64,000 bases of DNA from Streptomyces sp. PCS3-D2 (GTDB lineage Bacteria; Actinomycetota; Actinomycetes; Streptomycetales; Streptomycetaceae), in contig NZ_CP097800.1 of the NCBI RefSeq assembly GCF_000612545.2, positions 5,982,501 to 6,046,500 on the forward strand, read 5' to 3'. Positions 1 through 64,000 of the stretch are shown here, one piece after another; positions within the stretch are counted from its first letter, which is position 1, and every line of letters begins with the position of its first letter. Both the position numbers and the translations under genes were made by a program. Below the pieces are notes generated by a model. It was not told where the DNA came from. It worked only from the letters and a program-made list of their open reading frames with translations, and searched no databases.

Positions 1-2144
<2,144 letters not shown>

Positions 2145-2254
2145 CCTCAGTTGCTCGCGTCCACTGTGTTAGTTCTGAAGCAACGAACAGTTGCTGGTTT
2201 CTAGAGCTAGAACACATAACTACAGAGTGTGCTTGTTCGCTCGAAACCGATAGG
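2145..2254 (+). other. 23S-5S rRNA internal spacer
   Basis: This 110-base spacer between the two rRNAs is less G+C-rich than the surroundings. It holds a small hairpin (AGCAAC 2179-2184 / GTTGCT 2190-2195) and an adjacent short dyad around CTAGAGCTAG near 2201-2210, as expected for RNase III-type processing structures. No tRNA gene is present in it. Confidence 0.7.
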
Positions 2255-2371
2255 GTTTCGGTGGTCATAGCGTTAGGGAAACGCCCGGTTACATTCCGAA
2301 CCCGGAAGCTAAGCCTTTCAGCGCCGATGGTACTGCAGGGGGGACCCTGTGGGAGAGTAGGACGCCGCCGA
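2255..2371 (+). rRNA. rrf: 5S ribosomal RNA
   Basis: This is a complete 5S rRNA of about 117 bases, beginning GTTTCGGTGGTCATAGCG and ending GTAGGACGCCGCCGAA. The ends can pair with each other, and the conserved loop CCGAACCCGGAAGCTAAGC lies in the middle. It follows the 23S gene by about 110 bases, giving the normal 23S-5S order of a bacterial rrn operon. Confidence 0.96.
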
Positions 2372-2381
2372 ATAATCTTTC

Positions 2382-2428
2382 AAAGGACCCTTGGTCCAGC
2401 GTTCAACGCTGGACCAAGGGTCCTTTTT
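2382..2428 (+). terminator. rRNA operon terminator
   Basis: A perfect 20-bp stem (2382-2401 with 2407-2426) closes on a five-base loop TTCAA and runs into a T-tract. This is a textbook intrinsic terminator directly after the 5S gene. Confidence 0.93.
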
Positions 2429-2514
2429 GTTTTTCGCTTCTTTACGCCGAAGCGCGGCCACGGGTTGGTTGCGCGAGAATGACTAGCGGTACCCCGAAGA
2501 CAGGAGTCACACCC

Positions 2515-4713
2515 ATGTCCAACTCTCCCGACGATCGTCCGGAGCGCGAGCCTCGTCGCAACGACGGCGGTGACAGGGGCGGCTACCGCGGGGGCCGTGA
2601 CGACCGTGGCGGCGACCGTCCCCCGTTCCGTCGTGACGACCGCGGGGGCCGGCCGGCCGGTGGTGGCGGTGGAGGCTTCCGCCGCGACGACCGCGGTGGA
2701 CGTCCCGCCGGTGGCGGCGGTGGCTTCCGGCGCGACGACCGGGGCGGGGACCGTCCGTCCTACCCCCGCCGTGACGACCGTGGCGGGGAACGTGCCTCGT
2801 ATCCGCGTCGTGATGACGACCGTGGTGGCTACCGGGGTGGCCGTGACGACCGGGGTGGGGACCGTCCGTCCTACCCCCGCCGTGACGATCGTGGCGGGGA
2901 ACGTGCCTCGTACCCGCGCCGCGACGACCGCGGTGGCGACCGTCCTTCGTACCCGCGCCGTGACGACCGGGGTGACCGTCCGTCCTACCCGCGTCGTGAT
3001 GACGACCGTGGTGGCTACCGGGGTGGCCGCGACGACCGCGGTGGCGACCGTCCGTCCTACCCCCGCCGTGACGATCGTGGTGGGGAACGTGCCTCGTACC
3101 CGCGCCGCGACGACCGCGGTGGCGACCGTCCTTCGTACCCGCGCCGTGACGACCGGGGTGACCGTCCCTCGTACCCGCGTCGTGATGACGACCGTGGTGG
3201 CTACCGGGGTGGCCGCGACGACCGCGGTGGCGACCGTCCTTCGTACCCGCGCCGTGACGACCGGGGTGACCGTCCGTCCTACCCGCGTCGTGATGACGAC
3301 CGTGGTGGCTACCGGGGTGGCCGCGACGACCGCGGTGGCGACCGTCCTTCGTACCCGCGCCGTGACGACCGGGGCGACCGTCCCTCGTACCCGCGTCGTG
3401 ATGACGACCGTGGCGGCTACCGGGGTGGCCGCGACGACCGCGGTGGCGAGCGTCCCTCGTACCCGCGCCGTGACGACCGGGGCGGGGACCGTGGAGGCTT
3501 CCGTGGTGGGCGTGACGACCGCGGTGGCTACCGGGGCGGCCGCGACGACCGCGGTGGCGACCGTCCCTCGTACCCGCGCCGTGACGACCGGGGTGACCGT
3601 CCGTCCTACCCGCGTCGTGATGACGACCGTGGCGGCTACCGTGGTGGCCGTGACGACCGCGGTGGCGACCGTCCCTCGTACCCGCGCCGTGACGACCGGG
3701 GCGGGGACCGTGGAGGCTTCCGTGGTGGGCGTGACGACCGCGGTGGCTACCGTGGTGGCCGTGACGACCGCGGTGGCGACCGCGGCTACCGTTCGGACCG
3801 CGACCCCGTCAAGCGGCTTCCGATCGACGAGGACGTCACCGGTCTGGAGATCGACGCCGACGTGCGTCAGGAACTGCTGAGCCTGCCCAAGGGCCTGGCG
3901 GAAGAGGTCTCGAAGAACCTGGTCATGGTCGCCCGTCTGATCGACGAGGACCCCGAGCAGGCCTACGCGTACTCGCGCATCGCCCTGCGCCTGGCCTCCC
4001 GTGTCGCCGCCGTCCGCGAGGCGGCCGGCTTCGCCGCGTACGCCACGCAGAAGTACAGCGAGGCCCTGGCGGAGTTCCGTGCCGCCAAGCGCATGACCGG
4101 TTCCGTGGAGCTGTGGCCCGTCATGGCCGACTGCGAGCGCGGTCTCGGCCGTCCCGAGCGGGCCCTGGCCATGGCCGGCGAGCCCGAGGTGCAGAAGCTC
4201 GACAAGGCCGGCCAGGTCGAGATGCGTCTGGTCGCGGCCGGCGCCCGGCGGGACCAGGGGCAGCTCGAAGCCGCCATCGTGACCCTGCAGAGCCCCGAGC
4301 TGGCGTCCAGCGCCGTCCAGCCGTGGACGGCGCGCCTGCGGTACGCCTACGCCGACGCCCTGTTGGCGGCCGGTCGTGAGGACGAGGCCCGTGAGTGGTT
4401 CGGCAAGGCCCTGGAAGCGGACAAGGACGGGTCCACCGACGCTTCCGACCGTCTCGCCGAGCTCGACGGCGTCGAGTTCGTCGACGCCGCGGACCTGTCG
4501 GACGACGAAGAGGACCTGAACGAGGACCTCGCCGAAGGCCACCGGGAAGAGGACGACCAGGACGACGAGGACGACGAGGACGAGGACCCGGCCGAGATCG
4601 CCGCGGCCGAGCGCGCCACCGACGTCACCGAGTACTACGACGAGGACGACGAGGAGTACGAGCCGCTGGAGCAGTCCGGGGCCGACGCCGACGTCCGGGG
4701 CGACAAGGCCTGA
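2515..4713 (+). CDS. RGG/SYPRR-repeat protein with TPR-like helical domain
   Basis: The protein has about 732 residues. Residues ~15-425 are a low-complexity tandem array built from DDRGG, YRGGRDD and RPSYPRR units, very rich in Arg, Gly and Asp. Residues ~440-660 (from VKRLPIDEDVTGLEI) form a helical, Ala/Leu-rich region resembling tetratricopeptide hairpins (EAAGFAAYATQKYSEALAEF). The tail after ~670 is strongly acidic. I chose ATG 2515 because GGAG at 2503-2506 sits eight bases upstream; an ATG at 2479 lacks such a site. RGG-type arrays bind RNA in other proteins, so an RNA- or ribosome-related role is plausible next to an rRNA operon, but this is inference. TPR-like proteins with this tail are conserved in Streptomyces; the array length probably varies between strains. 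Confidence 0.85.
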   Translation: MSNSPDDRPEREPRRNDGGDRGGYRGGRDDRGGDRPPFRRDDRGGRPAGGGGGGFRRDDRGGRPAGGGGGFRRDDRGGDRPSYPRRDDRGGERASYPRRDDDRGGYRGGRDDRGGDRPSYPRRDDRGGERASYPRRDDRGGDRPSYPRRDDRGDRPSYPRRDDDRGGYRGGRDDRGGDRPSYPRRDDRGGERASYPRRDDRGGDRPSYPRRDDRGDRPSYPRRDDDRGGYRGGRDDRGGDRPSYPRRDDRGDRPSYPRRDDDRGGYRGGRDDRGGDRPSYPRRDDRGDRPSYPRRDDDRGGYRGGRDDRGGERPSYPRRDDRGGDRGGFRGGRDDRGGYRGGRDDRGGDRPSYPRRDDRGDRPSYPRRDDDRGGYRGGRDDRGGDRPSYPRRDDRGGDRGGFRGGRDDRGGYRGGRDDRGGDRGYRSDRDPVKRLPIDEDVTGLEIDADVRQELLSLPKGLAEEVSKNLVMVARLIDEDPEQAYAYSRIALRLASRVAAVREAAGFAAYATQKYSEALAEFRAAKRMTGSVELWPVMADCERGLGRPERALAMAGEPEVQKLDKAGQVEMRLVAAGARRDQGQLEAAIVTLQSPELASSAVQPWTARLRYAYADALLAAGREDEAREWFGKALEADKDGSTDASDRLAELDGVEFVDAADLSDDEEDLNEDLAEGHREEDDQDDEDDEDEDPAEIAAAERATDVTEYYDEDDEEYEPLEQSGADADVRGDKA
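2560..3800 (+). repeat. in-frame tandem repeat array encoding RGG/SYPRR units
   Basis: Long, nearly identical units such as GACCGTCCGTCCTACCCGCG and GGTGGCTACCGGGGTGGCCG recur in a nested order. Small units coding DRPSYPRRDDRG and larger ones adding DDDRGGYRGGRDDRGG alternate. Neighbouring copies differ mainly by synonymous C/T changes, which suggests both recent unit duplication and selection on the protein. The array is wholly inside the coding sequence starting at 2515. Confidence 0.95.
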
Positions 4714-4743
4714 GCCACTTCGGCTCCGGCGTAGCGACGCAGA

Positions 4744-4783
4744 GGAGAAGGGCGGTACCCCGAACGGGGTACCGCCCTTCTCC
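4744..4783. terminator. bidirectional terminator between convergent genes
   Basis: A perfect 18-bp inverted repeat (4744-4761 with 4766-4783) with a GAAC loop lies between the repeat protein (plus) and the DUF1015 gene (minus), so it can end both transcripts. There is no U-tract, as is common in Streptomyces. Confidence 0.85.
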
Positions 4784-4802
4784 GTGTCCGGGCGGGCTCG
4801 GC

Positions 4803-6074
4803 TCAGCCCAGTCCGCGCAGGACCAGGCCCGTGGCCGGCTTCGGGCCGAAGGACGTGGACTTGCGGGGCATGGTGACCCCCTGGCGGGCGAGGTCGCGCA
4901 CGACCTCCTCGCGTACGGGATGCAGCAGGACGGCGGTGCCCCCGTGCCGTTCGGCCATGGCCACCGTGGACGCGGCGTCGTGGATGTAGGTGATCTGGTC
5001 GGGGGCGTCCGGGACGTGCCAGAGGGCGTCGAGCAGCGTCGCGTGCAGCACGGTCGCGTCCAGCCGGCGCCAGGCCTCGGGGCGGTCGTGGCGGACCGTG
5101 CGGTCGAGGAGGTCCAGGTCGGGATCGGTGACCAGATGGAAGGTGCCGTCGCCGGCGAGGAGGAAGGCGTTGCCGCGTTCCGCCGCGTCCGAGAGGGCGT
5201 CCAGCGCGAGCGGCAGCGGCCCGTCGACCGGGCGGACCCGGAAGTGGCCGGCGACGGCGGCCAGCGCGTCCGCGACCGGGAGGCGGCGCAGCATCCGGTG
5301 GATGGCGCGGACCTGGAGCGGGTAGCGGGCGGTGTCCACGAGGAGCACGAGGCCGAAGTCCCACGCGGTGGGCGAGCCGTGCTCCTCCTGGAGGCGCAGG
5401 TAGGTCGCCCAACGGTGGTGGCCGTCGGCGATGAGCGCCTGACGGTGGCCGAGATCCGCTGTGACGGTGGCCAGTTCGTCCGGGTCCGTGATGGCCCAGA
5501 GGCGGTGCTGGAAGCCGTCCTCGGTGGTGGTCGACAGCAGGGGCTCGCGCTGGGCGGTCCGTTCGACGACCGCCGCAGCACCCGCCCCGGGGTCGTCGCC
5601 GCGGTAGGTGAGCAGGAGGGGTTCGAGGTTGGCGGAGGTGGCCCGCATCAGGCCCGCCCGGTCGGTGACCACGTCCGGCATGACGTCCTCGTGGGGGAGG
5701 ACGATGCCGGCGTCGGCGGTGGACAGGGCGAGGGCTCCGATGACGCCGCGCTGGAGCAGCCCGGCCCGGCGCTGCTCGTACACGTACAGCGCCGGCTCGG
5801 GGTCGGCGGACAGGACGCCCTGGGCGAGCCAGTCCCGCAGCGTGCGCGCGGCCTGTTCGTTGCGCGCGGCCGGGGTGCCGGCCTGGGGGAGGATCAGGCG
5901 GACGATGTTGTGCGGGTCGGCGGACTCGAGGTGGTCGACTCCGTCGGGGCGCACGACCACGTCGTACGGCGGCGAGGTGACGGCGGCGAGGCTGCCGACA
6001 CGCTCGGGGACATAGCGCAGGCCATGGAACGGGATGAGGCGCAGCCCGTGGTCCGCGGTGCCAGAAGTGGTCAT
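4803..6074 (-). CDS. DUF1015 family protein
   Basis: This 423-residue protein matches the DUF1015 family as I recall it: N-terminal PFHGLRYVP followed by TSPPYDVV, then HNIVRLILPQAG, a central LIADGHHRWATYLR and a C-terminal segment with TYIHDA. The conserved DGHHR motif is the family's best-known mark and suggests a nucleotide or phosphate-binding site, although the biochemical role is not settled. Some members occur near amino-acid or serine metabolism genes; here the neighbours give no such hint. The ATG at 6074 is the natural start and the length is normal for the family. It converges on the repeat-protein gene and is divergent from the HAD gene. Confidence 0.88.
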   Translation of the reverse strand: MTTSGTADHGLRLIPFHGLRYVPERVGSLAAVTSPPYDVVVRPDGVDHLESADPHNIVRLILPQAGTPAARNEQAARTLRDWLAQGVLSADPEPALYVYEQRRAGLLQRGVIGALALSTADAGIVLPHEDVMPDVVTDRAGLMRATSANLEPLLLTYRGDDPGAGAAAVVERTAQREPLLSTTTEDGFQHRLWAITDPDELATVTADLGHRQALIADGHHRWATYLRLQEEHGSPTAWDFGLVLLVDTARYPLQVRAIHRMLRRLPVADALAAVAGHFRVRPVDGPLPLALDALSDAAERGNAFLLAGDGTFHLVTDPDLDLLDRTVRHDRPEAWRRLDATVLHATLLDALWHVPDAPDQITYIHDAASTVAMAERHGGTAVLLHPVREEVVRDLARQGVTMPRKSTSFGPKPATGLVLRGLG

Positions 6075-6161
6075 TGGTGCATGGTAGATCGGGTCTCTCC
6101 ATGCGGGATGATCGGGGCAGTAGGGAATCGGACACGATCGATCTCACAGGGAGCGGCCAGA

Positions 6162-7268
6162 ATGACCCGGCAGATCAGGACCAGTCCCGCGGCGTGCGAC
6201 CAGAGCTTGCACCAGGCGTACGACACCGCTCTCCTGGACCTGGACGGGGTGGTGTACGCGGGCGGGCGGGCCATCGGCCACGCCGTGGAGTCCCTCGCGG
6301 CGGCCCGCGCCGACGGCATGCACCTCGCGTACGTCACGAACAACGCGCTGCGGACCCCCGAGGCCGTCGCGGAGCACCTGGGCGAGCTGGGCATCCCGAC
6401 GGACGCGGCCGAGGTGATCACCTCGGCGCAGGCAGTGGCCCGGCTGATCGCCGAGCAGGTGGAGCCCGGGTCCAAGGTGCTGGTGATCGGCGGGGAGGGG
6501 CTGCGGGTCGCGCTGCGCGAACGCGGCCTGGTGCCGGTCGAGTCCGCCGAGGAGGAGGGGCTGGCGGCGGTCGCACAGGGCTACGGCGGTCCGGACCTGG
6601 CGTGGGGCCGGTTCGCGGAGGCCTCGTACGCGATCAGCCGGGGCGTGCCGTGGTACGCGTCGAACACCGACCTGACGATCCCCGGGGCGCGGGGCATCGC
6701 GCCCGGCAACGGGGCCGCGGTGCAGGTCGTACGGATCGCCACGGGCGCGGAGCCCCAGGTGGCGGGCAAGCCCCTGCCCCCGATGCATCGTGAGACGGTG
6801 CTGCGGACCGGGGCGAAGCGGCCGTTGGTCGTCGGGGACCGGCTGGACACCGACATCGAGGGCGCCTTCAACGGGGAGGTGGACTCGCTGCTGGTGCTGA
6901 CCGGGGTGACCGACGCGGAGCAGCTGCTGCGGGCCGAGCCCCGGCACCGGCCGACGTACGTGGACCGGGACCTGCGCGGGCTGCTGGCCGGACAGCCGGA
7001 GGTGGTGCCGGCCGCGGAGGGATTCCGGTGCGGAGGCTGGACGGCGGTCGCGCTGAACAGCGGTGTGCTCGAACTGCGCGAGCACGACGAGGGTGGCGAC
7101 GGCGACGGGGGCGGCGGGGGAGCGAAGGGTGTGGTGATCGGGGACGGCGGAGCCGGCCGGGACCCGCTGGACGGTCTGCGGGCGCTGTGCGCCGCGGCCT
7201 GGACGGCCGCCGCGGAGGACGTGTGCACGCTCGACGCGGCGAAGGCGCTGGCCAGGCTCGGTCTTTGA
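6162..7268 (+). CDS. HAD-superfamily phosphatase (NagD/PGPase-like)
   Basis: The 368-residue product begins its catalytic domain with the HAD motif DTALLDLDGVVYAGG (nucleophile and acid/base Asp in DLDGVVY), has the motif II Thr in YVTNNALRTP, the conserved Lys near GKPLPPMHRET, and motif III GDRLDTDIEGAFNG. This order and the C2-type cap between motifs place it in the NagD / 4-nitrophenylphosphatase-like group, so it probably dephosphorylates a small phosphorylated metabolite. ATG 6162 is chosen because AGGGAG lies eight bases upstream. A glycine-rich linker and an extra ~60-residue C-terminal segment (GGGGGAKGVV then DPLDGLRALC) follow the HAD core. A longer upstream frame is open but has no coding features. 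Confidence 0.9.
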   Translation: MTRQIRTSPAACDQSLHQAYDTALLDLDGVVYAGGRAIGHAVESLAAARADGMHLAYVTNNALRTPEAVAEHLGELGIPTDAAEVITSAQAVARLIAEQVEPGSKVLVIGGEGLRVALRERGLVPVESAEEEGLAAVAQGYGGPDLAWGRFAEASYAISRGVPWYASNTDLTIPGARGIAPGNGAAVQVVRIATGAEPQVAGKPLPPMHRETVLRTGAKRPLVVGDRLDTDIEGAFNGEVDSLLVLTGVTDAEQLLRAEPRHRPTYVDRDLRGLLAGQPEVVPAAEGFRCGGWTAVALNSGVLELREHDEGGDGDGGGGGAKGVVIGDGGAGRDPLDGLRALCAAAWTAAAEDVCTLDAAKALARLGL

Positions 7269-7292
7269 GGCCTCCGGAAGCCCACTCCGGGT

Positions 7293-7311
7293 GCAGGCTA
7301 GGCTAACCTAA
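7293..7311 (+). promoter_or_regulatory. DmdR-type iron box
   Basis: The 19-bp element ends CTAACCTAA and matches the actinobacterial iron box (TTAGGTTAGGCTAACCTAA) at 16 of 19 positions. It lies immediately upstream of the first transporter start codon, so Fe-bound DmdR (DtxR family) would block transcription when iron is sufficient. Confidence 0.88.
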
Positions 7312-7316
7312 CCTGC

Positions 7317-8375
7317 GTGTTGGTTGAGAGTCCCCCCGAACCCGGGCCGCGCACGGTGCCCCCGCCGGACACCGTCGCCCGCCCTCGCCATGCCGCGCGT
7401 GCCGCGGGCCTGGCCGGCGCCCTCGCGGTGCTCGCCCTGATCTCGGTGCTGAGCATCGCCGTGGGCGCCAGGCAGATGCCCCTGGACGAGGTCTGGCACG
7501 GTCTCTTCCACTACTCGGGGACCACCTCGGACGTGGTGGTGCGGGATCTCCGGGTCCCGCGCACCCTCCTCGGGCTGATGGTCGGCCTCGGCCTCGGCCT
7601 GTCCGGGGCGGTGATGCAGGCGCTGACCCGCAACCCGCTGGCCGAGCCCGGCATCCTCGGCGTCAACGCCGGTGCCGCCGCGGCCGTCGTCTCGGCGATC
7701 AGCTTCTTCGGCGCGAGCTCGCTGAGCGAGTTCGTGTGGTGGGCCTTCCTCGGCGCGGCCGTCGTCTCGGTCGTCGTGTACGTGCTCGGCGGCAGCCGCA
7801 GCGCCACGCCGGTGCGCCTGGCGCTCGCCGGTACGGCGGCCAGCGCCGCCCTCGTCGGCTACATCAACGCGGTGCAGCTGATGGACAGCACGGCGCTGGA
7901 CAAGCTGCGCTTCTGGACGGTGGGCTCGCTGGCGTCGGCCACCATGGACACCGTCCGCCAGGTCGCTCCCTTCCTGCTGGCGGGCGCGGTGCTCGCGCTG
8001 GCGCTCGGCCGGCCGCTCAACGCGATGGCGATGGGTGACGACACGGCCAGGGCGCTCGGCGCGAACCTGACGCGGACCCGGATCGGCGCGATGCTCGCCA
8101 TCACCCTGCTCTGCGGTGCGGCGACCGCCGCCTGCGGGCCCATCGTCTTCATAGGCCTGATGATCCCGCACCTGGTGCGGGTCTTCACCGGACCGGACAT
8201 GCGCTGGGTGCTCGCGTACTCGGCCGTCCTGTCGCCCGTCCTGCTGCTCGCCGCGGACGTCGTCGGCAGGGTCGTCACCCGGCCCGCCGAGCTCCAGGTC
8301 GGCATCGTCACCGCGCTCATCGGCGGGCCCGTCTTCATCCACCTCGTCCGGCGCAAGAGGATGGCCCAGCTGTGA
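7317..8375 (+). CDS. Iron-siderophore ABC transporter permease (FecCD family)
   Basis: The 352-residue protein is a FecCD/BtuC-type inner-membrane permease. It shows the family features RVPRTLLGLMVGLGLGLSG followed by QALTRNPLAEPGILGVNAGA, and a C-terminal PIVFIGLMIPHLVR (the loop that meets the ATPase). About nine to ten hydrophobic segments are visible. The likely start is GTG 7317, only five bases after the iron box, with no Shine-Dalgarno sequence, so translation may be nearly leaderless. It overlaps the next permease by four bases (GTGA), and together they form the heterodimeric pore of an importer for a ferric siderophore. Substrate cannot be told from sequence. Confidence 0.93.
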   Translation: MLVESPPEPGPRTVPPPDTVARPRHAARAAGLAGALAVLALISVLSIAVGARQMPLDEVWHGLFHYSGTTSDVVVRDLRVPRTLLGLMVGLGLGLSGAVMQALTRNPLAEPGILGVNAGAAAAVVSAISFFGASSLSEFVWWAFLGAAVVSVVVYVLGGSRSATPVRLALAGTAASAALVGYINAVQLMDSTALDKLRFWTVGSLASATMDTVRQVAPFLLAGAVLALALGRPLNAMAMGDDTARALGANLTRTRIGAMLAITLLCGAATAACGPIVFIGLMIPHLVRVFTGPDMRWVLAYSAVLSPVLLLAADVVGRVVTRPAELQVGIVTALIGGPVFIHLVRRKRMAQL

Positions 8376-9418
8376 CCGTGACCGCCAAAGCCCGTCCCCT
8401 GCGGCTCCCGGGCGGGATGTCCCTGCGGATCGAGCGGCGCGCCCTGGCCGTCGGCGGCCTGCTCGTCCTCGTCGCCTTCGCCATGTCCGTGCTGCTGATC
8501 GGCACCGGCGACTTCGACATCGCGCCGTGGGACGTGGTACGGACCCTGCTCGGCAACGGCACCCCCGCCGACGACTTCATCGTCAACGAGCTGCGGATGC
8601 CGCGGGTGCTGGTCGCCCTGCTGGTGGGTGCGGCCCTCGGGATGGCCGGAGCCGTCTTCCAGTCGGTGACCCGCAACCCGCTCGGCTCGCCCGACCTGCT
8701 CGGCTTCTCGTACGGGTCCGCGGTCGGCGCCCTCGTCGTCATCATCCTGATGAAGGGCTCGGCGACCGAGGTCGCCGCCGGCGCGCTGCTCGGCGGCCTG
8801 CTGGCCGGCGCGGCCGTCTACCTGCTGGCGTACAAGCGGGGCATCCACGGCTACCGGCTGGTCCTGGTGGGCATCGGCGCCTCCGCCATGCTGGTGGCCG
8901 TCATCCAGTACCTGATCACCAAGGCCCAGCTCGTGGAGGCCTCGCGGGCGATGGTCTGGCTGACCGGTTCGCTGGCCGGCCGGGACTGGGCACAAGTGTG
9001 GCCGCTGCTGGCGACCTGCGCGGTGCTGTTCCCGCTCGTGCTGGGGCAGAGCCGGGCGTTGCGGATGATCGAGATGGGCGACGACGCCGCGTACGCGGTC
9101 GGGGTGCGGGTGGAGCGCACGCGGTTGCTGCTGATGACGGCCGCGATCCTGCTCACCACGGCGGCGAGCGCGGCGGCCGGGCCGATCAGCTTCGTCGCGC
9201 TGGCCGCGCCGCAGCTGGCGCGGCGGCTGACCCGCTCGCCGGGCGCCAACCTGCTGACCGCCTCCCTCATGGGCTCGGTGGTGCTGCTGCTCTCGGACTG
9301 GGCCTCGCAGCGGGCCTTCGGCGCGGACCAGCTGCCGGTGGGTGTGGTGACCGGGCTGGTCGGCGGTGTCTATCTGCTCTGGCTGCTCGTCACCGAGCGC
9401 AGGGCGGGACGTATATGA
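8372..9418 (+). CDS. Iron-siderophore ABC transporter permease, second subunit (FecCD family)
   Basis: This 348-residue paralogue of the preceding permease carries the same FecCD marks: LRMPRVLVALLVGAALGMAG, QSVTRNPLGSPDLLGFSYG and PISFVALAAPQLARRL. It starts at GTG 8372 inside the stop codon of the upstream gene and its own stop overlaps the ATG of the ATPase gene (ATGA at 9415). The three genes are therefore translationally coupled and must be one iron-regulated transcript. It pairs with the upstream permease to form the channel. Confidence 0.93.
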   Translation: MTVTAKARPLRLPGGMSLRIERRALAVGGLLVLVAFAMSVLLIGTGDFDIAPWDVVRTLLGNGTPADDFIVNELRMPRVLVALLVGAALGMAGAVFQSVTRNPLGSPDLLGFSYGSAVGALVVIILMKGSATEVAAGALLGGLLAGAAVYLLAYKRGIHGYRLVLVGIGASAMLVAVIQYLITKAQLVEASRAMVWLTGSLAGRDWAQVWPLLATCAVLFPLVLGQSRALRMIEMGDDAAYAVGVRVERTRLLLMTAAILLTTAASAAAGPISFVALAAPQLARRLTRSPGANLLTASLMGSVVLLLSDWASQRAFGADQLPVGVVTGLVGGVYLLWLLVTERRAGRI

Positions 9419-10269
9419 ACCTCAGGAGTGCGCAAGTGCAGCGGCTGACCGCGGAGAACGTGACCCTCGGCTACGACCGGCGGGTCATCGCCGAGAACCT
9501 GTCGGTGGAGATCCCCGACCACTCCTTCACAGTGATCGTCGGCCCCAACGCCTGCGGCAAGTCCACGCTTCTGCGGGCCCTGTCGCGGATGCTGAAGCCG
9601 TCCCGGGGGCAGGTGCTGCTGGACGGGCAGGCCATCGGGACCCTGCCCGCGAAGCAGGTCGCCAAGACCCTGGGGCTGCTCCCGCAGTCCTCGATCGCGC
9701 CCGACGGCATCACGGTCGCCGACCTGGTCTCGCGCGGCCGCTACCCGCACCAGGGCCTGCTGCGCCAGTGGTCGCCCGAGGACGAGCGGATCGTGAACGG
9801 AGCGATGGCCTCGACCGGGGTCGCCGAGCTCGCCGACCGGGCCGTGGACGAGCTCTCCGGCGGGCAGCGGCAGCGCGTGTGGATTGCGATGGCGCTGGCC
9901 CAGCAGACGCCGCTGCTGCTGCTCGACGAGCCGACGACGTACCTGGACATCCAGCATCAGATCGACGTGCTGGACCTGTGCGCCGACCTGCACGAGACCC
10001 AGGGACGCACCCTCGTCGCGGTCCTGCACGACCTCAACCACGCCGCCCGCTACGCCACGCACCTGATCGCCATGCGGGGCGGGAAGGTCATCGCCGAGGG
10101 GCCGCCGCGCGAGGTGGTGACCGCGGAGCTCGTGGAGCGGGTGTTCGGGCTGCGCTGCCAGGTCATCGACGACCCGGAGACGGGTACGCCGCTGGTCATC
10201 CCGGCGGGGCGGCGCGCGCGGGCGCGGGCGGCCGCCGAGGTCCCGGAGCCGGCGGCGGGCACGGCGTAG
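9415..10269 (+). CDS. Iron-siderophore ABC transporter ATPase (FepC/FhuC type)
   Basis: The 284-residue ATPase has Walker A GPNACGKST, the Q-loop in LLPQSS, the ABC signature LSGGQRQRVWIAMALAQ, Walker B LLLLDEPTTYLD and the switch His in VLHDLNHAARYA. These are typical of the FepC/FhuC subfamily that drives ferric-siderophore uptake. It overlaps the second permease by four bases. No periplasmic (lipoprotein) binding protein gene lies next to it, so the system must borrow a binding protein encoded elsewhere. The gene ends with an Ala/Arg-rich tail of about 20 residues. Confidence 0.94.
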   Translation: MNLRSAQVQRLTAENVTLGYDRRVIAENLSVEIPDHSFTVIVGPNACGKSTLLRALSRMLKPSRGQVLLDGQAIGTLPAKQVAKTLGLLPQSSIAPDGITVADLVSRGRYPHQGLLRQWSPEDERIVNGAMASTGVAELADRAVDELSGGQRQRVWIAMALAQQTPLLLLDEPTTYLDIQHQIDVLDLCADLHETQGRTLVAVLHDLNHAARYATHLIAMRGGKVIAEGPPREVVTAELVERVFGLRCQVIDDPETGTPLVIPAGRRARARAAAEVPEPAAGTA

Positions 10270-10301
10270 GGCCTGTCCGGCGGATCACGGCCGGGTGGGC
10301 A

Positions 10302-10655
10302 CTACGACGAGAGGAGGCTCTTCAGTCGCAGCAGGTCGCGGAATCCGGCCTCCAGCCTGACCCGGCCGGAGGCCCAGGCCTTCGCGAACTTCAGCTCGCC
10401 CGCGACCAGGGCGACCAGGTCGTCGCCGGCCATCGCGAGGCGGATCTCCGCCTTGCGGGCCGGCGGGCCGGGCGCCACCGCCTCCACATGGATCCGGCCC
10501 CCGTCGAGGCGGCCCGTGAACGTCTGGTCCAGGTCCGTGATGTGGCAGCTGAGGGAGCGGTCGAACGCGGCCGCGCCGCGCACGCCCTCCTCGGCCCGCG
10601 CGAGGTTGTCGGAGAGTCGGTCGAGTGCTCCACGGCACTCCTGGATCGTAGCCAT
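10302..10655 (-). CDS. SCP2-like sterol-transfer fold small protein
   Basis: The 117-residue acidic/helical protein resembles the SCP2 sterol-carrier fold: an N-terminal helix (ATIQECRGALDRLSDNLA), beta strands around CHITDLDQTFTGRL and IHVEAVAP, and a C-terminal segment GELKFAKAWASGRVRLEAG that matches the family pattern in which a D/E-L-x-F-x-x-A-x-x-x-G-x-v motif precedes a final helix. SCP2 domains bind lipids or other hydrophobic ligands; the ligand is unknown. It is transcribed divergently from the small protein gene at 10721 with a 65-bp spacer. Confidence 0.72.
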   Translation of the reverse strand: MATIQECRGALDRLSDNLARAEEGVRGAAAFDRSLSCHITDLDQTFTGRLDGGRIHVEAVAPGPPARKAEIRLAMAGDDLVALVAGELKFAKAWASGRVRLEAGFRDLLRLKSLLSS

Positions 10656-10720
10656 CGTGATCAGGACGGTACCGCAGAGCCGTGCGGGGCCGTGGGGGCG
10701 CTTCGGGGTAGCGTCGTGGC

Positions 10721-11032
10721 ATGACCGACGAAGCAGCCGAGATCCGGGCCGGGACCCAGAGCGCGGACGGAACCGAGGCCGGGGGCGGTGCCGGCGCGGC
10801 GGAAGAGCCCGCCGCGCCCGCGGAGCCCGCCGCGCCGGCGCCGCTCGGCGTCGTACGCACCCCCACCGGCCACACCGGGGTGGACGCGTACCTGGCGCGG
10901 CTCGCGGACGCGGACCACCTCGGGGCGGACGGACACGTCGAGGTGTACGAGGATGTCCACCGGGGGCTGCGTGAGGCGCTGACGGCGCTGGACGCACCGC
11001 CCCTCCCCGGACCGTACGAAAACAGGAGCTGA
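10721..11032 (+). CDS. conserved small protein upstream of tlyA
   Basis: This is a 103-residue protein with an Ala/Glu/Pro-rich, probably disordered first half and a more ordered second half (THTGVDAYLARLADADHL, as GHTGVDAYLARL here). It has no domain that I recognise. It ends seven bases before the GTG of the TlyA-like gene, so it is the first gene of a short operon with tlyA and the NAD kinase. An equivalent small gene sits at this place in other Streptomyces as far as I recall. Function unknown. Confidence 0.72.
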   Translation: MTDEAAEIRAGTQSADGTEAGGGAGAAEEPAAPAEPAAPAPLGVVRTPTGHTGVDAYLARLADADHLGADGHVEVYEDVHRGLREALTALDAPPLPGPYENRS

Positions 11033-11039
11033 ACCGAAC

Positions 11040-11851
<812 letters not shown>

Positions 11852-11855
<4 letters not shown>

Positions 11856-12760
11856 CAGATTCTTCGGGGGCACGCACCGTATTCCTGCTCGCGCACACCG
11901 GGCGGCCGGCGGCCATCCGCAGCGCGGAGCTGGTCGTCAAGGGCCTGCTGCGCTGCGGACTGGGCGTACGGGTCTTCGACCACGAGGCGGTGGACCTGCC
12001 GCTGCCGCAGGAGGTGGAGCTCGTCACCGAGTCCACGCCGGGAGTGCTCGACGGGTGCGAGCTGCTCGTCGTGCTGGGCGGGGACGGGACCCTGCTGCGC
12101 GGCGCCGAGTTCGCGCGCGCCTCGGGTGTGCCGATGCTGGGCGTCAACCTGGGTCGGGTCGGCTTCCTCGCCGAGGCCGAGCGCGACGACCTGGACAAGG
12201 TAGTGGACCGGGTGGTGACGCGTTCGTACGAGGTCGAGGAGCGGATGACCCTCGACGTGATCGTGCGGACGAACGGCGACGTGGTGCACCGGGACTGGGC
12301 GCTGAACGAGGCCGCAGTCCAGAAGGTGTCCCCGGAGCGGATGCTGGAGGTGGTCCTGGAGATCGACGGGCGTCCGGTGACCGGCTTCGGATGCGACGGG
12401 ATCGTCTGCGCGACTCCGACCGGCTCGACGGCCTACGCCTTCTCCGCGGGCGGGCCGGTGGTCTGGCCGGAGGTGGAGGCGCTGCTGATGGTGCCCATCA
12501 GCGCCCACGCGCTGTTCGCGAAGCCGCTGGTGACCTCGCCGAACTCGGTGCTGGCGGTGGAGGTGCAGAGCGGTACCCCGCACGGGGTCTTGTGGTGCGA
12601 CGGCCGGCGCACGCTGGAGCTGCCGGCCGGGGCCCGCGTGGAGGTCCGCCGGGGTGCGGTGCCGGTACGGCTCGCCCGGCTGCACCACGCGTCGTTCACG
12701 GACCGGCTCGTCGCGAAGTTCGCGCTGCCGGTGTCCGGCTGGCGGGGCGCGCCGCACTGA
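11852..12760 (+). CDS. nadK: NAD kinase
   Basis: The 302-residue protein makes NADP from NAD and ATP (or polyphosphate). It contains the family motif LVVLGGDGTLLRGA (GGDGT), the NE motif in WALNEAAVQK, and the glycine-rich GCDGIVCATPTGSTAYAFSA. Its GTG start at 11852 lies in the stop codon of tlyA, so the two are co-translated. The tlyA-nadK-recN order is widely conserved in actinobacteria. Confidence 0.95.
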
Positions 12761-12953
12761 CCGGTGCCTGGGGCTTTCGGCGGGCCGAGGGCGGCGTCCG
12801 GGGCGGAAGCAGCCCTGGCGCCCGCAAGCCCCGCCGGGTTCAAGGGCGTTGCCGCCCGGTGCCGGAGCCGAGAGCCCTAATAGCACACGCGTTCGAAGAA
12901 TTCCGGGCGGGTGACGTCACATGGCACTCGGGAAACCTCGGTATCGTCGTCCC

Positions 12954-14690
12954 GTGCTTGAGGAGATGCGGATACGGTCGCTCGGGGTCATCGACGACGC
13001 GGTGGTCGAGCTGTCGCCCGGTTTCACCGCGGTGACCGGCGAGACCGGTGCGGGCAAGACGATGGTCGTCACCAGCCTCGGGCTGCTGCTCGGCGGGCGT
13101 GCCGACCCGGCCCTGGTGCGGATCGGGGCCAAGGCGGCGGTGGTCGAGGGCCGCATCGTCATGCGTCCGGACGCCCCTGCCGCGGTGCGCGCCGAGGAGG
13201 CGGGCGCCGAGCTCGACGACGGTGCTCTGCTGATCAGCCGGACCGTGTCCGCCGAGGGGCGCTCACGTGCCCACGTCGGCGGCCGTTCCGTGCCCGTCGG
13301 CCTGCTCGGCGAACTCGCGGACGACCTGGTCGCCGTCCACGGGCAGACCGACCAGCAGGGCCTGCTCCGGCCGGCCCGGCAGCGGCAGGCGCTCGACCGG
13401 TACGCCGGAGACGCCGTCGCCGTCCCGCTGGAGAAGTACGGCTCGGCCTACCGCAGGCTCCGGGCGGTCGCGGTGGAGCTCGACGAGATCACCACCCGGG
13501 CCCGGGAGCGGGCCCAGGAAGCCGATCTGCTGCGCTTCGGGCTCGACGAGATCGCGGCCGTGGAGCCGGTGGCCGGCGAGGACGTCGAACTGGCGGCCGA
13601 GGCGGAGCGGCTCGGGCACGCCGAGGCGCTGGCCCAGGCCGCCCAGGCGGCGCACGCCGCGCTCGCGGGCAACCCCGAGGACCCCGAGGCCATCGACGCG
13701 AACATGCTCGTGGCGGGAGCCCACCGGGCGCTGGAATCCGTACGGTCGCACGACCCGGCGCTCGGCGCGCTCGCCGAGCGGATCGGCGAGCTCGGCATCC
13801 TGATGTCGGACGTGGCGGGCGAACTGGCGGGCTACGCCGACGACCTCGACGCCGATCCGCTGCGGCTGGCCGCGGTGGAGGAGCGCCGGGCCGCCCTGAC
13901 CCAGCTGACGCGCAAGTACGGCACCGCGGGCACCGTGGACGCCGTGCTGGAGTGGGCCGAACAGGGTGCGGCGCGGCTGCTGGAACTGGACGGCGACGAC
14001 GAGCGGATCACCGAGCTGACCGCGGAACGCGACGGGCTGCGGTCCGAACTGTCCCTGCTGGCGCAGACGCTGACCGACGCCCGGGTGGAGGCGGCCAGCC
14101 GCTTCGCCGCCGCGGTGACGCAGGAGCTGGCATCGCTGGCGATGCCGCACGCCCGGGTGACGATCGACATCCGGCAGACGGAGGACCCCGAAGGAGTGGA
14201 GGTGGGCGGCCGTCCGGTCGCCTGCGGGCCGTCCGGCGCCGACGAGGTGGAGTTGCTGCTGGCCCCGCATCCGGGTGCCCAGCCGCGGCCGATCGCCAAG
14301 GGCGCCTCCGGCGGTGAGCTGTCCCGCGTGATGCTCGCCGTCGAGGTCGTCTTCGCGGGTACCGACCCGGTGCCCACCTACCTCTTCGACGAGGTCGACG
14401 CAGGCGTCGGCGGCAAGGCGGCCGTCGAGATCGGCCGGCGCCTGGCGCAGTTGGCCAGGTCGGCGCAGGTCGTGGTCGTCACACACCTGCCGCAGGTGGC
14501 GGCCTTCGCCGACCGGCAACTGCTGGTGGAGAAGACCAACGACGGTTCGGTCACCCGCAGCGGCGTCACCGTCCTGGAGGGGGAGGACCGGGTGCGGGAG
14601 CTGTCGCGCATGCTCGCCGGGCACGAGGACTCCGTCTCCGCACGGGCGCACGCCGAGGAACTCCTGGCCGCGGCGCGCGCCGACGGGTGA
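12954..14690 (+). CDS. recN: DNA repair protein RecN
   Basis: RecN is an SMC-like ATPase that acts early in double-strand-break repair. The ~578-residue product shows N-terminal LEEMRIRSLGVIDDAVVELS, Walker A TGETGAGKTMVV, a long central helical arm with HGQTDQQGLL, the signature ASGGELSRVMLAVEV and Walker B TYLFDEVDAGVGG. I prefer GTG 12954, which gives the usual family N-terminus (LEEMRIRSLG). An in-frame ATG at 12921, preceded by a GGGCGGG stretch ten bases away, would add eleven residues and cannot be excluded. Confidence 0.94.
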   Translation: MLEEMRIRSLGVIDDAVVELSPGFTAVTGETGAGKTMVVTSLGLLLGGRADPALVRIGAKAAVVEGRIVMRPDAPAAVRAEEAGAELDDGALLISRTVSAEGRSRAHVGGRSVPVGLLGELADDLVAVHGQTDQQGLLRPARQRQALDRYAGDAVAVPLEKYGSAYRRLRAVAVELDEITTRARERAQEADLLRFGLDEIAAVEPVAGEDVELAAEAERLGHAEALAQAAQAAHAALAGNPEDPEAIDANMLVAGAHRALESVRSHDPALGALAERIGELGILMSDVAGELAGYADDLDADPLRLAAVEERRAALTQLTRKYGTAGTVDAVLEWAEQGAARLLELDGDDERITELTAERDGLRSELSLLAQTLTDARVEAASRFAAAVTQELASLAMPHARVTIDIRQTEDPEGVEVGGRPVACGPSGADEVELLLAPHPGAQPRPIAKGASGGELSRVMLAVEVVFAGTDPVPTYLFDEVDAGVGGKAAVEIGRRLAQLARSAQVVVVTHLPQVAAFADRQLLVEKTNDGSVTRSGVTVLEGEDRVRELSRMLAGHEDSVSARAHAEELLAAARADG

Positions 14691-14946
14691 ACGCGCGCAT
14701 CCCCGAGGGCCCGGACCGCATGGCGTTCCGGGCCCTCCGCTTGACCGCGAAAGACCGTTTCGGACCGGAAGCGGACCGATCGGCACGTCACTCTCCGGAT
14801 TCCACTTACGCCCTGTGGGTGAGGCCGTCGGGTCTGCGACCGTATCTCGCACAGGATCCGCACCCGTATGGTCCCGGAACGCGCGTGCGGACTGGCATTC
14901 TGGGCGACGTCTCTGCACTCTTCCCTCCCCCCTGGAGCTTCGGCCC

Positions 14947-16059
14947 GTGAGCAGCTCCCCGGTCTCCACCTCCGCCGCGGCACAGCCCTACGGGCGCCCG
15001 CTGCGCACCGTCCACGTACTCGGCGACGGTGCGGGCGCGGGCAGCTGCGCTCACGTCCGATCACTCGCCACCGGGCTCGCCGCGCGCGGGGTGCGGGTCA
15101 CGGTGTGCGCACCCGTCCGGGCGGAGGGGGAGTACGACTTCACCGGCGCCGGGGCGGAGTTCGCGCCCGACGCGGTGAGCGTGCTGCGGGCCGCCTGCGC
15201 CGGTGCGGACGTCGTGCACGCGCACGGGGTGAAGGCCGGCCTGCGGGCCGCGCTGGCCCTGCGCGGGCGCCGGGTGCCGTTGGTGGTGAGCTGGCACGGC
15301 GAAGGCCGGTCGGTGCCCGGAGCGCTCGGGCGGCTGAGCCGGATGCTGGAACGGCGCGTGGCGCGGGCCGCCGCGGTGGTGCTCGGCGCCTCCTCGGACC
15401 TGGTGGACCTGGCGCGGCAGCGGGGCGCCAGGGACGCGCGGCTGGCACCCGTCGCCTTCCCGTCGGCTCCGGAAGGGGTGACCGACCCAGGCAAACTGCG
15501 GGCGGAACTCGGCGTCATGGAGCGGCCGTTGCTCGTCACGGTCGGCAGCCTCGTCGCGCACCGCGGATACTCCGTCCTGCTGGACGCGGCGCGGGAGTGG
15601 CGGGCGCTGGAGCCGACGCCGCTGCTGGTGATCGCGGGCGAAGGGCCCTTGCGGACCGAACTCGCCCGGCGGATCGAGGCGGAGGGGCTCCCGGTCCGGC
15701 TGCTCGGACGGCGCCGGGATGCGGCGCACCTGCTGGCGGCGGCCGACCTGGCGGTCCTCCCGAGCCGGTGGGAGGCCCGGGCCCTGCCGGCGCAGGAGGC
15801 GCTGCGGGCGGGCGTACCGCTGGTGGCCACGGCGGTGGGGGGCGTCCCGGAGCTGGTGGGGGAGGGTGCGGTGCTCGTCCCGCCGGGGGAGGCGGGGGCC
15901 CTCGCCTCGGCCGTGACCGGCCTCCTGGCCGATCCGGCCCGCCGGGCCGATCTGGCCGCCGCCGGGCGCGTCCAGGCCGCGACGTGGCCGTCGGAGGACG
16001 ACACGGTGGCCCAGATCCTGTCCGTCTACGACGAACTGACGGAACGCACCCGCCGCTAG
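14947..16059 (+). CDS. Glycosyltransferase (GT4-like)
   Basis: The 370-residue protein has a GT-B fold layout. The N-terminal domain carries VHVLGDGAGAGSCAHVRSLA and VVHAHGVKAGLRAA. The C-terminal nucleotide-sugar domain carries LVTVGSLVAHRGYSVLL and ALPAQEALRAGVPLVATAVGG, the E-x7-E type region of GT4 enzymes. It would transfer a sugar from an activated donor to an unknown acceptor. GTG 14947 is preferred since GGAG lies nine bases upstream; the frame stays open further upstream without features. The gene sits between recN and pyrG, where Streptomyces commonly have one. Confidence 0.86.
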   Translation: MSSSPVSTSAAAQPYGRPLRTVHVLGDGAGAGSCAHVRSLATGLAARGVRVTVCAPVRAEGEYDFTGAGAEFAPDAVSVLRAACAGADVVHAHGVKAGLRAALALRGRRVPLVVSWHGEGRSVPGALGRLSRMLERRVARAAAVVLGASSDLVDLARQRGARDARLAPVAFPSAPEGVTDPGKLRAELGVMERPLLVTVGSLVAHRGYSVLLDAAREWRALEPTPLLVIAGEGPLRTELARRIEAEGLPVRLLGRRRDAAHLLAAADLAVLPSRWEARALPAQEALRAGVPLVATAVGGVPELVGEGAVLVPPGEAGALASAVTGLLADPARRADLAAAGRVQAATWPSEDDTVAQILSVYDELTERTRR

Positions 16060-16236
16060 GGTCTGTCCGCCGGCGGCACACCCCCGGCGAAACGGCGGCG
16101 AGGCGATGCGGCGAGGCGATGGGGCGGGGCCGATGGGGCGGGGCCGGGCCGGCGGGTCGGGGACGGCGGGTCGGGGACGGCGGGTCCGGTCCGGGACGGT
16201 GCGGCTCAGCCCCGGCGGCGAGGGCGAGGGGACGCG
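16060..16236. repeat. short G-rich direct repeats in a convergent intergenic region
   Basis: The gap between the glycosyltransferase and the PucR-type gene holds short direct repeats: GATGGGGCGGGGCCG twice near 16117-16147 and GGGTCGGGGACGGC repeated near 16155-16190. No gene or clear terminator stem is seen apart from the small palindrome CCGCCGGCGG just after the stop at 16059. Confidence 0.6.
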
Positions 16237-17856
16237 TCAGGAAGGGCCGGCGTGGCGGCGGGCGCGGAGGGCGAGGCTCAGCGAGAGGACCGTTTCCGGG
16301 TCGTCCAGATCCGTGCCCAGCAGCTCCGAGATGCGGGCCAGCCGGTTGTAGAGGGTCTGCCGGTTCAGGTGGAGCTCACGGGCCGTCTCCGCCTTGCGGC
16401 CCGCATGGGCCAGGTACGTCTCCAACGTGGGCAGCAGCGGCGGCCGCGAGGCCCCGTCGTGCGCGCGCAGCGGGCCGATCGCCCGGTCCACGAAGGCCGC
16501 CAGGTCCGGGTGTTCGCGCAGCCGCCAGAGCAGCAGGTCGATGTCCAGACGCCGGGCGTCGTACCAGGGCCGGGCCGGCAGCCCGTGGGCCGCCGTGGCG
16601 GTCTCGGCGGCGTGCCGCAGCCCCGACGAGGCGGCCGCCCAGTCGCCCGCCACGCCGACGACCACGGCCGGCGGGGCGGTGGCCCGGTCCAGGCCCGCGC
16701 GTTCGACACCCGCCCGCAGCGCCGCAGCGACCCGGTCGGCGACCGCGGTGCGCTCCGACTCGGCCCGCAGCGACACCAGCAGCGGCACCCGGCCCTCGAC
16801 CGGCCGGACGCCCAGCAGGAACGGGACCCCGACGGACGACAGCTCCTCCAGCACCGCCCTCGCCAGCACGGCCCAATTGCCCGACGGACCGAGGTCCGAC
16901 AGCCGCATGACCACCGGAAGCAGCGGCCCGGCACCCGGCCTGAAACCCAGCACGCGGGCCTGCGCCGGCGCGTCCTCCGCCGAGATGCGGCCCTCCGCGA
17001 GGTCGGTCAGGAAGTCGCCGCGGCCGCGCGCCGCCAGCTCCTCCTCCTGCCGCGCCTGCATCAGGACCACGGCCAGCACGCCCGCCGTACGCTCCGCCGC
17101 CATCCGGTGCACCGGCAGCAGCGGGGCCGAGACGCCGACCAGGACGACCCGGGCCCGGACCGAGCCCGAGCCGTGGCCACCGCCCGGTACGTCGATCACC
17201 ACAGTGTTCGCCGACGGCTCGGCCTCGCGCTGGCCGCGCAGCCCCTCCCACACCTGGAGCGGGTCCGCCCCCGGGTCCCCGGCCGCGCTGGCAGCCGCGT
17301 ACAGCAACTGCCCCTCGGGGGTCTCCAGGAACACCGGGTTCCCCGTGAAGTCGGCCAGGATGCGCAGGACCTGCGGGATGCCGCCGCCGCCCAACAGGGC
17401 CTCCGTGCACCGCCGGTGGACCTCCTCGGCCCGCTGGAGCAGGGCGTAGTGGCCGTTGACGATCTCGGTGTGGACCTCTTCGGTGACCGTGACGAAGGGG
17501 ACCTCCCGGTGGAGCTGCACCAGAGGCAGTCCCGCGGCGCGCGCCGTCTCCACGATCGTCGCGGGCAGCCGCGTGAACCGCGGGCCCAGCTCGACGACCA
17601 GCGCGGCGATGCCCCGGTCCGCGAGGCGGCGTACGAAGGCCCGCTGCTCGGCGGGCCGGGCGCCCAGGCCCAGGCCCGTGGTCAGCAGCAGTTCGCCGCC
17701 CTTGAGCAGGGAGGCGATGTTCGGCACCTCGCCCGCGTGCACCCAGCGGACCGTGCGGCCCAGCCGGTCGGCGCAGGCCACCACCTCCGGCAGGCCGCTG
17801 CGCAGCCCGGGCAGTTCCAGTGCCCGCTGAACGGTGATCCCGCCCTGGTTCTCCAT
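16237..17856 (-). CDS. PucR/CdaR-family transcriptional regulator
   Basis: The 539-residue protein begins with a PucR-type sensor domain (residues ~8-130, ELPGLRSGLPEVVACAD and WVHAGEVPNIASLLKGGELL). It has a central GGDEF-like/CdaR region and ends with the PucR-type helix-turn-helix ETARELHLNRQTLYNRLARI followed by DDPETVLSLSLALRAR. Such regulators act on purine catabolism, amino-acid or polyketide genes; the target here is unknown. It begins 23 bases after the stop of the upstream, same-strand FAD oxidase, so the two may be cotranscribed and the regulator may respond to that enzyme's substrate. Confidence 0.9.
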   Translation of the reverse strand: MENQGGITVQRALELPGLRSGLPEVVACADRLGRTVRWVHAGEVPNIASLLKGGELLLTTGLGLGARPAEQRAFVRRLADRGIAALVVELGPRFTRLPATIVETARAAGLPLVQLHREVPFVTVTEEVHTEIVNGHYALLQRAEEVHRRCTEALLGGGGIPQVLRILADFTGNPVFLETPEGQLLYAAASAAGDPGADPLQVWEGLRGQREAEPSANTVVIDVPGGGHGSGSVRARVVLVGVSAPLLPVHRMAAERTAGVLAVVLMQARQEEELAARGRGDFLTDLAEGRISAEDAPAQARVLGFRPGAGPLLPVVMRLSDLGPSGNWAVLARAVLEELSSVGVPFLLGVRPVEGRVPLLVSLRAESERTAVADRVAAALRAGVERAGLDRATAPPAVVVGVAGDWAAASSGLRHAAETATAAHGLPARPWYDARRLDIDLLLWRLREHPDLAAFVDRAIGPLRAHDGASRPPLLPTLETYLAHAGRKAETARELHLNRQTLYNRLARISELLGTDLDDPETVLSLSLALRARRHAGPS

Positions 17857-17878
17857 GTCGCGGGACGCTACCAGGGGG

Positions 17879-19264
17879 TCAGGCCGGGCGGATGTTGTGG
17901 TTGAAGCGGAAGACGTTGTCCGGGTCGTACCGGCGCTTCACCCGCCCCAGCCGCCGCATGTTGTCCGCGCCGAGTCCGGAGACCACCCGGTCCGCGCCCT
18001 CGTCCCCGGTGAAGTTCAGGTACACCGCGCCGGTGCTCCACGGCTGCGCGTCCGCGCGGACGTCCTTGACCCACTGCCGGCAGCGTTCGTCGTCGGCCGG
18101 ATCCTCCCAGATCCCGAACGGGTGCACCGCCCAGGGGGAGTCCCGGTACGGCACCGGATAGTCGGCCGGGCCGGAGGCGATCGCGCCGCCCTGCGGGAAC
18201 AGGATGTGCTGGGTTCCGGTGGGCACCGGCATCGACGAGGCACGGGAGCAGAACACGTCCACGTACGCGTCGGGTGCGCCGGTCAGGTACTCGGCCGACC
18301 AGTAGTTCCGCATCCCCGGCGGGTCGTCGATCATGCACTGGAGGTCGGCGTACGCGATGCCGGTGACCATCGCCGCCTCGTGCGGCACCGCGAGCAGCGG
18401 CTCGGCGAGCCCTCGCAGCCGCTCCTCCGGGCCCGCGTACGTCAGCAGCGCCGCGCACAGCAGCTTCCCCGCGAGGTGCGGGGGCACGAAGTCGTCGTCC
18501 GGAGGGCCGGTCAGGTAGATCACGCCCCCGCTCGCCTCCGCCGGCCCGGCCTCGATGAGGTCCCGGTAGGTCCGCACCACCTCGGGGCCGTTCTCCGGCA
18601 GGTACAGGACGAACGCGATCGCCATGGCGGGCAGTTCGTGCAGCCGCAGGGTGATCGCGGTGGCCACGCCGAAGTTGCCGCCGCCGCCGTGCAGGGCCCA
18701 GAACAGCTCGGGGTGCTCCTCCGCGGTGGTCTCCACGACCGAGCCGTCGGCGGTCACCAGCTCCACGCCCAGCAGGTTGTCCACGGCCAGCCCACAGGTG
18801 CGGTCCAGCCAGCCGCTGCCGCCCCCCAGGACGAAGCCGCCCACCCCGGTGGTGGAGGCCCGGCCGCCGGTGGTGGCCAGGCCGTACGGGGCGCAGGCCC
18901 GGTCCAGGTGGCTCATCGTCGCCCCGCCCTCGATCCGGACCGCGCGGGCACCCGGGTGGACGGTGACCTCGTGCATCCGGCGCAGGTCGACCACCAGGGC
19001 TCCATCACCGAGAGCGGAACCGGAGACGCTGTGCCCGCCGCCGCGCACCGCGATCTTCAGGTCCAGGTCCCTCCCGAAGCGCACGGCGGTGACCACGTCC
19101 TCCGCGCTCTCGCACTGGGCGATGACGGCGGGCCTTCGGTCGATCATCGCGTTGAAGACGGTCCGGGCCTCGTCGTAGCCCGGATCCTCCGGAGCGAACA
19201 CCTCGCCGGACAGATCCTCGCGGAGCGCGGTCAGGGCCGCGCCCGCCTTCGAGAGGGGAGCCAT
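17879..19264 (-). CDS. FAD-linked oxidase (berberine-bridge-enzyme family)
   Basis: The 461-residue flavoenzyme has the FAD_binding_4 domain with RGGGHSVSGSALGDGALVVD (the His in GGGHS is the usual covalent flavin link), then GGFVLGGGSGWLDR. A C-terminal BBE segment DNMRRLGRVKRRYDPDNVFR lies near the end. Members oxidise sugars, alkaloids or polyketide intermediates. It appears cytoplasmic, as there is no signal peptide. ATG 19264 is preferred because GGAAGGGGG precedes it by five bases. Its gene leads a probable two-gene unit with the PucR regulator. Confidence 0.9.
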   Translation of the reverse strand: MAPLSKAGAALTALREDLSGEVFAPEDPGYDEARTVFNAMIDRRPAVIAQCESAEDVVTAVRFGRDLDLKIAVRGGGHSVSGSALGDGALVVDLRRMHEVTVHPGARAVRIEGGATMSHLDRACAPYGLATTGGRASTTGVGGFVLGGGSGWLDRTCGLAVDNLLGVELVTADGSVVETTAEEHPELFWALHGGGGNFGVATAITLRLHELPAMAIAFVLYLPENGPEVVRTYRDLIEAGPAEASGGVIYLTGPPDDDFVPPHLAGKLLCAALLTYAGPEERLRGLAEPLLAVPHEAAMVTGIAYADLQCMIDDPPGMRNYWSAEYLTGAPDAYVDVFCSRASSMPVPTGTQHILFPQGGAIASGPADYPVPYRDSPWAVHPFGIWEDPADDERCRQWVKDVRADAQPWSTGAVYLNFTGDEGADRVVSGLGADNMRRLGRVKRRYDPDNVFRFNHNIRPA

Positions 19265-19328
19265 GGCTGCCCCCTTCCAACAGACGGAGGGCATAAGACC
19301 CTTCCAGCCTAGGCCCGGAGGATCACCG

Positions 19329-19350
19329 GGGCGCGGTGAACACCGCGCCC
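19329..19350 (-). terminator. terminator after the GH15 gene
   Basis: GGGCGCGGTG (19329-19338) pairs with CACCGCGCCC (19341-19350) to form a nine-bp stem on a GAAC loop. It lies between the stop of the GH15 gene and the start of the next minus-strand gene, so it can end the GH15 transcript. There is no U-tract. Confidence 0.6.
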
Positions 19351-19386
19351 GCCCGCACCGCCGTCGGGTCAGGAGCGCACGGGCCC

Positions 19387-21240
19387 TCAGCCGCCGTACG
19401 CCCCGCTCGCGGTCAGCCGCAGTGCCGTGTCGATCAGCGGAACGTGGCTGAACGCCTGCGGGAAGTTGCCCACCTGACGCTGGAGCCGCGGGTCCCACTC
19501 CTCCGCCAGCAGGCCCAGGTCGTTGCGCAGCGCCAGCAGCCGCTCGAACAGCCGCCGCGCCTCGTCCACCCGGCCGATCATCGCCAGGTCGTCGGCCATC
19601 CAGAACGAGCAGGCGAGGAAGGCCCCTTCGTCACCTTCGAGGCCGTCCACGCCGGCTTCCTCACCGGCCGTCGGGTAACGCAGGATGAAGCCGTCTGCCG
19701 TGGACAGCTCGCGCTGGATCGCCTCGATGGTGCCGATCACCCGCTTGTCGTCCGGGGGCAGGAACCCCATCTGCGGGATCAGCAGCAGCGAGGCGTCCAG
19801 CTCCTTGGACCCGTACGACTGCGTGAAGGTGTTGCGTTCCTTGTCGTAGCCCTTCTCGCACACGTCCTGGTGGATCTCGTCGCGCAGCTCCCGCCACCGC
19901 TCCAGCGGTCCGTCCGCGTCCCCGCTCTCGATCAGCTTGATCGTGCGGTCCACGGCCACCCACGCCATCACCTTCGAGTGCACGAAGTGCCGGCGCGGGC
20001 CGCGCACCTCCCAGATGCCCTCGTCCGGCTCCGACCAGTGCGTCTCCAGGTAGCGGATCAGCTTGAGCTGGAGCACCGAGGCGTAGTCGCTGCGGGCCAG
20101 GCCGGTCATGTGGCCCAGGTGGAGGGCTTCGGTGACCTCGCCGTACACGTCGAGCTGGAGCTGGCCCGCAGCGCCGTTGCCGACCCGGACCGGGCGCGAG
20201 CCCTCGTAGCCGGGAAGCCAGTCCAGCTCGGTCTCGCCGAGCTCCCGCTCGCCCGCGATCCCGTACATGATCTGCAGGTTCTCCGGGTCGCCGGCCACCG
20301 CGCGCAGCAGCCACTCGCGCCAGGCGCGGGCCTCCTCGCGGTAGCCGGTGCGCAGCAGTGAGGAGAGGGTGATGGCCGCGTCCCGCAGCCAGGTGTAGCG
20401 GTAGTCCCAGTTGCGGACCCCGCCGATCTCTTCCGGGAGGGAGGTGGTCGGCGCGGCGACGATCCCGCCCGTGGGGCCGTACGTGAGGGCCTTGAGCGTG
20501 ATCAGGGAGCGGACCACGGCTTCCCGGTAGGGCCCGTGGTAGGTGCACTGGTCCACCCACTCGCGCCAGAACTCGGCGGTCGACTCCAGGGCCGCCTCGG
20601 CGTCGGGGGCCTCGGGTGCCCCGCGGTGCGAGGCCTGCCAGCTGATGCTGAAGGCGACCCGGTCGCCGGGCCCGACGGTGAAGTCCGCGTACGTCGTGAG
20701 GTCCTTGCCGTAGGTCTCCGCGTCGGTGTCCAGCCAGACCGAGTCGGGCCCGGCGACGGCCACGGTGCGTCCGTCGACCTTGTGCACCCACGGCACCACC
20801 CGCCCGTAGCTGAAGCGCATCCGCAGGGTCGAGCGCATGGGGACGCGCCCGCCGAGGCCTTCGACGATGCGGATCAGCTGCGGTGCGTGGTGCTCGCGCG
20901 GCGGCATGAAGTCGATCACCCGGACGCTGCCCCGCGGGGTGTCCCACTCGGACTCCAGCACCAGCGAGTCGCCGCGGTAGCGTCGGCGGGTGGCGCGCGG
21001 GGCCTCGGAGCCCGCCGGGAACACCGGCCCGATCCGCCAGAACCCGTGATCCTCGGTGCCGAGAATGCTCGCGAACACGGCATGGGAGTCGAAGCGGGGC
21101 AGACACAGCCAGTCCACAGCCCCGTCCCGGCAGACCAGTGCCGCGGTCTGCATGTCCCCGATCAGTGCGTAATCCTCGATGCGCCCGGACACGTGCATCT
21201 CCAGTCGAACGGCCACGTCCGCCCCGAAGGGCGCTTGCAT
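19387..21240 (-). CDS. Glycoside hydrolase family 15 (glucoamylase/trehalase-like)
   Basis: The 617-residue protein fits bacterial GH15 enzymes. Its N-terminal beta domain starts with RIEDYALIGDMQTAALV and DWLCLPRFDS. Its (alpha/alpha)6 barrel includes LPEEIGGVRNWDYRYTWLRD near residue 270 and AHL-type motifs later (HVPLIDTALRL near the end). It has no signal peptide, so it acts inside the cell, on trehalose or maltodextrins; Streptomyces and mycobacterial relatives include alpha,alpha-trehalases. Start: ATG 21240 gives the longest product, with AGGAG 15 bases upstream. The internal ATG at about 21198 (MHVSGRIEDYALIGD) would match many homologues better. Confidence 0.9.
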   Translation of the reverse strand: MQAPFGADVAVRLEMHVSGRIEDYALIGDMQTAALVCRDGAVDWLCLPRFDSHAVFASILGTEDHGFWRIGPVFPAGSEAPRATRRRYRGDSLVLESEWDTPRGSVRVIDFMPPREHHAPQLIRIVEGLGGRVPMRSTLRMRFSYGRVVPWVHKVDGRTVAVAGPDSVWLDTDAETYGKDLTTYADFTVGPGDRVAFSISWQASHRGAPEAPDAEAALESTAEFWREWVDQCTYHGPYREAVVRSLITLKALTYGPTGGIVAAPTTSLPEEIGGVRNWDYRYTWLRDAAITLSSLLRTGYREEARAWREWLLRAVAGDPENLQIMYGIAGERELGETELDWLPGYEGSRPVRVGNGAAGQLQLDVYGEVTEALHLGHMTGLARSDYASVLQLKLIRYLETHWSEPDEGIWEVRGPRRHFVHSKVMAWVAVDRTIKLIESGDADGPLERWRELRDEIHQDVCEKGYDKERNTFTQSYGSKELDASLLLIPQMGFLPPDDKRVIGTIEAIQRELSTADGFILRYPTAGEEAGVDGLEGDEGAFLACSFWMADDLAMIGRVDEARRLFERLLALRNDLGLLAEEWDPRLQRQVGNFPQAFSHVPLIDTALRLTASGAYGG

Positions 21241-21555
21241 TGCGCGTCTGCGCGGTCTCCTGTGTGCAGGGATCCCCGCGTGAGCCCATGATTCCGTATA
21301 TCGGCTCGGTTAGGCCGTCCGACGGACTGCCCGGCGGTGATGTGTGCAATATCCGAGCAGGATATGACGGCACCCTAGTGATCTTCTCCAGGCCGCGGGC
21401 AATGCCGTTGGGCCGAACGGGTGAGTCGCGCGACTGCCGCCCCGGCGCACTTCGGCGCTCTGCTACGAGCCGTCGACGGCGCGTGGCCGGAGGCGGACCG
21501 GTCCGGGCGCTGATAGGCTGGTACCCCGTGGACCGGTGGTCTGCCTGTGCGAATC

Positions 21556-21590
21556 AGGGGCCCCGAAACCGCAGCTTCGGCGCCCCCTGA
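21556..21590 (+). promoter_or_regulatory. candidate leader hairpin upstream of pyrG
   Basis: CAGGGG (21556-21561) pairs with CCCCTG (21585-21590), and the inner CCGAA pairs with TTCGG, giving a two-part stem about 75-105 bases before the pyrG start. No U-tract follows. It could be a leader structure, but a regulatory role is only suggested by its position. Confidence 0.4.
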
Positions 21591-21662
21591 AACCCTTCCG
21601 GATCGATGGTGGCCGGCGCTGGAAGCACCTCACTTCGCGACCACGGGAGCCCCCTCTTGGCG

Positions 21663-23333
<1,671 letters not shown>

Positions 23334-23353
23334 GTGCCTGACCGCATAACGTA

Positions 23354-23393
23354 GACGGCCGGGGTACGGACAAGGATCCGTGCCCCGGTCGTC
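23354..23393 (+). terminator. hairpin terminator after pyrG
   Basis: A continuous 17-bp stem (23354-23370 with 23377-23393, two G-T pairs) with a CAAGGA loop lies between pyrG and the Nudix gene. It has no U-tract, but its position and stability fit a Streptomyces terminator or attenuator. Confidence 0.75.
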
Positions 23394-23417
23394 GCGCGTT
23401 GTGGAGGACTTCGGGGC

Positions 23418-24050
23418 ATGATCATCAAGGACACGTCGGAATCCTGGGAGACACTGTCGACCCGGCGGCCCTTCCAGGGCGCCAAGACGGCGGTGGACTC
23501 CGACGAGGTCCGGATGCCGGACGGCTCGACCGCCCGCCGCGACTACCAGGTGCACCCCGGCTCGGTGTGCGTGCTCGCGCTGGACGAGGAGGGGCGGGTC
23601 CTGGTCCTCAGCCAGTACCGGCACCCGGTGCGGCGCAGGCTGTGGGAGCTGCCGGCCGGACTGCTGGACGTCCCCGGGGAGAACCCGCTGGTCGGCGCTC
23701 AGCGCGAGCTCTACGAGGAGGCGCACGTCAAGGCGGAGGACTGGCGGGTGCTGGTCGATTTCTACGCCTCGCCCGGCGGGTCGGACGAGGCGATCCGGGT
23801 CTTCCTCGCGCGCGGTGTCTCCGAGGCGGACGGCGAGCGCTACTCCGAGTCCGGCTCGGAGGAGGCGGACATGGAAGTGACCTGGGTGCCGCTGGCGGAG
23901 CTGGCCCGGGGGATCCTGGCGGGCGAGCTCGGCAACCCGGGGCTGGTAGCCGGGGTGCTGGCGCTGTCCGCCGCACTCGCCTCCGACGGCGGCGTCGACG
24001 CCCTGCGCCCGGCCCTCGCCCCGTGGCCGGCCCGCCCGTACGAGGTGTAG
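23418..24050 (+). CDS. Nudix hydrolase, ADP-ribose pyrophosphatase-like
   Basis: The 210-residue protein has the layout of bacterial ADP-ribose pyrophosphatases: RDYQVHPGSVCVLALDEEG, QYRHPVRRRLWELPAG and a Nudix box GLLDVPGENPLVGAQRELYE ending YEEAHV. The box deviates slightly: six instead of five residues lie between Gly and Glu, and His replaces the usual late Gly, as in some ADPRase members. It would hydrolyse ADP-ribose to AMP and ribose 5-phosphate. A GGAGG site precedes ATG 23418. It follows pyrG, as in other Streptomyces. Confidence 0.88.
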   Translation: MIIKDTSESWETLSTRRPFQGAKTAVDSDEVRMPDGSTARRDYQVHPGSVCVLALDEEGRVLVLSQYRHPVRRRLWELPAGLLDVPGENPLVGAQRELYEEAHVKAEDWRVLVDFYASPGGSDEAIRVFLARGVSEADGERYSESGSEEADMEVTWVPLAELARGILAGELGNPGLVAGVLALSAALASDGGVDALRPALAPWPARPYEV

Positions 24051-24335
24051 CCGGGCATCCCGGCCGCTATCCGGGCATCCCGGCCGGGCCGCCGCGCCCT
24101 CGGCCGGGCGGCGCGGGACCGCGGGGGACGGCGGGGCGGCTGCGTGCAGCGGCGCCCCCGCCCGCCGGCCGCGGTCCGGCCCATCCGGGGCGCCCTGCAC
24201 GGCGCCGCCGGGCACCGCAGGGAAAAACCGACCATCTGCTGATCCGATTGGGGGATTTCCCCGCCGCGCTCCACACGGGCCGTCGCTCTGCGTGAACTAC
24301 GCTCGCCATCCGAAGGCAGGGAGAGGAGCGGATCC
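24051..24335. other. intergenic region with short direct repeats
   Basis: This 285-base gap contains two copies of CCGGGCATCCCGGCCG (near 24052 and 24072) and a small stem GGGGGATTTCCCC near 24250. The repeats could act as a terminator for the Nudix transcript. No gene is supported here. Confidence 0.45.
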
Positions 24336-26312
24336 GTGACGGATTTCGTCGGGCGGCGGCGTGAGCTCAAGGAGCTGCGCGAGGACATCGCGCGGACCGG
24401 GCTCGACACCCTCTCCGGCCGGAAGGCCAAGGCCCCCCGGGCGCGCGTGCTGCTCGTCGCCGGACGTCCCGGATCCGGCCGGACGGCCCTCGCGGAGGCG
24501 TTCGTGCGCGAGGTCCGCGGCCAGTACCCCGACGGGCTGCTGCGGACCAGGCTCACCACTCCCGGCGGGGAGACCGTGGCGACCGAGCGGGCCCTGCGCG
24601 GCCTGCTGGCGGGGCTGGGGCACCGCACGCCGCCCGGTGCCGGTGAGGACGAGCTCAGTTCGGCCCTGCGCACCGCGCTCCACGAGCGGCGGGCGATCAT
24701 CCTGATCGACGACGCGGCCGATCCGCACCAGGTCGACGCCTTGCTTCCGGACACCCCCGAATGCCTGGTCGTCGTCACCGCCGAGGGCCCGCTCACCGGC
24801 ATCCCCGACGTGCGCCCCTGCACCCTCGGCGGCCTGGACACCGTCTCCGCCGTCGGGATGCTCGCCCGCCGTATCGGCGACACCCGCATCACCACCGACC
24901 CGCGGGCCGTGGAGTCCCTGGCCGAGGCGTGCGGGGGCCAGCCGGCCGCCCTGGAACTCGCCGGCGGCTGGCTCGCGGCCCGGCCCAAGGCCGCCGTCTC
25001 CGACCTGGCCAAGCAGCTCCACGACATGCCCGCCGGCGCCGGCGGGCCGCTCGGCCGCGCCTTCCGGCTCGTCTACGACTCGCTGCCGCAGCCCGCCCAG
25101 CGCACCCTGCGCCTGCTCCTGCTCGCCCCCGCCGGCCTCGTCGATTCGCACACCGCCTCCGCGCTGGCCGGCTGCTCCGTGGCCGCCGCCCAGTCCACAC
25201 TGGACGACTTCGCCGGTCTGGGACTCGTCCGGCACGCCTCCGACGGGCTGTTCCTGCTGCCCGGCTGCCTCACCCCGATGCTCCGCGCGCTGCTGGAGGC
25301 CAAGGAGCGTCCTGCCGAGGTCCAGCTGGCCCGGGCCCGGATGCTGGAGCGCACCGTCCGGCTGCTGCACTCGTGCCGGGCCATGGCGGCGGCCGAGGGC
25401 GACGGCCTCGACGGCGAACTCCAGGAGCTGCTGGACGGCCTCCCGCGCGCCCTGCGGTTCCCCGACCGGCGGGCCGCCGCCGTCTGGCTGGACACCCGGC
25501 TCCCGGCACTCTCGGCCGCGGCCTCCCTGGCGGTGGCCGACGGCGAGCTGGACACCCTGGCCCGCCGGCTGGTCGCCGCCCTCGTGCGGGCCCTCGCGGA
25601 CCACCGCGGCACCACGGAGGCCGCCCCCGAGCTCTACGGGCTGCACCGCTTGGTCCTGGACGTGGCGGAGCGCCGCGGTCTGCACCGGGAACAGGCCGCG
25701 GCCCTGCTGAACCTGGCCGACCTGGACGCCGAGACCGGTCGCACCCAGGAGGCCCTGGAGCGCTACCGGGCCGCCCTGGATGCGGGCCGGGCCGCGAACG
25801 ACCCGTACGCGACGGGCCGCGCGATGGAATCCGTAGGCGGGGCGTACCAGGAGCTGGCCGACTGGCACCGGGCCTCCGATTGGTTCGGCCGCGCGCTCGC
25901 CCAGGCCCTCTCGCGCGGGGAGCGCGCGGACGAGGCCCGGCTGTACGGGCGGCTCGGCAACGTCCACACGTACGCGGGCCGGTACGGGGACGCGCTGCGC
26001 AGCTGGCGGGCCGCCGCCGCGGGCTACCGGAAACTGGCCGATGTCCCGGGCCAGGCCAAGGCGTTGAGTGAGATGGCGCGGATCCAGGAGTACGCCGGTC
26101 GGCCCGAGGAATCCCTGCACACCTGCCGCGAGGCGGTGGAGCTGGCGCGCCGGGCCGGCGACCAGCGACTTCAGGCCGCGCTGCAGGTCCGGCTGGCCGA
26201 CACGCTGGACCGGCTCGGGGACCCCGCGGCCGCGAGACTGCACCGCTCCGCCGCGGACAGATTGCTCGGAGATGACCCCGCCGCCTGCGAAATCCGTAGT
26301 GGATCCGACTGA
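24336..26312 (+). CDS. STAND-like P-loop NTPase with TPR domain
   Basis: The 658-residue protein starts FVGRRRELKELREDI, then a P-loop AGRPGSGRTALAEAF (residues ~47-60) and an Asp-rich Walker B (AIILIDDAADPHQ). A winged-helix-like middle follows, and a C-terminal half with TPR hairpins (TGRTQEALERYRAALDAGR, YQELADWHRASDWFGRAL, YAGRYGDALRSWRAAAAGY). This is the plan of AfsR/NB-ARC-type signal-transducing ATPases, but no DNA-binding or effector domain is present, so it may act as a scaffold or sensor. GTG 24336 has GGGAGAGGAG upstream. Homologues lie beside ald and parA in other Streptomyces, as I recall. Role unknown. Confidence 0.85.
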   Translation: MTDFVGRRRELKELREDIARTGLDTLSGRKAKAPRARVLLVAGRPGSGRTALAEAFVREVRGQYPDGLLRTRLTTPGGETVATERALRGLLAGLGHRTPPGAGEDELSSALRTALHERRAIILIDDAADPHQVDALLPDTPECLVVVTAEGPLTGIPDVRPCTLGGLDTVSAVGMLARRIGDTRITTDPRAVESLAEACGGQPAALELAGGWLAARPKAAVSDLAKQLHDMPAGAGGPLGRAFRLVYDSLPQPAQRTLRLLLLAPAGLVDSHTASALAGCSVAAAQSTLDDFAGLGLVRHASDGLFLLPGCLTPMLRALLEAKERPAEVQLARARMLERTVRLLHSCRAMAAAEGDGLDGELQELLDGLPRALRFPDRRAAAVWLDTRLPALSAAASLAVADGELDTLARRLVAALVRALADHRGTTEAAPELYGLHRLVLDVAERRGLHREQAAALLNLADLDAETGRTQEALERYRAALDAGRAANDPYATGRAMESVGGAYQELADWHRASDWFGRALAQALSRGERADEARLYGRLGNVHTYAGRYGDALRSWRAAAAGYRKLADVPGQAKALSEMARIQEYAGRPEESLHTCREAVELARRAGDQRLQAALQVRLADTLDRLGDPAAARLHRSAADRLLGDDPAACEIRSGSD

Positions 26313-26465
26313 GATTATTGGTTTGCAAGGCTAGACAGCGACTCATCCTTCATTAAACTGGGTTCACCACGCCATCTCGTGGTGCATCCCGTTGCGCACT
26401 CTTGTGGGCGGGTATGTATGGAAGTGCCCTGTTATTTCCCCCTGAGTCAAGGACCGTGATCGACG

Positions 26466-27581
<1,116 letters not shown>

Positions 27582-27611
27582 CCCGTCAACGACTGACGTC
27601 AATCTCACGTA

Positions 27612-27645
27612 TCCGGCCGGACCTTGCCCGCAAGGTCCGGCCGGA
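27612..27645 (+). terminator. terminator after ald
   Basis: A perfect 15-bp stem (27612-27626 with 27631-27645) with a CCCG loop follows the ald stop by 30 bases. No long U-tract follows. Confidence 0.85.
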
Positions 27646-27802
27646 CGTGTTTGCCGACCGCCCCGAGATTCCGCTCAACTCGCCTCGAACGTAAGCCTTT
27701 AACCCTTTCGCGCACCCGCGAAACTTCGCAGCGACAGCTCGGACGCCCTTGACAGAGCCGTGTTCGGTTGCCGACACATCGTGCCGGGTCCGGCGGATTG
27801 TG

Positions 27803-27832
27803 TTGCCGCTGAGTGGTGACACGCCATAGAGT
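27803..27832 (+). promoter_or_regulatory. candidate promoter of the parA-scpAB operon
   Basis: TTGCCG (27803-27808) and TAGAGT (27827-27832) are spaced by 18 bases, fitting the Streptomyces HrdB-type consensus (TTGACN / TANNNT). Transcription would start about 70 bases before the parA GTG. Confidence 0.5.
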
Positions 27833-27907
27833 CGCCAACCGTCGGCATGGTGCCACGCTGACCTATCGATAAGTGTCCTGGTCACGTCCGAGGAGGTAAG
27901 ACGACTT

Positions 27908-29068
27908 GTGAATGAGTCGACATTTACTCCTGGGGGTGGTGGAGCAGGCGTCCCTGAGCGGGGCCAGAGTCCTGCCGGGCTCGAAGCTGTCGGCTCCGTC
28001 GCAGTACGCACCTTCGCAAACCACCAGCACATGACGACGCCCCAAAAGAGCATGGACGGCCTAGACGTGAACTCCAGGGCCGGCGACCTGAGCGGCGACA
28101 CGCCCACGGGATTCGCCGACTACGACAATGTGCCCGAGGGGCACTTCTACGACCCCGACGCGGAGTACGAACCGGACCCCGAGTACGCGGCCACCCTCGC
28201 CCCCGACGCTGCCCGCCAGCGCCGTGAGCGGATCGGCCCGACCGGACGCCCGCTCCCGTACTTCCCGATCCCGGGTCCGCTGACCGACCACGGTCCGGCA
28301 AAGATCATCGCGATGTGCAACCAGAAGGGCGGCGTGGGCAAGACCACGTCGACCATCAACCTGGGTGCCGCGCTGGCCGAGTACGGGCGCCGCGTGCTGC
28401 TCGTCGACTTCGACCCGCAGGGCGCGCTGTCCGTGGGTCTCGGCGTGAACCCGATGGAACTCGACCTGACGGTCTACAACCTGCTCATGGAGCGGGGCAT
28501 GTCGGCCGACGAGGTGCTGCTCAAGACGGCGGTCCCCAACATGGACCTGCTGCCGAGCAACATCGACCTGTCCGCTGCGGAAGTGCAGTTGGTCAGCGAG
28601 GTCGCGCGCGAGTCCACCCTGCAGCGGGCCCTGAAGCCCCTGATGGCCGACTACGACTACATCGTGATCGACTGTCAGCCCTCGCTCGGTCTGCTCACCG
28701 TGAACGCCCTGACGGCGGCTCACAAGGTCATCGTCCCGCTGGAGTGCGAGTTCTTCGCGCTACGCGGCGTGGCGCTGCTGACCGAGACGATCGAGAAGGT
28801 GCAGGAGCGGCTCAACCCCGAGCTGGAGCTCGACGGCATCCTCGCCACCATGTACGACTCCCGCACGGTGCACAGCCGCGAGGTGCTGGCGCGCGTCGTC
28901 GAGGCCTTCGACGACCACGTCTACCACACGGTCATCGGCCGGACGGTGCGCTTCCCGGAGACCACGGTCGCCGGCGAGCCGATCACGACGTACGCGTCCA
29001 ACTCCGTCGGCGCCGCCGCCTATCGCCAGCTGGCCAGGGAGGTGCTCGCCCGGTGTCACGCCGAGTGA
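27908..29068 (+). CDS. ParA/Soj-family ATPase
   Basis: The 386-residue protein has a deviant Walker A motif CNQKGGVGKTTSTINLG near residue 142, DFDPQGALSVGLG (A'), IVIDCQPSLG (Walker B) and the C-terminal GRTVRFPETTVAGEPI of ParA proteins. The first ~135 residues are a disordered, acidic extension. It starts at GTG 27908 with AGGAGG eleven bases upstream. Its place directly before scpA and scpB is typical of actinobacteria. It is a second ParA, distinct from the origin-proximal partitioning ParA, and probably works with the condensin accessory proteins encoded downstream. Confidence 0.92.
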   Translation: MNESTFTPGGGGAGVPERGQSPAGLEAVGSVAVRTFANHQHMTTPQKSMDGLDVNSRAGDLSGDTPTGFADYDNVPEGHFYDPDAEYEPDPEYAATLAPDAARQRRERIGPTGRPLPYFPIPGPLTDHGPAKIIAMCNQKGGVGKTTSTINLGAALAEYGRRVLLVDFDPQGALSVGLGVNPMELDLTVYNLLMERGMSADEVLLKTAVPNMDLLPSNIDLSAAEVQLVSEVARESTLQRALKPLMADYDYIVIDCQPSLGLLTVNALTAAHKVIVPLECEFFALRGVALLTETIEKVQERLNPELELDGILATMYDSRTVHSREVLARVVEAFDDHVYHTVIGRTVRFPETTVAGEPITTYASNSVGAAAYRQLAREVLARCHAE

Positions 29069-29592
29069 GTCTGCCCGGCGCCGACGAACTGTTCCGTACG
29101 ACCGGGGGGATGGCGCTCCAGTCGTCCTCGCCGCGCCGCGGGGCCGACGAGGCGCCCGCCGCGGAACACTCGGCCGCTCCGGCCGGGGGCACGTCGGGAG
29201 CGGGCCGCAGCCGGGAGGCTGAGGCCGGTACGGACACGGGTGGCCCCGTGGTGGGGCAGCCGCGGCGGGCGCAGGAAGGTTCTGCCAGTCCGGCCGGGCC
29301 GACCCCCGGGGCGGCAGCCGCCCCGGCCGGGGCGACCCGGCGGGGCAAGGGCCAGGGCCGCGGCGCCAACCGGCGGCCCAGCGGCCGGGAGCGGCACGAC
29401 GAGAAGATCACGGTCTACGTCTCCGCCGAGGAGTTGATGGACCTGGAGCACGCGCGGCTGGTGTTGCGCGGAGAGCACGGTCTGGCCGTCGACCGCGGCC
29501 GCATCGTCCGCGAGGCGGTGGCGGTCGTCCTCGCCGACCTGGAGTCCCGCGGGGACGCCAGCATCCTGGTCCGCCGCCTCCGCGGCCGCTGA
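29053..29592 (+). CDS. conserved protein between parA and scpA, basic with RHH-like C-terminus
   Basis: The 179-residue protein has a long Ala/Gly/Arg-rich, likely disordered first two thirds and an ordered C-terminus (EKITVYVSAEELMDLEHARL then DRGRIVREAVAVVLADLE). The C-terminal strand-helix-helix pattern looks like a ribbon-helix-helix DNA-binding unit. GTG 29053 is preferred because GGGAGG lies ten bases upstream; it overlaps parA by 16 bases. A later GTG (29065) overlaps the parA stop directly. Its place between parA and scpA suggests a role in chromosome organisation, perhaps as the DNA-binding partner of this ParA. Confidence 0.82.
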   Translation: MSRRVSLPGADELFRTTGGMALQSSSPRRGADEAPAAEHSAAPAGGTSGAGRSREAEAGTDTGGPVVGQPRRAQEGSASPAGPTPGAAAAPAGATRRGKGQGRGANRRPSGRERHDEKITVYVSAEELMDLEHARLVLRGEHGLAVDRGRIVREAVAVVLADLESRGDASILVRRLRGR

Positions 29593-29789
29593 CCGCCGGT
29601 CCGCGGCGCACGGCGCCGCGTCCGGAGCGCGCCGAGGGGCCGCCGGCCCCGCGGTCGGTCCCGCAGCCGGCCGGCGGGCCGTCCGCCCCCGGGCTCGGCC
29701 CGCGGCCCGCCGGGGCGGGAAAACGTTCGGGCAGGGCCTAGGCTTCCTGTGGCCGACCTGCCGTTCCTCCCGTACCCACCTGGACCGCC

Positions 29790-30809
29790 ATGCCCCACCG
29801 CCACGACGCCGCCCGCCCGGCCCGCCGGAGCCTGGGGCGCGGGCCCGGCGCGGCCGCCGGGGCCCCGGCGGCCGACCCGGAGGTGCCGGAGGCCGCAGCG
29901 GCCACCGGCGGGCCCGGGCGCGCGGATCGGGCCCAGCCCGCCGAGGGGCCGGCCGCGGAGCCGGCGGGCCGGGGCCAGGAGCCCGCGCCCGGAGCGGGAA
30001 GCGGTACCGGGGGCGACGGGCGGTTCACGCTGCGGCTGGACAACTTCGAAGGGCCCTTCGACCTGCTCCTCCAGCTGATCTCCCGGCACAAGCTCGACGT
30101 CACCGAAGTCGCCCTGTCCAAGGTCACCGACGAGTTCATGACGTATATCCGGGCCATGGGGCCCGACTGGGACCTCGACCAGACCACCGAGTTCCTCGTG
30201 GTCGCCGCCACCCTGCTCGACCTGAAGGCCGCCCGGCTGCTGCCGGCGGCCGAGGTCGAGGACGAGGCCGACCTCGCCCTCCTGGAGGCCCGGGACCTGC
30301 TCTTCGCGCGCCTGCTCCAGTACCGCGCGTACAAGCAGATCGCCGAGATCTTCGAGCGGCGAGCGGAGAGCGAGGGCCGTCGCTATCCCCGGACGGTGGG
30401 GTTGGAGCCGCACCACGCCGACCTGCTTCCCGACGTCGTCATCAGCATCGGAGCGGAGGGGTTCGCCCGGCTCGCCGTCAAGGCCATGCAGCCCAGGGCA
30501 AAGCCCCAGGTGTACGTGGACCACATCCACGCGCCCCTCGTCAGCGTGCGGGAACAGGCGGGCGTCGTGGTGCGGATGCTGAAGGCGCGCGGCGAGGCCA
30601 CCTTCCAGGAACTCACCGAGGACGCCGAGGACACCCTCACCGTCGTGGCGCGCTTCCTGGCCCTGCTGGAGCTCTACCGGGAGAAGGCGGTCGCCCTCGA
30701 CCAGGAGGAGGCCCTGCGGACCCTCACCGTCCGCTGGAGCGGCGGGGACGGCGACGGCATGCCGACCGTGACCGACGAGTTCGACCAGATCGTGGAGGCG
30801 AAGGATTGA
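29790..30809 (+). CDS. scpA: Segregation and condensation protein A
   Basis: ScpA is the kleisin that joins the SMC heads of the bacterial condensin. After a disordered 70-residue leader, the product shows FTLRLDNFEGPFDLLLQLIS, HKLDVTEVALSKVTDEF and EFLVVAATLLDLKAARLLP, the hallmark ScpA N-terminal region, and a C-terminal winged-helix part ending ALRTLTVRW. It is longer than the family's usual 250 residues because of the leader. It overlaps scpB by four bases. Confidence 0.94.
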   Translation: MPHRHDAARPARRSLGRGPGAAAGAPAADPEVPEAAAATGGPGRADRAQPAEGPAAEPAGRGQEPAPGAGSGTGGDGRFTLRLDNFEGPFDLLLQLISRHKLDVTEVALSKVTDEFMTYIRAMGPDWDLDQTTEFLVVAATLLDLKAARLLPAAEVEDEADLALLEARDLLFARLLQYRAYKQIAEIFERRAESEGRRYPRTVGLEPHHADLLPDVVISIGAEGFARLAVKAMQPRAKPQVYVDHIHAPLVSVREQAGVVVRMLKARGEATFQELTEDAEDTLTVVARFLALLELYREKAVALDQEEALRTLTVRWSGGDGDGMPTVTDEFDQIVEAKD

Positions 30810-31438
30810 GCAGCGACGCCGGCGCGCTCGCCGAGCTGGAACTGAAGCCCGCCCTGGAGGCCGTCCTCATGGTCGTGGACGAGCCCGCGACCGAGGCGCA
30901 CCTCGCCAAGGTGCTGGAGCGCACCCCGCGCGAGGTCGCGACCGCGCTGCGCGAGCTCGCCGACGAGTACACCACCGCGGGCAGGGGCTTCGAGCTGAGG
31001 CTCGTCGCGGGCGGGTGGCGCTTCTACACCCGGGCTCAGTACGCCCCGGCCGTCGAGGGCTTCGTCCTGGACGGCCAGCAGGCCCGGCTCACCCAGGCGG
31101 CCCTGGAGACCCTGGCGGTGGTCGCGTACCGCCAGCCGGTGAGCCGGTCGCGGGTCTCCGCGGTGCGCGGAGTCAACTGCGACGGGGTCATGCGGACCCT
31201 CCTCCAGCGCGGTCTGGTGGCGGAGGCGGGGACGGAACCCGAAACAGGTGCGATCCTGTACAGGACGACGAACTACTTTCTGGAGCGGATGGGCCTGCGC
31301 GGCCTGGACGAGCTCCCGGAGCTCGCGCCCTTCCTCCCCGAGGCGGACGCGATCGAAGCCGAGACGCAGGAAGGTGTGCCGTCGTTCGATCCGGACGCAC
31401 CGGACACCGATGAAGACGACAAGACGACGGAACTTTGA
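30806..31438 (+). CDS. scpB: Segregation and condensation protein B
   Basis: The 210-residue product has two winged-helix domains as in ScpB: ALEAVLMVVDEPATEAHLAK, GWRFYTRAQYAPAV and ETLAVVAYRQPVSRSRVSAV, then GAILYRTTNYFLERMGL. It starts at TTG 30806, overlapping the scpA stop (TTGA), with GGAGG seven bases upstream. ScpB binds ScpA to form the condensin regulatory subcomplex. Its own stop overlaps the ATG of the pseudouridine synthase gene. Confidence 0.93.
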   Translation: MSSDAGALAELELKPALEAVLMVVDEPATEAHLAKVLERTPREVATALRELADEYTTAGRGFELRLVAGGWRFYTRAQYAPAVEGFVLDGQQARLTQAALETLAVVAYRQPVSRSRVSAVRGVNCDGVMRTLLQRGLVAEAGTEPETGAILYRTTNYFLERMGLRGLDELPELAPFLPEADAIEAETQEGVPSFDPDAPDTDEDDKTTEL

Positions 31439-32685
31439 TGCGAAGCAGCGGCAACGGCAACGGTGGCAACAGGAACAGCGGCGGAGGCTCCGGCGGCGGG
31501 CGCGGTGGCGCCCGGGGCGGCAGCCAGGGCGGCGGCTACCGCGGGGGCTCCGGCGGCGGTGGCGGCCACCGGGGAGGGTCCGGCGGTTCGGGCAGCGGTG
31601 GCGGTGGCTACCGCGGCGGCCAGGGAGGCTCGCGCGACCGCGACCGCGACCGCGACCGTGACCGCGACCAGGCGCCGCAGCGGCCCCGCAACCCCCGTCC
31701 GGAGGAGCGCCGCTACGACGTGGGTCCCGAGGGCGAGCGCACTCGCGGCGCCCGCGGCGCGTCCGCGCGCGGCGGCGCCAAGGGCGGTCCCAAGGCCCCC
31801 AGGACGCCCGGCGTCGGTGGCGCCGGCGGCCCGCGCCGCGGTCCGGGCAGCCGCAGCGGCCAGTCCCGGCCGCGCGAGCTGGACGCGCGCATCGAGGAGC
31901 GCGTGCGCGACCGGTACGCCGACAAGCCCGTGATCAAGACGCCGAAGACCTTCCCGGGCGCCGAGCAGGAGGGGGAGCGCCTGCAGAAGGTCCTCGCCCG
32001 GGCCGGCATGGGCTCGCGCCGTGCCTGCGAGGAGCTCATCGAGCAGGCCCGCGTCGAGGTCAACGGCGAGATCGTCACCGAGCAGGGCAAGCGCGTCCAG
32101 CCCAAGGACGAGATCAAGGTCGACGGCCTGACCGTCGCCACCCAGTCGTACCTGTTCTTCGCGCTGAACAAGCCGGCCGGTGTCGTCTCCACCATGGAGG
32201 ACCCGGACGGCCGCCAGTGCCTGGGCGACTACGTCACCAACCGTGAGACGCGGCTGTTCCACGTCGGCCGGCTGGACACCGAGACCGAGGGCATCATCCT
32301 GCTCACCAACCACGGTGAGCTGGCCCACCGCCTCACGCACCCGAAGTACGGCGTGCAGAAGACCTACGTCGCCGCGATCACCGGCAACCTGCCGCGCGAT
32401 ATCGGCAAGCGGCTCAAGGACGGCATCGAGCTGGAGGACGGCTGGGCGCGCGCCGACAACTTCCGCGTCGTCGACCAGGTGGGCAAGAACTACATGGTCG
32501 AGGTGACCCTCCACGAGGGCCGCAAGCACATCGTCCGCCGCATGCTGTCCGAGGCGGGCTTCCCCGTCGACAAGCTCGTCCGGACCTCCTTCGGTCCCAT
32601 CGAGCTGGGCGACCAGAAGTCCGGCTGGCTGCGCCGCCTGACCAACACCGAGGTCGGCATGCTGATGCGCGAGGTCGGCCTGTAA
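31435..32685 (+). CDS. rluB: rRNA large-subunit pseudouridine synthase (RluB family) with RGG-like leader
   Basis: The 416-residue protein starts with ~150 residues of Gly/Ser/Arg low-complexity sequence (GGGYRGG units and a run of RD dipeptides). An S4 RNA-binding domain follows (ERLQKVLARAGMGSRRACEE), then the RsuA/RluB catalytic domain with HVGRLDTETEGIILLTNHGE (catalytic Asp in GRLDTETEG) and HEGRKHIVRRML. It would isomerise a uridine in 23S rRNA. It overlaps scpB by four bases, the scpA-scpB-rluB arrangement common in Gram-positive bacteria. The leader probably adds RNA affinity. Confidence 0.93.
   Translation: MMRSSGNGNGGNRNSGGGSGGGRGGARGGSQGGGYRGGSGGGGGHRGGSGGSGSGGGGYRGGQGGSRDRDRDRDRDRDQAPQRPRNPRPEERRYDVGPEGERTRGARGASARGGAKGGPKAPRTPGVGGAGGPRRGPGSRSGQSRPRELDARIEERVRDRYADKPVIKTPKTFPGAEQEGERLQKVLARAGMGSRRACEELIEQARVEVNGEIVTEQGKRVQPKDEIKVDGLTVATQSYLFFALNKPAGVVSTMEDPDGRQCLGDYVTNRETRLFHVGRLDTETEGIILLTNHGELAHRLTHPKYGVQKTYVAAITGNLPRDIGKRLKDGIELEDGWARADNFRVVDQVGKNYMVEVTLHEGRKHIVRRMLSEAGFPVDKLVRTSFGPIELGDQKSGWLRRLTNTEVGMLMREVGL
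31633..31669 (+). repeat. hexanucleotide repeat (GACCGC) encoding Arg-Asp dipeptides
   Basis: Six copies of a CGCGAC/CGACCG hexamer with single-base variants encode a run of Arg-Asp dipeptides inside the disordered leader of the RluB-like protein. Such short perfect repeats are prone to slip by whole codons without shifting frame. Confidence 0.85.
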
Positions 32686-32711
32686 GGACCCCGCCCGGCC
32701 CGCTCCATGAG

Positions 32712-32744
32712 AAGCCCGCAGTGCCCACGGCACCGCGGGCTTTT
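32712..32744 (+). terminator. terminator after rluB
   Basis: AAGCCCGC (32712-32719) pairs with GCGGGCTT (32735-32742), and GTGCC pairs with GGCAC inside, with one A/C mismatch. Four T residues follow. It ends the parA-scpAB-rluB unit. Confidence 0.88.
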
Positions 32745-32772
32745 CGCTTGCCCAGGCCCCGCCCCCCTGTTT

Positions 32773-32789
32773 ATAGTCACAATGACTAT
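32773..32789 (+). promoter_or_regulatory. NrtR-like operator palindrome
   Basis: ATAGTCA CAA TGACTAT is a perfect 7-3-7 palindrome 18 bases before the ATG at 32808. It sits in an A+T-rich pocket in a G+C-rich gap, and resembles published NrtR sites. NrtR, encoded two genes downstream, probably represses its own operon here and releases DNA on binding ADP-ribose. Confidence 0.75.
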
Positions 32790-32807
32790 TAAGGGGGTGG
32801 GGCGGGC

Positions 32808-33545
32808 ATGAACGGGACCTTGAGCCGGAGCGAGGTGCTCGGGTTCGCCACGGGCGCCCTGTGCGTCTGGCTGGTGGCCCGTCAGCACATCGCCAACTGG
32901 CCGATCGGCATCGCCAGCAACGTCTTCTTCAACCCGCCGCACGCCGGCCACCACCTGGTGCGCACCGCCCAGGTCCGCTGCGAGCGGCTGACCGTGCTGG
33001 TCTGCGCCGCCTCCGTGGAATCGGTGCCGCTCGCCGACCGCGTCGCCTGGATGCGCGAGGCCCACCCGGACGCGGACGTCGTCGGAGCCGCCGACCCGGG
33101 CGCCACGTGGGCGGACCTCTCCTTCACGTCGCAGGAGTTCCCCGTGATCGCCCGCCGCCAGGACGCGGCGGAGGAACGGGCCGCACGCGTCGGCTCCCCG
33201 GTGCTGGTCTGCGACACCGACTCCTTCGCCACCGGCACCTGGCACGAGCGGTACACGGGCGGCCGCAGCGCGGAGGTCGAGCGGATCGCCGCGCTCACCC
33301 GCCGACACCTGTACCTGCTGACCGAGGACACCGACGTGCCCTTCGAGGACGACGGGCTGCGCGACGGCCCCGAGCTCAGACCCTGGATGACCCGGCGCTT
33401 CCGCGAGGAGCCGGCGGCGACCGGACGGCGCCTCCGGTCCGTGCCCGGCGACCGCCGGGAGCGGCTGGCCACGGCCGTGGCAGCCGTGGACGGACTGCTC
33501 GCCGAAGGCTGGCGGTTCGCCGACCCCCTCCCGGAGAACCGATGA
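32808..33545 (+). CDS. PnuC-NadR chimeric remnant
   Basis: The 245-residue product is two fused fragments. Residues 8-41 (EVLGFATGALCVWLVARQHI and IANWPIGIASNVFF) look like the start of a PnuC nicotinamide-riboside transporter. Residues 42 on (NPPHAGHHLVRTAQ) look like NadR, with the NMNAT HAGH motif. At about residue 94 (near base 33087) the NadR part jumps to the late kinase domain (DPGATWADLSFTSQEFP, VLVCDTDSFATGTWHERY, RPWMTRRFREE). The kinase P-loop and the second NMNAT motif are missing, so neither activity is likely to survive. The frame is open throughout and its stop overlaps the nrtR start (ATGA), so it may persist only to couple translation. The fragment identities are from memory of the families; an alignment would settle the junctions. 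Confidence 0.8.
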   Translation: MNGTLSRSEVLGFATGALCVWLVARQHIANWPIGIASNVFFNPPHAGHHLVRTAQVRCERLTVLVCAASVESVPLADRVAWMREAHPDADVVGAADPGATWADLSFTSQEFPVIARRQDAAEERAARVGSPVLVCDTDSFATGTWHERYTGGRSAEVERIAALTRRHLYLLTEDTDVPFEDDGLRDGPELRPWMTRRFREEPAATGRRLRSVPGDRRERLATAVAAVDGLLAEGWRFADPLPENR

Positions 33546-34282
33546 GCGGGGCGGCGCGCCCGGGCTATGACCCGTACGCCTTCCAGCCGTTCGCGGTGAC
33601 CGTCGACCTCGCCGTGTTCACCGTGCGCGGCGGCACCCTGCACGTGCTGCTGATCCGGCGCGGCCAGGAACCGTACGCCGGGTCCTGGGCTCTGCCCGGC
33701 GGGTTCGTCCTGCCGCGGGAGTCCGCCGAGACGGCCGCCCGGCGCGAACTGGCCGAGGAGACCGGCCTGCCCGGGCGGACCGTGGCGGACCTGCACCTGG
33801 AGCAGCTGCGCACCTACAGCGAGCCGGACCGCGATCCCCGGATGCGGGTGGTCTCGGTGGCCTTCACGGTCCTCGTCCCGGATCTGCCCGAACCGGCCGC
33901 CGAGGGCGGCGGGGACGCGGCGCAGGCCCGCTGGCTGCCGCTGGGAGAGGCTCCCGACCTTGCCTTCGACCACGCGGTGATCCTGGCGGACGCACGCGAG
34001 CGGATCCGCTCGAAGCTGGAGTACACCTGCCTGGCCACCGCCTTCTGCCCGCCCGAGTTCACCCTCGGGGAGCTGCTGGCCGTGTACGAGACCGTCTGGG
34101 GCACCGCCCTGGACCGCCCCAACTTCCGCCGCAAGGTCCTGGCGACCCCCGGTTTCGTCGAGGCCGTACCGGGCGCCGCCCGGCTCACCGGAGGCCGCGG
34201 CAAACCGGCCGCCCTCTACCGGGCCGGTCCGGCGACCGCCCTCCATCCCCCCCTGCTCCGACCGGAAGGACCCACCCGATGA
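33542..34282 (+). CDS. nrtR: Nudix-winged-helix regulator NrtR
   Basis: The 246-residue protein has an N-terminal Nudix domain with PYAGSWALPGGFVLPRE and a complete box (G-FVLPR-E-SAETAAR-RELAEETGL), and a C-terminal winged helix (FTLGELLAVYETVWG, LDRPNFRRKVLATPGFVEAV). This two-domain plan is that of NrtR, the repressor of NAD biosynthesis genes that binds ADP-ribose. Its box looks catalytically intact, whereas many NrtR proteins have lost it. It overlaps the remnant upstream and the glycohydrolase downstream by four bases each. It probably binds the palindrome at 32773. Confidence 0.88.
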   Translation: MSGAARPGYDPYAFQPFAVTVDLAVFTVRGGTLHVLLIRRGQEPYAGSWALPGGFVLPRESAETAARRELAEETGLPGRTVADLHLEQLRTYSEPDRDPRMRVVSVAFTVLVPDLPEPAAEGGGDAAQARWLPLGEAPDLAFDHAVILADARERIRSKLEYTCLATAFCPPEFTLGELLAVYETVWGTALDRPNFRRKVLATPGFVEAVPGAARLTGGRGKPAALYRAGPATALHPPLLRPEGPTR

Positions 34283-35289
34283 CGAAGCGAGCCGCCACCG
34301 GCGCGCTGGTCGGCCTGGCCCTCGGCGACGCCCTGGGCTTCCCGACCGAGTTCAACGACGTTCCCGCGATCCTCGCCAAGACGGGACCCTGGCGCGAGAT
34401 GCGCCTGCCCCGCCCGGCGATCGTCACGGACGACACCCAGATGACCCTCGCCCTGGCGCGCGGCATCCGGACCGCGGCGGACCGAGGACGCATAGGCCCG
34501 CTGCGGCTGACCCGCCCGGTCCGCGAGGAGTTCGTCGACTGGTACCACTCGCCGGAGAACAACCGGGCGCCCGGCAACACCTGCCTGCGGGCCTGCCACC
34601 TGCTGAACGACCTGCAGCGCGACTGGCGCGACGCCAGCCAGACCGGCTCGAAGGGCTGCGGTGCGAACATGCGGGTGGCTCCCGTCGGGCTGGTGCCCGG
34701 CTGGACCGACGAGGAACGGGCCGGCGCGGCACAGCTGCAGTCCGCCCTCACCCACGGCCACCCGACGGCGCTCGCCGCCTCCGACCTGACGGCGCGGGCG
34801 GTGCACCTGCTGGCCCTGGGCACCGAGGTGACCGGCCTCGTCGGGCTGCTGCGCTCGTACGCCCTGGAGAACCGCACCCGCTACCACGAGCGCTGGCTGG
34901 GCGACCTGTGGATGCGCACCGCGAGCGACGCCACCCCGGAGTCCTTCATCGCGCGGGGCTGGGACGAGTGCCTGGCGGTGCTGGACCGGCTCGCGGCGGC
35001 GCTGCGTTCCCCGTCCCCGGAGACCGACCCCTGCCTGACCACCGGCGAGGGCTGGATCGCCGAGGAGGCCCTCGCCACCGCCCTGCAGTGCTTCCTGCTC
35101 TTTCCCGACGAACCCCTGACGGCCCTGCGGCGCGCCGCCTGCACCAAGGGCGACTCCGACTCCATCGCCTGCCTCGCCGGAGCCTTCGCCGGCGCTCACC
35201 TCGGGGCGGACGCCTGGCCGCGCGCATGGGAGGGGCGCATCGAGTACCGGGACGAGATCCTGGCCTTCGGGACCCTCTGGGACGCCTGA
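34279..35289 (+). CDS. ADP-ribosylglycohydrolase (DraG/ARH-like)
   Basis: The 336-residue enzyme starts ATGALVGLALGDALGFPTEF, has VTDDTQMTLALARG near residue 50 (metal ligands DDT) and a C-terminal TKGDSDSIACLAGAFAGAHL (the second ligand set). These are the defining motifs of the ADP-ribosylglycohydrolase family, which removes ADP-ribose from proteins or small molecules. Its place behind nrtR, overlapping by four bases, fits an operon that recycles ADP-ribose and tunes NAD pools. A central region is rich in Cys (NTCLRACHLLNDLQRDW, GCGANMRV). Confidence 0.92.
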   Translation: MTKRAATGALVGLALGDALGFPTEFNDVPAILAKTGPWREMRLPRPAIVTDDTQMTLALARGIRTAADRGRIGPLRLTRPVREEFVDWYHSPENNRAPGNTCLRACHLLNDLQRDWRDASQTGSKGCGANMRVAPVGLVPGWTDEERAGAAQLQSALTHGHPTALAASDLTARAVHLLALGTEVTGLVGLLRSYALENRTRYHERWLGDLWMRTASDATPESFIARGWDECLAVLDRLAAALRSPSPETDPCLTTGEGWIAEEALATALQCFLLFPDEPLTALRRAACTKGDSDSIACLAGAFAGAHLGADAWPRAWEGRIEYRDEILAFGTLWDA

Positions 35290-35302
35290 CCCACGCCGGA
35301 CC

Positions 35303-35983
35303 CTACCCGGCTGACGCGCGCCGGGCGCGGGCGAGGAAGTCCTCCACCCGGGCGCGATCCGGTGCCTCGGGCAGGGGGCTGCCGGCCAGGGCGTCCTCCG
35401 TCTCCTCCTGCAGGCGGGTCATCCAGGTGTCGGCCTCGTCCCAGCTGAGTTCACCGCGGCGGACGGCGAGCAGGCGGTCGCGGTACGGGCCCGCGTCGAT
35501 GCTCAGGAGGCCGGTGCGCAGCAGGTCGCGGCAGGACAGCAGCAGGCGCAGCAGGTGCATGGCGTGCTTCCAGCGAGGTGCGCCGTGGAGGCGGACGTCC
35601 GCCAGGAGCTTGCCGTGCTGGGAGGCCGCGTACCGGCTGAAGCTGGTGTGGACCCGGCGGGAGAGGAAGGCCCCGCGCAGGTCGAGCAGCTCCCGGCCGA
35701 CCGGGTCGACGTGCTCCACCAGCGGCGAGTGCAGGCACTCCAGGATGTTCGGGTTGGCCCGCAGGCCGAGTTCGCAGAAGCGTTCGAGCTCCCAGGAGAA
35801 CTCCTCCTCCCGGGGCCCCTCGACGTGCGTGGGGGGCTTCTCGAACCGCCAGAACAGCGGTGTCGGGGCGAGGTAGACACCACGCCGGTCCGTGTCGCTG
35901 GTCTCCGTGGCCAGCCCGAACGCCCGGGAGCCCATCACGCACCGGTAGATCGTGTGGTCGCGTACCAGCGTCAGATCGTCCAT
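35303..35983 (-). CDS. RlaP-like nucleotidyltransferase
   Basis: The 226-residue protein has MGSRAFGLATETSDTDRRGV, a DNA-polymerase-beta-type nucleotidyltransferase motif (GS...D.D), followed by VYLAPTPLFW and FCELGLRANPNILECLHSP. This matches the RlaP family of predicted nucleotidyltransferases, sometimes found beside RNA-repair genes. The substrate is unknown. It is convergent with the glycohydrolase gene and ends 13 bases from it. Whether it belongs functionally to the NAD operon cannot be told. Confidence 0.8.
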   Translation of the reverse strand: MDDLTLVRDHTIYRCVMGSRAFGLATETSDTDRRGVYLAPTPLFWRFEKPPTHVEGPREEEFSWELERFCELGLRANPNILECLHSPLVEHVDPVGRELLDLRGAFLSRRVHTSFSRYAASQHGKLLADVRLHGAPRWKHAMHLLRLLLSCRDLLRTGLLSIDAGPYRDRLLAVRRGELSWDEADTWMTRLQEETEDALAGSPLPEAPDRARVEDFLARARRASAG

Positions 35984-36010
35984 CCCGGGAGCCTACGACG
36001 GGGCACACCC

Positions 36011-36044
36011 GCCCTGCCGGACAGTTTTCACCGGCCGGCAGGGC
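36011..36044 (-). terminator. terminator after the Rieske gene
   Basis: GCCCTGCCGG (36011-36020) pairs with CCGGCAGGGC (36035-36044) around a 14-base loop. It lies between the stop of the Rieske gene and the start of the RlaP-like gene (both minus strand). Confidence 0.65.
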
Positions 36045-36062
36045 TTGGGGGGTGCCGCGCGG

Positions 36063-36548
36063 CTACGCGAGCGTGATGTTGCCGTCCGCCGCGACGGTGA
36101 TCTTCTTCTCGGCCAGCCCCTTGGTGGCCGGTCCCTTGACCACCGAGCCGTCCGTGACCTTGAACTCGCTGCCGTGGCAGGGGCAGTCGATGGTGCCGTC
36201 TGCCACCTTGTTCACCAGGCAGCCCTGGTGGGGGCAGACGGCGGTGAAGCAGCGGTAGGAGCCCGCCGTGGGCTGCGTCACCACGACCTTCTCGCCCTGG
36301 ATGACCTTGCCGCCGCCCACCGGCACGTCCGCTGCCTTGGCGATGGCCTTGCCGCCGCCGGCGCCGCCGGTCGCGGACGCGTCGGCGGGGGCGGAGCCCG
36401 CGGGCGGGGTGGCGGCGTTGGGCTCGCCCGACGAGGCCTGCCCGCCGTCACCGCCGCCGCTGCCGCATGCGGTGAGCGCACCGCCGGCCAGTGCGGCCGC
36501 ACCGGCCACCAGTACCTTGCGCCGGGCGGTCTGCGTCAGGTCGCTCAT
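36063..36548 (-). CDS. Rieske [2Fe-2S] lipoprotein
   Basis: The 161-residue protein begins with a twin-Arg-like stretch TARRKVLVAGAAALAGG and a lipobox-like LTAC (Cys near residue 28), then a Gly/Ala/Ser linker. Its C-terminal half has the Rieske ligands CPHQGC and CPCHGSEF (C-x-H ... C-x2-H). It should be exported folded through Tat and anchored outside the membrane, where it carries electrons. It is a stand-alone Rieske protein, not part of a bc1 operon. ATG 36548 is chosen for the GAGGAGA site six bases upstream. Confidence 0.9.
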   Translation of the reverse strand: MSDLTQTARRKVLVAGAAALAGGALTACGSGGGDGGQASSGEPNAATPPAGSAPADASATGGAGGGKAIAKAADVPVGGGKVIQGEKVVVTQPTAGSYRCFTAVCPHQGCLVNKVADGTIDCPCHGSEFKVTDGSVVKGPATKGLAEKKITVAADGNITLA

Positions 36549-36631
36549 CAGTCTCTCCTCGCTGTGCGGCTGGTTCGGCGTGCAGCATCCTGGCCCGCGG
36601 CCGGCCTCAGGTGAAGCCTGCCGCGCCCGTT

Positions 36632-36973
36632 TCACGAGTCCCGCTGCCACGGTGCCAGTGAGACGGGTGTGCCAGGTGTGCGTACGACCTCCCACACGTG
36701 GACGACGGCGTCCCGGTTCAGCGGTCCGAAAACATGTGGGAAACGATCACCGGATTCACCCTCCCGGCGGACCTCCGCGGTCAGCGCGTCCTCGTCGAGC
36801 TCGACCGCGAGCAGGGTCCCCGGCTGTTCCCGGTAGTGCGTCTCGGCGATACCGAGCGCCGTCGCGCGGTCCGCCGAACAGTGCACGAACCCGGCGGAGT
36901 CGAGTGAGGGCGGGGAGTACGGGCGCCCGGGGGCGGCGGTCCAGTCGGCGAGCGGGACGATGTGGAAGATCAT
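36632..36973 (-). CDS. DUF952 family protein
   Basis: The 113-residue protein shows the DUF952 pattern: an N-terminal IFHIVPLADW, SAGFVHCSADRAT with the conserved FxHxS segment, LLAVELDEDAL and a C-terminal FPHVFGPLNRDAVVHVW. The conserved His and Arg residues suggest an ADP-ribosyltransferase-like small fold. Its function is not known. It precedes the Rieske gene on the same strand by 84 bases. Confidence 0.86.
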   Translation of the reverse strand: MIFHIVPLADWTAAPGRPYSPPSLDSAGFVHCSADRATALGIAETHYREQPGTLLAVELDEDALTAEVRREGESGDRFPHVFGPLNRDAVVHVWEVVRTPGTPVSLAPWQRDS

Positions 36974-37101
36974 GGGTTCGTTCTACCGCAGCGGCCGCGG
37001 GTCCGGCCGCCGTCCCACAGGGCGGGCGGCCGGACCCGCGCGGCGTACCGTCTGGCTACCCTGAGTCAGAACCTGTCGTCACGCACCCCGTGGAGCGCCC
37101 C

Positions 37102-38190
37102 GTGAGAACCGCCGTCGTCATCGGAACCGGACTGATCGGCACCTCCGCGGCGCTCGCGCTGACAGCCCGCGGGGTCACCGTGCACCTCGCCGACCACGAT
37201 CCGGACCGGGCCCGCACCGCCGCCGCCCTCGGGGCCGGCACCGACGAGCCCGCGCAGGAGCAGGTCGACCTCGCGATCGTCGCGGTACCGCCGGCCCACG
37301 TCGCCGCGACCCTGGCCGACCTCATAGGGCGCGGCGCGGCGCGGGCCTACGTCGACGTGGCCAGCGTCAAGGGCGGGCCGCGGCGCGAACTGGCCGCGCT
37401 CGGCGTGGACGCCACCGCGTACATCGGCACGCACCCGATGGCGGGCAAGGAGCAGTCGGGGCCGCTCGCCGCGACGGCGGACCTCTTCGAAGGCCGCCCC
37501 TGGGTGCTCACCCCGACCCGTGAGACCGACCACGAGGTGCTCAACCTCGCCCTGGAACTCGTCGCGCTGTCCCGGGCCGTACCGGTGGTGATGGACGCGG
37601 ACGCCCACGACCGGGCCGTCGCGCTCGTCTCGCACACCCCCCAGCTGGTCTCCAGCATGGTCGCGGCCCGGTTGGAGGAGGCCGACGAGACGGCGGTACG
37701 GCTGTGCGGTCAGGGCATCCGCGACGTGACCCGCATCGCGGCCTCCGACCCGCGGATGTGGGTGGAGATCCTGTCGGCCAATCCGGGACCGGTCGCCGAC
37801 GTCCTCGCCGGGATCGCCGCCGACCTGGAGGAGACCGTCGACGCCCTGCGCAGCCTCCAGTCCGCTGATGTGGACAAGCGCCGCGGCGGCGCCGCCGGCA
37901 TCGAGGACGTGCTGCGTCGCGGGAACGCGGGCCGCGTACGGGTCCCGGGCAAGCACGGAGCGGCGCCCACCGTCTACGAGACCGTGGCCGTGCTGATCAG
38001 CGACCAGCCGGGCGAGCTGGCGAGGATCTTCGCCGACGCCGGCCGCGCGGGCGTCAACATCGAGGACGTGCGGATCGAGCACGCGACGGGCCAGCAGGCC
38101 GGCCTCGTCCAACTCATGGTCGAGCCGAGGTCCGCCGCCGCCCTCACGGCCGAGCTGCGGGAACGGGGCTGGGCCCTGCGCACCTCCTGA
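37102..38190 (+). CDS. tyrA: Prephenate dehydrogenase
   Basis: The 362-residue enzyme oxidatively decarboxylates prephenate for tyrosine synthesis. It begins AVVIGTGLIGTSAALAL (NAD-binding GxGxxG), has GTHPMAGKEQSGPLAAT (catalytic His region) and ends with an ACT domain (VAVLISDQPGELARIFADAG) that probably binds tyrosine for feedback control. GTG 37102 has GGAG six bases upstream; GTG 37090 is possible but lacks a site. It leads the conserved tyrA-cmk-plsC-der run. Confidence 0.94.
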   Translation: MRTAVVIGTGLIGTSAALALTARGVTVHLADHDPDRARTAAALGAGTDEPAQEQVDLAIVAVPPAHVAATLADLIGRGAARAYVDVASVKGGPRRELAALGVDATAYIGTHPMAGKEQSGPLAATADLFEGRPWVLTPTRETDHEVLNLALELVALSRAVPVVMDADAHDRAVALVSHTPQLVSSMVAARLEEADETAVRLCGQGIRDVTRIAASDPRMWVEILSANPGPVADVLAGIAADLEETVDALRSLQSADVDKRRGGAAGIEDVLRRGNAGRVRVPGKHGAAPTVYETVAVLISDQPGELARIFADAGRAGVNIEDVRIEHATGQQAGLVQLMVEPRSAAALTAELRERGWALRTS

Positions 38191-38363
38191 GTCCCGGAGG
38201 CCGGGAAGGCACGGGCGGGGCGGGGTGCGCAGGGGGTCTCGTGGAGGCCGGGGCGGGTGAGCCCGGACTGACCGGCACGACACACCCTGGGGCCCGGTAA
38301 CCTTGCAGAGGGGCGCTTTGCCGCGCCCTGACACGCACGCGCAACCAGGAAGGTGCCCGCACC

Positions 38364-39071
38364 GTGGAAACCGCAGCTCCGTCCGCCGTGATCGTCGCCA
38401 TCGACGGTCCCTCCGGCACGGGCAAGTCCAGCACCTCCAAGGCCGTGGCCGCCAAGCTCGGGCTGCGCTACCTGGACACCGGTGCCCAGTACCGGGCCAT
38501 CACCTGGTGGATGATCTCCAACGGGGTCGACACCGACGACGCGCAGGCCGTGGCGGTCGCCGCCGGCAAGCCCTCCATCGTGTCCGGCACCGACCCGGCC
38601 GCCCCCACCATCACGGTGGACGGCCTGGACGCCGCCGGTCCCATCCGGACCCAGGAGGTCACCTCCCGGGTCAGCGCGGTCAGCGCGGTCCCCGAGGTGC
38701 GCACGCTCATCACCGAGCTCCAGCGGTCCATCGCCGCCGAGGCCGCCCGCGACGCGGACGGGATCGTCGTCGAGGGCCGGGACATCGGCACCACGGTCCT
38801 GCCCGACGCCGACCTGAAGATCTTCCTGACGGCGTCCGCCGAGGCGCGGGCCGCCCGGCGCAGCGGAGAACTCCGAGGCAAGGAGGCCGCCGACCTCGCG
38901 GCCACCAAGGCGGCGCTGATCAAGCGCGACGCCGCGGACTCCGGTCGCAAGACCTCCCCGCTGGCCAAGGCCGGCGACGCCGTCGAGGTCGACACCACCG
39001 AGCTCACGCTCGACCAGGTGATCGAGTGCGTCGTGACGCTCGTGGAAGAGAAGCGGGCGGGCCGCAAGTGA
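38364..39071 (+). CDS. cmk: Cytidylate kinase
   Basis: The 235-residue kinase phosphorylates CMP and dCMP. The P-loop is AIDGPSGTGKSSTSKAV, followed by KLGLRYLDTGAQYRAITWW (nucleotide-binding) and VVEGRDIGTTVLPDADLKIF. The family length is normal. It starts at GTG 38364 and its stop overlaps the GTG of the acyltransferase gene (GTGA). Confidence 0.95.
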   Translation: METAAPSAVIVAIDGPSGTGKSSTSKAVAAKLGLRYLDTGAQYRAITWWMISNGVDTDDAQAVAVAAGKPSIVSGTDPAAPTITVDGLDAAGPIRTQEVTSRVSAVSAVPEVRTLITELQRSIAAEAARDADGIVVEGRDIGTTVLPDADLKIFLTASAEARAARRSGELRGKEAADLAATKAALIKRDAADSGRKTSPLAKAGDAVEVDTTELTLDQVIECVVTLVEEKRAGRK

Positions 39072-39715
39072 GCCGAGCGCCCTCCCTCAAGGGTGCGGCG
39101 GTCGGCAGGCGCATCGGAATCGGCCTCATGTACGGGCTGTGGAAGCCGCGCGTGCTGGGCGCCTGGAAGGTGCCCGCCTCGGGTCCCGTCATCCTCGCCG
39201 TGAACCACACGCACAACATCGACGGCCCCATGGTGATGGGCACCGCGCCCCGCCCCCTGCACTTCCTGATCAAGAAGGAAGCGTACGTGGGCCCGCTCGG
39301 CCCCTTCCTGGACGGCATCGGGCAGGTCAAGGTCGACCGCTCCGGCGCCGACCGGGCGGCGATAGGCCGCGCCCTCGCCGTGCTCGACCAGGGCGGGGCC
39401 CTCGGGATATTTCCCGAGGGCACCCGGGGCGAGGGCGACTTCGCCTCGCTGCGCGCGGGACTCGCGTACTTCGCGGTCCGCAGCGGCGCGCCCATCGTGC
39501 CCGTCGCGGTTCTCGGCAGCGCCGAGGACCGCGGCCGCCTGATCTCCGGGCTGCCGCCCTTCAAGAGCCGGGTCGACGTCGTCTTCGGCTCGGCCTTCGA
39601 CGCCGGGGACGGCAGTGGCCGCCGTACCCGCACCGCACTGGACCAGGCCACCGTACGCATCCAGGACCGGCTGACCGCCCACCTGGCCGACGCCAAGCGC
39701 CTGACCGGGCGCTGA
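39068..39715 (+). CDS. 1-acylglycerol-phosphate acyltransferase-like (PlsC)
   Basis: The 215-residue protein carries the acyltransferase motifs NHTHNIDGP (block I, NHx4D), FLIKKEAYVGPLGPFL, KVDRSGADRAAI and IFPEGTRGEGD (block III). It should transfer an acyl chain to lysophosphatidic acid or a related lipid at the membrane. GTG 39068 overlaps the cmk stop by four bases. Its place between cmk and der is conserved in Streptomyces. Confidence 0.9.
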   Translation: MSRAPSLKGAAVGRRIGIGLMYGLWKPRVLGAWKVPASGPVILAVNHTHNIDGPMVMGTAPRPLHFLIKKEAYVGPLGPFLDGIGQVKVDRSGADRAAIGRALAVLDQGGALGIFPEGTRGEGDFASLRAGLAYFAVRSGAPIVPVAVLGSAEDRGRLISGLPPFKSRVDVVFGSAFDAGDGSGRRTRTALDQATVRIQDRLTAHLADAKRLTGR

Positions 39716-39790
39716 GCGAGACTTGACCTAGTAGTGGAACCGCGCTGCGCGGGCACCACCGATCACCACGAACGACGAGGAACGGACTTC

Positions 39791-41254
39791 ATGAACGACC
39801 AGCACGACCACGGAGCGCTTGGCGATGCCGAGTACGCGGAGTTCATGGAGCTCGCCGCGGAAGAGGGCTTCGACCTCGAAGAGGTCGAAGGCGCCATCGG
39901 GGAGGCGGGTCACGGCCCGCTGCCCGTCCTCGCCGTCGTGGGCCGCCCCAACGTCGGCAAGTCGACCCTGGTGAACCGCATCATCGGCCGCCGCGAGGCG
40001 GTCGTCGAGGACAAGCCGGGCGTCACCCGCGACCGCGTCACCTACGAGGCCGAGTGGGCCGGCCGGCGCTTCAAGGTCGTCGACACCGGCGGCTGGGAGC
40101 AGGACGTCCTCGGCATCGACGCCGCCGTCGCCGCCCAGGCCGAGTACGCCATCGAGTCCGCCGATGCGGTCGTCTTCGTCGTGGACGCCAAGGTCGGCGC
40201 CACCGACAGCGACGAGGCCGTCGTCAAGCTGCTCCGCAAGGCCAAGAAGCCGGTCGTCCTGTGCGCCAACAAGGTCGACGGACAGAGCGGCGAATCCGAC
40301 GCCGCCTCGCTGTGGTCGCTGGGCCTGGGCATGCCGCACCCGGTCTCCTCGCTGCACGGCCGCGGCACCGGCGACATGCTGGACGCCGTCCTCGACGTCC
40401 TGCCCGAGGCCCCCGAGCAGACCTTCGGCGGCGTCGCCCCCGGCGGCCCGCGCCGCATCGCGCTGATCGGCCGCCCCAACGTCGGCAAGTCTTCGCTGCT
40501 CAACAAGGTCGCGAAGGAGAACCGGGTCGTCGTCAACGAGCTGGCCGGCACCACTCGCGACCCGGTCGACGAACTGATCGAGCTCGGCGGCGTCACCTGG
40601 AAGTTCGTCGACACCGCCGGCATCCGCAAGAAGGTCCACCTCCAGCAGGGCGCCGACTACTACGCCTCGCTGCGCACCGCCGCGGCCGTCGAGAAGGCGG
40701 AGGTGGCGGTCATCCTGATCGACACCACCGAGACCATCAGCGTCCAGGACCAGCGCATCATCACCATGGCCGTCGAGGCCGGCCGTGCGATCGTCATCGC
40801 CTACAACAAGTGGGACGAGCTCGACGAGGAGCGCCGCTACTACCTCGAGCGCGAGATCGAGACCGAGATGCAGCAGGTCTCCTGGGCGCCGCGGGTCAAC
40901 GTCTCGGCGCTCACCGGGCGGCACATGGAGAAGCTGGTCCCGGCGATCGAGACCGCCCTCGCGGGCTGGGAGACGCGCGTGCCCACCGGTCGGCTGAACG
41001 CCTTCCTCGGTGAGGTCGTCGCCGCCCACCCGCACCCGATCCGCGGCGGCAAGCAGCCCCGCATCCTGTTCGGTACCCAGGCGGGGAGCAAGCCGCCGCG
41101 GTTCGTCCTCTTCGCCTCCGGCTTCCTGGAGCACGGCTACCGGCGCTTCATCGAGCGCCGCCTGCGCGAGGAGTTCGGCTTCGAGGGCACCCCGATCCAC
41201 ATCTCGGTGCGGGTGCGCGAGAAGCGCGGCGCCCAGTACAAGAAGAAGAAGTAG
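39791..41254 (+). CDS. der: Ribosome-assembly GTPase Der (EngA)
   Basis: The 487-residue protein has two tandem GTPase domains, each with the P-loop GRPNVGKS (near residues 57 and 227) and G3/G4 motifs DTGG/DTAG and NKVD/NKWD, and a C-terminal KH-like domain ending [15 protein letters not shown]. Der acts in 50S subunit assembly. ATG 39791 has GAGGAA upstream and leaves an acidic 45-residue leader. Confidence 0.96.
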
Positions 41255-41267
41255 CCGCGGTCCGGGG

Positions 41268-41696
41268 TCAGTAGCCCCGGCGCGGAGCGGGCGGCAGGGC
41301 CGCCGGGAGGTGTGTCATCCCGGTCTGGTGCTGCCGCCCGTCCGCGTATCCGAGGCCGCCCGCGTACGAGTAGGCGGGCTGGGTCTGGGGCTGCGACGGC
41401 GCCTGCGAGCCGTGGAAGGGCTGCCATTCGGACCGCTGCCACGGTGAGGCGCTCCAGCCGCTGCCGTACGTGCCGCCGGTGTGGCCGCCCCCGTACGAGA
41501 AGGCCGTGAACCCGAGGTCCTCCTCACCCGTACGGTCGCCCGGCAGGGCCCGGAAGGCGCGCAGGTACTCCGAGTACAGCGTGTCGTAGATCGGGGTGTG
41601 CGAGACGGCCGGCGAGCTGTCCCGATCCCGTGCGGGACGCATGGCGGGGACGGTGCTCGGATAGGACGGGGCGCGGGAGGAGTCGTATGGATGCAC
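41268..41696 (-). CDS. conserved Streptomyces hypothetical protein
   Basis: The 142-residue protein has an ordered middle (TPIYDTLYSEYLRAFRALPG, then EEDLGFTAFSYGGG) and a Gly/Ser/Gln/Tyr-rich C-terminus (SQPQTQPAYSYAGGLGYAD). I do not recognise a domain. It is convergent with der and lies 14 bases from it. The YDTLYSEYLRAFRALPGDR segment appears in other Streptomyces next to der, as far as I recall, which supports it being a real gene. Confidence 0.7.
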   Translation of the reverse strand: MHPYDSSRAPSYPSTVPAMRPARDRDSSPAVSHTPIYDTLYSEYLRAFRALPGDRTGEEDLGFTAFSYGGGHTGGTYGSGWSASPWQRSEWQPFHGSQAPSQPQTQPAYSYAGGLGYADGRQHQTGMTHLPAALPPAPRRGY

Positions 41697-41853
41697 GTAT
41701 CAGCCAACGAAACCGGCGCGCTGCGGATGCGGGGTGAAGAGGCCGGAAACACAGATCGCCGGGGGTGCGCGGGACGGACCGCACACCCCCGGCGCAGGGC
41801 CGCCCGGCCCCCACACTGGGGGCCGGGCGGTCGTCCACCGGTTCGGCCGGGGA

Positions 41854-42666
41854 TCAGGCGCCGGGCGTCCCCGCCAGCGGCATCGCGGCGGCCACGAGCT
41901 TGCCCGCCGCGGCCGCCTTGTCCAGGGCGTCCCGCAGCAGGTCCTCGCGGGGCTGCTGGCCGATGGAGCCGACCGGCGCGGCGTAGATGAGCACGCGCTG
42001 GGTCTTCTGGACGGCGGTCCGCCAGCCGTCGGTGACCGACAGCGCCTGGTGCGCCTGCCACCAGGCGACCGGGCCGCCGCCCTCGGCGCCCGGCTGGAGC
42101 ACGGCGTGCAGCTGCCCGGCCGCGAGCAGGACCGACCAGCCGCTGAGGAGGGTCGGCAGCTCGTCCGTGTCGGTCACCGGGATGAAGCCCTGCTCGATCA
42201 GGAGCGGCAGGAAGTCGTCGCCGGGGCCGTCACTGCCCGGGCGGGCGATCGGCGCGGTCGGCTCGACGACCAGGGCCGGGTGCAGCTCGCCGCCGATCAG
42301 CACGAGGCCGCTGGTGATGCCGAGGACGGCCTGTCCGCCGGGTACGTTCTGCGGCGCGGGCGCGCCCGTGTCCGACGCGGCGGCCGGGCTGTCACCGGTG
42401 ATGCTGCGGACCGCGCCCTGGAGCTGTTCCTCGGAAACGGATACGACCTGCGAGGGGATGCAGGTGGCGTGGGCGAAGGCGAGGACGGCGGTCTCCTCAC
42501 CGACGAACAGCACCGTGCTGGTGCGCTCGTTCTCGGGGTCGCCCGGAGTGCGGCAGGAGGTGCAGTCGTAACTGCGCGGCGCGTCGTCGCCGACGAGCAG
42601 CCTGTCGGCTTCTTCGTCGCCGATCTCGGCACGTACCTCATCACTGACGTCGAGCATGCGCGGCAC
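41854..42666 (-). CDS. conserved hypothetical protein (possible SseB-like)
   Basis: The ~270-residue acidic protein has an N-terminal Cys-containing patch (YDCTSCRTPGDPENE) with CxxC spacing, and later LQGAVRSITGD, FLPLLIEQGFIPVTDTDELP and GWSVLLAAGQLHAVLQPGAE. It resembles no enzyme I can name with confidence. GTG 42666 is chosen for a GAGGAG site seven bases upstream; ATG 42657 is an alternative. It is divergent from the Rpf-like gene across a 294-base gap. Function unknown. Confidence 0.75.
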   Translation of the reverse strand: MPRMLDVSDEVRAEIGDEEADRLLVGDDAPRSYDCTSCRTPGDPENERTSTVLFVGEETAVLAFAHATCIPSQVVSVSEEQLQGAVRSITGDSPAAASDTGAPAPQNVPGGQAVLGITSGLVLIGGELHPALVVEPTAPIARPGSDGPGDDFLPLLIEQGFIPVTDTDELPTLLSGWSVLLAAGQLHAVLQPGAEGGGPVAWWQAHQALSVTDGWRTAVQKTQRVLIYAAPVGSIGQQPREDLLRDALDKAAAAGKLVAAAMPLAGTPGA

Positions 42667-43668
<1,002 letters not shown>

Positions 43669-43699
43669 GCGCCGCGGCACCCACTGGCAGACTCGGGGC

Positions 43700-44689
43700 A
43701 TGCTCGAGACCTCCGCACGGCTGCTGCGTCTGCTCTCCCTGCTCCAGGCCCACCGCGCATGGACCGGCGCCGACCTCGCCGACCGCCTCGGCGTCACCGC
43801 CCGGACGGTCCGGCGCGACGTGGACCGGCTCAGGGAGCTCGGGTATCCGGTGAACGCGACTCCCGGGACCGGCGGCGGCTACCAGCTGGGGGCCGGCGCC
43901 GAACTGCCGCCGCTGTTGCTGGACGACGACGAAGCCGTGGCCGTCGCGGTCGGCCTGCGGACCGCTGCGGGCAACGGGGTCGAAGGCATCGGGGAGTCCT
44001 CGGTGCGAGCCCTGGCGAAGCTGGAGCAGGTCCTGCCGTCGCGGCTGCGCCGCAGGGTGTCCGCGCTCAACGAGTTCACCGTGCCGATGCTGCGCGGGGC
44101 CCAGCACTCGACCGTGGACGCCTCGGTGCTGACCGAACTGGCCTCGGTCTGCCGGGACGCCGAGCGCCTCCGCTTCGGCTACCGGGACCATGAGGGGAGC
44201 GTCAGCCGCCGCACCGTCGAACCGCACCGGCTCGTCTGCACCGAGCGTCGCTGGTACCTGGTCGCCTGGGACCTCGACCGCGAAGCATGGCGGACCTTCC
44301 GCGCGGACCGGATCGAGCCCAGACCGCCCCACGGGCCGCGGTTCACCCCGCGCCCGCCACCGGCCGAGGACCTCGCCGCGTATGTCTCCCACGGCGTCTC
44401 GCAGCGGGTCTACCCGGCCCGCGCGGTGGTGCGGCTGAACGTATCGCAGCAGGAGGCGGCGCGGATCGTCACGCCGAGCGACGGCGTCCTGGAACCGATC
44501 GACGCGCATGCCTGTCTGCTGCGCACGGGGGCCGTGAACCTGGACGTTCTGGTGATTCACATCATGCTGCTCGGTTGTGAGTTCGAAGTGGTCGAGCCGC
44601 CCGCCCTCACGGACCGGATGAGGGAGCTCAGAGATCTCCTGGGCAGGGCCGTGGCGGCCGGAGAAGTGACGGGAATGCAGCGGAGCTGA
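43700..44689 (+). CDS. WYL-domain transcriptional regulator (YafY-like)
   Basis: The 329-residue protein has an N-terminal DeoR-type helix-turn-helix (ADLADRLGVTARTVRRDVDR) and LGYPVNATPGTGGGYQLGAG, then a WYL domain (LRFGYRDHEGSVSRR, VEPHRLVCTERRWYLVAWDL). The WYL fold senses ligands, often nucleic acids or metabolites, and such regulators are widespread in actinobacteria. No target gene is evident. It stands alone between the Rpf-like gene and the convergent PAP2 gene. Confidence 0.92.
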   Translation: MLETSARLLRLLSLLQAHRAWTGADLADRLGVTARTVRRDVDRLRELGYPVNATPGTGGGYQLGAGAELPPLLLDDDEAVAVAVGLRTAAGNGVEGIGESSVRALAKLEQVLPSRLRRRVSALNEFTVPMLRGAQHSTVDASVLTELASVCRDAERLRFGYRDHEGSVSRRTVEPHRLVCTERRWYLVAWDLDREAWRTFRADRIEPRPPHGPRFTPRPPPAEDLAAYVSHGVSQRVYPARAVVRLNVSQQEAARIVTPSDGVLEPIDAHACLLRTGAVNLDVLVIHIMLLGCEFEVVEPPALTDRMRELRDLLGRAVAAGEVTGMQRS

Positions 44690-44883
44690 GGGGGATTCAG
44701 TAGCTTCGGACCAAGGGGTGCGTGGAAATGTGGTAAGGGAATTCCGTGGTTCTCGGGGGGAATTCGAATACGTCTGCGGCCCGGGCGTGTCGCGGTGCGG
44801 TAAACAATGGGCGACTGTAGATATTCTGTGACACAAGCGTGACCCGGGATGGACGAACGTCCGGGCGCGGCGCTGACGAACGC

Positions 44884-44920
44884 CGAAGGCGGGCCGGGTC
44901 GATGACCCGGCCCGCCTTCG
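44884..44920. terminator. bidirectional hairpin between the WYL and PAP2 genes
   Basis: A perfect 17-bp stem (44884-44900 with 44904-44920) with a three-base GAT loop lies 43 bases beyond the PAP2 stop. It can terminate PAP2 and read-through from the WYL gene. Confidence 0.88.
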
Positions 44921-44963
44921 CGCCGTGGGGGCGGCCGGTGCGTACCATCCCCGTCCTGGGCGG

Positions 44964-46034
44964 TCAGCCGCCGGCGACCGGACGGGCCGCGGTGCCCCGC
45001 GATCCGGTCCGCTCGGTGTGTGCGGGATGCGCGGGGCGGCGGCTGCCGGCCGGGGTGGCCGGGGTCCGCTCGGAACGGATCAGGTGCGGTCGGTTGACCG
45101 GGTGTACGGCAGGACGGTGCGCCGGGGAGTGTCCCGCGGTCCCGGCCCCGCCGGACGCGGTGGTCGCCGCCGGCTCGACGACGGCCCCGGTGGCGGGCTT
45201 GAGCTGCCACTTGCCGCCCGCGGAGAGCAGCGGGGTGAGCGCGGAGACCACGGGTGCGGGCATCCGCCCGGTCTCGGCCCGGCGGCGCAGGAGCTCGCGC
45301 AGGTCGAAGACGTAGGCCTCGGTCCGCGCGATGAGCGGCTCGAACCAGGGCAGGGCCAGCAGGATCAGAAGACCTGCGGACCAGCCCAGCAGGACGTCGC
45401 TGACCCAGTGCGTGCCGAGGTACACGGTGGTGGCGCCCACGCTGAGCGAGACGACCGCGGACACCACGGACAGCACCCGCCGGGTGACCACGGTGGACGC
45501 CAGATAGGCCAGGATTCCCCAGGTCACGACGGCGTTGGCGGTGTGGCCGGAAGGGAATATATCGCCGCCCGCGAAGAGTTCGGCCGAGCCGATCTCCGTG
45601 GCGTAGTGCGGGCCGAGCCGCCCGAGGCCCAGTTTCACGGACCCGACGGTGACGTTGAGCAGCAGCAGCGCGACGCCGAGGGTGATCAGCGGGCGCAGGG
45701 TGTGCTGCCGCCAGGAGCGCCAGCCGAGCCAGGCGGCGACCATGACCGCGGTGGGTCCGCGCTGGCCCAGTACGACCAGGTAGTCGAGGAAGGCGTGCAG
45801 CTGCGGCCACTGCTCGTAGGGCCGGAAGAACATGATCTGCCAGTCCAGGCGGACCAGCCAGGACGTGGTCAGCACGGCCACGACGATGGCGAGGTAGAAC
45901 GCGAGGGTCGATCCCAGGAGCACGACGCGGTGCCGGCTCATCTGCGGAGTCTGCAGATGAGCCGGTCGCTCTGGTTCCCGGTCCAGCCGGGCGAAGACCC
46001 GCTCCAGACGGGTCAGGATTTGATCGGTACGCAC
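44964..46034 (-). CDS. PAP2-superfamily membrane phosphatase
   Basis: The 356-residue protein has a run of membrane helices (LLGSTLAFYLAIVVAVLTTS onward) and the PAP2 motifs KLGLGRLGP (KxxxxxxRP-like), PSGHTAN and TVYLGTHWVSDVLLG (SRxxxxxHxxxD-like). It should remove phosphate from a lipid or isoprenoid phosphate at the outer membrane face. After the last helix a ~100-residue Pro/Ala/Thr-rich tail (HRPAVHPVNRPHLI) is likely disordered and possibly strain-variable. It starts at GTG 46034. Confidence 0.9.
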   Translation of the reverse strand: MRTDQILTRLERVFARLDREPERPAHLQTPQMSRHRVVLLGSTLAFYLAIVVAVLTTSWLVRLDWQIMFFRPYEQWPQLHAFLDYLVVLGQRGPTAVMVAAWLGWRSWRQHTLRPLITLGVALLLLNVTVGSVKLGLGRLGPHYATEIGSAELFAGGDIFPSGHTANAVVTWGILAYLASTVVTRRVLSVVSAVVSLSVGATTVYLGTHWVSDVLLGWSAGLLILLALPWFEPLIARTEAYVFDLRELLRRRAETGRMPAPVVSALTPLLSAGGKWQLKPATGAVVEPAATTASGGAGTAGHSPAHRPAVHPVNRPHLIRSERTPATPAGSRRPAHPAHTERTGSRGTAARPVAGG

Positions 46035-46274
46035 TCAATCGACGTTACCGCGCGGGGATGGTCGGCCCGGGCGAATCTCGGGCTTTGTGATGACCATGTG
46101 ATGTGGAGTTGGTCTCACGCGGGCTCTAATTCCCGTTATTCCGCCAGGGGTTGGATGCTTCTCGATCCGGCGTCGGGTAATTGTTTGGGCCGCTTATTCG
46201 GGCTTTATTGCCGCAGGTCGATTACCGTGCCCGCGGGCCGCCGGAAGCGTCCGCTCCGGCGGTCGGCCGGGGGC

Positions 46275-47390
46275 CTACGGGGGGCCCGAGCCGTTCAGCC
46301 AGAACGCTCCGTACACCGCCGAGCCGAGGGCGGCCGCGCCGAGCACCAGCACGGCCCGCCGGGTCCGCCACCGGGCGAGTGCCACCGCAGGCACCAGCAT
46401 CAGCGGGAAGGCCGGCAGCAGCAGCCGCGGCTTCGAACCGAAGTACCCCGACGCGCACAACGCCAGCGCCACGACGATCCCGCAGTACACCAGCAGCGGC
46501 ACCGGCTGCCGCTGCCGCACGCACGCCGCGTACAGCCACAGCACCAGCACGACCCCGGCGATCAGCCCCAGCCCGGCCGGGAAGGCGGCGGAGGCCAGCT
46601 TCGCACCGACGAAGCGGGCGAACGCCCAGCCGCCGTCGAAGCCGTTGCCCCAGCCGGCCTGCACGTCCAGGTACCCGAGCGGGCCGTCCCCGGTGCGCGC
46701 GCCCACCCACAGGACGTACCCGGCCGCGCCGGCCGGAGCCGTCAGCGCCCCGAGTGCCATCCGCCACGACCGCTCCCCCCGCCGCCGGGCCAGTGCGACG
46801 GCCACCCAGATCGCCGCCACGACCGCCGCGCCGACCGGGCGGGTGAGACCGGCCCCGGCGGCGAGCAGGCCCGCCGTCAGCCACCGGCCGCGCAGGGACC
46901 CGTACAGCGCCCATGCGGCGAGCGCGGTGAACAGCGACTCGCTGTAGGCCATCGACTGCACGATGCCGACGGGCAGTGCCGCCCAGGCGGCGACCGCGAA
47001 CACCCCGGTGCGGCGGCCGTGGAGCAGGTCGGCCACCGCAAAGATCCCCCACGCCGCGGCGAACCCCGCGACCACCGACACCACCAGGCCCGCCGAGCCG
47101 TGGGAGAGCCCCGTCGCCGCCGACACCGCCCGCTCCAGCCATGGCAGCAGCGGGAAGAACGCGAGGTTGGAGTGGACGTCGCCGTTGGGCAGGGCGATCT
47201 CGTAGCCGTACCCCTCGGCGGCGATGCGGGCGTACCAGAGCGAGTCCCACCGGGCGGACAGCAGCGTGTGCGGGCTGCTGCCCGCCACCGCGCTCCACAC
47301 CGTGAGCACGGCCAGTCCGAGCAGCCGGACCGCCGCGAAGACGGCGAGCGCGGGCGCGGCCCGGCGAAATCCAAGATCTTCCACGGGCAT
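46275..47390 (-). CDS. PIG-V-like membrane mannosyltransferase
   Basis: The 371-residue protein has about nine hydrophobic segments and the sequence SARWDSLWYARIAAEGYGYE near residue 45, which matches the Asp-rich loop of PIG-V/GPI-mannosyltransferase-2-like and other lipid-linked GT-C enzymes (RWD motif). It would transfer mannose or another sugar from a lipid carrier outside the membrane. The ATG at 47390 is taken as start; there is no clear Shine-Dalgarno. It is divergent from the MFS gene. A longer upstream frame exists but is out of character with the protein. Confidence 0.82.
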   Translation of the reverse strand: MPVEDLGFRRAAPALAVFAAVRLLGLAVLTVWSAVAGSSPHTLLSARWDSLWYARIAAEGYGYEIALPNGDVHSNLAFFPLLPWLERAVSAATGLSHGSAGLVVSVVAGFAAAWGIFAVADLLHGRRTGVFAVAAWAALPVGIVQSMAYSESLFTALAAWALYGSLRGRWLTAGLLAAGAGLTRPVGAAVVAAIWVAVALARRRGERSWRMALGALTAPAGAAGYVLWVGARTGDGPLGYLDVQAGWGNGFDGGWAFARFVGAKLASAAFPAGLGLIAGVVLVLWLYAACVRQRQPVPLLVYCGIVVALALCASGYFGSKPRLLLPAFPLMLVPAVALARWRTRRAVLVLGAAALGSAVYGAFWLNGSGPP

Positions 47391-47672
47391 GATTATCGGT
47401 GGCGTCCGACCTGGGTCGACGCCGAGAACCACGGACCGTGAGCGGGCGTGTACGCGGGGGAGGGCTTCGGGTGGGGGAGTGGCGCACGCCACATGGGGGG
47501 CGCTGCCGCTATGAGAGCTTGGCCACGTATCGGGCACACGAACTCGCGTACGCTGACCGTTCACTCGCGTGTCGATGCCGGACCCCGTTGGATGCCGCAC
47601 AGCGCACCGCCCCCCGCGGCTCCGCCAGACGCTGGTCCACCGAGCGCGGGGGATCACCTGGGAGGTACATGC

Positions 47673-49328
47673 ATGGCGGGGACGAACGCGGCCACGGCCG
47701 GGACCCCTTCGCCCTGGCGGCGGCTGGGAGCGGCCTCCGGCGGTGCCAACCGCTGGGTCGTCCTGGCCGTTCTCTGCGTCAGCCTGGTCCTCGTCGCGCT
47801 CGACGCGACGATCCTGCACGTCGCGGTTCCGTCCGTCACGGAGGACCTGAGGCCCGGCCCGATCGAGCTGCTCTGGATCGTCGACGCCTACCCGCTGGTC
47901 TGCGCCTCGCTGCTGATCCTCTTCGGCACCCTCGGGGACCGGGTGGGCCGCCGCCGCATCCTCCTGCTCGGCTACGGGCTCTTCGGTGCGGCCTCCGCGA
48001 CGGCGGCTCTGGCCGACAACGCCCCGGTCCTCATCGCCGCGCGCGCCCTGCTCGGCATCGGCGGCGCGATGATCATGCCGGCCACCCTGTCGATCCTGCG
48101 CCAGGTCTTCCCCGACCGGCGTGAGCGGGCTCTGGCCATCGGCATCTGGACCGCCGTCGCCGCGGTCGGCGCGGCCAGTGGGCCGGTCCTGGGCGGCTTC
48201 CTCGTCGAGCACTTCTGGTGGGGCTCGGTCTTCCTCATCAACATCCCGCTGATGGCCCTGATCCTGCCCCTCGGCCGCTGGCTGCTGCCGGAATCGCGCG
48301 GCGGCGCGGACGGACCGTGGGACGTGCTCGGCGCGCTGATGGCCGCCGCCGGAGTGCTCGGCGCGGTGCTCGGGATCAAACGGCTCGGCGCGGAGCGGCA
48401 CCTGCTCGACGCGGAGGCGCTGGTCCCGCTGCTGCTCGGCGCGGTGCTGCTCGTGCTGTTCGTACGGCGCCAGAAGCGGCGCGAGCACCCGCTGATCGAC
48501 ATGCGGATGTTCTCCCGGGCCGCCTTCTCCACCTCGGTGGCCTGCATCGTGCTCGCCATGCTCGCGCTGGTGGGCCTTGAGCTGATCGCCGTCCAGTACC
48601 TCCAGCTGGTGCTGCACCTCAGCCCGCTGGAGACCGGCCTGCGTCTGCTACCGCTGACCTTCGCGGCCATGGCCGCCGGCGCCACCGGCTCCTACACCCT
48701 GGCTCGGGTCGGGCCGCGCACCATGGTGTCGCTCGGCTTCGTGCTGACGGGCTGCGCCGTGCTGCTGCTGACGCTGATGGGCCAGCAGGACCGGCCGGTG
48801 CTGTTGACCGCCGGCTTCGTCCTGCTGGGCTTCGGACTGCAGACCACGCTCTTCGCCGCCTACGAATCGATGCTGAGCGAGGCCCCGGCCGAGACCGCGG
48901 GCGGGGCGGCCTCGATCGGCGAGACCTCCTACCAGTTGGGCGCGGGCATCGGCATCGCGCTGCTGGGCAGCGTGATGAACGCGGCGTACCGGCCCGGACT
49001 GGCCTCGGTGCCGGGGGTCTCGGCCGCGGACTCGGCGGGCGCCGCGAACTCGCTGGGCGAGGCCTACCAGATCGCCTCGGGCCTCGGCGGTCCGGCGGGA
49101 GCCGCCCTGTACGCGGCGGCGCGGCACTCCTTCGTACACGGGCTGCACGTCACGCTGCTGGTGAGTGCGGCGCTGCTGTTCGCGGGGGCCGTGATGGCGC
49201 TGAAGCTGCCGAGGGCGATGGAGTGCGGAGCGGCCGAGGAGACCGGGGAGGGCGAGCCGGTGCGGCTGCCCGCCCAGGCGAAGGGCGAGGCGCAGGCGCG
49301 GCCGGCCCCGGTCGAGCAGGCGGGCTGA
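47673..49328 (+). CDS. MFS exporter, DHA2 family (EmrB/QacA type)
   Basis: The 551-residue protein has fourteen hydrophobic segments with the motif A loop GTLGDRVGRRRIL and the TM5 antiporter region AAVGAASGPVLGGFL (motif C). It begins its membrane region at WVVLAVLCVSLVLVALDATI. DHA2 pumps export drugs or natural products in exchange for protons. ATG 47673 has GGAGG seven bases upstream. A TetR-type repressor, common next to such genes, is not present, so the cue is unknown. Confidence 0.92.
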   Translation: MAGTNAATAGTPSPWRRLGAASGGANRWVVLAVLCVSLVLVALDATILHVAVPSVTEDLRPGPIELLWIVDAYPLVCASLLILFGTLGDRVGRRRILLLGYGLFGAASATAALADNAPVLIAARALLGIGGAMIMPATLSILRQVFPDRRERALAIGIWTAVAAVGAASGPVLGGFLVEHFWWGSVFLINIPLMALILPLGRWLLPESRGGADGPWDVLGALMAAAGVLGAVLGIKRLGAERHLLDAEALVPLLLGAVLLVLFVRRQKRREHPLIDMRMFSRAAFSTSVACIVLAMLALVGLELIAVQYLQLVLHLSPLETGLRLLPLTFAAMAAGATGSYTLARVGPRTMVSLGFVLTGCAVLLLTLMGQQDRPVLLTAGFVLLGFGLQTTLFAAYESMLSEAPAETAGGAASIGETSYQLGAGIGIALLGSVMNAAYRPGLASVPGVSAADSAGAANSLGEAYQIASGLGGPAGAALYAAARHSFVHGLHVTLLVSAALLFAGAVMALKLPRAMECGAAEETGEGEPVRLPAQAKGEAQARPAPVEQAG

Positions 49329-49532
49329 CGGGACCGCCCCGCCCACCGGTGCGGCGCGGCCGCCGGGGTGTCGGCCCCGGGCGGCCCCCCCGCCCGAACT
49401 CCGACGGGGCTGCGAGGGCGCGGGCCGGCCGGCGCCGGAAAGCGGGGCTGGATTTGCCCGCCGCAGCCCCATAGCGTCAGGTGGGCGCACACCCGTGCGC
49501 CGCTGGTTCCGCTCAGGCCGCCGGGAGGCCCC

Positions 49533-50702
49533 GTGTCCTTCGTACCCACCGATCCGCTCGGGCTCGACGAGCTCCTCGGGCCCGAGGACCTCGCCGTCCG
49601 GGACACCGTCCGCAGCTGGGCGGCCGACCGCGTGCTGCCGTACGTCGCCCAGTGGTACGAGAGCGGGGAGCTGCCCGCGATCCGCGAGCTGGCCCGCGAG
49701 CTCGGCGCCATCGGGGCGCTCGGGATGTCCCTGGAGGGGTACGGGTGCGCCGGTGCCAGCGCCGTGCAGTACGGCCTGGCCTGCCTGGAGCTGGAGGCGG
49801 CCGACTCCGGCATCCGCTCGCTGGTCTCCGTGCAGGGGTCGCTGGCCATGTACGCGATCTGGAAGTACGGCTCCGAGGAGCAGAAGCAGCGCTGGCTGCC
49901 CGGCATGGCGGCCGGCGAGCTGATCGGCTGCTTCGGGCTGACCGAGCCCGACGTGGGGTCGGACCCGGCCGCGATGCGCACCTACGCCAAGCGCGACGGC
50001 ACGGACTGGGTGCTGAACGGCCGCAAGATGTGGATCACCAACGGCTCCGTCGCGGCGGTGGCCGTGGTGTGGGCGCAGACCGACGACGGGATCCGCGGCT
50101 TCGCGGTGCCCACCGACACCCCCGGCTTCTCCGCGCCGGAGATCAAGCACAAGTGGTCGCTGCGGGCCAGCGTCACCAGCGAGCTGGTCATGGACGAGGT
50201 ACGGCTGCCCGCCGACGCCGTGCTGCCGCTCGTCACCGGGCTCAAGGGGCCGCTGGGCTGTCTCAGCCACGCGCGGTACGGGATCGTCTGGGGGTCCATG
50301 GGTGCGGCGCGGGCCAGTTTCGAGGCCGCGCTCGACTACGCCAGGACGAGGGAGCAGTTCGGCAGGCCGATCGGCGGCTTCCAACTCACCCAGGCCAAGC
50401 TGGCGGACATGGCGCTCGAACTCCACAAGGGCATCCTGCTCGCCCACCACCTGGGTCGGCGGATGGACGCGGGCACCCTGCGGCCGGAGCAGATCAGCTT
50501 CGGCAAGCTCAACAACGTCCGCGAGGCCATCGAGATCTGCCGCACCGCGCGGACCATTCTCGGCGCCAACGGGATCTCGCTCGAATACCCCGTCATGCGG
50601 CACGCCACCAACCTCGAATCGGTCCTCACCTACGAGGGCACCGTCGAGATGCACCAGCTGGTGCTGGGCAAGGCGCTCACCGGTCTGGACGCCTTCCGGT
50701 GA
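49533..50702 (+). CDS. Acyl-CoA dehydrogenase (glutaryl-CoA dehydrogenase-like)
   Basis: The 389-residue flavoenzyme shows GCFGLTEPDVGSDPAAMRT and KMWITNG (FAD/substrate regions), YARTREQFGRPIGGFQLTQ, and YEGTVEMHQLVLGKALTG, where the Glu of YEGT is the catalytic base position of glutaryl-CoA dehydrogenases. It would oxidise glutaryl-CoA or a short acyl-CoA in lysine or tryptophan breakdown. GTG 49533 follows GGGAGG by four bases. It converges with sepF, nine bases apart. Confidence 0.92.
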   Translation: MSFVPTDPLGLDELLGPEDLAVRDTVRSWAADRVLPYVAQWYESGELPAIRELARELGAIGALGMSLEGYGCAGASAVQYGLACLELEAADSGIRSLVSVQGSLAMYAIWKYGSEEQKQRWLPGMAAGELIGCFGLTEPDVGSDPAAMRTYAKRDGTDWVLNGRKMWITNGSVAAVAVVWAQTDDGIRGFAVPTDTPGFSAPEIKHKWSLRASVTSELVMDEVRLPADAVLPLVTGLKGPLGCLSHARYGIVWGSMGAARASFEAALDYARTREQFGRPIGGFQLTQAKLADMALELHKGILLAHHLGRRMDAGTLRPEQISFGKLNNVREAIEICRTARTILGANGISLEYPVMRHATNLESVLTYEGTVEMHQLVLGKALTGLDAFR

Positions 50703-50711
50703 GAGCCCCGC

Positions 50712-51161
50712 TCAGCTCTGGTTGAAGAAGTCGCGCGAGCGGCCGCCGGGCTCGCCGCTCACGATCTGGGTGTCGGCCGGGGTCAGCAGGAAGACCCTGG
50801 TCGCCACCCGCTCGATGGAACCGCGCAGACCGAAGGTCAGTCCGGCCGCGAAGTCGACGACGCGCTTCGCGTCGGTCGGGTCCATCGACGACAGGTTGAC
50901 GATGACCGGGACCCCGTCGCGGAACAGCTCGCCGATGCCGCGCGCGTCCCGGAACCCGTCCGGGGTGACGGTCGCGATCCGGCGGCCGTGCTCCACGGCC
51001 GACTCGGAGGCCACCTTGACGCGGGGGTCGGTCACCCACTGGTCACCGGGGCCCGCGACGGAACCGTGGGCGGCCTCCGCGTAGTCGTCGTCGTAGTAGC
51101 GCTCGTCGTCGCTGTCCTCCACGAGACCCAGCCAGGCACTCGCCTTGCGCACCGAACCCAT
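50712..51161 (-). CDS. sepF: SepF-family cell-division protein
   Basis: The 149-residue protein has the SepF order: N-terminal membrane-binding helix ([16 protein letters not shown]), acidic linker ([11 protein letters not shown]), then the alpha/beta domain with [20 protein letters not shown] and [18 protein letters not shown]. SepF anchors FtsZ to the membrane. Streptomyces have several SepF paralogues; this one lies away from the dcw cluster, so it is an extra copy that may act in sporulation septa or other Z-ring events. Confidence 0.93.
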
Positions 51162-51445
51162 GGACTGCCTCCTTTCACCGCGGTCAGTCTGTCTTTCTCT
51201 CCGCTGCCCCTATGCTCGTCCATGATGCTGACAACGCGCCAAGTGGATAGTCGCCGCGCAGGGGTTTCGTGACGGTACTGGTGCAGAACACCCGTTGCAC
51301 GGTCAAGGATCCTGGTGGCTACCGCTGCTGACTGAGTGAAAATAAGACCGCCGCCGCCGTACGGGTGGGCCGCGGGGGCGTACGGGTGAAACGCGGGTCG
51401 ATACGATGCCCGCCAGGCACGCGTACGACACACGGGGGAAGCAGC

Positions 51446-52822
51446 TTGTTCGGCATAGTCAGACCGTGCACGCACCGGCTGGGAGAGCGGTTCAGAGCGG
51501 AGTGGATGGCCCATCTGTGCGGGCTGTGCCTGGCACTTCGGGGAGATCACGGGCAGTTCGCCCGGATCGTCACGAACTATGACGGGTTGCTCATCTCTGT
51601 TTTGACGGAGGCTCAGTCCGGTCCGGCACCCGGCAACCGGCGCACCGCGGGCCCCTGCCCGCTGCGCGGGATGCGCACCGCCGCGGTGGCCAACGGCGAG
51701 GGCGCCCGGCTCGCGGCCGCCGTCTCGCTGGTCCTGGCCTCCGCCAAGGTGCGCGACCACGTGGCCGACCGGGACGGGCTGTTGGCCCGCGCCCCGATCG
51801 CCGCCGCCGCGCGCAAGGTGGCCCGCGGCTGGGACCGGGCCGGTGCGCGCACCGGTGCCTCGCTCGGCTTCGACACCGCGGTGCTCGTGGACGCCGTCGA
51901 CCGGCAGGCGGGCATCGAGACCCTGGCCGGCCCCGGCACCCCGGTGCTCGTCGTGACCGAGCCGACGGAGACCGCGACGGCCGCCGCCTTCGCGTACACC
52001 GCGCAGCTGGCCGGCCGGCCGGGCAACGCCCCGGCGCTGGCGGAGGCGGGCCGGTACTTCGGGCGGCTCGCCCACCTGCTGGACGCGGTGGAGGACCGGG
52101 TCTCCGACGCGCAGGCGGGCGCGTGGAACCCGCTGACCGCCACGGGGACCCCGCTCGCCGAGGCCCGCCGGCTCTGCGACGACGCCCTGCACGGCATCAG
52201 GCTGGCACTGGGCGAGGTCGAGTTCGCCGACGCGGGGCTCGCCCACCAGCTGCTGGTGCACGAGCTGCGCACCTCGGTGGACCGGGCCTTCGGAACCATG
52301 AGCTGCGGCCACACCGCCACCGCCTCGGCCGGGCAGGGCCCGAACCCGTACGGCGCGAACCCGTACGGCGCGAACCCGTACGACGGCGGGAACGGCGGCA
52401 ACCCCTACGGCGGCAACCCCTACGGCGCGGGCTCCCGCGGGGTGAACACCCCACAGGCGCCGGGCGGCCCGCCGCCCGCGAGGTCCGGCGGCGAGTCGGG
52501 TGGCGGGTTCGGCGGCGACGGGTTCGGCGGCGGGGGTGACGGGTTCGGCGGTCTCGGCGGCGGGAGCCGGCAGCCGCAGCGCCCGCGCCGCGGCCTGCTG
52601 GCCGGCTGTGCGGTGGCCATCGGGCTCTTCTGCACCTGTCAGATCTGCTGCACCGAGCACGAGGGCCCCTGGTCGCGCAAGAAGCGGGACCCGTGGTGCG
52701 ACTTCTGCGAGTGCTGTGACTGCTGCGGGCCGAACTCCTCGGGGGCCGGGGGTTCCGGAGGAGGCTCCGGTGGTGGCGACGGCGGCTGCTGCGACTGCAA
52801 CTGCGGCTGCTGTTGCGACTGA
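51446..52822 (+). CDS. DUF5685 protein with Cys-rich C-terminus
   Basis: The 458-residue protein begins at TTG 51446 with GGGGAA upstream. Its start FGIVRPCTHRLGERFRAEW and MAHLCGLCLALRGDHGQFAR match DUF5685 as I know it, with several conserved Cys and His (CTH, HLCGLC, PCPLRGM) that could bind metal. Residues ~300-385 are Gly/Asn/Pro-rich repeats (NPYGA units). After a hydrophobic stretch CAVAIGLFCTCQICC comes a Cys cluster ending WCDFCECCDCCGP and GCCDCNCGCCCD. It may be a metal-handling membrane or surface protein; function unknown. Confidence 0.85.
   Translation: MFGIVRPCTHRLGERFRAEWMAHLCGLCLALRGDHGQFARIVTNYDGLLISVLTEAQSGPAPGNRRTAGPCPLRGMRTAAVANGEGARLAAAVSLVLASAKVRDHVADRDGLLARAPIAAAARKVARGWDRAGARTGASLGFDTAVLVDAVDRQAGIETLAGPGTPVLVVTEPTETATAAAFAYTAQLAGRPGNAPALAEAGRYFGRLAHLLDAVEDRVSDAQAGAWNPLTATGTPLAEARRLCDDALHGIRLALGEVEFADAGLAHQLLVHELRTSVDRAFGTMSCGHTATASAGQGPNPYGANPYGANPYDGGNGGNPYGGNPYGAGSRGVNTPQAPGGPPPARSGGESGGGFGGDGFGGGGDGFGGLGGGSRQPQRPRRGLLAGCAVAIGLFCTCQICCTEHEGPWSRKKRDPWCDFCECCDCCGPNSSGAGGSGGGSGGGDGGCCDCNCGCCCD
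52341..52425 (+). repeat. in-frame repeat encoding NPYG units
   Basis: AACCCGTACGGCGCG is repeated in tandem and followed by AACCCCTACGGCGGC copies, encoding NPYGA/NPYGG inside the DUF5685 protein. The change of synonymous bases between the two halves shows two separate duplication events. Confidence 0.9.
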
Positions 52823-54023
52823 GTCCGCCGAGTCCCTGAATTCGCGTCAGCTGCACGCGCCCGGACGGCGTATGCCGGGATTCCCGTCCGGGCGGGCGTG
52901 GAAGGGCTGAGCGGGATGAGCGATGACGCAGACGATCCGCACGCGGCCGGGCGGATGCGGCGCGGGCGCGGTGCCGTGACGGAGGGCACCGCACCCGTCC
53001 GGCGCGACCTCCTCGCGCCGGGTGGCCTCCGCCCCGCCAACGGATACCCGGAAGGTCGAATTCCGGCCGTTCCGGCCCCACGAGACCCCTCCTCGGGCCG
53101 CTGCCCGGGCCCCGGCCCCCGCGGCACCGGGCACCGTGCCCCGCCGTGTCTCCCGGCGTACCGCGTGGGCCCGGCGGGCGGGCGGCCCACCGCCTCGCCG
53201 ACCCGGGGAGGCCGCACGACGTCCGACGCCGCGGGGCCCGCGCCCGGGATGGCCGGCGGCGCCGGGCGCAGGGGTTCCCGCAGTGTCCGCGCCGGCGCCG
53301 CGCCCCGGACCGCCACCCCCGCCGCGGACCGCGCGCCGCGCGGCGGTGCGCCCGCCGCGGACGGGTCCGTCCCGGCCGCCGGGTCCGTTCCGCCGGCACG
53401 GTTCCGGCTTCCGTCCGCGCCCCTCCGGGCGGCCGCCGGCCGGCACGAAAAGCGTTGGGCGGCGGGTGCCTTCGTCCTCGTCACCGGCGGTGCCGAGCCC
53501 TTCCGGAACGTACCCGCGACCCCGCGGCCGGGACGTTCCCGGTCGTCCGCGAGCGACCGCACCGTCCCGGCGGCGTACTCCGGGGGGTGCTCGCGCGGTT
53601 CCCGCGGAGAGCCGCTCGGCCGCCCGGCGGGCGCCGGGGTGGTGCTGCGGGCCGCCAGCGGCGTCCCGTGCCGGTGCGGCCGTCACCCCGCGGGCCGCCC
53701 GCGGGCCGGCATATCCGGGGCGCGGGGCGCCGGTGCGGAGGCGGCCGGACCGGATCCCGCCGCGCCACCCGACCGCGCCGTCGCGCACTCCTTCCCCCGC
53801 CCCTCGCACCGCCCACCGGAACACGCAGCCCCGCACGGTGAGAGGCGGCGCGGGGAGGCCGAAACCCGCTCTTGCGACCGGTATCCGACGACAGGACACT
53901 CCCGACAGCGCTTGTCAGGGGCACGGCCAGAGTCCATGCGCCCGCCGTGCCCCCGGCTGCGCCTCACGGGCTCCGGCACCCCCACGACCGTCGGGCCCCC
54001 GACCCTCTCCAGGAGGACGAAAA
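52823..54023. other. 1.2-kb very G+C-rich gap without a convincing gene
   Basis: The G+C content here looks even higher than that of neighbouring genes. Several long frames overlap on both strands, but they are Pro/Arg/Gly/Ala-rich, lack hydrophobic cores or motifs, and none shows the usual third-position G/C excess over positions one and two. I therefore call no gene. Near 53820-53990 the text becomes less extreme and may hold the promoter of the protease gene. It could be a decayed gene. Confidence 0.55.
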
Positions 54024-54908
54024 GTGAGGATCAAGCGCACCACCCGCAACAGGCTGCTCGCGGTGGCCACCGGCCTGGCCGCCGCCGCAGCGCTCGCCGC
54101 TCCCAACGCGGCGAACGCGGCCCCGAAAGACGGAGGATTCAGCGCCGACCGGCTCGCCACGGCCGGCGCCTCCGTCCTGCGGGCCGACGTAGCGGGCACC
54201 GCCTGGCACGCCGACCCCGCCACCGGCACCCTCGTGGTCTCCGCCGACTCCACCGTCTCCGCCGCCGCCCTCGCGAGAATCAAGCGTGAGGCCGGAACCG
54301 AGGCCGGAGCCCTGCGCATCGAGCGCATCCCGGGCAAACTCACCAAGCTCGCCTCGGGCGGGGACGCCATCTACGCCAACAGCTGGCGCTGCTCGCTCGG
54401 CTTCAACGTCCGCAGGGGAAGCACCTACTACGCCCTGACCGCCGGGCACTGCACCGACGGCGCGGGCACCTGGTGGACCAACTCCGCCCGCACGAACGTC
54501 CTCGGCTCCACGACCGGGTCGAGCTTCCCGAACAACGACTACGGCCTCATCAAGTACGCCAGCAACACGCCCACACCGCCCGGGACCGTCGGCAGCCAGG
54601 ACATCACCAGCGCGGTCAACGCCACGGTCAACATGTCCGTGACCCGGCGCGGCTCCACCACCGGCATCCACAGCGGCCGGGTGACCGGCCTCAACGCCAC
54701 CGTCAACTACGGCGGCGGCGACATCGTGTACGGCATGATCCGCACCAACGTGTGCGCCGAGCCCGGCGACAGCGGCGGCCCGCTCTACTCGGGCACCCGC
54801 GCCGTCGGCCTCACCTCCGGCGGCAGCGGCAACTGCTCCTCCGGCGGTACGACCTTCTTCCAGCCCGTGGTCGAAGCGCTCAACGCCTACGGGGTCAGCG
54901 TCTACTGA
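54024..54908 (+). CDS. Secreted chymotrypsin-like serine protease (streptogrisin family, S1E)
   Basis: The 294-residue preproprotein has a signal peptide (residues 1-~32, RRLLAVATG-type with [11 protein letters not shown]) and a ~80-residue propeptide. The mature enzyme starts near residue 115 ([16 protein letters not shown]). The triad is His142 (TAGHC), Asp172 (NNDYG) and Ser250 (PGDSGGPLY); Cys pairs (123/143, 244/271) fit streptogrisins. It is autoactivated after export. GTG 54024 has AGGAGG seven bases upstream. The propeptide is short like that of streptogrisin A/B types. Confidence 0.95.
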
Positions 54909-54935
54909 CCGATGCCCCGCGCGCCCCTGTCGGCA

Positions 54936-54974
54936 CCCTGGACGTCCTCCCGCCTTCTGAGAGGATGTCCAGGG
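54936..54974 (+). terminator. terminator after the protease gene
   Basis: CCCTGGACGTCCTC (54936-54949) pairs with GAGGATGTCCAGGG (54961-54974), one G-T pair included, around an 11-base loop. It separates the protease gene from the SLOG gene. Confidence 0.8.
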
Positions 54975-55006
54975 CGGCCGTGTCCCCGGGGGAAGCAGGT
55001 TCCTGC

Positions 55007-55486
55007 ATGAAACGCATTGGCGTGACCGGGCACCGGTCCATCCCGGACGCGGTGCTCGGCCATGTGGAGAGCGGCCTGCGGACCGTACTGGGCGGCCACG
55101 AAGGGCCGCTGGAGGCCCTCTCCAGCCTCGCCGACGGAGCGGACCAGCTCTTCGCGGCCATCGCGCTCGAATGCGGCGCCGACCTCACCGTGGTGATCCC
55201 CAGCGAGGACTACGAGGAGGGCTTCGACGGCGCCGAAGCGCTCGACCGCTACCGGCGGCTCAGGCTCCGGGCCACCCAGGAGATCCGGATGGACTTCGCA
55301 CGCTCCACGGACGAGGCCTACTACGCCGCGGGCACCTACATCGCCGACTCCTGCGACCGGCTCGTCGCCGTCTGGGACGGCCGGCCCGCCCGCGGCCACG
55401 GCGGCACCGCCGAGATCGTGGCCTACGCCCGGGCCCTCGGCAAGCCGGTCACCGTCCTGTGGTGCGAGGGCGTGACCCGGGACTGA
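55007..55486 (+). CDS. SLOG-domain nucleotide-binding protein
   Basis: The 159-residue protein starts MKRIGVTGHRSI (the GxTGHR loop), has SLADGADQLFAAIALECGAD and VVIPSEDYEEGF, then YYAAGTYIADSCDRLVAVWD and GHGGTAEIVAYARALGKPV. This is the pattern of small SLOG (LOG/DprA-superfamily) proteins, which bind nucleotides or nucleotide-derived signals and are predicted sensors in bacterial conflict systems. ATG 55007 is chosen; an upstream ATG at 54964 overlaps the terminator stem. It converges with the SLATT gene, 25 bases apart. A link between the two is inferred from family knowledge and position only. Confidence 0.8.
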   Translation: MKRIGVTGHRSIPDAVLGHVESGLRTVLGGHEGPLEALSSLADGADQLFAAIALECGADLTVVIPSEDYEEGFDGAEALDRYRRLRLRATQEIRMDFARSTDEAYYAAGTYIADSCDRLVAVWDGRPARGHGGTAEIVAYARALGKPVTVLWCEGVTRD

Positions 55487-55511
55487 GCCACCCCCTCCCA
55501 CCACCGGTACC

Positions 55512-56420
55512 TCAACTGCTGTGCCGGGCCAGCCAGTCCGTGTGCTGCGGCGAGACGTACCGCTCGGTCTCGTACACCGACGAGGGCCACTGGGACTCGG
55601 TGATGGTCGTCTGCATCACCACCATCATCGCCGCGAGGTCCTGCTCGATCAGCGTGTGCGCCTCGATCAGCGGGTGGTGGCGGCGCACCTCGTTCCAGGC
55701 GATGCCGGCTGCCGCCGCCGTGCTCAGCAGCCCCGTCAGACCCGCCCCCGGACCCGAGCCGAACGCCCTCATCAGGGCGAACAGCAGCGCCAGACAGGTC
55801 AGGAGGACGATCGTCCACGACCACAAGGCCGTCGCCCGCCGGGACACCTCCGTGCGCCGCCGATACCAGTTGCGCTGCTCGATCAGCCGGTCCCGGACGT
55901 ACGTCTCCCGCCGCACGTGGTAGTTCGTGCCGCGCAGCCGGTGCATCGCGCCGGTGATCTCCGCGCCCTCCGGCACCGCGCCGGCCGTGCGCGGATCCTC
56001 CCAGCCCATCTTCCGCAGCTCGGCCAGCCCGGCCTCCAGACGGGTCCGGTAGGTCTCGCCCGGATCGTCCACGTCACTGCCGAACGGCGCACCGTGGACC
56101 GCGTACCGCCAGGCGAGCGACTTGATGAACTCCGCCGCGCTGCGGTTGAGCTGCCACTGCGGGCGGGCCCGGCGCCTGGTCGCCCGCATGCCGACGACCA
56201 GCACCCCCGCGTAACAGAGCACGCTCAGCAGCGCGAACAGGTGCAGCGAGCCGAGCTCCGGCCCCGGCGGCAGCGCGGCGGCACCCGCAGCCGCGACGAG
56301 CAGCAGCAGTTGGCTCCTCGTGGCCTGCGTGGACTCCCGCTGCCGGGAGATCGCCGCCTGGTCCGTGTGGTGGAAGAGGGCCGGCAGGTCCTCGTTCCGA
56401 AAGGTCATGCTGTCGGTCAC
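55512..56420 (-). CDS. SLATT/DUF4231 membrane protein
   Basis: The 302-residue protein has two hydrophobic hairpins: residues ~37-50 with ~58-78, and ~198-217 with ~227-241. Between them lie Arg-rich helices (YHVRRETYVRDRLIEQRNWY). The RYAVHGAPFG and ETYRTRLEAGL segments match SLATT-type two-TM proteins (DUF4231), which are predicted pore-forming effectors that partner with SLOG or SMODS nucleotide sensors. GTG 56420 has a GAGGGGGG site upstream. It follows FxsT by 61 bases on the same strand, so it is probably the last gene of the fxs operon. Confidence 0.82.
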   Translation of the reverse strand: MTDSMTFRNEDLPALFHHTDQAAISRQRESTQATRSQLLLLVAAAGAAALPPGPELGSLHLFALLSVLCYAGVLVVGMRATRRRARPQWQLNRSAAEFIKSLAWRYAVHGAPFGSDVDDPGETYRTRLEAGLAELRKMGWEDPRTAGAVPEGAEITGAMHRLRGTNYHVRRETYVRDRLIEQRNWYRRRTEVSRRATALWSWTIVLLTCLALLFALMRAFGSGPGAGLTGLLSTAAAAGIAWNEVRRHHPLIEAHTLIEQDLAAMMVVMQTTITESQWPSSVYETERYVSPQHTDWLARHSS

Positions 56421-56481
56421 AACGCCCCCCTCGAATCGGGTGGCCGGCGACAGGGCCCCGGCCCCGTCGCCCGCCGTCGGA

Positions 56482-59400
56482 TCACACGGCGAGGGGCTCC
56501 AGGTCCCGGTGGACCCGCCGCTCGTCCCGTGCGTACCGGGTCAGGCTGTGGTCCTCGCCGAGCATCCTGGCCAGTTCGACCACCGCCTCGGTCCGCACCC
56601 GGGCCGCTTCCTCCGTGCGGCCCATCGAGTCCAGGCTCACCGCCATGTTGGAACTGCTCGCCAGGGTCTCCGGGTGGAGCGCACCGAGCGCCTCGCGCAG
56701 CCGCGGCACCGCGAGGCGCTCCAGCTCCAGGGCCCCCTCCGGGTCGCCCTGGTCGGCCCGGGCGTTGGCCAGGTTGATCGTGGCGAAGGCGGTGTGCGGG
56801 TGATCCGCGCCCAGCACCTCCCGCATCAGCCGGATCGTCTGCCGCAGCATCACCTCCGCCTGCTCCGCCGCCCCGGTGCCCCAGAGGAAGACCGCCAGGT
56901 TGTTCACGGCCGCGAGCGTGTACGGGTGCCGCTCGCCCGGGACCTTCATGTACTCGTCCACCGCCTCCTGCGCCAGGTCCCGCGCCCCGCCCGGGTCGCC
57001 GGTCGCGAACAGGTCCGAGGCCAGGTTCAGTTCGCAGGAGAGCAGGTCCGGGTTGACCGAGGTGTACTTGGCCCGGTAGCGGGCCCGGGTGGCCGTGGTG
57101 AGCCGCAGGGCGTCCTCCAGCTGGCCGGCCCGGCGCAGCGACACCGCCAGGTTCTTCGCCGCCGACAGGGTGCCGGGGAAGCCCCGCCCCAGCGTCCGCT
57201 TGTAGATCTCGTACGTCCGGCTGAGCAGCTGCACCGAGTCCTCGTACCGGCCCACCTCGCGCAGGTCGCGGGCGAGGTTCTGCGCGGACGACAGGGTGTA
57301 GGGGTGCTCCGGGCCCAGCACCTCCGTGCGCAGGTCGTACACCTCCTGGTCGATCTCGCGGGCCCTGCTGTACTGGCCCACCAGCCGCAGGTTCAGCGCC
57401 AGGTTGTTCGCGGCGGCCAGGGTGCGCGGATGCGCCTCGTGGAAGATCTGGCTGAACCCCTCGTGGGCCTCGGTCGCCAGCTCCATGGCCTGCGCGTACT
57501 GGCCCAGCGCGCCCAGCGTGTTGGCCAGACCGCTCGTCGTCATGTAGGTGTGCGGGTGCGAGGGGCCCAGGACCGCCTTCTGCCGCTCCAGGGTGATCTC
57601 GTCCAGCTCCTTCGCCTCCACGAACCGGCCCTGCGAGCGCAGGATGTTCGACAGGTGGAAACGCAGGTACAGGTACTGAAGGTCGTCGTTGCCCAGCATC
57701 TCCTTCCAGGCCTCGCGCAGCTCCTCGCCGAGCTGGTAGGCGGCCTTGAAGTCACCGCGCTTCCAGAGGTAGCGGACCCGGTCGATCAGCAGCCTGCGCG
57801 TCTCCGGTTCCTTGCAGTACCGGGCCTCGGACGGGGTGAGGTGCGACCAGATGGTGTTGAACCGCGGCCACGTCTCCGGGTTGTCGATCGGCTCGTCGTC
57901 GTCCGGCCGGGCACCGGCCAGGATCCGGTGGACGGCGTGCCGGGCCTCCCGCTGCTCCTCCTCCGGCATCTGCGACCGGATCACGGCCTGCACCAGCCGG
58001 TGCACCTGGATGCTGTTGCTGACCTGGTCGACCTTGGCCAGCGCGAACCGGCCGATCTCCCGGATCACCCGGCCCAGCACCAGCTTCTCCTGGAGCGAGG
58101 CGTCGTACGGCTTGAGGGCGTCGATCATCTCCTTGCTGTAGAGCAGGTTCGCCGAGATCGGCTCGGGCGCCAGGAAGGCACACAGCTGCAGCAGCCGCAC
58201 AGCGGCCGGCGAACGGGACTGGAGCCGCTCTATGGAGATGTTCCAGGTGGCGGCCACCGGCTCCGGGTATCCGGGCGGCTGGTTGAGGGCCAGCACGCTC
58301 GCCGCCTGCTGGGCCAGCTGCTCCAGGTACGCGGCCACCGGGGTTGCGGTCTCCGCGATCCAGGCACCCGCCTGCTCGACCGCCAGCGGCAGGTCGCCCA
58401 CCGCGATCGCCACCTGCTCGGCGTCGTCCGTGGTGAGCCCGGGGGCCCGGCGCTGGAGGTGCTCGACGGACTCCTCGCGCAGGAACACGTCCACCGGGAG
58501 CGCGTCGCCGTACTGCGACCAGGACTGGTTGCGGGAGGTCACCAGCACGTGCCCCGGACCGCCCGTCGGGAAGAACCGCTTCAGGGCCTCCGGATCGTCC
58601 GCGTTGTCGAAGACCAGCAGCCACCGGGAGGAGGGCACCCCGCGCCGCAGCAGGTCGATCGCCTCCTGTGAGGCGGCCGCCATGTCCTCGCCCGTCTGCA
58701 CCCCCAGCCGTACGGCCAACTCCGCGAGCGCGGCGACCACGTCGTCGGTCTGCTCCGAGGAGATCCACCACACCAGGTCGTAGTCGGCCATGAACCGGTG
58801 CACGTACTCCAGGGCCACCTGGGTCTTGCCGACGCCGCCGAGGCCGAACAGGGTCTGCGGCTGCGGGAGCACCACGGCCATGCCGCCGCCGAGCTGGTCG
58901 CGCATCCGCTCCAGCACCATGCTGCGCCCGGTGAACCCGGGATTGCGGGGCGGAGCGTTCCAGATCTTCGGAACCGTCCCCGGGAAGCGGGGCCCGGCGT
59001 GCGAGGAGCCTGCCACGCTGTCCGGCAGGGCCATGGGCCGCTCCACCGCGCGCAGCAGGGCGGCGGTGGCGTGCACCTCGTCGAGCCGGAAGAGGTCCAC
59101 CGGGTTGCGGTCGATGTACGGCGTGGACAGCCGCACGTCGCCCACCCTCAAGGGCACCAGCTGGCGCCGGCCCCCGGTCGGGTCCTCGGCGGCCGCCCGC
59201 TCCCACACGTCCACGGCCCGGGCGGACTTCAGGTAGGCCGTGGAGAGCAGCACCACCGTGCGCGCGGCGGTGTCGACGCTGATGCCCGTGCCGCCGCCCA
59301 GGGTGTCCCCCGCGGAGCCTGTGCCGCCCGACGGCGGCGGCCGCTCGGCCGAGACGTCCTTGGGCACCACCCGGAAGCCCGCCCGGGTGAGCACCGACTC

Positions 59401-60483
59401 GATCCAGTCGGCCCACATCCGGTTCTCGGCGACATAGGACAGGAACAGGTCGGCCGGCAGCGCCGGGCGGCGCCGGGTGAAGGCGTCCCTGATGCGCAGG
59501 CGGACCTCCTCGCCGATGGCGGGCATGGAGGTGATCTCGCCGTCGGTGACCACGGCGGTCAGCCGCTCGAACGCCGAGAGCAGGGAGTTGGTCAGCCCGG
59601 CCTCGTCGCCGAAGGTGGCCAGCGTCTCCTCGTAGGCGTAGTACGGCCGGTAGGGGATTTCCACCGCGCCCCAGTAGGACGTCAGCTCGTCCCCGAGCAG
59701 GCCGCCCGGGAACCGGTCGAACTTGAGCCGGGCGAGCGCCCGGCCGGCGTCCGCCTTCTCCTTCTCGCCCTCGTCGATCCGCATCGGGACCGGGTAGATC
59801 TTGATGCCGCGGTCGTTGAAACGCTCGTCGATCTGGCGGGCCACGGCCGCGGCGCCGTCGATGGACTGGTCGGACAGGGTGAAGCAGTCGACCAGGACGT
59901 CCGGGAGGTGAACGGTGCAGATGTCCGCGATGTCGGACAGACCGGTACGGCTGTCGATCAGGACGTAGTCGTAGTTCCGCTTCATGTCGGCGCGTAAGGC
60001 GTCGAAGAACAGGCCGCCGCCGAGCCGGTCATAGAAGTTGTCCCAGTCGAAGGTGGACACCGTCGCCGAGTACTCGCGGTTCTGCCGTCCCGCCGAGACG
60101 AAGTCCAGGGTGCCGCCGTCCGGGAACTCCCAGCCCAGGATCTCCGGCGTGAGCGAGACCGCGTGCGGCTGGATACGCGCGTAGTCCTTGTGCCAGTCGT
60201 CGGCACGCGCCACCGGACTGGTCGCGGCCCACGCGTACTCGCTGATCAGGTCGATCACCCCGGTGGTGGCCCCGAGCGTGGAGGGGTCGAGGAAGGGGTG
60301 GAAGAAGCGGTGCAGGCCCGGGGCCTCCAGGTCCCAGTCCACGGCCAGCACCCGCTTGCCGTTGGCCGCCAGGATCCAGGCGGTGTTGGCCAGCGCCATG
60401 GTGCGGCCCGTGCCGCCCTTGTACGAGTAGAAGGTGACGATGCGCCCGTCACGGCCTTCGCTGCTGTCACGACTCGCTGTCAT
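56482..60483 (-). CDS. fxsT: FxsT: ParA-like, TIR-like, NB-ARC and TPR multidomain protein
   Basis: The 1333-residue protein has four parts. Residues ~15-330 are a MinD/ParA-like ATPase (TFYSYKGGTGRTMALANTAW with Walker A at 22-29; AVDWDLEAPGLHRFF; YVLIDSRTGLSDIAD). Residues ~343-465 are TIR-like (ADLFLSYVAENRMWADWIE). Residues ~500-900 are a STAND/NB-ARC unit (LFGLGGVGKTQVALEYV near 548; WLLVFDNADDPEAL near 626). The C-terminus (~905-1330) is TPR repeats (TLAAANNLALNLRLVGQYSR and similar). This is the plan of the 'FxSxx-COOH system' TPR protein. ATG 60483 overlaps the fxsC stop by 17 bases. Role in the RiPP pathway is not established; the domains suggest signal-dependent assembly. Confidence 0.86.
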   Translation of the reverse strand: MTASRDSSEGRDGRIVTFYSYKGGTGRTMALANTAWILAANGKRVLAVDWDLEAPGLHRFFHPFLDPSTLGATTGVIDLISEYAWAATSPVARADDWHKDYARIQPHAVSLTPEILGWEFPDGGTLDFVSAGRQNREYSATVSTFDWDNFYDRLGGGLFFDALRADMKRNYDYVLIDSRTGLSDIADICTVHLPDVLVDCFTLSDQSIDGAAAVARQIDERFNDRGIKIYPVPMRIDEGEKEKADAGRALARLKFDRFPGGLLGDELTSYWGAVEIPYRPYYAYEETLATFGDEAGLTNSLLSAFERLTAVVTDGEITSMPAIGEEVRLRIRDAFTRRRPALPADLFLSYVAENRMWADWIESVLTRAGFRVVPKDVSAERPPPSGGTGSAGDTLGGGTGISVDTAARTVVLLSTAYLKSARAVDVWERAAAEDPTGGRRQLVPLRVGDVRLSTPYIDRNPVDLFRLDEVHATAALLRAVERPMALPDSVAGSSHAGPRFPGTVPKIWNAPPRNPGFTGRSMVLERMRDQLGGGMAVVLPQPQTLFGLGGVGKTQVALEYVHRFMADYDLVWWISSEQTDDVVAALAELAVRLGVQTGEDMAAASQEAIDLLRRGVPSSRWLLVFDNADDPEALKRFFPTGGPGHVLVTSRNQSWSQYGDALPVDVFLREESVEHLQRRAPGLTTDDAEQVAIAVGDLPLAVEQAGAWIAETATPVAAYLEQLAQQAASVLALNQPPGYPEPVAATWNISIERLQSRSPAAVRLLQLCAFLAPEPISANLLYSKEMIDALKPYDASLQEKLVLGRVIREIGRFALAKVDQVSNSIQVHRLVQAVIRSQMPEEEQREARHAVHRILAGARPDDDEPIDNPETWPRFNTIWSHLTPSEARYCKEPETRRLLIDRVRYLWKRGDFKAAYQLGEELREAWKEMLGNDDLQYLYLRFHLSNILRSQGRFVEAKELDEITLERQKAVLGPSHPHTYMTTSGLANTLGALGQYAQAMELATEAHEGFSQIFHEAHPRTLAAANNLALNLRLVGQYSRAREIDQEVYDLRTEVLGPEHPYTLSSAQNLARDLREVGRYEDSVQLLSRTYEIYKRTLGRGFPGTLSAAKNLAVSLRRAGQLEDALRLTTATRARYRAKYTSVNPDLLSCELNLASDLFATGDPGGARDLAQEAVDEYMKVPGERHPYTLAAVNNLAVFLWGTGAAEQAEVMLRQTIRLMREVLGADHPHTAFATINLANARADQGDPEGALELERLAVPRLREALGALHPETLASSSNMAVSLDSMGRTEEAARVRTEAVVELARMLGEDHSLTRYARDERRVHRDLEPLAV

Positions 60484-61822
60484 CCGCGTCCCCCCGGTCG
60501 GTGTCGTTGCTGTCGTTGCCGTCGTTGTGGCCGCCGAACGCGTCGGGCGGAAAGGGCGCCCTGGGCGGGGAGGACGCAGGCCCGTCCATCCCCATCGGCC
60601 CCAGTAGCCGCGGTCGTTCGATGCGGGTGTTCCCGGCCGGCAGGTAGACCTGGGCGTGTCTGAGGAACTGCTGCGCCGCGGCCTCGACCACCTGGGGCAG
60701 GATCTGTCCGAGGGTCTCCATGTTGGCCACCCCGTTGGCGGCGGCCCGGCAGGCGGCGCGGCCCTGTCCCATCTTGACGGGCAGGGTCTCCTCCAGCCGC
60801 CGTGCCAGTTCGAGCTCCTTCGCGCGGCTCTGGCGGTCGTAGCGGTTCCACGGCACGACCACGTTGACCCAGGGGCGGGACTCCTGGTCGAAGGCGGCCA
60901 GGCGCTGGCGGCGGTGCTCGTCCTCCACCACCCAGCGGTCGACGATCAGGATCTCCGGCCGGGTCGGCGGCTGCTTGCTGTCGTAGTGCCCCGCCTCGTC
61001 GTCGAAGGAGCCGATGCTGGTCTGGTAGTTGAGGTTCTTGACCAGGTCCTCCGCGACGTACGCGATGGGCCGCTGGGCCACCGGATGGTACGGATTCCAC
61101 TCCAGTGCGCTGTCCCCGTAGTACTCGGGGCTGCGCCCGTCCGGCAGGTCGTGCCGGGAGGCCGCGGCCACGGTCACGTGGAGGGTGCGGGCGGGGCTGC
61201 TGCCGGTGGGGCCGAAGGCGCTCGGCACCCCGCGGTAGTCCAGCGGGCGGACGGGTTCGAGCCGGACCGTCTCGGCGACCCGGACGATGCGTTTGGCGAG
61301 CTCGTACACCGCCCGCTCGTACTGCTCGGCGTACCCGCGCAGTTTGATCAGCCCGTACAGCCCGTCGGTGACATAGCGCTCGCCGAAGGTGTTGTGGTTG
61401 AACTGCAACCGTTCGGCCGGGCCCGGCAGTTGCGAGGGGGGGACCGGCACCCACAGCGCGGGCACGATGGCCTCGGCCGGCTGGTTGCTCAGCGCCCCCT
61501 GGTGGATCGCCCGCTGCGCGAAGGCGTACCACTCCTTGCCGCACATCTCACTGGCGAAGTACCGCGGCGAGAACAGCGGGACGAAGACCCGGCAGGTGGC
61601 GAGCGCCGCCCCGAGCCGCTCCGACCAGCCCTCGCCGCTGCGTATCTCCCGGTCCATGAAGCCGGCCTCGGCCCCGGCGGGCAGGTCCGTCAGCGCCATG
61701 ACATGGCTGCAGAGATCACGGAACAGGCGCTCCACCCACATGTCGGGGTCGGGCCCCCCGGCCCCGAACCTCGGTGTATGCGCGTAACTGAGAAAAAAAT
61801 ACGGCTGCACTGATGCGGGCAC
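60467..61822 (-). CDS. fxsC: FxsC: TIR-like protein of the FxSxx-COOH system
   Basis: The ~451-residue protein begins with a TIR/SEFIR-like domain: QPYFFLSYAHTPRFG, DREIRSGEGWSERLGAALAT and FVPLFSPRYFASEMCGKEWY. A second domain contains PTRPEILIVDRWVVEDEHRR and WVNVVVPWNRYDRQSRAKEL. The tail is Asn/Asp-rich. This match to the FxsC family is from memory of RiPP clusters in actinobacteria. Start is uncertain: GTG 61822 is chosen because it directly precedes the conserved domain and follows GGGGGG; ATG 61882 is possible and adds 20 residues. It overlaps fxsT by 17 bases. Confidence 0.82.
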   Translation of the reverse strand: MPASVQPYFFLSYAHTPRFGAGGPDPDMWVERLFRDLCSHVMALTDLPAGAEAGFMDREIRSGEGWSERLGAALATCRVFVPLFSPRYFASEMCGKEWYAFAQRAIHQGALSNQPAEAIVPALWVPVPPSQLPGPAERLQFNHNTFGERYVTDGLYGLIKLRGYAEQYERAVYELAKRIVRVAETVRLEPVRPLDYRGVPSAFGPTGSSPARTLHVTVAAASRHDLPDGRSPEYYGDSALEWNPYHPVAQRPIAYVAEDLVKNLNYQTSIGSFDDEAGHYDSKQPPTRPEILIVDRWVVEDEHRRQRLAAFDQESRPWVNVVVPWNRYDRQSRAKELELARRLEETLPVKMGQGRAACRAAANGVANMETLGQILPQVVEAAAQQFLRHAQVYLPAGNTRIERPRLLGPMGMDGPASSPPRAPFPPDAFGGHNDGNDSNDTDRGDADDSES

Positions 61823-61901
61823 ACGCCCCCCGTCTCGAAGATGCGAGCGAAGAAACATCATTCCGGAGCTGCTTCGCCACATCCCCTCATCGTTCAGTCA
61901 A

Positions 61902-62744
61902 TCAGCATCGGTTTTCGGTCATCCAGTCAAGGGCGTGGTCAACGGCTTCCGGGACGGAGAAGAGCATGGCCGACGCCCCGCCGACCCGCCCCCTGCGCAC
62001 CCGCGAATCCGGGAACGCCCTGCCGATCTCGGCGAAATCGCCGTCATCCAGTGCGACGTCCTCGTATGCGGTCCACTCCCCCTCCTGGCGGGACCCCTGA
62101 TACCCCTCCGAAAGATTCACCTTCACCACACACTCGTACATGCGCAAGGGGGGCTTCGGAATTCGATACTCCGCGAGATGGAAAGCGGTGCAGACGGAAA
62201 ACCCCACATTGATCATCAGTACCTGTCCGCCCTCCCAGCACAGCTTTCCCAGGGGTGACTCCTCACCCAGGTGGCTTTCCAGGCGGTGCCCGTCGCAGAG
62301 CCGCTCCGCGTCCGCGCCGAGCGCGGCGAAAGAGGTCTGCGGGTGGGAGCTGCGTGCGGCGCCCGGTGCGGTGCGGACGGCCTCGGCGAGCGAGCCCATG
62401 CCCTGGCTGGGGGTGCTCGCCGGGTCGAAGGCGGGCATCCGCTCGACGAAGGCCCGCACCTCGGCCTCGTCCATCCCGGCGATCCGCTCCAGGTGGGCGT
62501 CGGAGGTTCGGGAATTCTGCGGGGTGAACGCGGGCACGACCAGGGTCCCGCGCGGGCCCAGGACGCCCGTCAGGGCGTCGCGCAGCTGCTCGGCGCGCAG
62601 CCCGGTCCCGCGCAGCGAGGCGTGGACCAGGAGCTGCATCCCCGGCCGTACGCCGAGCAGCCGCAGCTGCACCGCGAGCTGGAGGGTGCCCGCGGCCCGG
62701 CGGCCCCGCCCCGGTCCGGACGGGGCGGGGGAGTGGCCGCTCAT
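61902..62744 (-). CDS. AAC(3)-like N-acetyltransferase in the fxs operon
   Basis: The 280-residue protein has the marks of the antibiotic AAC(3) family: LLVHASLRGTGLRAEQLRDA, GTLVVPAFTPQNSRTSDAHL and ARSSHPQTSFAALGADAE with the catalytic His region, then GEESPLGKLCWEGGQVLMIN. Family members acetylate aminoglycoside amines. In this setting it more likely modifies the RiPP peptide or gives self-protection; both are inference. ATG 62744 overlaps the stop of the FxsB-like gene by four bases. It is about 79 bases from the fxsC start. Confidence 0.88.
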   Translation of the reverse strand: MSGHSPAPSGPGRGRRAAGTLQLAVQLRLLGVRPGMQLLVHASLRGTGLRAEQLRDALTGVLGPRGTLVVPAFTPQNSRTSDAHLERIAGMDEAEVRAFVERMPAFDPASTPSQGMGSLAEAVRTAPGAARSSHPQTSFAALGADAERLCDGHRLESHLGEESPLGKLCWEGGQVLMINVGFSVCTAFHLAEYRIPKPPLRMYECVVKVNLSEGYQGSRQEGEWTAYEDVALDDGDFAEIGRAFPDSRVRRGRVGGASAMLFSVPEAVDHALDWMTENRC

Positions 62745-64000
62745 GCGTCGACCGCCTTCAGCTCGTAGCGCAGCTCGGCCACCAGCTGTTTGCCGGTGAC
62801 CGTCAGCTCGGCCGCGGCCGAGAGCCGGTCCAGGGCCTCGTGGATGAGGTCCGAGCCGCCCGGCTCGGGCCCCGCGGTGGCCCGCCGGTACGCCTCCACC
62901 GCCACCCGCTCGTGCACGTCCGCCAGCAGCCGTGACACGGGTACCGGGCGCGACCGCCACGGCGACGGGTGCTGCCACTCCCCGTCCAGCGCGTACAGGT
63001 CGGTCACCTCGGTCAGGGCGCGCAGCCGGGTCCGCCGCCGTCCGGTCAGCAGCGCGAGCGCGGTCTCCCGTACGCCCGCCGCGTACGGCACCCCGAGCGC
63101 CCCCGGCCCGTGCCGGCCGGCCTCGCCCCAGCCGCCGGCCCGCGGGCCGCCCGCGAGCGGGGTGAGCGTGGTCAGCCCGACCGCCGCCGCCCGGGCGAAA
63201 CCGGGCACCGCCTTGTGCAGCAGCGCCCAGGCCCGGTCGAGCCGACCGCGCCACTCCTCGGTCTCGCCCGCGCCGAGCCGGAGCCGGGGCGGGCGGGGGA
63301 AGCAGTTGCGGTAGGGGTCGAGGTCCTCCAGCGCCACCGGCGCCGCGCCCGGGCCGGGAGACCAGGTGCGTACGGGCTGCCAGCGGGCGTCGCCCGCCGC
63401 CGGTCCGAAGCGGTGCTCGGAGCGGCCGTCCCGGGCGGCGTAGCCGTCGTCGGTGACGCGCAGGGAGGCCCGGCCCTCGGTGCCCGGCTCCCCGAGCCGC
63501 AGCAGGCCGAGCGTCGGCAGGTACACCTCGCCGTCCCGGTAGGCCACCTCGGCCGGCAGGTCCAGCCCGCCGCGCAGCACGGCCGCGGCGGCCAGCGCGG
63601 TGAGCCTGCGGGCCGCCTCCGCACCGCCGGGCCGGCCGTCGCGCGCGGCGTCCAGCGACGCTAGCACCCAGGTCCGGGTGTACGGGTGGTCCAGTACGGC
63701 GTCCAGCGCGTCGGCGCCCGTCTCCCCGGCCCGCTCCACGGCGGCCACGAGCTCCCAGGCGTGCGCCCATGCGGGGTCGCCGGCCAGGTCCGTGTTCAAC
63801 CGGGCCAGCAGGATCCGGGTCAGCTCCTCCTGGGAGCGGGTCAGTTCGGCCGGGTCGGACAGCTGCGGGGCGGTCTCCCGGTGCGCCGTGCGGCCCTCGA
63901 CCCCGTCGACCAGTTCGCGCAGGTCGGTGCAGTACACGGAGGGGTTGTCGAAGCCGTTGGGGTCGCGGTAGCGGTGGGTGTAGAGGCCGCCGCCGCACGA
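62741..64000 (-). CDS. fxsB: FxsB-type radical SAM/SPASM maturase, C-terminal part (5' end outside window)
   Basis: Only the last 419 residues are visible. They start with the end of a SPASM domain (CGGGLYTHRYRDPNGFDNPS, then VYCTDLRELVDGVEG), which in FxsB binds an auxiliary Fe-S cluster. The rest resembles the HEXXH-containing domain fused to some FxsB proteins. At the expected metal site the protein reads LLTGRRRTRLRALTEVTDLY (TGRRR at 63032-63046), so the HEXXH motif is absent. The radical SAM core would lie upstream of base 64000. FxsB links residue side chains to form cyclophanes in the FxsA peptide. Confidence 0.8.
   Translation of the reverse strand, partial: SCGGGLYTHRYRDPNGFDNPSVYCTDLRELVDGVEGRTAHRETAPQLSDPAELTRSQEELTRILLARLNTDLAGDPAWAHAWELVAAVERAGETGADALDAVLDHPYTRTWVLASLDAARDGRPGGAEAARRLTALAAAAVLRGGLDLPAEVAYRDGEVYLPTLGLLRLGEPGTEGRASLRVTDDGYAARDGRSEHRFGPAAGDARWQPVRTWSPGPGAAPVALEDLDPYRNCFPRPPRLRLGAGETEEWRGRLDRAWALLHKAVPGFARAAAVGLTTLTPLAGGPRAGGWGEAGRHGPGALGVPYAAGVRETALALLTGRRRTRLRALTEVTDLYALDGEWQHPSPWRSRPVPVSRLLADVHERVAVEAYRRATAGPEPGGSDLIHEALDRLSAAAELTVTGKQLVAELRYELKAVDA

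What the first reader, a model, noticed from the sequence alone, without database searches (positions are those of the whole stretch)
55007..64000. FxSxx-COOH RiPP operon carrying TIR, STAND and SLATT parts, with a convergent SLOG gene
Five minus-strand genes are packed as one unit: FxsB C-terminus, AAC(3)-like enzyme, TIR-like FxsC, a ParA/TIR/NB-ARC/TPR FxsT and a SLATT membrane protein, with four-base to 79-base spacings. SLATT and SLOG proteins, TIR domains and STAND ATPases are all known building blocks of nucleotide-signalled bacterial immunity. A peptide-modifying maturase in the same operon suggests that a cyclophane peptide could be the signal, toxin or trigger. If so, the FxS pathway may be a defence or programmed-dormancy system rather than, or besides, an antibiotic pathway. 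The co-occurrence is seen; the mechanism is inferred.
Basis: partly seen in the sequence, partly recalled or inferred. Interest (0 to 1): 0.88.

Follow-up and report, generated by a model that had tools for sequence, protein, structure and literature searches.

The report
Peptide-maker locus with immune-type genes
A stretch of Streptomyces DNA makes a small chemically cross-linked peptide together with proteins typical of bacterial self-destruct immunity, and related species mostly carry or lack these genes as one block, which suggests that the peptide may take part in an immune or cell-suicide switch rather than being an ordinary antibiotic.

Summary
The window end holds a standalone FxSxx-COOH system (FxsB C-terminus, AAC(3)-like enzyme, FxsC, FxsT), then SLATT, and a convergent gene that folds as a YpsA-type SLOG protein. 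FxsA, ending FNSAL, lies 1.0 kb beyond the edge. At one chromosomal site the set is nearly all-or-none (23 full, 49 empty, 3 partial of 75). The same set recurs in four other neighbourhoods, and one empty site bears the scar of a block deletion. FxsC keeps the TIR Glu position; FxsT lacks it, so FxsC is the likelier enzyme and the FxsT TIR a likely adaptor. A conflict role was already proposed for the FxS core (Kaur 2020); the SLOG-SLATT module, its block-wise inheritance and the TIR division of labour are what this adds. No phage phenotype, product or ligand could be tested. SLATT is not universal: 11 of 50 Streptomyces B-C-T loci lack it, and my profiles found none in 33 of 34 loci of another family. 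New variant of a known kind.

The parts
55007..55486 (+). SLOG-fold protein (159 aa), YpsA-like, convergent with SLATT
   Evidence: No Pfam/NCBIfam/PADLOC hit at 1e-3; AlphaFold2 model pLDDT 94.9; Foldseek 2nx2 YpsA E 3.2e-09, then ShosA, DprA, LOG
55512..56420 (-). SLATT_3 + SLATT_1 membrane protein (302 aa)
   Evidence: PF18184 128 bits, PF18181 127 bits; NF033610, NF033634; three separable hydrophobic segments
56482..60483 (-). FxsT (1333 aa): KGGTGRT MinD/ParA-like domain, TIR domain without Glu at the catalytic position, NB-ARC STAND ATPase with intact P-loop, TPRs
   Evidence: NF040586 1055 bits, NF047398; PF13676, PF00931, TPR; motif counts
60467..61882 (-). FxsC (471 aa): TIR domain with Glu kept, plus C-terminal domain of unknown fold
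   Evidence: NF040588 237 bits, TIGR04276 210 bits; Glu counts; model poor overall, pLDDT 59, no fold match at E <= 0.001
61902..62744 (-). AAC(3)-like (Antibiotic_NAT fold) acetyltransferase, 280 aa
   Evidence: PF02522 230 bits; below the cut-off of each of the five NCBIfam AAC models hit; HPQ[T/S]SF motif in 39 of 42 rows
62741..64000 (-). FxsB, C-terminal part (whole protein 750 aa, start 993 bp beyond the window at G000:C1:6047493): radical SAM/SPASM maturase with a dead beta-hydroxylase extension
   Evidence: TIGR04269 581 bits, NF040587 421 bits; HExxH absent after residue 370 in 73 of 73 rows

Best explanation
The locus is a standalone FxSxx-COOH conflict cassette with an added SLOG-SLATT module. 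Shown: SLOG, SLATT, fxsB, C and T (with fxsA, often an AAC-like gene and an alpha/beta-hydrolase) form a unit that is mostly present or absent as a block and recurs at several chromosomal sites; in the loci listed no other called gene, so no exporter, lies inside the SLOG-to-hydrolase unit where that unit is unbroken; FxsC keeps the TIR Glu position and FxsT does not. Inferred, step by step: FxsB cross-links the FNS motif of FxsA; the AAC-like enzyme and the hydrolase trim or cap the peptide; the peptide stays in the cell and sets or releases the threshold of the STAND protein FxsT; activated FxsT oligomerises and recruits FxsC through its own TIR domain, which probably lacks catalysis; FxsC turns NAD+ into an ADP-ribose-type signal or depletes it; the YpsA-type SLOG protein senses or removes that signal; and SLATT opens or disrupts the membrane, so that the cell stops growing or dies.
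For: Linkage: SLATT (>=250 bits) and SLOG (>=150 bits) orthologs occur in exactly the same 42 of 150 genomes, next scores 126 and 118; FxsB within 9 kb in 41 of 42, FxsC and FxsT in 39 of 42 (two of the three misses sit at contig ends). All-or-none: between two conserved anchors in 75 genomes, all 23 sites with B+C+T also have SLATT and SLOG, and 51 of 52 sites without B+C+T lack both. On the anchor tree the FxS state changes at least 10 times on the best tree; on well-supported branches there are 5 independent pairs, and SLATT+SLOG goes the same way in 5 of 5 in most of 200 pairings (4 of 5 in a few; sign test median p 0.0625). Loss as a block: in G005 one 92-aa frame joins SLOG residues 20-70 to the last 42 residues of FxsT, next to a hydrolase fragment. 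Same set elsewhere: 7 genomes beside an MreB gene, and three genomes (G002, G125, G007) whose fetched flanks share no gene family with either site; first site empty in G002 and G007. Separate gain: a different SLATT directly upstream of fxsB in G346, another family. TIR: Glu in FxsC in 73 of 74 Streptomyces rows, in FxsT 0 of 72 aligned; over both families 74 of 76 and 0 of 32. P-loop kept in 72 of 73 FxsT rows, Walker B in 72 of 73. Literature: SLATT predicted to be an ADP-ribose-derivative-regulated membrane effector, TIR next to SLATT in phages, YpsA-clade SLOGs include cADPR sensors (PMC9503650, passages); ThsA SLOG binds 3'cADPR (PMC11204291, passages).
Against: No activity, product, ligand or phenotype was tested. 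Most linkage at the main site is shared descent, not many separate events. 11 of 50 Streptomyces B-C-T loci lack SLATT; in another family my profiles found SLATT in 1 and this SLOG in 0 of 34 (other SLATT or SLOG types could be missed). Natural strains keep SLOG+SLATT without FxsB, C, T (G057; L134 and L149) or FxS without SLATT at the MreB site (G040), so the modules can part. The FxsT TIR alignment across families is loose (29 of 61 rows gapped), and position +5 in FxsT is often Asp or Glu (51 of 73), so loss of catalysis is likely, not certain. The SLOG top hits are YpsA, ShosA and DprA; ThsA is not among the 50 listed. The site is not clearly a defence hotspot.
Confidence: 0.55

Rival explanations
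1. FxS is a secreted peptide antibiotic or bacteriocin pathway; SLATT, SLOG and TIR parts are immunity or regulation.
For: The maturase belongs to a cyclophane-forming RiPP family (TIGR04269); the AAC(3)-like gene could be read as tailoring or self-resistance.
Against: No exporter gene lies within the unbroken units listed, though one elsewhere in the genome is not excluded; a STAND ATPase with TPRs is an odd part of an antibiotic cluster; the last five residues of FxsA are FNSAL in 56 of 66 rows and close variants in the rest, unlike a diversifying toxin.
Confidence: 0.15
2. The peptide system is a developmental or stress signalling switch (STAND regulator, TIR signalling) with SLATT as a physiological channel, not an immune or suicide system.
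For: In a phylum sample FxsC is over cut-off in 4 of 326 genomes, all of 7 Mb or more, the size of complex actinobacteria; one TTA codon in fxsT of the window, the classic bldA mark (recalled).
Against: Patchy all-or-none presence at one site with about 10 changes on the tree is unlike a developmental core function; a block-deletion scar in G005.
Confidence: 0.2
3. SLOG-SLATT is a separate two-gene system that only shares the site with FxS (linkage by synteny).
For: The main site has the same flanks in both arrangements; SLOG+SLATT survive without FxsB, C, T in G057, L134, L149.
Against: Same combination in four other neighbourhoods; a second, different SLATT beside FxS in another family; 51 of 52 sites without B+C+T lack SLATT and SLOG.
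Confidence: 0.1

Closest known systems
Standalone FxSxx peptide-processing system with TIR/AP-ATPase and inactive MinD/ParA domain (Kaur et al. 2020, PMC7159879, section 24 read, other passages seen)
   Same: FxSxx precursor, rSAM/SPASM maturase, AP-ATPase with TPRs, KGGxGR ParA-like domain, predicted conflict role
   Different: Section 24 does not mention SLATT, SLOG, the AAC(3)-like enzyme or the alpha/beta-hydrolase; it calls the zincin-like domain a metallopeptidase, which NCBIfam now names a peptide beta-hydroxylase, and here it is inactivated. Its supplement was not available to me
Thoeris (ThsB TIR + ThsA SIR2-SLOG or TM-macro)
   Same: TIR protein, SLOG-fold protein and, in one branch, a membrane effector; nucleotide signalling is the inferred logic here (PMC11204291, passages)
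   Different: No SIR2 or macro domain found, SLOG is a separate YpsA-like protein, STAND ATPase and RiPP genes added; no ThsA among the 50 listed fold hits
TIR-SLATT gene pairs of firmicute phages and GTPase-centred conflict systems with SLATT (PMC9503650 and PMC7159879, passages)
   Same: TIR next to SLATT, SLATT as predicted nucleotide-regulated membrane effector
   Different: No RiPP maturase or FxsT-type STAND protein named in the passages seen
VMAP-ternary systems with FxSxx peptides
   Same: FxsC-like domain and peptide module; the same genome has an FxsC domain beside a VMAP-M2 protein (L008)
   Different: No MoxR, vWA or VMAP match among the window and flank proteins scanned

Membership tests
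FxSxx-COOH system (FxsABCT) | Precursor ending F-x-S-x-x-COOH | tested here: met
   FxsA ends FNSAL; TIGR04268 27.2 bits, just under the cut-off 28
FxSxx-COOH system (FxsABCT) | FxsB-type radical SAM/SPASM maturase | tested here: met
   TIGR04269 581 bits, cut-off 370
FxSxx-COOH system (FxsABCT) | FxsC and FxsT | tested here: met
   NF040588, TIGR04276, NF040586 over cut-offs
FxSxx-COOH system (FxsABCT) | Active HExxH hydroxylase domain (not required: NCBIfam has a model for the inactivated form) | tested here: not met
   FxsB C-terminus is NF040587, inactivated form; HExxH absent in 73 of 73 rows
SLATT proteins | SLATT domains over curated cut-offs | tested here: met
   PF18184, PF18181, NF033610, NF033634
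SLATT proteins | Paired TM helices | tested here: inconclusive
   Three separable hydrophobic segments, a fourth window overlaps the third
SLOG superfamily, YpsA-like | YpsA/DprA/LOG Rossmann fold | tested here: met
   Foldseek 2nx2 TMq 0.78, prob 1.00
Thoeris | ThsA effector (SIR2-SLOG or TM-macro) | tested here: not met
   No SIR2 or macro domain in the genes of the unit scanned
VMAP-ternary system | MoxR AAA+, vWA and VMAP genes adjacent | tested here: not met
   No such match among the unit's proteins and the nine flank proteins scanned
Anti-phage defence system | Protection against phage in an assay | not testable with these tools
   PADLOC: FxsT matches candidate model PDC-M28B through its ParA-like part; FxsB only a weak pVip match, 32 bits; hydrolase none
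Catalytic TIR NADase | Glu at the last place of S-x-x-Y-x-x-S-x-x-C-x-x-E (motif recalled) and NADase activity | tested here: inconclusive
   Position kept in FxsC, lost in FxsT; activity not testable

The most novel reading that the evidence does not exclude
A ribosomal cyclophane peptide is the intracellular ligand or safety catch of a TIR-STAND immune circuit: loss or change of the mature peptide, which needs SAM, an iron-sulphur enzyme and fresh translation, releases FxsT, which recruits FxsC through a TIR domain without catalysis; the FxsC nucleotide product is read by a separate YpsA-type SLOG protein and fires a SLATT membrane effector. This would be a Thoeris-like circuit gated by a RiPP.
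Probability: 0.25. Interest if true: 0.9.

Novelty: new variant of a known kind. Interest (0 to 1): 0.62.

Why it matters
FxSxx-COOH systems are common in Streptomyces (FxsC over cut-off in 53 of 150 genomes), and I found no experimental function for them in the papers held. The SLOG-SLATT linkage and the split of TIR residues between FxsC and FxsT turn a vague idea (peptide signal or toxin) into an ordered circuit with testable residues and natural partial loci: only FxsT (G029), only FxsB and hydrolase (G054), only SLOG-SLATT (G057).

Tried and rejected
Linkage as proof: the first count (41 of 42 with FxsB nearby) looked like strong evidence, but one search showed shared flanks at one site, so it is mostly one inherited locus. 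I therefore tested empty sites, other sites and another family.

I first took the alpha/beta-hydrolase for a housekeeping flank; it also follows FxsT, convergently, at unrelated sites and in another family, so it is a cassette partner. FxsC C-terminal fold: model weak (pLDDT 59), no Foldseek hit at E <= 0.001, no PDB sequence relative at E <= 0.1. FxsT TIR against PDB sequences: one chance hit at E 0.42. SLOG against PDB sequences: none at E <= 1. Defence-hotspot idea: not supported, one PADLOC candidate ATPase apart.

Papers, by listing unless said: 'FxSxx-COOH' in 2 papers, one relevant; cyclophane with FxsB or FxsC 0; FxsA/FxsB 1, irrelevant; SLATT/Streptomyces/TIR/STAND 48, of which 20 listed, only PMC7159879 bore on FxS as far as seen; SLATT/SLOG/pore/nucleotide 13; Thoeris/SLOG 12, 8 listed; triceptide/cyclophane 11; two more searches listed 12 of 182 and 12 of 44 papers, none on FxS immunity by title and abstract start. 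Subscription papers are not held, so absence from print is not shown.

Rows dropped before counts: searches used typed coordinates of 50 SLATT, 47 SLOG, 75 FxsC (over cut-off only), 58 FxsT and 64 FxsB rows; the FxsT and FxsB tables were themselves cut ('more matches are not listed'), so FxS loci without SLATT may be undercounted. The other-family loci were picked from the top of the hit list, tandem FxsC first, so their shares are not a fair sample. Motif counts use rows that passed a bit threshold: 73 FxsT, 74 FxsC, 73 FxsB, 66 FxsA, 42 AAC.


Full report
What is there. The window is G000:C1:5982501-6046500. Its last 9 kb hold, on the minus strand, FxsB (C-terminal part), an AAC(3)-like enzyme, FxsC, FxsT and a SLATT protein, and on the plus strand a short convergent gene. 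Reading past the edge (L007) gives the rest of FxsB and FxsA, a 54-codon gene with a GTG start that ends FNSAL. FxsB is a TIGR04269 maturase (581 bits) whose C-terminal extension is the inactivated hydroxylase form NF040587 (421 bits). FxsT joins a KGGTGRT ParA-like domain, a TIR domain, an NB-ARC ATPase and TPRs. The convergent gene has no family hit at 1e-3, but its AlphaFold2 model (pLDDT 94.9) is a SLOG fold, nearest to YpsA, then ShosA and DprA, with LOG further down the list.

Linkage in the genus. I searched the same 150 genus genomes for SLATT, FxsC, SLOG, FxsT and FxsB. SLATT at >= 250 bits and SLOG at >= 150 bits occur in exactly the same 42 genomes; the next scores are 126 and 118. 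Five further genomes have only weak SLATT hits (126 bits or less), none linked. In 39 of 42 the two genes are within 220 bp, convergent; the other gaps are 1.5, 4.0 and 10.7 kb. FxsB lies within 9 kb in 41 of 42, FxsC and FxsT in 39 of 42; in G028 and G139 the contig ends, and G057 has no FxS there. A GTDB contig scan returned 151 relatives of which 80 were kept, all Streptomyces by title: SLATT and SLOG in 80 of 80, FxsB in 75, FxsC in 73, FxsT in 72, FxsA in 65, AAC in 41, hydrolase in 64; contig ends and the 10-kb flank limit cause part of the misses. Two arrangements exist: I, as in the window, 26 loci; II, with the fxsA-T block the other way round and fxsA divergent from SLATT, 51 loci; 3 loci have no FxsB, C or T. 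AAC is present in 26 of 26 of type I and 14 of 51 of type II.

Is it more than synteny? The flanks are the same in both arrangements, so most of this is one inherited site with an inverted block. Four further tests were made. First, between two conserved anchors in 75 genomes the site holds all five genes in 23, none in 49, and a part in 3 (G057 SLOG+SLATT, G054 FxsB, G029 FxsT). On a tree of the left anchor the FxS state needs at least 10 changes on the best tree; starred branches force 5 for the label 'full'. In 5 well-supported independent pairs SLOG+SLATT went the same way in 5 of 5 in most of 200 pairings, 4 of 5 in a few; five pairs cannot reach p 0.05 (median p 0.0625). Second, in G005 the otherwise empty site keeps a 92-aa frame that joins SLOG residues 20-70 (65% identity) to the last 42 residues of FxsT (67%), beside a hydrolase fragment (67%): one deletion removed the stretch from SLOG through FxsT. 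Third, 29 of the 42 cassettes lie near the left anchor, 7 lie away from the left anchor that the genome possesses, and 6 have no left anchor found. Flanks show a second site beside an MreB gene in 7 genomes (MreB_Mbl 360 bits in the one scanned) and three genomes (G002, G125, G007) whose fetched flanks share no gene family with either site; each has SLOG, SLATT and FxS together, though in G079 SLOG is 10.7 kb off. Fourth, in a phylum sample FxsC was over cut-off in 4 of 326 genomes, and one of them, G346 of another family, has a SLATT protein (SLATT_1 57 bits, DUF4231 52 bits, SLATT_3 25 bits, under its cut-off) directly upstream of fxsB. That is a separate association.

Limits of the linkage. 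Of 50 B-C-T loci in the 150 genomes 39 have SLATT and 11 do not. In the family of G346, FxsC is over cut-off in 46 of 160 genomes; of 40 loci of that family annotated, chosen from the strong hits, 34 have B, C and T, 20 of these a convergent hydrolase, 19 AAC, 23 two or more FxsC, 1 SLATT and 0 this SLOG by my profiles. SLOG-SLATT is therefore an added module, typical of Streptomyces, not part of the minimal FxS core.

Working parts. In FxsC the Glu position of the TIR motif is kept in 73 of 74 Streptomyces rows and in 74 of 76 aligned rows over both families (78 rows, 2 gapped, 2 Gln). In FxsT the same column is Val, Leu, Ile, Phe or Met in 72 of 73 Streptomyces rows, one gapped, and Glu in 0 of 32 aligned rows over both families (61 rows, 29 gapped, so the alignment there is loose). 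The column before it in FxsT is Asp or Glu in 51 of 73, so a shifted acid cannot be ruled out. FxsT has KGGTGRT in 72 of 73 rows, one gapped, and a P-loop and Walker B in 72 of 73 each. HExxH is absent after residue 370 in 73 of 73 FxsB rows. The hydrolase keeps Ser (97 of 97 ungapped of 107), Asp (106 of 106) and His (106 of 106). Where the SLOG-to-hydrolase unit is unbroken it holds no other called gene, so no exporter; one elsewhere is not excluded. From this I infer an intracellular peptide, FxsT as sensor with a TIR adaptor, FxsC as the likely enzyme, SLOG as sensor or processor, SLATT as membrane effector. Only the residues and the gene sets are shown; the order of action is inference.

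What else sits at the site. In nine cassette-free genomes the protein starts suggest metabolic, secreted and regulatory genes. Six of these proteins, of five genomes' sites, were scanned: FAD/NAD-binding, ABC ATPase, DUF1684, alcohol/aldehyde dehydrogenase, a GTP/ATP-binding protein and an AAA ATPase; the last (G068) matches PADLOC candidate models (HEC-01A 142 bits). This is weak evidence either way.

What is known. Kaur et al. 2020 (PMC7159879; section 24 and passages read) describe FxSxx peptide processing with VMAP systems and standalone loci with a TIR/AP-ATPase and an inactive MinD/ParA domain, and suggest a peptide toxin or signal. PMC9503650 (passages) states the SLATT and YpsA-clade SLOG predictions; PMC11204291 (passages) the 3'cADPR pocket of the ThsA SLOG. 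I found no paper that links SLATT or SLOG to FxS in the searches (listings only, apart from the passages named).

Verdict. It is a new variant of a known, poorly understood kind, with a clear and testable circuit.

Noticed in passing
L008 = G000:C1:7218001-7238000 (FxsC domain near 7228150-7229291): The same genome holds an FxsC domain in a large protein beside a VMAP-M2 protein, a VMAP-ternary-like locus.
   Followed up: partly
L009 = G000:C1:2550001-2568000: Another FxS-type locus: an FxsT-family protein without the ParA domain (1019 aa), an aKG-HExxH hydroxylase domain and an FxsB-type maturase at 2560607-2561701.
   Followed up: partly
G000:C1:4418958-4420034: A further FxsB-family hit (421 bits, over cut-off) in the window's genome, context not read.
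   Followed up: no
L007:11975-12877 (-), about 0.8 kb beyond fxsA: alpha/beta-hydrolase with intact Ser-Asp-His; a frequent convergent neighbour of FxsT at unrelated sites and in another family.
   Followed up: yes
L192 (G005:C1:1253000-1270200), 3791-4417: Deletion scar: a 92-aa frame fuses a piece of SLOG to the end of FxsT, beside a hydrolase fragment.
   Followed up: yes
G402:C25:46143-46906: A weak FxsC-type TIR stretch directly beside a weak SLATT_3 stretch in a distant relative of the same phylum.
   Followed up: no
L212 (G139:C608) and L242, L243 (G486, G524): Two FxS gene sets packed together, with FxsT genes on opposite strands.
   Followed up: no
window 56482-60483, codon 163 of fxsT: One TTA codon, rare in Streptomyces (recalled); fxsB, AAC, fxsC, SLATT and SLOG have none.
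   Followed up: no
window 56482-60483: The FxsT ParA-like part matches PADLOC candidate models PDC-M28B (80 and 48 bits).
   Followed up: no
L180 (G057:C1:6455500-6472000), 7319-8389: Where FxS is missing beside SLOG-SLATT, a canonical ParA-type ATPase (KGGVGKT) lies among the other genes.
   Followed up: no
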